33,493 nt of DNA from an uncultured Hyphomicrobiales bacterium (GTDB taxonomy: Bacteria > Pseudomonadota > Alphaproteobacteria > Rhizobiales > Devosiaceae), in NCBI GenBank assembly GCA_903842455.1, contig CAIMLX010000168.1, forward strand, positions 1 to 33,493, written 5' to 3'. The stretch's first letter is position 1. Each line of letters opens with the position of its first letter. Shown here in pieces: positions 1-33,493 of this stretch. The position numbers and the translations under genes are program-made. Under the pieces are notes generated by a model that worked only from the letters and a program-made list of their open reading frames with translations, ran no database searches and was not told the origin of the DNA.

Positions 1-290
1 ATGTCGACGCCGATGCCCATGGCAGCGGCTCCCGCACGAACAGTTCAGGAAATCCCGATCAGAGCCAGTCGAGCGAGGATGACTTTTCCACGGGCATCGT
101 CGAGATGCTGAACAAGGGTGTGCTGGATGGCAGCATCGATGGCCTGGTCATCATCGCCGCGCCGCGGGCCCTCGGTGAGATGCGGAAACACTATCACAAG
201 GTGCTGACAGCAAAGCTCCTGGGCGAGATTGCCAAGGACCTGACCGGACACCCCGTGACCGACGTCGAGACGGCCATCACGGCCGCCTGA
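1..290 (+). CDS. Host attachment family protein, C-terminal part (5' end outside window)
   Basis: The reading frame is already open at base 3 and ends at the TGA at 288-290, leaving about 95 residues. The visible part has a polar Ser/Gly/Asp-rich stretch, then a helix with 'EMLNKGVLDG', then 'LVIIAAPRALGEMRKHYHK' and 'GEIAKDLTGHPV'. This order (helix, hydrophobic strand ending in AAPR, LGE-R, EIAKDLT) is what I know from the C-terminus of the family called 'host attachment protein' (PF10116, related to the archaeal/bacterial Rossmann-like eRF1 domains). The family name comes from an Agrobacterium attachment gene; its biochemical role is not settled. The start and N-terminal domain are not visible. 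It converges on the SH3 gene that ends at 319. Confidence 0.75.
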   Translation, partial: VDADAHGSGSRTNSSGNPDQSQSSEDDFSTGIVEMLNKGVLDGSIDGLVIIAAPRALGEMRKHYHKVLTAKLLGEIAKDLTGHPVTDVETAITAA

Positions 291-301
291 CAACCCTTGA
301 G

Positions 302-319
302 GGGCCGCGCGAGCGGCCC
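302..319. terminator. Hairpin between convergent genes
   Basis: GGGCCGC (302-308), loop GCGA, GCGGCCC (313-319). It is a perfect 7-bp GC stem lying between the plus-strand stop at 290 and the minus-strand stop at 319. There is no T-run on either side, so it may only stall polymerase or protect 3' ends. Confidence 0.4.
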
Positions 320-1290
320 TATCCCCTGATGTAGCTCTGGTACGCCCAGCCGGTCCGGCCGTCGGCGTCTTCGACCTTGAGCCAACCCTTGTTGTCGTCG
401 AGCACAGTCACCTCTGCCCCACCCGACAGGTTGAACAAGGCCTTGTTCGACTTGCCCGGGCCGGCCCTGACGGTCACACCGGAACCGGCAACCTTGCGGA
501 GTGTGGCGGGCTTTTCGGGTTCTGCCGCCGGCACGTCCTTGACTACCGGCAGTCGGTCTAGCTCGACGTTCTCGAGCAGGCTTCCATCGACCCAGCCGTC
601 GCGATCCCGCTCATCGGTAATCGCTACCCAGTTGCCTGACCTGCCGGTCACGTCCACCTCGGCGCCAGCCGCGAGCGCGAAAAGCTTCCTGTTGGTCGGG
701 GCAGGGCCGGAACGCACATTGATCGAACTGTCGCCGACACGGACTACGTCATCGTCAGGCTGCGCGGCGTAGCCGAGCGCGGTGGTGTTCCGGTTGCCGT
801 CGGGCACCTCGGATTCGATGGCCCAGGCAGCCGCGTTGCGCCCGACCGGGATCGGCGGATTGCCTGTCAGAACCGCCTGATCCTGCGACATCGGCAGTTC
901 CACGCCCGCGGGGGTGACCTGTGTTTCGGCCGTTACCGCGACGGCTCCCGCCGGGACCTGATCGGCCGGCACGACGACCGGTTCCACCAGTTGCTCGAAG
1001 GTCGACGCAATCAGGTCATCGCTGGTGGCGGCGGTCTGCAGTTCGGCGGCGGCTTCAGGAACCGCGACCGGTTCAGCTTCGCCAAAGGCGTGTTCCCCGG
1101 GCAGGCGCTCCTCGACCGGCGCCGCCGGTTGGGTTTCGAGCGCAGCGGTTTGGGTCTGCATGGCGACGGGTTTGGGCTGCAGGCCCATCACCACTCCGGC
1201 GATGCCGAGGATGCTCATCACGGCGAAGATCGCCAGCGAGCTCCATGCAACAATTGCGCCGAACGGCTTGCGCCGCGTGCTCCAGTCCAA
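319..1290 (-). CDS. Membrane-anchored protein with two bacterial SH3 domains
   Basis: 323 residues. An N-terminal basic stretch (STRRKPFG) is followed by one transmembrane segment (about residues 11-36). A long Ala/Pro/Val/Glu-rich linker follows (about 40-185), then two SH3_3-type repeats. The first has 'SSINVRSGPAPTNRKLFAL' and 'DGWVDGSLLE'; the second has 'SGVTVRAGPGKSNKALFNL' and 'TGWAYQSYIRG' at the very C-terminus. The topology implies a cytoplasmic stub with the SH3 domains in the periplasm, where such domains usually bind peptidoglycan or proteins. The chosen start is a TTG with AGGA eight bases upstream; no ATG lies upstream in frame. No enzymatic domain is visible, so it is probably a scaffold or wall-binding protein. 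A second, shorter SH3 protein of similar design is at 29443-30024. Confidence 0.8.
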   Translation of the reverse strand: MDWSTRRKPFGAIVAWSSLAIFAVMSILGIAGVVMGLQPKPVAMQTQTAALETQPAAPVEERLPGEHAFGEAEPVAVPEAAAELQTAATSDDLIASTFEQLVEPVVVPADQVPAGAVAVTAETQVTPAGVELPMSQDQAVLTGNPPIPVGRNAAAWAIESEVPDGNRNTTALGYAAQPDDDVVRVGDSSINVRSGPAPTNRKLFALAAGAEVDVTGRSGNWVAITDERDRDGWVDGSLLENVELDRLPVVKDVPAAEPEKPATLRKVAGSGVTVRAGPGKSNKALFNLSGGAEVTVLDDNKGWLKVEDADGRTGWAYQSYIRG

Positions 1291-1390
1291 TCTCGGTGTC
1301 CTGTTCAGGAAATGCCCAGTCTGATCACTCTGATTTGAAACCGTGCTGACAATCGGTCGTCACTGAGTCCATTTTGGGGCAGATCGGGAT

Positions 1391-2884
1391 TCATTCCGCC
1401 GCCTCGTGCGAAATCGCCTCGTCCGGTCCAGCCGGGTCACCCGGCGCGGTCTCGCTGCCGAGGTCGGGAAACGCCAGAATCCGGTGCTTGCGGCCGTCGA
1501 TCCGGATCACCAGCAATCCGCGTTCCTCGAACCACGCGAGCAGCCGCCGCGCCCGGCCGGGCGAGTGTGTGCCGTAGGCGCGGGCGATCGCTGCATCGGA
1601 GGGGCAGGGGGTGCCGGAGAGGCTCGCCTGCGCCAGAAGCAGGAACACCCCCTGCACATCCTCGTCGAGGCTGTGCGACAGCGTCAGCGCCGTCTGCCAG
1701 GCGTCGGTCTCCTTGAGGTCGTCGGCAATGCCGGCGCGCAGCACGGCCAGCCGGCGCTTGAACGCGGTCAGCGCCATCGGCTCACCGGGCACGCGGCGAA
1801 TGCGGCAACGCACGAGGAAGTCCTGATACAGCACCGCCACCGAGCGGAACGACGCATCCGGGTCGGCCAGCAACTCGGTCAGCGCCGCATCGATCAGCGC
1901 ATTGCGCTCCCCCGGGTCCATCTCGGGTTCCGATGGCTTGGGCGCCACGGGTCGGCTCAGTTGCGCCAGCAGGTCCGGCATCGGCGTGGGTGCCGGACGC
2001 GCGGCAGGGCGGGGGCGGACGAGCCGCTCAGCCTCGGGGTCGCGGGCGAAGATCAGCTCCCGGGCATCGGCAGATGCTTCGGGTAGCGGCGTCAGCTTGG
2101 GGCTGGTCGAGCGCGCCGAGGTCTCGACCTCGCCGATCACCAGCGGCATCGGGCGCCGCGACAGGGCCGGGCCGAGCGCCACGAAGTGGCCGCGGTTCAG
2201 ATCGCGGAACATTTCGGCCTGCCGCCGTTCCATGCCGAGCAGGTCGGCGGCGCGGGCCATGTCGATATCGAGGAAGGTGCGGCCCATCAGGAAATTGGAC
2301 GCTTCGGCGGCGACATTCTTGGCGAGCTTTGCCAGCCGCTGCGTCGCGATCACCCCGGCGAGTCCGCGCTTGCGGCCGCGGCACATCAGGTTGGTCATCG
2401 CGCCAAGGGACAGTTTCCGCGCCTCGTCGGAAACCTCGCCGGCAACGGCCGGAGCAAACAATTGTGCCTCGTCCACCACCACCAGCACCGGGTACCAGTG
2501 ATCACGGTCGGCATCGAACATGCCGCCGAGGAAGGCTGCCGCCGCCCGCATCTGCTGCTCGACATCGAGACCCTCGAGATCAAGGACGCAGGAGACACGA
2601 TGTTGCCGGATGCGCCCGGCAATGCGGGTCAGTTCGCCCTCCGGCCGGTCGCCTTCCACCACGACATGCCCGTATCTATCGGCCAGCGTGACGAAATCGC
2701 CCTCGGGGTCGATCACGCATTGCTGCACCCATGGCGCGCTCTGCTCGAGCAGCCGGCGCAGCAGATGCGACTTTCCAGACCCCGAATTGCCCTGCACCAG
2801 AAGGCGCGTCGCGAGCAATTCCTCAAGGTCGAGCAGGGCGTTGTTCCCCCCCTGCGCAGCACCCATGTCGATCGAAACCTGCAT
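1391..2884 (-). CDS. HerA-like / DUF87 P-loop ATPase
   Basis: 497 residues. Walker A is GNSGSGKS (residues 32-39), with a preceding 'LLATRLLVQ' strand typical of HerA/DUF87 proteins. A conserved 'VIDPEGDF' lies at 58-64, Walker B is VLVVVDEAQ (133-141), and 'LMCRGRKRGLAGVIATQR' is a sensor/arginine-finger-like stretch. After about residue 265 comes a variable Pro-rich region, then a C-terminal helical part ending in a winged-helix-like segment ('AIARAYGTHSPGRARRLLAWFEERGLL'). HerA ATPases are hexameric DNA translocases that usually work with the nuclease NurA; no nuclease gene is adjacent, so the partner is unknown. No Shine-Dalgarno is visible before the ATG at 2884 (the upstream bases are CCAACCCCCC), so the start is uncertain; an in-frame ATG six codons in is an alternative. 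Confidence 0.75.
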   Translation of the reverse strand: MQVSIDMGAAQGGNNALLDLEELLATRLLVQGNSGSGKSHLLRRLLEQSAPWVQQCVIDPEGDFVTLADRYGHVVVEGDRPEGELTRIAGRIRQHRVSCVLDLEGLDVEQQMRAAAAFLGGMFDADRDHWYPVLVVVDEAQLFAPAVAGEVSDEARKLSLGAMTNLMCRGRKRGLAGVIATQRLAKLAKNVAAEASNFLMGRTFLDIDMARAADLLGMERRQAEMFRDLNRGHFVALGPALSRRPMPLVIGEVETSARSTSPKLTPLPEASADARELIFARDPEAERLVRPRPAARPAPTPMPDLLAQLSRPVAPKPSEPEMDPGERNALIDAALTELLADPDASFRSVAVLYQDFLVRCRIRRVPGEPMALTAFKRRLAVLRAGIADDLKETDAWQTALTLSHSLDEDVQGVFLLLAQASLSGTPCPSDAAIARAYGTHSPGRARRLLAWFEERGLLVIRIDGRKHRILAFPDLGSETAPGDPAGPDEAISHEAAE

Positions 2885-2976
2885 GGGGGGTTGGTTAGCG
2901 CGATTCGGTGGGGCAGGGGACTCGGCGTGGGCTGGGGATAAGGGTTGTTGTGGTGGTCAGCGACCTTGCCACATCG

Positions 2977-3024
2977 CCTTCTCCCCTTGTGTGAGAAGGG
3001 GGGCGGCAGCCGTATGAGGGGTGG
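2977..3024 (+). repeat. Intergenic palindromic repeat, copy A
   Basis: CCTTCTCCCC-TTGT-GTGAGAAGG followed by GGCGGCAGCC and ATGAGGGG. It shares this order of an 8- to 10-bp C-rich/G-rich hairpin, a second GC hairpin and a terminal GAGGGG block with copies B and C in the same gap. Confidence 0.7.
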
Positions 3025-3060
3025 TGGACTGCAGCAATGCGTAGCAGCAGGTCTTTGAAC

Positions 3061-3109
3061 GGACCCCTCATCCGCCTTCGGGCACCTTCTCCCGCAAGGG
3101 GAAAAGGGC
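3061..3109 (-). repeat. Intergenic palindromic repeat, copy B (inverted)
   Basis: Read on the minus strand it is CCCTTTTCCCC-TTG-CGGGAGAAGG, then TGCCCGAAGGCGGATGAGGGG. It is the same unit as copies A and C in the opposite orientation. Confidence 0.7.
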
Positions 3110-3146
3110 AAGAGGTGCACCACCCCATCCAATGAGGCACTGTCGC

Positions 3147-3196
3147 CCCTCTCCCCTCTGGGGAGAGGGTGGCCGCGCTAGCGGCCGGGTGAGGGG
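3147..3196 (+). repeat. Intergenic palindromic repeat, copy C
   Basis: This is the best formed copy. It has a perfect 10-bp hairpin CCCTCTCCCC-TCT-GGGGAGAGGG (3147-3169), a second perfect hairpin GGCCGC-GCTA-GCGGCC (3171-3186), and then GGGTGAGGGG. It lies 18 bases beyond the dxs stop. Units of this type are common between genes in many Hyphomicrobiales genomes. I found no gene in the surrounding 2885-3214 gap. Confidence 0.75.
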
Positions 3197-3214
3197 AAGT
3201 TCAGAAACGCATAG

Positions 3215-5155
3215 TTACCGCGGCGTTCCGGCAACCCGGACGTCGTCGATCCCCATCGTCGCCAGCACCGTCGCAACGATGCCGGCCCGGTCCAGCCCCG
3301 CAGCCGCATACATGTCGCCCACTGCCGCCTGTTCGACGAAGGCATCGGGCATCATCAGCGGCCGGAATTTCACCTTGCCATCGAGCAGGCCATGCGTTGC
3401 GAGGAACGTCGCGACGTGGCTGCCGAAGCCGCCGATACCGCCTTCTTCGACTGTGATCAGCACCTCGTGTTCGCGGGCCAGCCGCGCGATCAGGTCCTCG
3501 TCCAGCGGCTTCATGAAGCGTGCGTCGGCAATCGTGGGGTTCAGCCCGAAGGCCTGCAACTTCTCGCCGGCGGCGATGACTTCGCCGAGCCGCGTGCCGA
3601 AGCTGAGGATCGCGACCGATTTGCCCTCGCGCAGCACCCGGCCCTTGCCGATCGGCAGCACCGAGCCGCGCTCGGGCATTTCGACGCCGAGGCCATCGCC
3701 GCGCGGATAGCGGAAGGCGATCGGACCGTCATCGTAGGCGGCGGCGGTGGCCACCATGTGCTTGAGCTCGGCCTCATCACCGGCGGCCATCAGGACCATG
3801 CCGGGAATCGCCCCGAGATAGCCGTTGTCGTAGTTGCCCGCATGCGTCGGCCCGTCGGCGCCGACATAGCCGGCCCGGTCGATGGCGAAGCGCACGGGCA
3901 GGCCCTGCACGGCCACGTCGTGGATCACCTGATCGTAGGCGCGCTGCAGGAAGGTCGAGTAGATGGCGACGAACGGCTTCATCCCTTCGGTCGCCATGCC
4001 GGCGGCGAAGGTCACCGCGTGCTGCTCGGCGATGCCCACATCGAAGATGCGGTTTGGGAACAGGTCCTCGAACTTGTCGAGCCCGGTGCCGCTCGGCATC
4101 GCAGCCGTGATGGCGACGACCCGGTCGTCGGCCTGGGCCTCGGCGATCAGCGCCTGCCCGAACACCGAGGTGTAACTCGGCGCATTGGATTGCGGCTTGG
4201 CCTGCGCCCCGGTGATGACGTTGAACTTGTTGACGCCGTGATACTTGTCGGCGGAGTCCTCGGCGGGGGCATAGCCCTTGCCCTTCTTGGTCACCACGTG
4301 CACCAGCACCGGGCCGCCGTCGTGGTGCTTCACGTTCGACAGCACATCGAGAAGGTCGTTGAGGTTGTGCCCGTCGATCGGGCCGACATAGAAGAAGCCC
4401 AGTTCCTCGAACAACGTGCCGCCGGTGAAGAACGAACGGGCGAACTCCTCGGTCTTGCGGGCAGTCTCGTGGATCAGCCGCGGCATCCTCTCGGTGATCG
4501 ATTTGGCCGTATCGCGCATGCCGCGATAGAACGGCCCGGACACCAGCTTGGCGAGGTAGGAGCGCATCGCGCCGGTCGGCGGCGCGATCGACATGTCGTT
4601 GTCGTTGAGGATCACCACCAGCCGCGCGTCCATCGCGCCGGCATTGTTCATCGCTTCGTAGGCCATGCCGGCCGACATCGCGCCGTCGCCGATCACGGTG
4701 ATCACGTTGCGGCGCTCGCCCTTCAACTCGCTGGCTACTGCCATGCCGAGTCCGGCCGAAATCGAGGTCGAGGAATGCCCGGCGCCGAAGGGATCGTATT
4801 CGCTCTCGACGCGGCGGGTGAACCCGGACAGGCCGTCCTTCTGCCGCAGCGTGCGGATGCGGTCGCGCCGGCCGGTGAGCACCTTGTGCGGATAGGCCTG
4901 ATGGCCCACGTCCCAGATCAGCCGGTCGTCGGGCGTGTCGAAAGTCGCGTGAATGGCGACGGTGAGCTCGACCACGCCCAGTCCCGCGCCCAGGTGCCCG
5001 CCCGTCACGGAGACGGCGTCGATCACCTCGGCCCGCAACTCGTCGGCAACCAGCCTGAGTTCGTCGCGGGAGAGTGCCTTAAGGTCCGCGGGCGAGCCGA
5101 CCTTGTCGAGATTTGGGGTAGAGGGCTTGTCCACCAGTGCCGATCCTTTGCCCAT
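3215..5155 (-). CDS. dxs: 1-deoxy-D-xylulose-5-phosphate synthase
   Basis: 646 residues. It condenses pyruvate and glyceraldehyde-3-phosphate to DXP with thiamine diphosphate, the first step of the MEP isoprenoid pathway, in the cytoplasm. The whole family architecture is visible. '[20 protein letters not shown]' carries the N-terminal catalytic His, and '[15 protein letters not shown]' follows. The thiamine/Mg site is '[18 protein letters not shown]' with 'NDNDMSIAP'. The central pyrimidine domain has '[18 protein letters not shown]' with the catalytic Glu, '[15 protein letters not shown]' is present, and a C-terminal transketolase domain follows with '[12 protein letters not shown]'. The length is normal. 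The ATG at 5155 has no clear Shine-Dalgarno, whereas an in-frame GTG at 5134 has AAAGGA nine bases upstream; I think the GTG is the likelier start (639 residues, beginning (M)[11 protein letters not shown]). Confidence 0.97.
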
Positions 5156-5222
5156 GAGAGGCCCAGTACCACTGGAGACTTAGAGGGTCAGGGCCGCCAT
5201 TGCAACGCCGACGGTCGAGTTG

Positions 5223-6884
5223 TTACAGGCCGGCAACCAGTTGCGGCGTTCCCGTCACGAAACGGTCATAGGCGGGAACGGCGGCATAGTCGGGAACGAA
5301 GTCGATGCGGCCCGTCAGCGGCCCCAGTTCGGTGCCCTTGTCCAGGTAGCCCTCGGCGCCGCTGAGCACGGCCCAGAAGCCGTCGGTCATCAGCACCGGC
5401 TGCACCAGCGTCTCGTTGACGTGGTCGAGCTCGGGAGCCACGAGTTCCACCTCGCGCTCGGCAATCGAGCCGTTGGGCAGGCGCGACTGGATGAGCCCGG
5501 CAAGCGCCGCCTGCATCGGCTGGCTCGCAGCGGCGCCGCTCAGCGCCTCGAAGGTCTGGTCGAAGATGCCGGCCAACTGGTCGCCGCTGCCGAGCGATGC
5601 CGTACGGATATCGTCGGGCACCTCCAGCCGGTCGAGCTTCTTGACGGGCAGGGCGGGCACCACCACCTCGGCGGATTCGCGCTCGATGATCATCTTCAGC
5701 GCCAGCTCGGCGCCGGGGTCCTGGTTGGTGGGCACGTAGGCGGTCACCATCTCGTCGCCCCTCGGCGTCAGCAGCACGCGCGGCACCGGCATCGGGTCGA
5801 TGGCGCCGAGTGCAGCGAGGGCCGTCTGGCCGTCGTCGGTGGGAAGCGGCGAGCGGGTGGCAAGCTGAAGTCGTTCCGATTTCACGGCCGGTATGGGTGC
5901 ACCGAGGCTTTCCGATGCTGAATCGCCCGTTCCCGGCGTCTCGGCCACGTCGAGGTCCGCGGGTCGCCCGATCGGGATCGGCGCTGCAACCTGGAAGGTC
6001 GACACCACGCGCTGCGCCGGGTCCTCTTCAACCGATGCCACCAGCACGGCGGCCTTGCCGTAAAGGTCCGCCGGCTTGGTTGCCGGAATCGGCGCGACAT
6101 CGTTCAGCAGCTTGATGTCGCCGGTAGCGTCGGCAATCATGATACCGGGATCGGTCTCGAAGGTGACTGCGCCGTTGCACGGCACGGCATGGCACTTGGT
6201 CCACTGGGCCTGCGCGTAGGCACGGCCTTCGTTGGAAAGCGGCTTGCCGTCGGTCGGCAGATGCAGGGTCTTGCCGTCGGGGAAGACCTTCTTCAGCTGC
6301 GCCCGCGTCATGCGCGGCCAGGCGCGCACGCTGCCGGTATCCACGTGCACGAACGGGCTGCCCGACGTCGGGTAGTAGCCCACGCCGCCGACCTGGTATT
6401 TCATCGCCGCTTCGCGCAGCTTCGAGAGGTTGACGCCGGGGATGAAGAAATCCATCGCCTTGCCCTTCATGTGCTGAGAATTGTCAGCCACGCCGGAGGA
6501 CTTGGAGGCCAGCATCTTGTTGGTCTTGGGCGACCGATAGGACGAGACGATGTTGATCGGCTGCTTGCCGTTCACCGACTTGTAGACCTGCCACAGCAGG
6601 TCGAACAGGGCCGGATCCATGTTGGTCGGTTCCTTGGTCCGCCAGTCGGCGAGGAACACGTTCATCTGCTTGAGCACACCCTTGTCGTAGACGCCGTTGC
6701 GCTTGAAGGTGAAGCTCTCGGTCTTGCCGGTATGGGTGTGGTGGAGCCAGAGCGTCCGTTCGCCGTAGTTCGTCACGGCGCTGGCCGGCAGCGTGCTGGG
6801 GGGCAGCAGAATGGTCAAAGCCATGACGGCGGCCAAAATCAGCCGCGGCAGCTTTCGCACTGTTCTGATGAAGTTACCCGACAC
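5223..6884 (-). CDS. M15-family (DUF882/YcbK-like) murein peptidase with long Pro-rich tail
   Basis: 553 residues. A hydrophobic signal or anchor segment (about 13-37, ending PASA) is followed by a DUF882/peptidase M15 domain (about 40-210) with 'NIVSSYRSPKTN', 'SQHMKGKAMDF' (His138, Asp145) and 'FVHVDTG' (His180, Asp182). These are the zinc ligands expected of LAS-type metallopeptidases, which cleave peptidoglycan cross-bridges or stem peptides in the periplasm. The remaining 340 residues are not part of the catalytic fold. They contain four spaced copies of a P-x-P motif (residues about 263, 300, 328 and 409). The start is GTG; only a weak G-rich Shine-Dalgarno precedes it. The gene downstream on the same strand is dxs; the one upstream is an L,D-transpeptidase, so two wall enzymes lie side by side. 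The family call is firm; the exact bond cleaved is not. Confidence 0.85.
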   Translation of the reverse strand: MSGNFIRTVRKLPRLILAAVMALTILLPPSTLPASAVTNYGERTLWLHHTHTGKTESFTFKRNGVYDKGVLKQMNVFLADWRTKEPTNMDPALFDLLWQVYKSVNGKQPINIVSSYRSPKTNKMLASKSSGVADNSQHMKGKAMDFFIPGVNLSKLREAAMKYQVGGVGYYPTSGSPFVHVDTGSVRAWPRMTRAQLKKVFPDGKTLHLPTDGKPLSNEGRAYAQAQWTKCHAVPCNGAVTFETDPGIMIADATGDIKLLNDVAPIPATKPADLYGKAAVLVASVEEDPAQRVVSTFQVAAPIPIGRPADLDVAETPGTGDSASESLGAPIPAVKSERLQLATRSPLPTDDGQTALAALGAIDPMPVPRVLLTPRGDEMVTAYVPTNQDPGAELALKMIIERESAEVVVPALPVKKLDRLEVPDDIRTASLGSGDQLAGIFDQTFEALSGAAASQPMQAALAGLIQSRLPNGSIAEREVELVAPELDHVNETLVQPVLMTDGFWAVLSGAEGYLDKGTELGPLTGRIDFVPDYAAVPAYDRFVTGTPQLVAGL

Positions 6885-6918
6885 GCCCCAACCCGTACTC
6901 GACCCTGTGTAGTCAGTC

Positions 6919-6959
6919 AGATTAGCTTCGATCCGAGTAGGATCGGTTAACGCTAATCT
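6919..6959. repeat. Nested inverted repeat upstream of the M15 peptidase gene
   Basis: Outer arms are AGATTAGC (6919-6926) and GCTAATCT (6952-6959); inner arms are CGATCC (6929-6934) and GGATCG (6940-6945) with a 5-base loop. A GTTAAC sits between the inner and outer right arms. The element begins 35 bases upstream of the GTG at 6884, so it lies in the promoter or leader of that gene. Confidence 0.6.
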
Positions 6960-7075
6960 CCGGTGAAAGGCCTTCGCCGATCACCGCGCCGTGAGGTTCT
7001 ACGTATTGAATCCGACCGAACCAAGGCCAAATTCCTAAGCAGTCGTAAACGCTTGGCAACGATGCGCCATGCAAA

Positions 7076-7111
7076 CGGGCCGACTGCATCGCACAGTCGA
7101 CCCGCTCTTTT
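7076..7111. terminator. Rho-independent-type terminator after the L,D-transpeptidase gene
   Basis: CGGGCCGACTG (7076-7086), 7-base loop, CAGTCGACCCG (7094-7104), with one C-A mismatch when read on the plus strand. The plus strand continues CTCTTTT; the minus strand, the one needed for the gene ending at 7133, continues with a short TTTG. The rest of 6885-7132 shows no gene. Confidence 0.6.
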
Positions 7112-7132
7112 AATACGGAAGCGTGATTTGGC

Positions 7133-8812
7133 CTAGAGCCCCAGGAGCTCAATCACCTTCTTATTGGCCCCGTACACGTCGCCATAGGACCGGATGGTGC
7201 CGTCCTCGTCGACGCGCAGCGTAAAGTAGCTCAGGTGAACGGGGATCTTGTTCTCGAGGTTGAACCAGCGCTCCGTCGCGCCGAACGAGGCCTCGAGAGT
7301 CTCGCGCGACAGCTTTGGCTCCAGTTCCAGGAGGGCGCCCGCGAACTCCATCGGGTTCTCGACGCGTACGCAGCCATGCGAATAGGCGCGGAAGGTGCGG
7401 GCGAAAAGCGATTTGGAGGGCGTGTCGTGCAGGTAGATGTCGTGCTGGTTGGGGAACAGGAACTTCACCTGCCCCAGCGCATTGCGCGAGCCGGGCCGCT
7501 GCCGGATATGGAACTGCTGGATGTTGGTCTGGGTCCAGTCGATCGCCGAAGCGTTCACGACCTTGCCGCCATACAGCATTTCCATGTTCTGGCTATCGAG
7601 ATAGCCGGGGTTTGCCAGCAGGTTCGGCTTGATCTCGTTGGCCTTGATCGAGGACGGCACGTTCCAGTACGGGTTGGTCACCACGTGCTGGATCATGTCG
7701 TTGAACACCGGCGTCTGGTTCTTGGGCGTCCCGACGACGACGCGGGTGGTATGCACCACCTCGCCGTCCTTCTTGATCCACAGCCGGAACTCGGGGATGT
7801 TCACCTCGACCTCGAAGCGACCGTAGTCATCCGGCTCCCAGCGCCAGCGTTCCATGTTGGCGATGATGTCTTCCTTGGTCGTCGCCGCGCCACCGTTCAG
7901 CGCCGCGACAGTCGCCGGACCCACCACACCGTCGGCCGCGAGCCCGAGCCCCGACTGGAAGGCCTTCACCGCCTCGACCAGTGGCTCGTCATAAGTGATG
8001 TCGGCCTGGGCTTCGGCGCCGGCGGTTTCCGGAATCTCCGGTTCGGGCACGTCGAGGCGCTGCCGCAGCAGCGTCACCCGTTCATCCTTCATGCCGGGCT
8101 TGAGCGACGAACCCTCGGGAATCGTCACGGCGGCGTCGATTACCGAGCCGTCGTAGAACTTCGACAGCACCGAGCGGAGCGCGATGAACTCGCGCTGCTT
8201 GGGTGACATGTCGAGCAGGATCTGGCCGGGGTCGTCGCTGCCGGCGAGCTTCACCAGCAGTTCCGCCTCGTTGATCCGCTTGGGCGCGATGGTCCAGGTC
8301 GGGTTGACGTCGAGCGGGTTCACCCGGCCACCGAACGCGTCCTGGGCATACTTGATCGCTGCGGCGGAGAAGGCCGTCTCAAGTTCCGCCAGCTTCGCCG
8401 GATCGGTGCCGGCGGCCGCGGGGTCGAGGTTTGCCGTCAGATAGTCGGCGGGGCGGAAGCCCTCGAGTTCGGAGCGCTTGAAGACATCGATGATCTTTTC
8501 GGCATTGGCGGAGAATACGACCTTGCCGTTCGCGTCCTGGCTCAGCCAGAGCGGTTCGAAATGCCGGGAGCCGTAGAAGAAATACAGCTTCTGGGTCTGC
8601 GTGTAGGCGCGGCTGCCCTTCTGGGTGGCGGCGTAGGATTCCGACAGCCCGGCCTTTATGATCCGCGCGAGCTCCGTCCGCGGCGGCGCGATCACCACCC
8701 GGGTCGCTTCGATTCCCGCAACGTTCACGATCTCCTGCGCCAGCGCAGCAGCGCCGAACGGGGACGCAACGGCAATCGTGCCAGCCAGCAGGATGGCCTT
8801 GAACATAGGCAT
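7133..8812 (-). CDS. L,D-transpeptidase (YcbB-type, YkuD domain)
   Basis: 559 residues from the chosen start. It forms 3-3 cross-links (or anchors proteins) in peptidoglycan in the periplasm. A signal peptide (MPMFKAILLAGTIAVASPF, cleaved near ALA-QE) is followed by a YcbB-like scaffold domain and a peptidoglycan-binding domain with 'EAVKAFQSGLGLAADGVVG'. The YkuD catalytic domain has 'NPYWNVPSSIKANE', 'IYLHDTPSK' and the active-site motif YSHGCVRVENP (Cys481). The open frame extends to 9022, but the ATG at 8812 has CGGAG seven bases upstream and begins a proper signal peptide, so the extra 70 codons are rejected. It belongs with the M15 peptidase downstream in wall remodelling. Confidence 0.93.
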   Translation of the reverse strand: MPMFKAILLAGTIAVASPFGAAALAQEIVNVAGIEATRVVIAPPRTELARIIKAGLSESYAATQKGSRAYTQTQKLYFFYGSRHFEPLWLSQDANGKVVFSANAEKIIDVFKRSELEGFRPADYLTANLDPAAAGTDPAKLAELETAFSAAAIKYAQDAFGGRVNPLDVNPTWTIAPKRINEAELLVKLAGSDDPGQILLDMSPKQREFIALRSVLSKFYDGSVIDAAVTIPEGSSLKPGMKDERVTLLRQRLDVPEPEIPETAGAEAQADITYDEPLVEAVKAFQSGLGLAADGVVGPATVAALNGGAATTKEDIIANMERWRWEPDDYGRFEVEVNIPEFRLWIKKDGEVVHTTRVVVGTPKNQTPVFNDMIQHVVTNPYWNVPSSIKANEIKPNLLANPGYLDSQNMEMLYGGKVVNASAIDWTQTNIQQFHIRQRPGSRNALGQVKFLFPNQHDIYLHDTPSKSLFARTFRAYSHGCVRVENPMEFAGALLELEPKLSRETLEASFGATERWFNLENKIPVHLSYFTLRVDEDGTIRSYGDVYGANKKVIELLGL

Positions 8813-8984
8813 TAAGCGTCTCCGTACCCAGACAGGGGGCTCGCGTCGGGCAGGCGCCAAAGGGGGGAGTCGGCGTTCAGCCCGCGTCAGTATTTTGCTT
8901 AGCCCCAAATGTTTAACTGTGGCAATTCCTCGCGATTTTGTGAGACCGGCCTGTGGATTTGCTGCAACTGCAATGGCGGTAACC

Positions 8985-10469
<1,485 letters not shown>

Positions 10470-10557
10470 AAAACCCCCAAGACACTGTCGTTGGCGCGTT
10501 CCGACCGACCCAGTCGAATCGCGCTGTACCGTTTTGAGGCATGGTGGCCGGAGGGGG

Positions 10558-10572
10558 TTAAGGCGCGATTAA
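10558..10572 (-). promoter_or_regulatory. Predicted CtrA box upstream of the sigma-54 response regulator
   Basis: TTAA-N7-TTAA exactly. Read on the minus strand it is TTAATCGCGCCTTAA followed by CC, which gives the extended TTAACC half-site on the right. It lies in the 241-bp gap between the divergent genes starting at 10469 (minus) and 10711 (plus), so it could serve either. No other gene-like feature is seen in the gap. Confidence 0.6.
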
Positions 10573-10710
10573 GGCTAGCGATTCAGGGTTCAGTAACCGG
10601 CTTCGGAATCCCGCAATGCAGCCTGCCAAGTGTGCCGCACCCCGCCACCGCTTCCCATCCTCACCCGCCATGGCTAATGTCCGCGACTGATTTTCGAGCC
10701 GAGGTGAGAC

Positions 10711-12540
10711 ATGGACTTCCGCAACCTGCCACGCGCCCCCGAAGCCGCGCCGATGGGTTACAACCTGCTGGGTGAGATGCCCACGTGGAACCTGGGCGAC
10801 CTCTACCCGGCCAACGACTCTCCCGAACTGAAAGCCGACCTGAGTGCCGCCCAGGCCGAGAGCAAGGCGTTCGAGGCAGACTACAAGGGCAAGCTCGATG
10901 CGCTGGCGAAATCCGGCAAGCTGGTCGAGGCGATCAAGCGCTACGAGGCGCTCAGCGATATCACCGGCAAGCTTGGCTCCTACGCTTTCCTGCAGTACGT
11001 GCGGAACACCCAGGACCCCGACAAGGTCAAGTTCATGGGCGACCTCAGCCAGGCCCTGACCGACTTGTCGATCGGCCTCATCTTTTTCGGCCTCGAACTC
11101 AATCGCATCGAGGAAGCGACGCTGGAAGCCGCCTTCGCCGCCGATGCCGGGCTCGCCCGCTACCGCCCGTGGTTCGACGAACTGCGCAAGGCCAAGCCCT
11201 ACCAGCTCGATGAGCGGATCGAAGAGCTGTTCCACGAGAAGTCGGTCACCGGCGCCTCGGCCTGGAACCGCCTCTTCGACGAGACCATGGCGAGCCTCAA
11301 GTTCAACGTGCTGGGCGAGGAGTTGAACCTCGAATCCACCCTCAACTATCTCACCGACCGGGATGAGACAAAGCGCGAGGCGGCGTTCGGCGGCATTTCG
11401 AAGACGCTGCACGGCAACGAGCGGCTCTTCACCCACATCACCAACGTGCTGGCCAAGGACAAGGAAATCTCCGACCGCTGGCACGGCTTCAAGGACATCG
11501 CCGACAGCCGGCACCTCGAGAACTCGGTCGAGCGCGAAGTCGTCGATGCCCTGCAGACCGCGGTGCGCGAGGCGTACCCGCGGCTGTCGCACCGCTACTA
11601 CAAGATGAAGGCGAAGTGGTTCGGCAAGGAACAGCTGAACGCCTGGGACCGCAACGCTCCGCTCCCGACATCCGATGATCGCCTCTACGACTGGCAGACG
11701 GCCCGCGATACCGTGCTCGAGGCCTATGGGCGCTTCTCGCCCAAGCTGGTCGAGATCGCTGAACCGTTCTTCGAGCGGGGCTGGATCGATGCGCCGACAC
11801 GCGACGGCAAGTCGCCCGGCGCCTTCGCCCATCCCACCGTGCCGTCGTCGCACCCCTACCTGATGCTGAACTACCTGGGGAAGGCGCGCGACGTGATGAC
11901 GCTCGCGCACGAACTCGGCCACGGCGTGCACCAGGTGCTCGCCGGCAAGCAGGGCGCGCTGATGGCGCCAACCCCGCTGACGCTTGCCGAAACCGCCTCG
12001 GTGTTCGGCGAAATGCTCACCTTCCGCTCGATGCTGGCCAAGACTACCGACCCCAAGCAGCGCTTCGCCATGCTGTCGAGCAAGGTCGAGGACATGCTGA
12101 ACACCGTGGTCCGGCAGATCGCCTTCTATACGTTCGAGCGCGAGGTCCACACCGCCCGCAAGCAGGGTGAGCTGACCACGCCCGACCTCAACCGCATCTG
12201 GCTCGAGGTCTCGGCCGAAAGCCTCGGTCCGGCGATCAAGCTGAACGAGGGCTATGAGGTGTTCTGGGCCTACATCCCGCACTTCATCCACTCGCCCTTC
12301 TACGTCTACGCCTACGCCTTCGGCGACTGTCTTGTGAACTCGCTCTACGCACAGTATGAGAGGGCGAATGAGGGCTTTGCGGAGCGGTATTTCGAGCTTC
12401 TGCAGGCCGGGGGTAGCAAGCATCACTCCGAGCTTCTCAAGCCCTTCGGGCTCGATGCGCGCGATCCCCAGTTCTGGTCGCTGGGCCTCTCGATGATCGA
12501 GCGGCTGATCGGCGAACTGGAAGCCACTTCGCCGAACTGA
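10711..12540 (+). CDS. M3 family oligoendopeptidase (PepF-like)
   Basis: 609 residues. A cytoplasmic zinc metallopeptidase that cuts short peptides. The HExxH motif is HELGH (residues 400-404) in 'MTLAHELGHGVHQVLAGKQG', followed by 'TPLTLAETASVFGE', where the downstream Glu is the third zinc ligand. 'YIPHFIHSPFYVYAYAFG' is the substrate-binding stretch typical of the M3B/PepF group. The length fits that group (about 590-620). The ATG at 10711 is preceded by GAGGTGA. It is 15 bases from the next gene, so it may be co-transcribed with the oxidase subunit IV gene and the pnt genes, although nothing links them functionally. Confidence 0.93.
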   Translation: MDFRNLPRAPEAAPMGYNLLGEMPTWNLGDLYPANDSPELKADLSAAQAESKAFEADYKGKLDALAKSGKLVEAIKRYEALSDITGKLGSYAFLQYVRNTQDPDKVKFMGDLSQALTDLSIGLIFFGLELNRIEEATLEAAFAADAGLARYRPWFDELRKAKPYQLDERIEELFHEKSVTGASAWNRLFDETMASLKFNVLGEELNLESTLNYLTDRDETKREAAFGGISKTLHGNERLFTHITNVLAKDKEISDRWHGFKDIADSRHLENSVEREVVDALQTAVREAYPRLSHRYYKMKAKWFGKEQLNAWDRNAPLPTSDDRLYDWQTARDTVLEAYGRFSPKLVEIAEPFFERGWIDAPTRDGKSPGAFAHPTVPSSHPYLMLNYLGKARDVMTLAHELGHGVHQVLAGKQGALMAPTPLTLAETASVFGEMLTFRSMLAKTTDPKQRFAMLSSKVEDMLNTVVRQIAFYTFEREVHTARKQGELTTPDLNRIWLEVSAESLGPAIKLNEGYEVFWAYIPHFIHSPFYVYAYAFGDCLVNSLYAQYERANEGFAERYFELLQAGGSKHHSELLKPFGLDARDPQFWSLGLSMIERLIGELEATSPN

Positions 12541-12555
12541 CCAACGAGGACTTTG

Positions 12556-12798
12556 ATGGCCACCACCCCCGCCCCCGCCGATCACCACGACGATATCCCG
12601 GCGATGGACTACCCGCAGCACGAGGCCACCTATCGCGGTTTCATCACCATGGTGAAGCTGGGCATCGTCAACATGGCCTTCGTCGTGCTGGCGCTGTACG
12701 CCTTCATTCAGGCCGGTAATGCCATCGCAGGCGTCGTGCTGTTGCTGCTGTCGGTGCTGGTGCCGGTCGGCATGCAACTGATGGGCCGCCGCCGCTAG
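12556..12798 (+). CDS. aa3-type cytochrome c oxidase subunit IV
   Basis: 80 residues. The N-terminal half has the signature of the bacterial aa3 subunit IV family (PF07835), 'MDYPQHEATYRGFITMVKLG', which leads into two hydrophobic segments (about 34-54 and 56-75) and a basic end. It is a small non-catalytic subunit of the respiratory oxidase in the cytoplasmic membrane. The ATG at 12556 is preceded by GAGGA five bases upstream. The gene lies directly ahead of pntAA, an arrangement I know from other Hyphomicrobiales, so both membrane energy-conversion systems may be expressed together. The 67-base gap to pntAA holds the palindrome GGCCCC-C-GGGGCC (12820-12832). Confidence 0.88.
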   Translation: MATTPAPADHHDDIPAMDYPQHEATYRGFITMVKLGIVNMAFVVLALYAFIQAGNAIAGVVLLLLSVLVPVGMQLMGRRR

Positions 12799-12865
12799 GC
12801 CTGATCGCAGTTCTGGCGAGGCCCCCGGGGCCCCGCAGCCTGGTGCCGACCACCCGGAGAGGTCC

Positions 12866-14278
12866 ATGAAGATTGCAGTGTTGCGGGAGCTTGCCGACGG
12901 CGAGACCCGGGTGGCGGCGACGCCGGAAACTGTCACGAAGTTCAGGGGCCTCGGCGCCGAGGTGGCGGTCGAGTCGGGGGCAGGGGCGCTGGCCCGCATC
13001 CCCGATGCCGACTACGTCGCGGCAGGCGCGAGCGTCGGCAGCGCTGCGGCAACCATCAGGGGCGCCGACATCGTCCTCACCGTCCGCCGCCCGAAGGTGT
13101 CGAGCCTCAATGGCGTGAACCCAGGTGCGCTGGTCATCGGCACGATGGACCCCTACGGCAGCGAGGGCGAGATCGCCTCCCTCGCCAAGGCCGGCGTGAC
13201 TGCCATCGCCATGGAGTTCATGCCGCGCATCACGCGCGCACAGGTGATGGATATCCTCTCCTCGCAGGCCAACCTCGCCGGCTACCAGGCCGTCATCGAT
13301 GCGGCGGGCGCCTTCGAGCGCGCCATGCCGATGATGATGACCGCGGCCGGCACGGTTCGCCCGGCCAAGGTGTTCGTGATGGGCGCCGGCGTTGCTGGTC
13401 TCCAGGCCATCGCCACCGCCCGCCGTCTCGGCGCCGTGGTCACCGCCACCGACGTGCGCGCCGCAGCCGGCGAGCAGGTCGAATCGCTTGGCGCCAAGTT
13501 CATCATGACCGAGGCGCTGAAGGATGCGTCCGGCACCGGGGGCTATGCCCGCGAACTGACCGAGACCGAGAAGGCGTCGCAGGCCGAGCTCGTCGCCGGC
13601 CATATCGCCAAGCAGGATATCGTCATCACCACGGCGCTGATCCCGGGCCGCCCCGCACCGAAGCTGGTGAGCAAGGCGATGGTCGAATCCATGGCCCCGG
13701 GCTCGGTGATCGTCGACCTTGCGGCCGAGCGCGGCGGCAATGTCGAGCTGACCCAGCCCAACAAGGTCATTGCTACCGCCAACGGCGTCACCATCATCGC
13801 CTACACCAACATGGCGGGCCGTCTCGCGACTTCGGCAAGCCAGCTCTACTCGCGCAACCTCAACTCCTTCGTCGAGACGCTGATCGACAAAAAGGAAAAG
13901 AAGCTTGCCGTGAACTGGGACGACGAACTGGTGAAGGCCACCGTCCTCACCCGCGACGGCAACATCGTCCATCCCAACATCAAGCTCGACGCAGCGACTG
14001 CCGCGCCGGGGCCGGCCGCCAAGCCCGCCGGTCCGCCGGCCAAGACTGCGCCGGTCACCAAGACCGCGCCCTTGGCACCCAAGGTCGAGACACCGGCCGC
14101 TGTGGTCCCCGCCGAGCCGGCCAAGAAGGGTCCGGCGAAGAAAGTCGCTGACGAGACCGCACCGGTCGCCGCCAAGGCTCCCGCCAGACGCGCCGCCAAG
14201 CCGGCGACACCCGCCGAAGCCAAGTCGGCCAAGAAGCCTGCCGTCAGGAAGCCTGCTGCTCCCAAGGGGACGACGTAA
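12866..14278 (+). CDS. pntAA: NAD(P) transhydrogenase subunit alpha part 1, with long Ala/Lys/Pro tail
   Basis: 470 residues. This is the NAD(H)-binding domain I of the proton-translocating transhydrogenase, which makes NADPH from NADH using the proton gradient. The family start '[20 protein letters not shown]', '[22 protein letters not shown]' and the Rossmann loop [11 protein letters not shown] (residues 171-181) are all present, as is '[17 protein letters not shown]'. The conserved part ends near residue 374. The last 95 or so residues are low-complexity Ala, Pro and Lys ([19 protein letters not shown] and similar), resembling a histone-H1-like tail. Domain I proteins of the split type are usually about 375-385 residues. 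The start has GGAGAGG just upstream. Its stop is one base from the pntAB start. Confidence 0.97.
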
Positions 14279-14279
14279 A

Positions 14280-14597
14280 ATGGATTTCGTCTCGCACCTT
14301 TCCATCTTCGTGCTCGCCATCGCCGTGGGCTACTACGTGGTCTGGAGTGTTACTCCGGCGCTGCATACGCCGCTGATGGCCGTCACCAACGCCATCTCTT
14401 CGGTGATCGTCGTCGCCGCGCTGCTCGCTGTCGGCGTCCCGCTGGTGCAGGACGCCAACTGGGTGAGCAAGCTGTTCGGCTTCCTCGCCCTGGTCCTCGC
14501 GTCGGTAAACATCTTCGGTGGCTTCCTCGTCACCCAGCGCATGCTGGCGATGTACAAGAAGAAGGACCCGGCGCCAAAGAAGGCCGGTGGGCACTGA
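14280..14597 (+). CDS. pntAB: NAD(P) transhydrogenase subunit alpha part 2
   Basis: 105 residues with three to four hydrophobic helices: '[16 protein letters not shown]', '[22 protein letters not shown]' and '[20 protein letters not shown]'. The motif '[17 protein letters not shown]' and the ending '[16 protein letters not shown]' are diagnostic of the small membrane subunit that supplies part of the proton channel (domain II). It is the normal size for the separate PntAB of alphaproteobacteria. Its stop overlaps the ATG of the next gene by one base (TGATG), so X is probably translated by re-initiation. Confidence 0.96.
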
Positions 14598-15166
14598 TGG
14601 CCATGCTTCACCGCATCGCAGCGGCCCTGCTCGTCGTCCTGGCGCTCGCTGGCGGCGCCCTCGCGCAGTCCATCACGCCCCCCAACGGCGTCGACGCCGG
14701 GCAGTATTTCGCGCTCGTCGCGCGGGTCGACAGCTTCGATGCCGCCATGAAGGCCAGCGACATGGCCACCATCATGAGCGTCATTCCGCCAAAGGTGCTC
14801 AACCAGATCGCCACGAAATACAGCGTCACTCCCGAGCAGCTGGTCGAGGCGGCCCAGCAGCAGATCGACGCGGCCATGGCCGAAATCGAGCTGGTGTCGT
14901 TCGGCATGGATCTTCAGAACAGCGATTTCTACATTCTGCCCGACGGCACGCGCTACGCGCTCATCCCGACCGAGACGGTGATGGACCTGGGTGGCGGGGT
15001 CGGCAAGATGCGGGCCAGTTCTACCACGCTCGGCGTGCTCGATGGCACCGAGTGGTACCTGGTGCGGGTCGAGGATCCGGAGCAGGTGGCGATCTTCAAG
15101 GAAGTCTATCCCGCCTTCGCTGACGTGACGTTCCCGGCCGGCCGCATGGAGCCCGTGACAGAATGA
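14597..15166 (+). CDS. Exported protein of unknown function inside the pnt operon (X)
   Basis: 189 residues. I do not recognise the family. A clear signal peptide ([23 protein letters not shown], cleavage before QS) indicates export to the periplasm. The mature part has no cysteine. A predicted helical stretch contains 'ALVARVDSFDAAMKASDMATIMSVIPPKVLNQIA'. A beta-rich C-terminal half follows ('YILPDGTRYALIPTETVMDLG', 'TEWYLVRVEDPEQVAIFKEVYPAF'). The layout resembles small ligand-binding or assembly domains of the NTF2 kind, but that is only an impression. It overlaps pntAB by one base and the next gene by four (ATGA), so it is translationally tied to the transhydrogenase. It could be an assembly factor or accessory periplasmic subunit. 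Confidence 0.8.
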   Translation: MAMLHRIAAALLVVLALAGGALAQSITPPNGVDAGQYFALVARVDSFDAAMKASDMATIMSVIPPKVLNQIATKYSVTPEQLVEAAQQQIDAAMAEIELVSFGMDLQNSDFYILPDGTRYALIPTETVMDLGGGVGKMRASSTTLGVLDGTEWYLVRVEDPEQVAIFKEVYPAFADVTFPAGRMEPVTE

Positions 15167-15455
15167 ACGATGCCATCCTCTCGCCGCTGTTCCAGATCTT
15201 CGGTGGGCTCAGCTTTGCCCTCATCATTGGCGTCCGCTGCATGGCGCCGGCGGCACTGAAGCCGCTCTGGGGCAAGGTCGCGGCCTTCGCGCTGATCTTC
15301 GTGGCGCTGGGCAACCTGCTGCTGTCGTTCGCGGCGCGCGGCACGCTGTCGCGCAATGCCGAGCTGTTCGCGCTGGGCGGGGCGAGCTTCTTCGTCGCTG
15401 CCATCCTAATCTTCGTGGCGCTGCTGCTTGCGGCACGCCAAACCGTGGTGACCAA

Positions 15456-15459
<4 letters not shown>
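15163..15459 (+). CDS. Small three-helix membrane protein inside the pnt operon (Y)
   Basis: 98 residues. Not a family I recognise. Three hydrophobic segments are visible: about 10-30 ('FQIFGGLSFALIIGVRCMA'), 36-57 ('WGKVAAFALIFVALGNLLLSF') and 69-92 ('ALGGASFFVAAILIFVALLLA'). Short polar loops separate them and the C-terminus is basic (RQTVVTK). It overlaps X upstream (ATGA, 15163-15166) and pntB downstream (ATGA, 15456-15459), so it cannot be expressed apart from them. The size and helix spacing are reminiscent of PntAB, but the PntAB motifs are absent, so it is not an obvious duplicate. It may be an extra membrane subunit or chaperone of the transhydrogenase. Confidence 0.78.
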
Positions 15460-16862
<1,403 letters not shown>

Positions 16863-16871
16863 TCCCCGGCC

Positions 16872-16907
16872 AAGGGCAAGCGCGCTCGCTGGGTGCGCTG
16901 CCTTTCT
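16872..16907 (+). terminator. Probable terminator after pntB
   Basis: AAGGGCAAGCGC (16872-16883) pairs with GCGCTGCCTTT (16895-16905) with one bulged A and one G-T pair. It ends in TTTCT. It lies 9 bases past the pntB stop. Confidence 0.45.
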
Positions 16908-16964
16908 CCCGCCGCTCCGCGCACCTATATGCTGCGTGGGTCGAGCCTGAAGGAGACACGGCGG

Positions 16965-18185
16965 ATGCGGGGGGTGTGGCGCGAGTTCGTCGAGTTGTGG
17001 CGTGTGCTCGTCCTCGTCGCCTTCATTTCCGGCCTGCTGCTCTCGCCCAACGTCGCCGCCGCCGTGAAAATGGCGGACCTTGCGACCCAGGGCGCCTATG
17101 CCGAGATCCAGCTGCAGCAGGTGCCGCCCGAGCGCTACGCCACCGAGATTGCCGCCGCGCTCGATGCCGGCGACGCCACGCTGGCCCGCTCGCTCGCCGC
17201 GCTGGCGGCATCCCGCAACATCCCCGTTCCGCCTGAACTGACCGAACGCATCGCCAACTTGCCAGCCGTCGATATCGGCGCCACTTTTGGCGCCGGCTGG
17301 AATTGCGTGGTCAACGGGGATTTCGACAGCGAGGCCGGCTTCGCCTGCGTCGTCGCCACCGACCTCACCGGCATCGGCGACGTGCGCGACCTCGTGGGGG
17401 AGGGCGGCAAGTTCATCGCCGGCCAGCCCGTCGACTACTTCACCCTCGGTATCGCCAGCGTCGGCCTGGGGCTCACCGCCGCCACGATCTCCAGCCTCGG
17501 CGCAGTGGCCCCGCTCCGCATGGGTGCCAGCTTCATTAAGGCCACCCACCGGGTCGGCAAGCTGCCACCCCGCCTGACGGCCCAGATTGCCACGGCGCTG
17601 CAGCGCGGCATCAACCGGCCGGCGCTCGACGAGGCGATCACACTTGCCACCTCGATGCGCCTCGGTGATCTCGGCCGGCCGCTGTCGCGGCTGTTCAACC
17701 CGCGCAGTGTCCGCCTTGTCTCCAATCTCGCCGAGGATTTCGGCACCATCGGCAAGGCGGGCGGCGTCCGCGCCATGCGGCTCAGTGTCGAGACGGCCGA
17801 AACCGCCGGCGATGTGCGCCGTCTGGCGCGAGTCGCCAATACCTATGGCGATGGCTACGTCGGGGTGATCAAGCTGGTCGGTCGCGGAGCCCTCCGGCTC
17901 GGCCAGTTGTTCTTCACCATCGTCGGCTGGCTTGTCGGAGCGCTGCTCTGGGTATGGAGCATGCTGACCTTCACTCTCAACGCCATCACCGGTACCGACC
18001 GCTTCTTCCGTCGCCGGGCGCGTCAGCGGCGCGAGGTTCAGCTGGCGCGACGAGAATCGTTCAGAAGCCCGTCAGGCGCCGTTCATTCGAACGCCAGCGC
18101 CTCCCGCTCACCGCGGTTCGTCGGTGCGGCGGAGCCCCGGATCGAACCGCAGTTGATCGTGGCGACCGCCTCGACCGGACGATAG
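16965..18185 (+). CDS. Membrane protein of unknown function
   Basis: 406 residues. I do not recognise the family. An N-terminal hydrophobic segment (about 11-33, 'LWRVLVLVAFISGLLLSPNVAA') acts as signal or anchor. A helical region of Ala-rich repeats ('YATEIAAALDAGDATLARSLAALAAS') follows. Then a domain has two cysteines ('GWNCVV' and 'GFACVV'), which could pair in the periplasm. A Gly/Ala-rich hydrophobic stretch ('LGIASVGLGLTAATISSLGAV') comes next, and a strong C-terminal transmembrane helix (about 313-338) precedes a basic tail rich in Arg. The frame is open from 16893, but the ATG at 16965 has AAGGAG nine bases upstream. It lies just after the pnt operon and a probable terminator, so it is likely a separate unit. 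Confidence 0.75.
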   Translation: MRGVWREFVELWRVLVLVAFISGLLLSPNVAAAVKMADLATQGAYAEIQLQQVPPERYATEIAAALDAGDATLARSLAALAASRNIPVPPELTERIANLPAVDIGATFGAGWNCVVNGDFDSEAGFACVVATDLTGIGDVRDLVGEGGKFIAGQPVDYFTLGIASVGLGLTAATISSLGAVAPLRMGASFIKATHRVGKLPPRLTAQIATALQRGINRPALDEAITLATSMRLGDLGRPLSRLFNPRSVRLVSNLAEDFGTIGKAGGVRAMRLSVETAETAGDVRRLARVANTYGDGYVGVIKLVGRGALRLGQLFFTIVGWLVGALLWVWSMLTFTLNAITGTDRFFRRRARQRREVQLARRESFRSPSGAVHSNASASRSPRFVGAAEPRIEPQLIVATASTGR

Positions 18186-18258
18186 TTCCCTCGTTGTGCC
18201 TGCTTGTAGATCCCGGGCTTTGCAGCCACTGAGAGCACAGGCACTGAAAGGAACCGCC

Positions 18259-18918
18259 ATGTCCCGCACCATCAAGGTCGACCTATTCACCGACACCGTC
18301 TGCCCCTGGTGCCTGGTCGGTTCCGAACGCCTCGACCAGGCGATCGCGGCGCTGCCCGCCGACGTCACCGTGGATGTCGAGAACCATCCGTTCTACCTCG
18401 ATCCCAATACGCCCGACGAAGGCGTCGTTGTCGCCGACATGCTGCGCGCAAAATATGGCCGCGATCCCGCGGAGATGTGGGCACGCGTCGAGAGCGAGGC
18501 GAAGGCTTCCGGAATCGACCTTGATCTCAGCCGGCAGCCGCGCTCCTTCCCCACCCGCAAGGGGCACACGCTGGTTCGCCTCGCCCGTGGCAAGGGTACG
18601 CAGCACGCCCTCACCAATGCCATCGCCTGGGCCTACTTCATGGAGCACCAGCTGATCAACGACGACGAGGTTCTCGCCGATATCGCGGCGAACCACGGCT
18701 TCACCCGGGACGAGGCGCTGGCCGCCGTGCGCGATCCTCAGGAACTCGCCATCACTCACCAGCTGGCGATTTCTGCCGCGCAGCAGGGGATTCAGGGCGT
18801 CCCCTTCTTCATCTTCGACAGCAAGTTCGCCGTTTCGGGCTGCCAGCCGCAGGAGGCGTTCGGCCGCGCTCTCGAATACGCGCTCGATCCGGAAAAGCTG
18901 AAGGCCGCCCAAGGCTGA
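18259..18918 (+). CDS. DsbA-family thioredoxin-fold oxidoreductase (FrnE-like)
   Basis: 219 residues. 'VDLFTDTVCPWCLVGSERLD' carries the CPWC redox motif (Cys15, Cys18) at the end of the first strand. The C-terminal 'AQQGIQGVPFFIFDSKFAVSGCQPQEAF' includes the cis-Pro loop (GVPFF) and the 'SGCQP' signature of the FrnE/2-hydroxychromene-2-carboxylate isomerase-like branch (PF01323). There is no signal peptide, so it acts in the cytoplasm, probably as a disulfide isomerase or in oxidative-stress defence; a glutathione-linked isomerase is the alternative. The ATG at 18259 follows an AAAGGA. It is 54 bases from the next gene on the same strand. Confidence 0.9.
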   Translation: MSRTIKVDLFTDTVCPWCLVGSERLDQAIAALPADVTVDVENHPFYLDPNTPDEGVVVADMLRAKYGRDPAEMWARVESEAKASGIDLDLSRQPRSFPTRKGHTLVRLARGKGTQHALTNAIAWAYFMEHQLINDDEVLADIAANHGFTRDEALAAVRDPQELAITHQLAISAAQQGIQGVPFFIFDSKFAVSGCQPQEAFGRALEYALDPEKLKAAQG

Positions 18919-18972
18919 GGCCTTGCCGCCGCCACGCTTGCGAGGCTAATTCCGTGACATGGAGGACGTGAC

Positions 18973-19788
18973 ATGAAGCGGCTCAGGCGCCTCGGCATCG
19001 GCGTGGTGGTGTTTGTGGTCGTGGCCTATGCGGGCGTGCTGGTGGCCATGCTGGTGCTGCAGCGCGACCTGCAATACGACCGCAGCGGGCGGCTGTTCGC
19101 GCTCAGTGAAACCACGCTGACCGGCGCCGAACAGGTCGCGATACCGGTCGGGCAGGGCGAGCAGGTCATCGGCTGGTACCAGGCGCCCGAGGCCGGCAAG
19201 CCGGCCATCCTGTACTTCCGCGGCAACTCACAGAGCTTCTCCCGCGAGCACGAGCGCTACGAAGCGTTCGTCGCTGCGGGCTACGGGTTCCTCGCCTTCG
19301 ACTATCGCGGCTTTCCCGGTTCGCCGGGAGACCTGACGCAGGAGCATGTGCTCGAGGACGGTCTCGCCGCGTTCGACTGGCTGCTGGCCACGGGCACCCC
19401 GATCGTGATCTGGGGCCGCTCGCTCGGCTCGGGTCCGGCGACCTACGTGGCGAGCGAGCGCGACGCCGACGCGCTGCTGCTCGAGACGCCCTTCCTGTCG
19501 GCCGTCTCGGTCGCCGCCGAGCGCTATCCCTACCTGCCGGTCAGCCTGCTGATGGCCGACCAGTATCCGGTCGAGCAGTGGATCAGGGATGTCACCGAAC
19601 CGGTCTACGTGGCGCATGGCAAGGCGGACAGCGTTGTCCCGGTGCACCATGGCCGCGGCGTCCTCGCCCTCGCGCCCAATCCGGACGGCATCATGATCGT
19701 CGAAGGCGCCGGGCACGACGGACTTTGGGCCAACGGCGTGTGGGACGAGGCTCAGGCGTTCTTCGGCCGTGCCACGAGCAGCCTGTAG
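18973..19788 (+). CDS. Membrane-anchored alpha/beta hydrolase (BEM46-like)
   Basis: 271 residues. An N-terminal helix (about 8-29) anchors it, followed by 'QRDLQYDRSG', typical of the BEM46/YfhR group. Catalytic elements are the nucleophile elbow GRSLGSG (Ser150), Asp219 in 'AHGKADSVVP' and His248 in 'GAGHDGLW'. The oxyanion region is 'LYFRGNSQSFS'. It is a serine hydrolase, probably facing the periplasm, of unknown substrate. The GGAGG at 18961-18965 precedes the ATG. It lies 54 bases after the FrnE-like gene and may be co-transcribed. Confidence 0.9.
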   Translation: MKRLRRLGIGVVVFVVVAYAGVLVAMLVLQRDLQYDRSGRLFALSETTLTGAEQVAIPVGQGEQVIGWYQAPEAGKPAILYFRGNSQSFSREHERYEAFVAAGYGFLAFDYRGFPGSPGDLTQEHVLEDGLAAFDWLLATGTPIVIWGRSLGSGPATYVASERDADALLLETPFLSAVSVAAERYPYLPVSLLMADQYPVEQWIRDVTEPVYVAHGKADSVVPVHHGRGVLALAPNPDGIMIVEGAGHDGLWANGVWDEAQAFFGRATSSL

Positions 19789-19895
19789 CGGGTTATCCCC
19801 GCACCTCCCGGCTCCGCTATCCTGACAGCAGGGTCCATCGACGGAGACGAAAAAATGTAAACAGGCGTTTTTCGGCGTAAGTCCTTGAAAAGACA

Positions 19896-19921
19896 AACGC
19901 CGGCTTGTGACAGCCGGCGTT
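19896..19921. terminator. Rho-independent terminator between convergent genes
   Basis: A perfect 10-bp stem AACGCCGGCT / AGCCGGCGTT with a 6-base loop. On the minus strand it is followed by TGTCTTTTC, which suits the DUF992 gene; the plus strand continues CATCTTGGTC, less T-rich, but may serve the hydrolase gene. Confidence 0.7.
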
Positions 19922-19980
19922 CATCTTGGTCTTTGCCTCAGCCGAACGCGTTCAGAAACCGTTCAGCTTCATGGCGAAAA

Positions 19981-20445
19981 TCAGTACAGGGTCAGGCCCG
20001 AGAAGGCGACCGAGTAGTTGAGGCCGGTCTGGCCCTGGATCGACCACGGCTGCAGGGCGAAGCCGCGCTTGGAGCCGCCGATCAGCCAGTTGCCGCCAAG
20101 GCCGACGCCGATGGTGGCTTCAGCCGAACCGCCGACATAGGTGCCGGCGAGCGAACCGGGGCCGTACTTGGTCGACGAGCCGGAGAACACCACCCAGACG
20201 ATCTCGGTCTGGCCGGTCACGCCGATGTCGATGCCGAGCTTCTTGATGTTGCCGTCATAGTATTCGGTCTTCTTCCCGGAGCGCTTGAAGGCGCACTCCA
20301 TGTCCTTGGACGAGCCGATGATGAAACCGATGCCGCCTTCGACGGAACAGGTCAGCACGCCGACCTTCACCTGGGCGTCGGCAACGGCGGCGCCGGGGGC
20401 AGCGAGCATGAGGGCGGCAGCGGCCGCAGCGATGAGCTTCTTCAT
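19981..20445 (-). CDS. DUF992 exported protein
   Basis: 154 residues. A signal peptide (MKKLIAAAAAALMLAAPGAAVA) precedes a DUF992 domain. The family pattern is clear: 'VKVGVLTCSVEGGIGFIIGSSKDMECAF', then 'YDGNIKKLGIDIGVTG', 'GSLAGTYVGGSAEATIGVGLGGN' and 'ALQPWSIQGQTGLN'. Cys33 and Cys51 are placed to form a disulfide. The family is known from alphaproteobacteria and has no assigned function; the glycine-rich beta pattern suggests a small secreted beta-barrel or sandwich. The ATG at 20445 has AGGGAA upstream; the longer open frame to 20526 adds no plausible sequence. It stands alone between two terminators. Confidence 0.88.
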   Translation of the reverse strand: MKKLIAAAAAALMLAAPGAAVADAQVKVGVLTCSVEGGIGFIIGSSKDMECAFKRSGKKTEYYDGNIKKLGIDIGVTGQTEIVWVVFSGSSTKYGPGSLAGTYVGGSAEATIGVGLGGNWLIGGSKRGFALQPWSIQGQTGLNYSVAFSGLTLY

Positions 20446-20590
20446 TGGTCTGGTTTCCCTGGGGGTTGACGCGTTTGATACAGAGACGTGTGAAATCTGG
20501 AGTCCGGTCGTTCCGCAAACGGCCATGTGCCTCGTTCTACTCCGGTCAATAGCACGAACAAGGCGATAATCCGGCGGCGACTTAACAAAA

Positions 20591-20613
20591 ACGCCGCCCT
20601 TTTGAGGCGGCGT
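20591..20613 (-). terminator. Rho-independent terminator of rpsU
   Basis: On the minus strand: ACGCCGCC, 7-base loop, GGCGGCGT, then TTTTTG. It starts 24 bases after the rpsU stop. Confidence 0.85.
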
Positions 20614-20636
20614 GTCTGAATGCAGTCTGAATGCTC

Positions 20637-20882
20637 TTACGGCCGGGCCGGACGGGCTGCCGCCGCGGCTGGGGCGGGCAGGCCGCCTTCGCGCTGGGCG
20701 CGCTTGCGTGCGAGCTTGCGGGCGCGGCGCACGGCCTCGGCCTTCTGGCGCGCCTTCTTCTCGGACGGCTTTTCGTAGTAGTTTCGAAGCTTCATCTCGC
20801 GGAAGACACCTTCGCGCTGGAGCTTCTTTTTGAGGGCGCGCAGCGCCTGATCCACATTGTTATCGCGAACAACTACTTGCAA
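20637..20882 (-). CDS. rpsU: 30S ribosomal protein S21
   Basis: 81 residues. '[19 protein letters not shown]', '[20 protein letters not shown]' and the Arg/Lys-rich helix '[20 protein letters not shown]' are the S21 signature. It sits on the 30S platform near the anti-Shine-Dalgarno end of 16S rRNA. No ATG is available in frame. Of two TTG codons, the one at 20882 gives the family start (M)QVVVRDNN and has AAGGG eight bases upstream; the TTG at 20888 would be only two bases from the Shine-Dalgarno. The C-terminus has a short Ala/Pro tail ([15 protein letters not shown]) beyond the conserved part. Confidence 0.95.
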
Positions 20883-20967
20883 GCGCAACGCCCTTCATCA
20901 CGTCAGATTTGCTAGAGTGAAGCGCCCATGGGGGCGCCGCCGGCCGCAGCCGATATCTGTGGGCGGC

Positions 20968-20996
20968 TGTATAAACCTATCGATTTGGCTTGTCCA
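20968..20996 (-). promoter_or_regulatory. Predicted sigma-70 promoter of rpsU
   Basis: On the minus strand TGGACA, 17-base spacer, TATACA. The expected transcript has a leader of about 80 bases containing a perfect hairpin GCGCCC-CCAT-GGGCGC (20922-20937). Confidence 0.6.
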
Positions 20997-21019
20997 CACC
21001 GTGCACGCCCTGCAAGCGC

Positions 21020-22108
21020 TCATTTTGCGCGCTTTTTGGCAACAATGCGGTTGAGGTGGCCCATCTTGCGACCCTTGCGGGTCTCCGCCTTGCCGTAGGC
21101 GTGCGGACGGATCGAAACGCCGAGGTCGTGGGGGATGGCGCCGATCTCGTCGCCGATCAGGTTCTCCATCACCACGTCCGCCAGCCGGGTCGGGTCGCCC
21201 AGCGGCCAGCCAGCGATGGCGCGGATATGCTGTTCGAACTGGTCGGTGATCGCCACCGCCTCGGTCCAGTGCCCGGAATTGTGCACCCGCGGCGCGATCT
21301 CGTTGACCAGCAGCTTGCCGCCCTCGAGCACGAAGAACTCCACGCCCATCACTCCGACATAGTCGAGCGCCGTGGCGATCTCGCCGGCGATCTCGATGGC
21401 GCGCGCCGCGGTCTTCCCCTTGATCTGCGCAGGCACTGTCGAGGTCTTGAGGATATGGTCGCGGTGCACGTTCTCGGCCGGCTCGAAGGCGGCGATACTG
21501 CCGTCCAGCCCGCGCGCCACGATCACCGAGATCTCGCGCTCGAAGGCAATGAACTGCTCCAGCACCAGTGGCTTGGGGCTCAGCAGTTCCCAGGCGTGCG
21601 CCGCGTCCTCCATGTTGTGGACGATCTTCTGGCCCTTGCCGTCATAGCCCAGACGGGTGGTCTTCAGCACGGCCGGCGTGCCGAGTTCCTCGAGTTCCGC
21701 TTCGAGCCGATCGAGGTCGGCGATCGCCGCGAACGGCGCCACGGGAATGCGGTTGATCGACAGGAACGCCTTCTCGGCCAGCCGGTCCTGCGATACCGCC
21801 AGTGCGTTGGCGCCCGGCCGCAGGGGTTTCAGGCCGCTGAGGAATTCCGCAGTGCGGGCCGGTACGTTCTCGAATTCGTAGGTAACCACGTCCACTGCGG
21901 CGGCGAAGGCGGCGAGTGCCGCCTCGTCGCTATAGGCGGCTACGGTCTTGTTGGGTGTGACGTCGAATGCCGGGCTGGTCGCGTCGGGGCAGTAGATGTG
22001 GGTCTTCATCCCGAGCCGGGCGGCGGCGAGCGCCAGCATGCGGCCGAGTTGGCCGCCGCCGAGGATGCCGATGGTGCTGCCCATCGGCAGCGGGGTATGG
22101 CTAGACAT
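21020..22108 (-). CDS. purK: N5-carboxyaminoimidazole ribonucleotide synthase
   Basis: 362 residues. ATP-grasp enzyme of de novo purine synthesis that carboxylates AIR to N5-CAIR with bicarbonate and ATP. The start '[19 protein letters not shown]' is the family's nucleotide-binding loop. '[19 protein letters not shown]', '[17 protein letters not shown]' and '[27 protein letters not shown]' are ATP-grasp and active-site motifs, and '[18 protein letters not shown]' is the conserved C-terminus. The length is normal. It overlaps purE by 8 bases, so the two are co-translated. Confidence 0.97.
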
Positions 22109-22595
22109 CGTCGGTGGGGAACTCTGCTACGGCGTTGGTCTGATCCGCGCGGAAGTCGTCCAGCGCCTGGGCGATTTCTGGGTCGGACAGGGCCAGGATC
22201 GCGGCGGCCAGCAGGGCTGCGTTGATCGCTCCTGCGCGGCCAATCGCGAGGGTTCCCACGGGAATGCCGGGCGGCATCTGAACGATGGACAACAAGCTGT
22301 CCTCGCCGCCGAGCGACTTTGTTTCGGCCGGTACGCCGAGTACGGGCAGGGGGGTGAGGGCAGCTACCATGCCCGGCAGGTGCGCCGCACCACCGGCAGA
22401 GGCAATGATCACCTTGAAGCCCTCGGCCCTGGCGCCCCGGGCAAAGCGGTACATGCGCTCGGGGGTGCGGTGGGCGGAAACGATTCGCGCCTCGTAGTCG
22501 ATTTTCAGCGCGTCGAGCGTCTCGGCGGCGTGCCGCAGGTTCGGCCAGTCTGACTGGCTGCCCATGACGATGGCGACAGGTGGCGAGGTCGGCAC
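22101..22595 (-). CDS. purE: N5-carboxyaminoimidazole ribonucleotide mutase
   Basis: 164 residues. It converts N5-CAIR, the PurK product, into CAIR. '[14 protein letters not shown]', '[15 protein letters not shown]', '[17 protein letters not shown]' and '[24 protein letters not shown]' cover the octameric class I PurE active site. The start is GTG at 22595 with GGGAG seven bases upstream. It is the first gene of a purE-purK pair. Confidence 0.97.
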
Positions 22596-22662
22596 GGTTG
22601 GTCTCCCGGTAGCGCTGGCCTAAAGCAAACCCATAGGTGGCGCCGCTCCTCAGCGCAAGCGA

Positions 22663-23379
22663 TCAGGCAGCGCTGGGCGCCGGATCGAGCGAGCAGGCAA
22701 GCGCCTCGAGCGTGTCGCGGTCGGCCAGCTCGATCGAACCCTCCGGGAGGCCGAGGATGCGGTCGATCACAGTGGACAGATAACGCATCTTCGCGTGCAG
22801 CCGTTCGGCGAGGCGGCGAAACTCCTCGGCATCGCGGGTTTGGTAAATCTCCGTCAGCAGCGGCCGGTGCGACGCCATCAAATGCATGATGGTCTCGGCA
22901 GCGCTCTCGGGATCCGGTGTCTCGAAGGTCTGCTCGGCCACGCCTTCGACGATGATTCGAGTGAGGATCGGCCGCACCACGTCCGTGACCGCGCGGTGCG
23001 TCTTCTCATAAAGCTGCAGGTTCTCGGCACGGAACAGCGGCTCGAAGGTGGCGCGCAACTCGGCGACGTTCTCCACCTTGTGGCGGCGCATCGTGAGCAT
23101 GAAGGCCGTGAGCTTGGAGAACGCGTCCATTGTGGGGTCGCGCAGCAACTCGTCGGCCTGTGCCGCGGTCGCCTTCGCGAAGCGGCAAGCGAGGGCCTCC
23201 ACCAGGTCTTCCTTGGAGGTGAAGTAGTGGTAGAACGCGCCTTTGCTCACGCCGAGTTCGGCAATGATCTGGTTCACAGACGTGCCGTCGTAGCCGTGGA
23301 GCGCGAACAGGCGCTGCGCCACGTCCAGCAGTTCGTCGCGCCGAGCGGGCGCAGCCTTCACGATATACGGAAACGGCAT
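22663..23379 (-). CDS. TetR family transcriptional regulator
   Basis: 238 residues. The N-terminal TetR HTH is clear: 'RRDELLDVAQRLFALHGYDGTSVNQIIAELGVSKGAFYHYFTSKEDLVEAL' (about residues 13-63). The rest is the helical ligand-binding and dimer domain, whose ligand cannot be read from sequence. It has an unusually complete palindromic operator 22 bases upstream of its ATG, so negative autoregulation is likely. No efflux or enzyme gene lies next to it on the same strand (purE-purK is downstream, a DUF465 gene upstream), so its other targets must lie elsewhere. Confidence 0.93.
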   Translation of the reverse strand: MPFPYIVKAAPARRDELLDVAQRLFALHGYDGTSVNQIIAELGVSKGAFYHYFTSKEDLVEALACRFAKATAAQADELLRDPTMDAFSKLTAFMLTMRRHKVENVAELRATFEPLFRAENLQLYEKTHRAVTDVVRPILTRIIVEGVAEQTFETPDPESAAETIMHLMASHRPLLTEIYQTRDAEEFRRLAERLHAKMRYLSTVIDRILGLPEGSIELADRDTLEALACSLDPAPSAA

Positions 23380-23401
23380 CCGAACTCTCCCTCGGCTCCC
23401 A

Positions 23402-23420
23402 GACCGACCGTCGGTCGGTC
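23402..23420. promoter_or_regulatory. Perfect palindromic TetR operator
   Basis: GACCGACCGTCGGTCGGTC: two 9-base arms around a central T, with no mismatch, 22 bases before the TetR ATG. The arms are themselves direct repeats of GACC, a form seen in operators of several TetR repressors. Confidence 0.75.
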
Positions 23421-23477
23421 ATGTGGTCCCGGTGGCACGACATGTCAAATGCAAAGTCGTGCGGGAATAGCGGGCGT

Positions 23478-23693
23478 TCAGGCGATGATGTCGGGAAGCA
23501 GGATGTTCTCGAGTTGCACGATGCGATCCTTCAGCGCCAGCTTCCGCTTCTTCATGCGCTGGATCAGCATCTGATTGGCATAGCCAGAGTCCATGAGGGT
23601 GCGAATCGCCACATCGAGGTCGGCGTGCTCCTGGCGCTTGGTCGCCAGTTCGAGCCCGAGGGCAGCTTCCTGTTCCTTGGTAAGTGGCAGCAT
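23478..23693 (-). CDS. DUF465 (YdcH-like) small protein
   Basis: 71 residues from the ATG at 23693. 'LATKRQEHADLDVAIRTLMDSGYANQMLIQRMKKRKLALKDRIVQLE' is the DUF465 helical hairpin: a first helix, a short turn, then 'KKRKLALKDRI'. These small cytoplasmic proteins have no assigned role. A GTG at 23729 would add 12 residues; neither start has an ideal Shine-Dalgarno, so the N-terminus is uncertain. It diverges from a second DUF465 gene at 23875. Confidence 0.85.
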   Translation of the reverse strand: MLPLTKEQEAALGLELATKRQEHADLDVAIRTLMDSGYANQMLIQRMKKRKLALKDRIVQLENILLPDIIA

Positions 23694-23874
23694 GGCGCCG
23701 CTACGCCGTCCCTCGAAAGTGGCGCTCACGCCCGGTTATGAAGGGTTAACCCAGAGCGCCAACAAATGCACATGCTTTCGTTCACGTTGCCGAGTGTTGC
23801 TCGATTGCCAAATCGACAGCGCGTGAATTTTTTGTGACGATGACGTCGTTCGAAACAGCTGCGGAGGAAGTTGA

Positions 23875-24048
23875 ATGACGACCGAAGGCCACTTGGAGGC
23901 GCTCACGCGCCGCCACCGCGAACTCGCCCGGAAGATCGAGGACGAGTTGACCCACCCCAGCCACGACGACCTCTACATCGTATCCCTCAAGCGCAAGAAA
24001 CTGGAAATCAAGGACGAGCTGGCGAAGCTTCAGATGAGCGACGCCTGA
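23875..24048 (+). CDS. Second DUF465 (YdcH-like) small protein
   Basis: 57 residues, MTTEGHLEALTRRHRELARK at the start and 'LKRKKLEIKDELAKLQMSDA' at the end. It shows the same two-helix DUF465 pattern as its neighbour (first helix 'LTRRHRELARKIEDEL', turn, 'LKRKKLEIKDELAKL'). The ATG is preceded by a strong GGAGGA with a 6-base spacer. It ends 26 bases before a terminator. The 181-bp region between the two divergent DUF465 genes holds GGGTTAACCC (23746-23755) and TCGATT-GCCA-AATCGA (23801-23816). Confidence 0.88.
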   Translation: MTTEGHLEALTRRHRELARKIEDELTHPSHDDLYIVSLKRKKLEIKDELAKLQMSDA

Positions 24049-24074
24049 GAACCGAAGTTCCGTCACGCGTAATG

Positions 24075-24103
24075 AAGGCCACGGCACCTGCCGCGGCCTT
24101 TTT
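24075..24103. terminator. Bidirectional Rho-independent terminator
   Basis: AAGGCC-A-CGGC, loop ACCT, GCCG-C-GGCCTT, followed by TTTC on the plus strand. It sits between the convergent DUF465 gene (ends 24048) and the VOC gene (ends 24103). Confidence 0.85.
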
Positions 24104-24489
24104 CATTTGAAGTCGTTGATCTCGAACCAGTAGCCGTTCGGATCCTGCACGAACACGGCGCGCATGCCGTCAGGCCTCACATTCACTTCGCCCGAGACGC
24201 CGGCCATGTTGGAGAACTGAACGCCGGTGGCGCGAAAATGCGCGATCACTGCGTCGAGGTCGGGAGCCGAGAGGGCGAAATGCGTGCGCTTTTCCACGAA
24301 TGTGCGCGAGGTATCGCCAGCCTGGATGTGGAAGCGCTGGGCGTTGCCGAACTCGAACCAGCGGATGTGTCCGCCGCCCATCGGGTCGGGGACCTCTCGG
24401 ATCTGCAGCACTTCGGTGAGAAACTTCGCCGTCTCGTCGAGGTCGCGGACGAGCAACGCGATGTGATCCAGCCGGTACTCGATGGTCAT
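24103..24489 (-). CDS. VOC (glyoxalase/bleomycin-resistance fold) protein
   Basis: 128 residues. The two beta-alpha-beta-beta-beta modules of the VOC fold are visible: 'YRLDHIALLVRDLDETAKFLTEVLQ' and 'HFALSAPDLDAVIAHFRATGVQF', ending 'AVFVQDPNGYWFEINDF'. Metal ligands are probably His9, His70 and Glu125. The fold serves glyoxalase I, dioxygenases and resistance proteins; this sequence does not decide between them. The ATG overlaps the stop of the TSUP transporter gene by four bases (ATGA), so the two are co-translated. A longer open frame running up to 25338 is only the read-through of this frame across the transporter. Confidence 0.88.
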   Translation of the reverse strand: MTIEYRLDHIALLVRDLDETAKFLTEVLQIREVPDPMGGGHIRWFEFGNAQRFHIQAGDTSRTFVEKRTHFALSAPDLDAVIAHFRATGVQFSNMAGVSGEVNVRPDGMRAVFVQDPNGYWFEINDFK

Positions 24490-25256
24490 GCTGTCACTCC
24501 CGAGAAGAACACGCCCATGGCGCCCTTGTAGATGATGTACAGCGCCAGGAGAAACACCAGCCAGTAGGTCAGCTGGTAGAAGCGCTTCACCGAAATGCGG
24601 CGCACCAGCCAGACACCGGCCATGACGCCGCCGATCGCCAGCGGCGCCAAAATGGCTGCATACGACAGGTTGGAGACATTGAGCTGGCCGAGGAAGAAAT
24701 AGGGCACCAGCTTTGCCGAGTTGACGATGGCAAAGAAGAACGCCGTGGTGCCTGAGAAATTGACCGGCGGCAGCCGCTGAGGCAGCACGTAGATCTGGAA
24801 CGGCGGCCCGCCAGTGTGGCTGATGAAACTGGTGAACCCGGCCATGCCGCCCCAGAAGGTGCCCCAGCCTTTCGACGGCGGCAGACCCTCGAGCTTCTTG
24901 CGCAAGGGGAGCAGTGCATCGAGGATGAAGAGCAGTGTCAGGATACCGACGAACAGCAGCACCATATCGTCGGAGACAAAGCTCCAGAGCAGCCAGCCGA
25001 TGGCAGTGCCGACAAAGGCGCCCGGCAGCATGATCTTCAGAATGCGCCAGTCGGCATCCTTGCGGTAGGTCCAGACGGCGATCGCGTCCATGACGAGCAG
25101 GAGCGGCAGCATCATTCCAGCCGCGTCGCGGGCAGGCATCACCAGCGAGAGTAACGGCACCCCGACAAGGCCGAGGCTGCCTACCAGCCCTGATTTGCTC
25201 AAGGCAACGATGATGACAGCCAGGACAGCTATGGCCCAGAAATAGAGATCGTGCAT
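24486..25256 (-). CDS. TSUP-family membrane transporter (TauE/SafE-like)
   Basis: 256 residues, mostly hydrophobic, with about eight membrane helices. 'VGSLGLVGVPLLSLVMPARDAAGMMLPLLL' is the first half-repeat. 'GFTSFISHTGGPPFQIYVLPQRLPP' is the conserved second-repeat motif of the TauE/SafE family (PF01925), whose members move sulfite, sulfonates or other small organic anions. The substrate is unknown here. The ATG at 25256 has no Shine-Dalgarno; instead a TATAAT ends 8 bases before it. It overlaps the VOC gene by four bases. Confidence 0.9.
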   Translation of the reverse strand: MHDLYFWAIAVLAVIIVALSKSGLVGSLGLVGVPLLSLVMPARDAAGMMLPLLLVMDAIAVWTYRKDADWRILKIMLPGAFVGTAIGWLLWSFVSDDMVLLFVGILTLLFILDALLPLRKKLEGLPPSKGWGTFWGGMAGFTSFISHTGGPPFQIYVLPQRLPPVNFSGTTAFFFAIVNSAKLVPYFFLGQLNVSNLSYAAILAPLAIGGVMAGVWLVRRISVKRFYQLTYWLVFLLALYIIYKGAMGVFFSGVTA

Positions 25257-25264
25257 TTGGGAGG

Positions 25265-25292
25265 ATTATACCGGGAGGGAAGTCGGGGTCAC
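25265..25292 (-). promoter_or_regulatory. Predicted promoter giving a leaderless TSUP-VOC transcript
   Basis: On the minus strand GTGACC (25292-25287), 16-base spacer, TATAAT (25270-25265), then 8 bases to the ATG. Transcription would begin at or next to the start codon. The -35 box overlaps the kefC stop codon. Confidence 0.45.
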
Positions 25293-27247
25293 TCGGACGC
25301 CCGCTTGCCGGCGTTGTCAATATCGCCCTCCGGAGCATCCTCTGACCCCCGTGCCGCCGGATGTGCGGCCCGCTGGCGTGCTTCCTGCAACTCGTCCTCG
25401 ACTTCCGCCTCGACCTCCAGCGGACTCTCGCGGTCGGCCTTCATCACTGCGTCAAGCATCTCGGTCGAGCGGCGAACAAAGCCGATATAGGCGTCCCGGT
25501 CGTGCCGAACGTCGTAGCTGTCGCGCAGCATCCGTTCGTCATGCTGCCGGAAGGCACCCGCTACGCGTGCGGCCGCCTGCTCGGAGTGACCCAGGGCGAT
25601 CAGAGCCTTCTCTCCCAGGCGGAGCGCGGAGCGGAAGGTCTCGCGCTCGATCACCGATACGCCAAGCGCCATCAGGTCGTGCGCATGGCTTCGGTCGACG
25701 GCGCGGGCTGCGATCAGAATGCCGGGGTAGTAGTGCCGGATCTGCGTCGCGATCGACACGATGCGGTCGCCCCCGGCAACGGCAATCACCACCATCCGGG
25801 CGTCCTCGATCCCGGCAGCCCGAAGAATATCGAGCCGGCCACCGTCACCGTAAAAGACCTTCACGCCGAAGCGCTTCACCAGCTCGATCTGCGCCGGATC
25901 GTCGTCGATGAGAGTCATCTCAAAGCCCTGGGCTCGCAGCAGGCGGGTGACGATCTGGCCAAACCGGCCATAGCCCAGAACGATCACCTTGCCCCGACCA
26001 TCGAGGCCGTCGGGTCCGGGCGGCGGCTCGGCGCCGGCGACACTGTTGAGTCTCGGCGCCCAGAGCCGATCGTAGAGGAAGAGCAGGACAGGGGTCGCGG
26101 CCATGGAGAGCGCTACCGCCACGGTCAGGAGTTCAACCTCCGGTCCCGAGACGCTGCCGGCGGTGCGGGCGAACTGCAGCACCACGAAGGCGAACTCGCC
26201 AGCCTGGCTCAGCAACACCGCCAGCAGCAGGCGCTCGGCCAAGTGCATCCTGAACAGGGTAGCGAGGACAAACAGCACCGCCATCTTGACGCCCACCAGC
26301 GCGACAACGACCGCGACCACGGTCAGCGGGTTCTCGATCACCACCGAGAACGCGATCGACATCCCGACAGAAATGAAGAACAGCCCGAGCAGCAGGCCCT
26401 TGAACGGCTCAAGATTGCTTTCGAGCTCGTGGCGATACTCGCTGTCTGCCAGCAGCACGCCGCCGAGGAATGCGCCCAACGCCGGGGAGAGATGAAAACT
26501 CTCGGCCACCAGTGCCGCGCCGACAACCAGCGCCAGGGCGAAGGCCGTGAAGGCTTCGGGCACCTTGGCCCGGGCAAGCCAAGGCATAAGGAAAGGCCGG
26601 ATCACATAGCGAGAGCCAGCAAGAGCGAGGACAAACGAGCCGACGAGGGCGAGCGCCACCCACCAGTCGAAAGGGTTCTCGACCGCCTCGACAACTTCGG
26701 CCCCAAGTGCCGCTACCGTGGCATTGCCGCCCATGCCGGCCAGCAGTGGAATGGCCGCGAGGATGGGGATCACCGCCACATCCTGCACCAAGAGGATGGC
26801 GAGCGAAGCGCGGCCGGTGTCGGTCTTGGTGATGTTCCGCTGCGCCACGGTCTGCATGGCGATGGCGGTCGAACTCATAGCAAGTGCCAGGCCAACCACG
26901 ATCGCGGCAGGCCAGGCGAAGCCCACCATCTTGAAGGTGACCGCCAGAAGCGCGCTCGTCACCGCCATCTGGGTCAGGCCCATCCCCATGACCCGATGCC
27001 GCATGCGCCAGAGTTCGTCCGCGTCGACCTCGAGGCCGATGAGGAAGAGCATCATCACAACGCCGAACTCGGCGACGTTGCGCACCACCTCGCTGTCGGA
27101 AACGAGCTGCAGCCCGTAAGGACCGATCAGGACGCCGGCGAGTAGGTAGCCAAGGATTGTCCCCAGGCCAGCCCATTTGGCGAGCGGCACCAGCAGTACC
27201 GTCGCTGCCAGCAGGACGAAGATCGCGAGCAGGAGATTGCTTTCCAT
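25289..27247 (-). CDS. Monovalent cation:proton antiporter, CPA2 family (KefB/KefC-like)
   Basis: 652 residues. The N-terminal two-thirds is a 12-13-helix Na+/H+-exchanger domain with 'GLGTILGYLLAGVLIGPYGL', 'EFGVVMMLFLIGLEVD', 'AMSSTAIAMQ' and 'LLVQDVAVIPILA'. A cytoplasmic TrkA-N (RCK) domain follows, with the Rossmann motif 'VIVLGYGRFGQIVTRLL' and 'LIDDDPAQIELVKRFG'. The last 90 residues are acidic and helical. Proteins of this type exchange K+ (or Na+) for H+ in the cytoplasmic membrane; Kef proteins are gated by glutathione adducts, but I see no KefF/KefG partner gene. It follows trcR by 33 bases and precedes the TSUP gene by 32. Confidence 0.94.
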   Translation of the reverse strand: MESNLLLAIFVLLAATVLLVPLAKWAGLGTILGYLLAGVLIGPYGLQLVSDSEVVRNVAEFGVVMMLFLIGLEVDADELWRMRHRVMGMGLTQMAVTSALLAVTFKMVGFAWPAAIVVGLALAMSSTAIAMQTVAQRNITKTDTGRASLAILLVQDVAVIPILAAIPLLAGMGGNATVAALGAEVVEAVENPFDWWVALALVGSFVLALAGSRYVIRPFLMPWLARAKVPEAFTAFALALVVGAALVAESFHLSPALGAFLGGVLLADSEYRHELESNLEPFKGLLLGLFFISVGMSIAFSVVIENPLTVVAVVVALVGVKMAVLFVLATLFRMHLAERLLLAVLLSQAGEFAFVVLQFARTAGSVSGPEVELLTVAVALSMAATPVLLFLYDRLWAPRLNSVAGAEPPPGPDGLDGRGKVIVLGYGRFGQIVTRLLRAQGFEMTLIDDDPAQIELVKRFGVKVFYGDGGRLDILRAAGIEDARMVVIAVAGGDRIVSIATQIRHYYPGILIAARAVDRSHAHDLMALGVSVIERETFRSALRLGEKALIALGHSEQAAARVAGAFRQHDERMLRDSYDVRHDRDAYIGFVRRSTEMLDAVMKADRESPLEVEAEVEDELQEARQRAAHPAARGSEDAPEGDIDNAGKRASE

Positions 27248-27280
27248 CTATTCCCGCCCGCGCCCCGCGCGGCCTTGTGC

Positions 27281-28024
27281 CTAGTCTTCGGAGTGGTCGC
27301 GGGAATCGCCCTTGAGCGACTTGAGTTTGGCGAAGACCGAATCGGCGTCAATCTCTTCCTCGCGCTCCGGCCGGCGCTCGCCGCCGTCGCCGCCCTCGAA
27401 GTCGAACTTTTCGAGCGCCGCAGCCCGGCGCTCGGCGCTCGACAGGGCTTCCTCGGCGGTAAGGAGCATGGTGCCCTGATCCGCCTCGTCCGGCGCAGCG
27501 GCGCCCTTGGAGGCGCGCTTCACTTCAAGGTCGAGGTCGATCTGGCTGCAAAGGCCGAGGGTGACCGGGTCCATCGGAGTGATGTTTGCGTTGTTCCAGT
27601 GCGAACCATCGCGCACCGCGTCGATGGTCGACTTGGTGGTCCCGACGAGGCGCATCAGCTGTGCGTCCTTCATTTCGGGATGGTTGCGGAGCAGCCACTT
27701 GATGGCGTTCGGACGTTCGTTGCGGCGGGAGATCGGGGTGTAGCGGGGGCCCTTGCGCTTGGGGGCAGCGACGCGAACCTTGGGATCGGAGAGCTTCAGG
27801 CGGTATTCGGAGTCGGCCTCGGCCCTTTCGATTTCCTCGCGGGTCAGCTGACCGTTCTGGATCGGGTTCACGCCCATGATGCCGCTCGCCACGTCGCCAT
27901 CGGCCACGCCCTGAACCTCCAGCGGGTGCAGCCCGCAGAAGGCGGCGATCTGCTCGAACGACAGCGCGGTGTTGTCGACCAGCCAGACGGCAGTGGCCTT
28001 GGGCATCAGAAGGGGCGTGGCCAT
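27281..28024 (-). CDS. trcR: Cell-cycle transcriptional regulator TrcR (DUF1013)
   Basis: 247 residues. 'MATPLLMPKATAVWLVDNTALSFEQIAAFCGLHPLEVQGVADG' is the unmistakable DUF1013 start and includes an HTH-like stretch. 'MGVNPIQNGQLTREEIERAE', 'RNERPNAIKWLLRNHPEMKDAQLMRLVGTTKSTIDAVRDGSHWN' (a second HTH-like segment) and 'DPVTLGLCSQIDL' follow. The tail is acidic. Current annotation names the family TrcR, an alphaproteobacterial transcription factor connected with the cell cycle. The ATG at 28024 has AAGGAG nine bases upstream. It heads a minus-strand run with kefC, the TSUP gene and the VOC gene. Confidence 0.93.
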   Translation of the reverse strand: MATPLLMPKATAVWLVDNTALSFEQIAAFCGLHPLEVQGVADGDVASGIMGVNPIQNGQLTREEIERAEADSEYRLKLSDPKVRVAAPKRKGPRYTPISRRNERPNAIKWLLRNHPEMKDAQLMRLVGTTKSTIDAVRDGSHWNNANITPMDPVTLGLCSQIDLDLEVKRASKGAAAPDEADQGTMLLTAEEALSSAERRAAALEKFDFEGGDGGERRPEREEEIDADSVFAKLKSLKGDSRDHSED

Positions 28025-28107
28025 GATAAATTTCTCCTTGAGGCGCGGCCGGGTTTTCCTCCCGATCCGCCCCGCCTCGTGGTTCACGTTGAGGGGGAAT
28101 ATTGCCC

Positions 28108-28136
28108 TATATACGCGCGGGCCAAGCTTGTTTCAA
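28108..28136 (-). promoter_or_regulatory. Predicted sigma-70 promoter of trcR
   Basis: On the minus strand TTGAAA, a 17-base spacer, TATATA. This is a near-consensus promoter. It gives a leader of about 75 bases, and its -35 box overlaps the stop codon of the upstream oxidoreductase gene. Confidence 0.7.
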
Positions 28137-29152
28137 TTGGATTGATCGCGCCCGTAGTCGGTAACCAGCACGATCTTTCCGTAGTTCTCGCGCTTCTCGA
28201 GAGCACTATGGGCCGCCGACGCGTCCGCAAGGGCGAAGTGCTGGATGCGCGGCTGGCGGATTCGGCCATCCGCCAGAGCGGGCCAGACACTGGTCGCCAG
28301 GCTTGACGCGATCGCGGCCTTGGTCTCGCTGGTCTGCGGTCGCAGGGTAGAGCCGGACAGCGTCAATTGCTTCATCATCAGCCGCGCGGCATTGATCTCG
28401 GCACGAGCGCCCCCTGCCGTCGCCAGCAGCACGATGTGGCCGAGCCGGGCGGAGGCGTTGATGTTGCGGTCAAGGTTCTCACCCGCCACCATGTCGATCA
28501 CGCGATCGGCTCCGTGTTCACCGGTCAAGGCCATGGTGCGCGCAACGAAGTCGTCGGTATCGTGGCGGATCACCGCTTCTGCGCCCAGGTGCAGGGCATA
28601 GTCGGCCTTCTCCAGCGACGAAACCACCGCGATCGGCCGTGCGCCGTGCAGCCGTGACACCTGAATGGCGGTGCCGCCGATGCCGCCAGCGCCGCCGTGG
28701 ATCAGCACGAACATTCCGGCCGTCAGCCCGGCCCGCATCACCAGGGTCTGTTCGATGGTGAAATAGGTCTCGGGCAGCGTCGCCGCTTCGACCAGAGACC
28801 AGCCCCGGGGTGCGCGAAGCACCTGTCCGGCGGGCACCGCGACATATTCGGCATAGCCGCCACCATTTGTCAGCGCCACCACGCGGTCGCCGACCGCAAA
28901 GCCTGTGATGCCGTCACCGCGCGCCGCGATCACCCCAGACACCTCCAGCCCGGGGAGCGGCGATGCACCTGGGGGTGGGGCATAGGTACCCCGGCGCTGG
29001 CCGAGATCGGGGGCGTTCAACCCCGCTGCAGCGACCTGGATGAGCACTTCGCCCGGGCCGGCCGTCGGGATGGCCTGTCGGACCGGCTGCAGCATTTCCG
29101 GTCCACCCGGGGCGGCGATGGCGATGGTAATCATCTGCTTCGATGCAATCAT
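28133..29152 (-). CDS. Zinc-independent quinone oxidoreductase (PIG3-like MDR family)
   Basis: 339 residues. A GroES-like N-terminal domain has 'GEVLIQVAAAGLNAPDLGQRRGTY' and 'PGLEVSGVIAARGDGITGFAVGDRV'. An NADPH-binding Rossmann domain has 'VLIHGGAGGIGGTAIQ' and 'VVSSLEKADYALHLGAEAVI'. The catalytic Cys/His zinc ligands of alcohol dehydrogenases are absent, as expected for the quinone oxidoreductase branch. It reduces quinones or enals with NADPH in the cytoplasm. The ATG at 29152 lacks a Shine-Dalgarno; the ATG six codons later (29134), giving MITIAIAAPGG, matches family starts better and may be the true one. Confidence 0.92.
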   Translation of the reverse strand: MIASKQMITIAIAAPGGPEMLQPVRQAIPTAGPGEVLIQVAAAGLNAPDLGQRRGTYAPPPGASPLPGLEVSGVIAARGDGITGFAVGDRVVALTNGGGYAEYVAVPAGQVLRAPRGWSLVEAATLPETYFTIEQTLVMRAGLTAGMFVLIHGGAGGIGGTAIQVSRLHGARPIAVVSSLEKADYALHLGAEAVIRHDTDDFVARTMALTGEHGADRVIDMVAGENLDRNINASARLGHIVLLATAGGARAEINAARLMMKQLTLSGSTLRPQTSETKAAIASSLATSVWPALADGRIRQPRIQHFALADASAAHSALEKRENYGKIVLVTDYGRDQSN

Positions 29153-29260
29153 GCAGCAGTCTTGCGCTGCCTGCCGCCGGTGCGCAACTGGCGGGAGGGC
29201 TTAGTCTTGCGCTGGCTCGGCAACGGCATAGAATCGGGAAAACCGTTCTGGAGCAGTATC

Positions 29261-29446
29261 GTGTTCGACGATGACGGAGTGAAGAAGGTCAGGGGCCACG
29301 AAGTCGGGATGCCGATCGACACCATGTCGGTCGAGGAACTCGAAGAGCGGATCGCGTTGATCAGGGACGAGATCGCCAGGCTGGAAAAGGCCATCGCCGC
29401 ACGCAAGAGCACGCGCGCCGCGGCGGATTCCCTGTTCAAGCTCTAG
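29261..29446 (+). CDS. DUF1192 small protein
   Basis: 61 residues. '(M)FDDDGVKKVRGHEVGMPIDTMSVEELEERIALIRDEIARLEKAI' is the DUF1192 pattern: an acidic start, a conserved H-E-[IV]-G, then a Leu/Ile heptad helix that can form a coiled coil. The function is unknown. The open frame extends far upstream, but the GTG at 29261 has GGAG seven bases upstream and gives the family start. Its TAG overlaps the TAG of the convergent SH3 gene (CTAG). Confidence 0.85.
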   Translation: MFDDDGVKKVRGHEVGMPIDTMSVEELEERIALIRDEIARLEKAIAARKSTRAAADSLFKL

Positions 29447-30024
29447 AACGGCGCGCGGCCGATATCGGCCTCGGCGACTTCCTCGGCACCGGCGGAGGTC
29501 AGGTAGCGCTGGTAGACCCACCCGGACCGGCCTGCGTAGGTCACCTTCAACCAGCCGGAGCGCTCGTCGGAGACCATGACCTTGGTCCCGGCGGTGACCG
29601 TGCCCAGCCGGCCAGTGTTTTTCGAGGGGCCGGAACGGACGAACACATCGGTCCGCACGATGTACGCGGTCCCATCGACAGCGGGCTGCTCGACGGTTTC
29701 GGTGGAAAGCGGAGTGACTTCCGCCACCAGTGTCGCGGCGGTCGGTGTCCCTACAGGCGCCTCAGCCAGCGCGGTCGCCGGGGTAACAGGCACCAGGATC
29801 GTCGGACGGACTTCGATGGTCTTCGAAATGTCGAGGTCGGCAGCTTTGGCAACCGGCAGGCGGACGACATAGCTAGGCAGGACCCGGGTCTTCACTTGCG
29901 GCAGTTCTGCCACGCTTTTCGAGACCGTATGGGCCGTGAAGGTCAACCCGGCAGCGGTCACGCCGCCCGCTGCAGCAATGATGACGGCGAAGGCAAGGAA
30001 GGGGCGAATGCTGTTGCGGTTCAT
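29443..30024 (-). CDS. Membrane-anchored SH3-domain protein
   Basis: 193 residues. One hydrophobic N-terminal segment (about 9-31, 'FLAFAVIIAAAGGVTAAGLTF') anchors it. A Val/Pro/Thr-rich linker (about 40-125) leads to one bacterial SH3 domain with 'TDVFVRSGPSKNTGRLGTVTAGTKVMV' and 'SGWLKVTYAGRSGWVYQRYLT'. A short acidic tail follows. It resembles the protein at 319-1290 but has a single SH3 repeat. It probably binds cell wall in the periplasm. The ATG at 30024 has AAGGAG nine bases upstream; it diverges from the RcdA-like gene across a 387-bp gap. Confidence 0.85.
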   Translation of the reverse strand: MNRNSIRPFLAFAVIIAAAGGVTAAGLTFTAHTVSKSVAELPQVKTRVLPSYVVRLPVAKAADLDISKTIEVRPTILVPVTPATALAEAPVGTPTAATLVAEVTPLSTETVEQPAVDGTAYIVRTDVFVRSGPSKNTGRLGTVTAGTKVMVSDERSGWLKVTYAGRSGWVYQRYLTSAGAEEVAEADIGRAPF

Positions 30025-30196
30025 GGGACGGCTCCTTGTCGAGGCAGCGCCGACGCCTGACGCGTTCTGCTGTTTGGCGCTGGATTGCCGGGGAAAGCCC
30101 GTGTGCAGTCGAAAGGTTCCGCCTCAGGGGCGCTGCGCCGTCACCCTCGGGTCGCGATCCGGTCACAATCCGGCAAGGTTAAGAAAGCGAGTCCTG

Positions 30197-30211
30197 TTAA
30201 CCTCGGATTAA
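30197..30211 (+). promoter_or_regulatory. Predicted CtrA box upstream of the RcdA-like gene
   Basis: TTAACCTCGGATTAA: TTAA-N7-TTAA exactly, with the preferred TTAACC left half-site. Extra TTAA half-sites occur at 30179, 30222 and 30287, all within 30179-30290. It lies 215 bases upstream of the RcdA-like GTG and 173 bases upstream of the divergent SH3 gene. The remaining part of the gap, 30025-30178, shows no gene. Confidence 0.65.
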
Positions 30212-30296
30212 TACTCCGGCGTTAACTTCGGAGTGTCCAGTTTGGACTTTGCAGAGCGGCTTCGCCCTCTGTTTGACGCCTCCCTGTTAACTTTCG

Positions 30297-30321
30297 AGAG
30301 CCGTTTCGACGGCTCTTTTTT
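30297..30321 (+). terminator. Orphan Rho-independent terminator (sRNA end or attenuator)
   Basis: AGAGCCGT-TTCG-ACGGCTCT followed by TTTTTCTTTT: a perfect 8-bp stem with a stable UUCG loop. No plus-strand gene ends before it. A second hairpin, AGAG-(C)-GGC-TTC-GCC-CTCT, lies at 30253-30270. Confidence 0.85.
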
Positions 30322-30411
30322 CTTTTGCGCGGCTGCGGATCTCCGTTAAGCCAGTGGCAAGGGAGGGGAGCGCAAAGCTACGCCCTATACCTTGCCAGCG
30401 AGTACCGCTTC

Positions 30412-30936
30412 GTGGACGACGCCAGAGAAAAACTGCAGCCCGTCGCAATCGGCCCGCGCATTGTCGCGTCCGGCGGCTTTGACCTGCTCTATCGCGAAGG
30501 CATGGGCCTGATCGAGGAAGTTGCCGCATACCTCGACAGCGATGGGCGCAACGAGAGTCGCGGCCTGCCCCGGGAAGCCTCGTTCTGCTACGCGACCGAA
30601 AGCATGCGGCTCACCACCCGGCTGATGCAGCTCGCCAGCTGGCTGCTGCTGCAGCGCGCCGTGAACGAAGGTGAGCTGACGGCCGAAAGTGCCCGGACCG
30701 AGAAGGAGAAGGTCCGCTTCTCCGCGACTCCGACACAGCGCGGTGGCCCGGGCTTCGAGGAGTTGCCGGAGCGGCTTCGCGAGTTCATCGCCAGGGGCGA
30801 TCGCGTGTTCGATCGGGTCCAGCAATTCGACAAGCTCGAACGCGGCGGCGTGCCGGACTACTCTCCCGCCACCCAGGGGGGGATCGCCGACCAGTTGAGC
30901 CGGCTGAGGGCTGCCTTCGGGAAACTCAAGGAGTAG
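30412..30936 (+). CDS. DUF1465 / RcdA-like protease-adaptor protein
   Basis: 174 residues from the chosen GTG. 'FDLLYREGMGLIEEVAAYLDSDGR' and 'FCYATESMRLTTRLMQLASWLLLQRAVNEGELTAESARTEKEKVRF' are the DUF1465 signature, a three-helix bundle to which the Caulobacter RcdA belongs. RcdA helps deliver CtrA and other substrates to ClpXP. The C-terminal half ('GFEELPERLREFIARGDRVFDRVQQFD') is helical. The start is uncertain: a TTG at 30325 lies right next to the terminator T-run and is unlikely; the GTG at 30412 has only a weak GCGAG. It is followed by a convergent terminator and rpmE. Confidence 0.85.
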   Translation: MDDAREKLQPVAIGPRIVASGGFDLLYREGMGLIEEVAAYLDSDGRNESRGLPREASFCYATESMRLTTRLMQLASWLLLQRAVNEGELTAESARTEKEKVRFSATPTQRGGPGFEELPERLREFIARGDRVFDRVQQFDKLERGGVPDYSPATQGGIADQLSRLRAAFGKLKE

Positions 30937-30950
30937 GGCTTCGCCAAGCA

Positions 30951-30976
30951 AAAGCCCGGCGCAGTGGCCGGGCTTT
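30951..30976. terminator. Bidirectional terminator between RcdA-like gene and rpmE
   Basis: AAAGCCCGGC-GCAGTG-GCCGGGCTTT: a perfect 10-bp stem with A/T ends on both sides. It lies 15 bases past the RcdA-like stop and 26 past the rpmE stop. Confidence 0.85.
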
Positions 30977-31001
30977 GTCATTCTGGTCGAAGGTGCGTGG
31001 C

Positions 31002-31223
31002 TTAGAAGCCGAGGCCCTTGAACTTGTCCTTGAAGCGGGTGACGCGGCCGCCGCGATCCATCAGGTTACCCTGCACGCCGGTCCAGGCGGGATGGGTGTT
31101 GATGTCGATATCGAGCTGCAGCGTGTCGCCTTCTTTCCCGTAGGTCGAACGGGTCTGGTACTTGGTGCCGTCGGTCATCACCACGTTGATGGTGTGGTAG
31201 TCCGGATGGATGTCTTTTTTCAT
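31002..31223 (-). CDS. rpmE: 50S ribosomal protein L31
   Basis: 73 residues. '[20 protein letters not shown]', '[16 protein letters not shown]' and '[18 protein letters not shown]' are the L31 family. The zinc-binding CxxC pair is missing, so this is the zinc-free form that is usual in alphaproteobacteria. The ATG at 31223 has GAGGCG upstream; the longer frame is rejected because the conserved start is MKKDIHP. Confidence 0.97.
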
Positions 31224-31244
31224 GGCGCTCGCCTCAAATGCAAC

Positions 31245-31318
31245 GGGCGCCAATTGCGCCCGGACTGCCGTCAATCTCGATTGGGCGGGTTCATAGAGAA
31301 AATCCCCCGACAGCGCAA
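31245..31318 (-). promoter_or_regulatory. rpmE promoter and leader hairpin
   Basis: On the minus strand TTGCGC (31318-31313), 17-base spacer, TATGAA (31295-31290). The leader contains a perfect hairpin GGGCGC-AATTG-GCGCCC (31261-31245) that ends 21 bases before the ATG, in front of the Shine-Dalgarno. The divergent ABC gene starts 9 bases beyond the -35 box. Confidence 0.5.
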
Positions 31319-31326
31319 GGGGAGCC

Positions 31327-33222
31327 GTGACAGCGTTGCAGGTTGCGGCGCACCCGGCCCGCGCTTATACCTCTGCCACCTTGAAGCAGAACCCGACAAA
31401 CACCGACAGCGCCAGCAAGACGGCCCGGCTGGGCGTCAAAGGCGAAGCGCTCAAACAGCAGCGAAACGACCTGCGCCCGATCCGGCGCCTGCTTCCGTTC
31501 GTCCTGCGCTACCGCGGGCGCGTCCTGGCGGTGATCGCCTTCCTGCTGGTCTCGTCGCTGGCCGCGCTCGGCATCCCGTCGATTGCCGGAAGGCTCATCG
31601 ACAAGGGATTCCTCACCCAGAACATCGAGGTGGTGGGCCAGTATGGCGGGCTCGCCATCGGTGTCGCGGCGCTGATGGCGCTGGGAGCGGCCGGGCGATT
31701 CTATTTCATGTCGATCCTCGGCGAGCGGGTGCTGACCGACCTGAGGCGCAAGGTGTTCGACCACCTGCTGCTGCTCGATGCCACCTTCTTCGACATGCAC
31801 CGGGTGGGGGAACTGACCTCGCGGCTGAATGGCGACGTCGCGACGATCCGCGGGGCGCTGAATGCCACGCTGTCGATGGCGATGCGCAACGTCGTGACGC
31901 TGATCGGCGCGGTGACGCTGATGTTCTTCACCAGCCCGTACATGGCGCTGACCATCATCGTGGTCGGGCCGGCGATCGTGGTGCCGGTGGTGATGTTCGC
32001 GCGGCGGCTGCGGCGGCAGTCCCGGCGTACGACGGACACCATGGCCGAGATGTCGGCGATGGCCACAGAGGCGCTGGGCGCCACCAAGACGATCAAGAGC
32101 TTCGTGCAGGAAGAAGAGCAATCGGCGCATTACGGGCAGCGCGCCGAAGACTCCTACCAAGCCGAGGTCAGCCGCCTCGTCACCCGGGCGACGCTGCTGG
32201 GCGGGATGTCGTTCCTCGCGACGTCCGGGCTGGTGGTGCTGGTGTGGTGGGGGAGCAAGGCGGTTTTCGACGGCGTCGTCACGCCGGGCGAACTGACCCA
32301 GTTCATGCTGTATGCGCTGATGGCCTCGAACGCGCTGACCAATCTCAGCGAGGTGATGGGGACGCTGCAAACGGTCGCCGGGGCGACCGAGCGGCTGGTC
32401 GAGATCCTCGATACCGAGCCGGGGATCCAGTCGCCGCCGAACCCGGTGCCGTTGCCGGTGCCGCCGCTCGGCACCGTGCGGTTCGACAAGGTCAGTTTCG
32501 CCTATGGCACGCGTGACGACGAGCCGGTGATCGCCGAGCTCGACTTCAGCGTGGTGCAGGGCCGGACGGTGGCGCTGGTCGGGGCCTCGGGCGCCGGCAA
32601 ATCGACGATCTTCGCGCTGGTGCAGCGCTTCTACGACGTGACGAGCGGCCAGGTGCTGGTCGATGGCATCGACGTGCGGGAGGTCGATCCGGCGGAGCTG
32701 CGCCGCCGCTTCGCCTATGTCGAGCAGGAGCCGACGATCTTTGCCGGCACGATCGCGGAGAACATTCGTTTCGGCCGGCCCGGCGCCAGCTTCGAGGACC
32801 TCGAAGCCGCCTCGAAGGCGGCCCTGGTGCACGACTTCGTGCTGAACCTGCCCAACGGCTACGATTCGATCGTGGGCGAGCGCGGGGTGATGCTGTCGGG
32901 TGGGCAGAAGCAGCGGCTCGCCATTGCGCGGGCGCTGCTCAAGGACGCGCCGATCCTGCTGCTCGACGAGGCGACTTCCGCACTCGACGCCGAGAGCGAA
33001 CGGCTGGTGCAGGTGGCGCTGGCTCGACTGATGGCCGGCCGCACCACGCTGGTGATCGCCCACCGCCTCGCCACCATCCGCGACGCCGACAGCATCCTGG
33101 TGCTCGAGAAGGGCCGGCTGATCGGGCAGGGCACCCACGCCGAGCTGGTGCGCAGGGGCGGCAAGTACGCCGAACTGGCGAAGCTGCAGTTCCGGGACGA
33201 AGTGCTGCCAGCGGCCGAGTAG
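31327..33222 (+). CDS. ABC exporter half-transporter (membrane plus ATPase domains)
   Basis: 631 residues. A type-I exporter membrane domain (about 60-345; '[30 protein letters not shown]', '[28 protein letters not shown]') is fused to an ATPase domain. The ATPase domain has Walker A GASGAGKS (419-426), 'AYVEQEP' (Q-loop), the signature LSGGQ (523-527), Walker B '[12 protein letters not shown]' and H-loop 'VIAHRLATI'. It works as a dimer, exporting lipids, peptides or drugs; the substrate is unknown. The frame begins with a GTG at 31327 only two bases after GGGGAG, so the N-terminus is uncertain; a TTG at 31336 has better spacing. The first 40 residues are not conserved-looking. Confidence 0.93.
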
Positions 33223-33240
33223 GCGCCAGCGGGCGCATTT
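33223..33240 (+). terminator. Short hairpin after the ABC gene
   Basis: GCGCC-AGCG-GGCGC followed by ATTTACTTT. The stem is short (5 bp) but GC-only and begins at the base after the TAG stop. Confidence 0.4.
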
Positions 33241-33386
33241 ACTTTCGATGTTGGCACCTGGGGTGGACATGCGGCGTTCCCTGAGCGTGCGGAAGCCCCC
33301 GCTGGCGTAGGCCGCCTCGGGTTGGTGGGCAGTGAAGCGGGGCCGGCGAGGCTGGCGCCCCGACGCGGTTAGTCCGCAAAACAAAA

Positions 33387-33400
33387 GAGGCTCTCGCCTC
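33387..33400 (-). terminator. Minus-strand terminator near the right edge
   Basis: On the minus strand GAGGC-GAGA-GCCTC followed by TTTTGTTTT. It implies a minus-strand transcript coming from beyond 33493. In 33223-33493 I see no supportable complete gene. Confidence 0.55.
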
Positions 33401-33493
33401 GCCGGCCGATCGGGGTTTTGGGCTTATGGTACCGCGACCCGGGAGCATCCCGTGCCGCATCGCGAGAAGCGTGGGTGGCCTGGCAACCCGGGC

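Follow-up and report, generated by a model that had tools for sequence, protein, structure and literature searches.

Proton-translocating transhydrogenase is a major source of NADPH, and no accessory or regulatory partner of the enzyme is known to us. The mainly open-access literature searched, at the level of titles and the opening of abstracts, mentions neither genes between pntAB and pntB nor an accessory or regulatory transhydrogenase partner. Single-chain forms of the enzyme carry a linking helix, TM5. In the Escherichia coli enzyme, TM1–4 are described as lying in the alpha subunit and TM6–14 in the beta subunit, 13 helices in total (PMC9529548), so the gene break falls at the position of TM5.

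The two genes on either side of this break usually adjoin, as a preliminary description of the present locus had stated. Our survey of the order covered 249 genomes, 242 with PntAB and 243 with PntB; pairing among the matches listed gave at least 94 pntAB–pntB neighbours in 93 of these genomes, and among those matches the gap between domain ends was 29–57 nucleotides (nt) in 77 of 94 pairs and more than 200 nt in 4. Here we analyse a window of 33,493 nt from an uncultured Hyphomicrobiales bacterium (contig CAIMLX010000168.1; genome G000 in our comparisons) in which 858 bases holding two further genes, X and Y, separate pntAB from pntB.

Gene layout of the window locus

All features described below are on the + strand. 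The NAD(H)-binding subunit gene pntAA (12866..14278; PF05222 and PF01262), which has a long Ala/Lys/Pro-rich tail, is followed by pntAB (14280..14597; PF12769, E = 5.6e-34), encoding the first membrane subunit with a basic tail that we compare across loci below. The second membrane subunit, with the NADP(H) domain, is encoded by pntB (15456..16862; PF02233, E = 2.3e-195). The Pfam domains of the three proteins are complete and matched nearly end to end, and the genes are in the usual order. Between pntAB and pntB, gene X (14597..15166) encodes a 189-amino-acid protein, predicted from its translation, an AlphaFold2 model, fold matches and relatives to be exported and NTF2-like, and gene Y (15163..15459) encodes 98 amino acids with three predicted membrane helices, as judged from the open reading frame, hydropathy, a weak model and relatives. 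Both reading frames are real and neither protein matches a Pfam or NCBIfam family above cut-off, in agreement with the earlier report of two unrecognised genes. The overlaps given in that report were also confirmed: pntAB and X share one base at CACTGATGGCC (TGATG), and the X–Y join GAATGAACG and the Y–pntB join AAATGATCG are both 4-base ATGA overlaps. The third-position G+C content of X (0.87) and Y (0.88) compares with 0.87–0.91 in the flanking genes. Simple scans found no promoter-like sites in 12400–17000 and no + strand terminator-like sites between pntAB and pntB; a single message, itself an inferred unit, would probably be translated through coupled starts. The window's own genome contains a single PntB match, a single X and a single Y, and its closest named relative is a metagenome assembly labelled Devosia equisanguinis, with which it shares 90% identity in X and 98% in PntB. 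On this basis the genome is probably that of a Devosia, in the order Hyphomicrobiales.

Several neighbouring features were recorded. Upstream of pntAA, and outside the insert, lies a small gene resembling subunit IV of aa3-type cytochrome c oxidase (12553..12798; PF07835, E = 6.7e-10); a similar gene occurs in 13 of the 19 pnt loci tested, and such a gene also lies just upstream of pntAA at the X-less pnt loci L131, L139, L140 and L141. The Ala/Lys/Pro-rich tail of PntAA (13990–14278) varies in length among loci and does not strictly match the presence of X: the protein ends soon after its domain in some X-less relatives such as L011, and is also short in X-bearing L013. Downstream of pntB, an open reading frame of 430 amino acids (16893–18185) has no Pfam or NCBIfam family above cut-off.

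Distribution of X and Y and of other genes at the junction

PntB is present in all 19 genomes of the genus, though truncated at a contig end in two of them, G007 and G013. X occurs in nine of them, every copy between pntAB and pntB, and pntB follows pntAB directly in the other ten. The search for Y found G000, G007 and G010, and a divergent copy (25% identity) was read in the G009 gap; 15 of the 19 genomes have no recognised Y. A weak match in G011 (E = 0.0065) was dropped, being partial, on another contig and within a long open frame. The order is X–Y in G000, G010 and G009, and Y–X in G007; X stands alone at the junction in G012, G014, G013, G002 and G011. In the closest relative of the window's genome, G012, X is present and Y is cleanly absent. 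The X-less genomes G001 and G015 fall inside the X-bearing clade of PntB (SH-aLRT 98, one quick tree) and retain long PntAB tails, as do most X bearers; both features suggest, from sequence comparison, that these two genomes lost X.

Y adjoins X, in one order or the other, in 4 of the 19 genomes of the genus. Such adjacency might be expected if the two worked as a pair in a periplasmic or membrane pathway that serves the cell in the same circumstances as the transhydrogenase without touching the enzyme. Five of the nine X-bearing genus genomes nevertheless have X without Y, and G097, from another family, has Y without X. We regard such a pathway as quite improbable.

Beyond the genus, X occupies the pntAB–pntB junction in members of three or more further families of the same order. 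In an even draw of 397 order genomes (E ≤ 0.01), ten had X matches, of which seven were strong (E of 1e-15 or better). Five of these seven are in pnt operons (G000, G296, G279, G348 and G278) and two, with around 1.5 kb of flank read, are away from pnt (G147 and G404). The G147 copy has an internal stop, and a different contig of that genome has pntAB right next to the start of pntB. G404 encodes two remote homologues of X (about 20% identity; profile E = 1.6e-19 and 2.6e-15) and has no PntB match; among 12 genomes checked, ten have PntB, and the two without it, G404 and G196, are of the same genus. An accessory subunit should be absent where its enzyme is absent, which does not hold for X in G404. 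Weak matches in G336, G024 and G413 (E = 2.4e-4 to 0.0027) were set aside because they cover only positions 44–144, 2–68 and 2–55 of 181.

Other samples gave a different balance. A scan of named genomes with two peptide patterns only returned 25 X loci. Eight of these are in pnt operons, comprising seven Devosia-type loci (including a metagenome-assembled genome labelled Hyphomicrobiales) and Aestuariivirga; the other 17, 15 from Agrobacterium or Rhizobium and 2 from Paracoccus, have no pnt gene within flanks of about 6 kb. Named environmental strains carrying X include Devosia insulae DS-56 and Devosia sp. Root413D1. In an even, class-wide draw of 337 genomes, X was matched at 1e-6 in three: G000, plus G455 and G490, where the copy is free. 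A plasmid search with X gave three remote Bartonella matches (about 21% identity). In the two Paracoccus loci (L057 and L058, around 5900–6530), the X homologue overlaps, by ATGA, a glutathione-S-transferase-like gene that it precedes, within what appears by eye to be a fatty-acid-oxidation-like gene cluster. In Aestuariivirga sp. YIM B02566 the junction holds a tandem pair of X genes that differ from each other (L055, 5390–6531). On a quick PntB tree of 60 rows, the distribution of X needs at least five gains or losses, four of them forced by well-supported branches; on the X tree, a single origin of the 15 pnt-linked rows was not rejected (p-AU 0.18).

Y was sought in the 19 genus genomes and in an even draw of 297 order genomes. 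Among the latter, strong matches were confined to G000 and G097, the search model already containing the G097 sequence, taken from the gap survey. In G097, Y is the only gene in the junction, joined to pntAB by TGATG and to pntB by ATGA. All five recognised copies (G000, G010, G007, G009 and G097) are at the pntAB–pntB junction, in two families and three arrangements, and all Y-bearing genomes also have PntB. Eight further order genomes gave weak Y matches (E = 1.8e-4 to 0.0099), which we set aside because each is partial and inside an open frame of at least 301 codons. Whether homologues of the two genes mostly lie in pnt operons thus has a divided answer: they do for recognised Y (5/5) and for genomes with strong X matches in the even draw of 397 (5/7), but in the named collection 8 of 25 X loci do.

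We also examined what else the junction accepts. The four gaps of more than 200 nt in the order survey hold X in G278, Y in G097, no convincing gene in G191 and, in G199 (L130, 2496–3023), a gene for a lipoprotein-like protein of 175 amino acids that is unrelated to X or Y, overlaps pntAB by ATGA and has no Pfam family at E 0.01. In a class draw, PntAB was present in 115 of 142 genomes; 110 matches were read (30 loci and 80 regions), together with 30 order loci, and both genes were found in 138 of the 140 loci read, including 108 of 110 from the class draw. Clear inserts unrelated to X and Y are present in 4 of the 108 class-draw loci: an IS110-like transposase frame, labelled by eye, in G503 (L237); a 94-amino-acid membrane protein with a nucleotidyltransferase/HepT-like pair in G490 (L255, 1166–2123), which belongs to another alphaproteobacterial family; a peptidase S51 gene in G509; and a 111-amino-acid open reading frame in G431. 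A fifth candidate, a 71-amino-acid frame in L202, was left as doubtful. G490 also has its free X homologue elsewhere in the genome. As the junction accepts various genes at a rate of a few per cent, position alone is weak evidence for function.

The contents of the junction that involve the two genes are X, X–Y, Y–X, Y and X–X. Patchy presence, copies of X away from pnt and unrelated genes at the same junction together indicate that the pnt operon carries X and Y as optional, coupled cassettes and that neither is a core subunit; we therefore rejected the idea of conserved extra core subunits, given how patchy both genes are within one genus. The proposal that they are built-in parts of the enzyme fails on the same grounds: 10 of the 19 genus genomes have pnt without X, the closest relative has no Y, and X homologues lie elsewhere, two of them in G404. 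These observations also invite the view that X and Y are passengers: a junction in a steadily expressed housekeeping operon would tolerate inserts, overlaps would permit gain and loss without stopping pntB, and the two proteins would do unrelated envelope work. The four unrelated class-draw inserts, the lipoprotein-like gene of G199, the retention of X homologues in G404 and the clean absence of Y from G012 all fit such a view. Against it, X and Y are the only inserts seen to recur at the junction across families, and all five recognised Y copies, as well as five of the seven genomes with strong X in the even draw, are pnt-linked. This recurrence is what stands out. We consider a functional link to the transhydrogenase plausible, most strongly for Y, and passengers about as likely.

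Joins, ribosome sites and repeats

The overlaps are conserved across rearrangements. Counting loci within the genus and beyond it, 13 of 14 with X join pntAB to the following gene through a TGATG overlap; the exception, G009, has ATGA. In each of the nine X-bearing genus genomes, pntB is joined to the gene before it by an ATGA overlap, re-made at each rearranged junction. Outside the genus the X–pntB overlap is not general: it is kept in G296 and G279, but a few bases separate X from pntB in G278, G348 and Aestuariivirga.

Ribosome sites are carried within the preceding genes. A Shine–Dalgarno-like GGTGGG for X lies in the end of pntAB (14586..14591), and a GGAG in the end of X (15148..15151) stands before whichever gene comes next. 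In G000 and G010 that gene is Y; in G012, G014 and G007 it is pntB. The overlaps had been taken to mean that X and Y are made in fixed proportion with the enzyme. The sequence does not establish this; predicted pairing energies in the window are −6.3 kcal/mol for X, −5.6 for Y and only −2.8 for pntB. Such differences could mean that the main effect of the insert is on translation, adjusting how much pntB product is made relative to pntAA–pntAB, with the X and Y proteins themselves mattering little. Pairing for pntB is indeed weak where Y precedes it in G000 and G010 (−2.8); it is stronger where X precedes it (−5.6) and in four operons that lack X (−5.3 to −8.6). The divergent Y of G009 breaks the pattern, as pntB there also has strong pairing (−8.6). 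Moreover, purifying selection acts on the protein encoded by X (dN 0.047, dS 0.384, dN/dS about 0.12 between G000 and G012), which is predicted to fold well, and we judge a mainly translational role very improbable.

The tail of PntAB varies with X. It ends in His in 9 of 14 X-bearing loci, in 1 of 10 X-less genus loci and in none of 148 other loci, a set that includes second copies (for example, L132/L093 and L139/L074) and loci with Y only or with the lipoprotein-like gene. This covariation was first considered as a sign of contact with X. An explanation at the RNA level fits better: the ribosome site of X falls within the last codons of pntAB, and the end of the tail is presumably cytoplasmic while X is exported. 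A need for that site accounts for the association of tail and X better than contact does.

The end of X (GTGACAGAATGA, 15155..15166) and the end of Y (GTGACCAAATGA, 15448..15459) form an imperfect direct repeat that matches at 10 of 12 positions, with a chance probability of about 1% for the eight bases before ATGA. The pair was not listed in the window by an automated repeat search, as it lacks an exact 6-base seed; a like pair was listed in G010, matching at 10 of 13 positions (L019, 1152–1164 and 1469–1481). Deleting one repeat copy with the intervening Y would yield the gene order and overlap of G012. Short repeats at overlapping joins may, from the sequences compared, let such genes drop out with coupling intact.

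Predicted proteins and possible roles

X starts with a hydrophobic, signal-like stretch ending in ALA-Q, with a cut after about residue 23 as read by eye (residues 1 to ~23, 14597..14665); a helix spans residues 2–22 in the model. The AlphaFold2 model (pLDDT 88.9) has the cone-shaped alpha+beta fold of the NTF2-like superfamily, and X is predicted from it to be an exported NTF2-like protein. Searches with 24 X members listed seven families at E values of up to 0.1, none of them a curated NTF2-type family. DUF4454 matched 6 of the 24 weakly (best E = 0.0049) and a tape-measure model matched one (E = 0.007), and neither was accepted. A profile search of solved structures gave two weak matches, the better being a designed cortisol-binding protein (E = 0.036).

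Y has three hydrophobic peaks, and a weak model (4 sequences, pLDDT 66) also shows three helices; like the signal-like start of X, this agrees with the preliminary description. A fold search with so weak a model was dropped. The YhhN family reached 16.3 bits in one of five Y members, below the Pfam cut-off of 25.6, and the 94-amino-acid membrane protein of the G490 pnt operon was unsupported as a distant Y (hhalign probability of about 1%).

Our preferred reading, to which we assign a probability of roughly two in five, is that X and Y assist the transhydrogenase, and it is best founded for Y. The pntAB–pntB junction would carry optional, translationally coupled cassettes. Y would insert in the membrane beside the membrane domain of the transhydrogenase, to which it is most likely dedicated; made exactly at the gene break, it could pack in the place of TM5, perhaps occupying the region that this helix fills in the single-chain enzyme. 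X would cross the membrane and fold in the periplasm, most likely assisting the enzyme from there, in assembly or quality control, while being dispensable. The sequences show the order of the genes, their overlaps and recurrence, purifying selection on X and its predicted fold; any contact with the enzyme, or effect on it, is inferred. Points for an assisting role are the junction position of all nine X genes of the genus and of those in G296, G279, G348, G278 and Aestuariivirga; points against it are the ten genus genomes without X, the unrelated junction genes and the X homologues found in other gene clusters or standing alone in some lineages. A more elaborate version seems to us unlikely: a five-part transhydrogenase in some Hyphomicrobiales, in which Y is a membrane subunit at the TM5 place between the two membrane subunits, X acts as a cap or gate on the periplasmic side where protons enter, and one coupled message yields the five parts in order.

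Related Devosia differ naturally in whether they have X and Y, which makes near-identical enzymes comparable with and without each extra gene, and the locus may illustrate how overlapping joins turn operon genes into removable cassettes.

Three described systems invite comparison. Like the small accessory subunits of respiratory proton pumps, such as subunit IV of aa3 oxidase, Y is a small membrane protein whose gene lies among those of a large proton pump, but it has no Pfam match to such a family and has three predicted helices. Among exported NTF2-like proteins with solved structures, X may be set beside members such as the N-terminal domain of PBP2a and PBP3, which we take to be NTF2-like; X stands alone, without the penicillin-binding part, has 5–15% identity to such structures among the matches listed and matches no Pfam NTF2 family. 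With the three-gene pntAA–pntAB–pntB transhydrogenase operon, the window shares all core genes in their usual order, and differs from it in adding two overlapping genes between pntAB and pntB.
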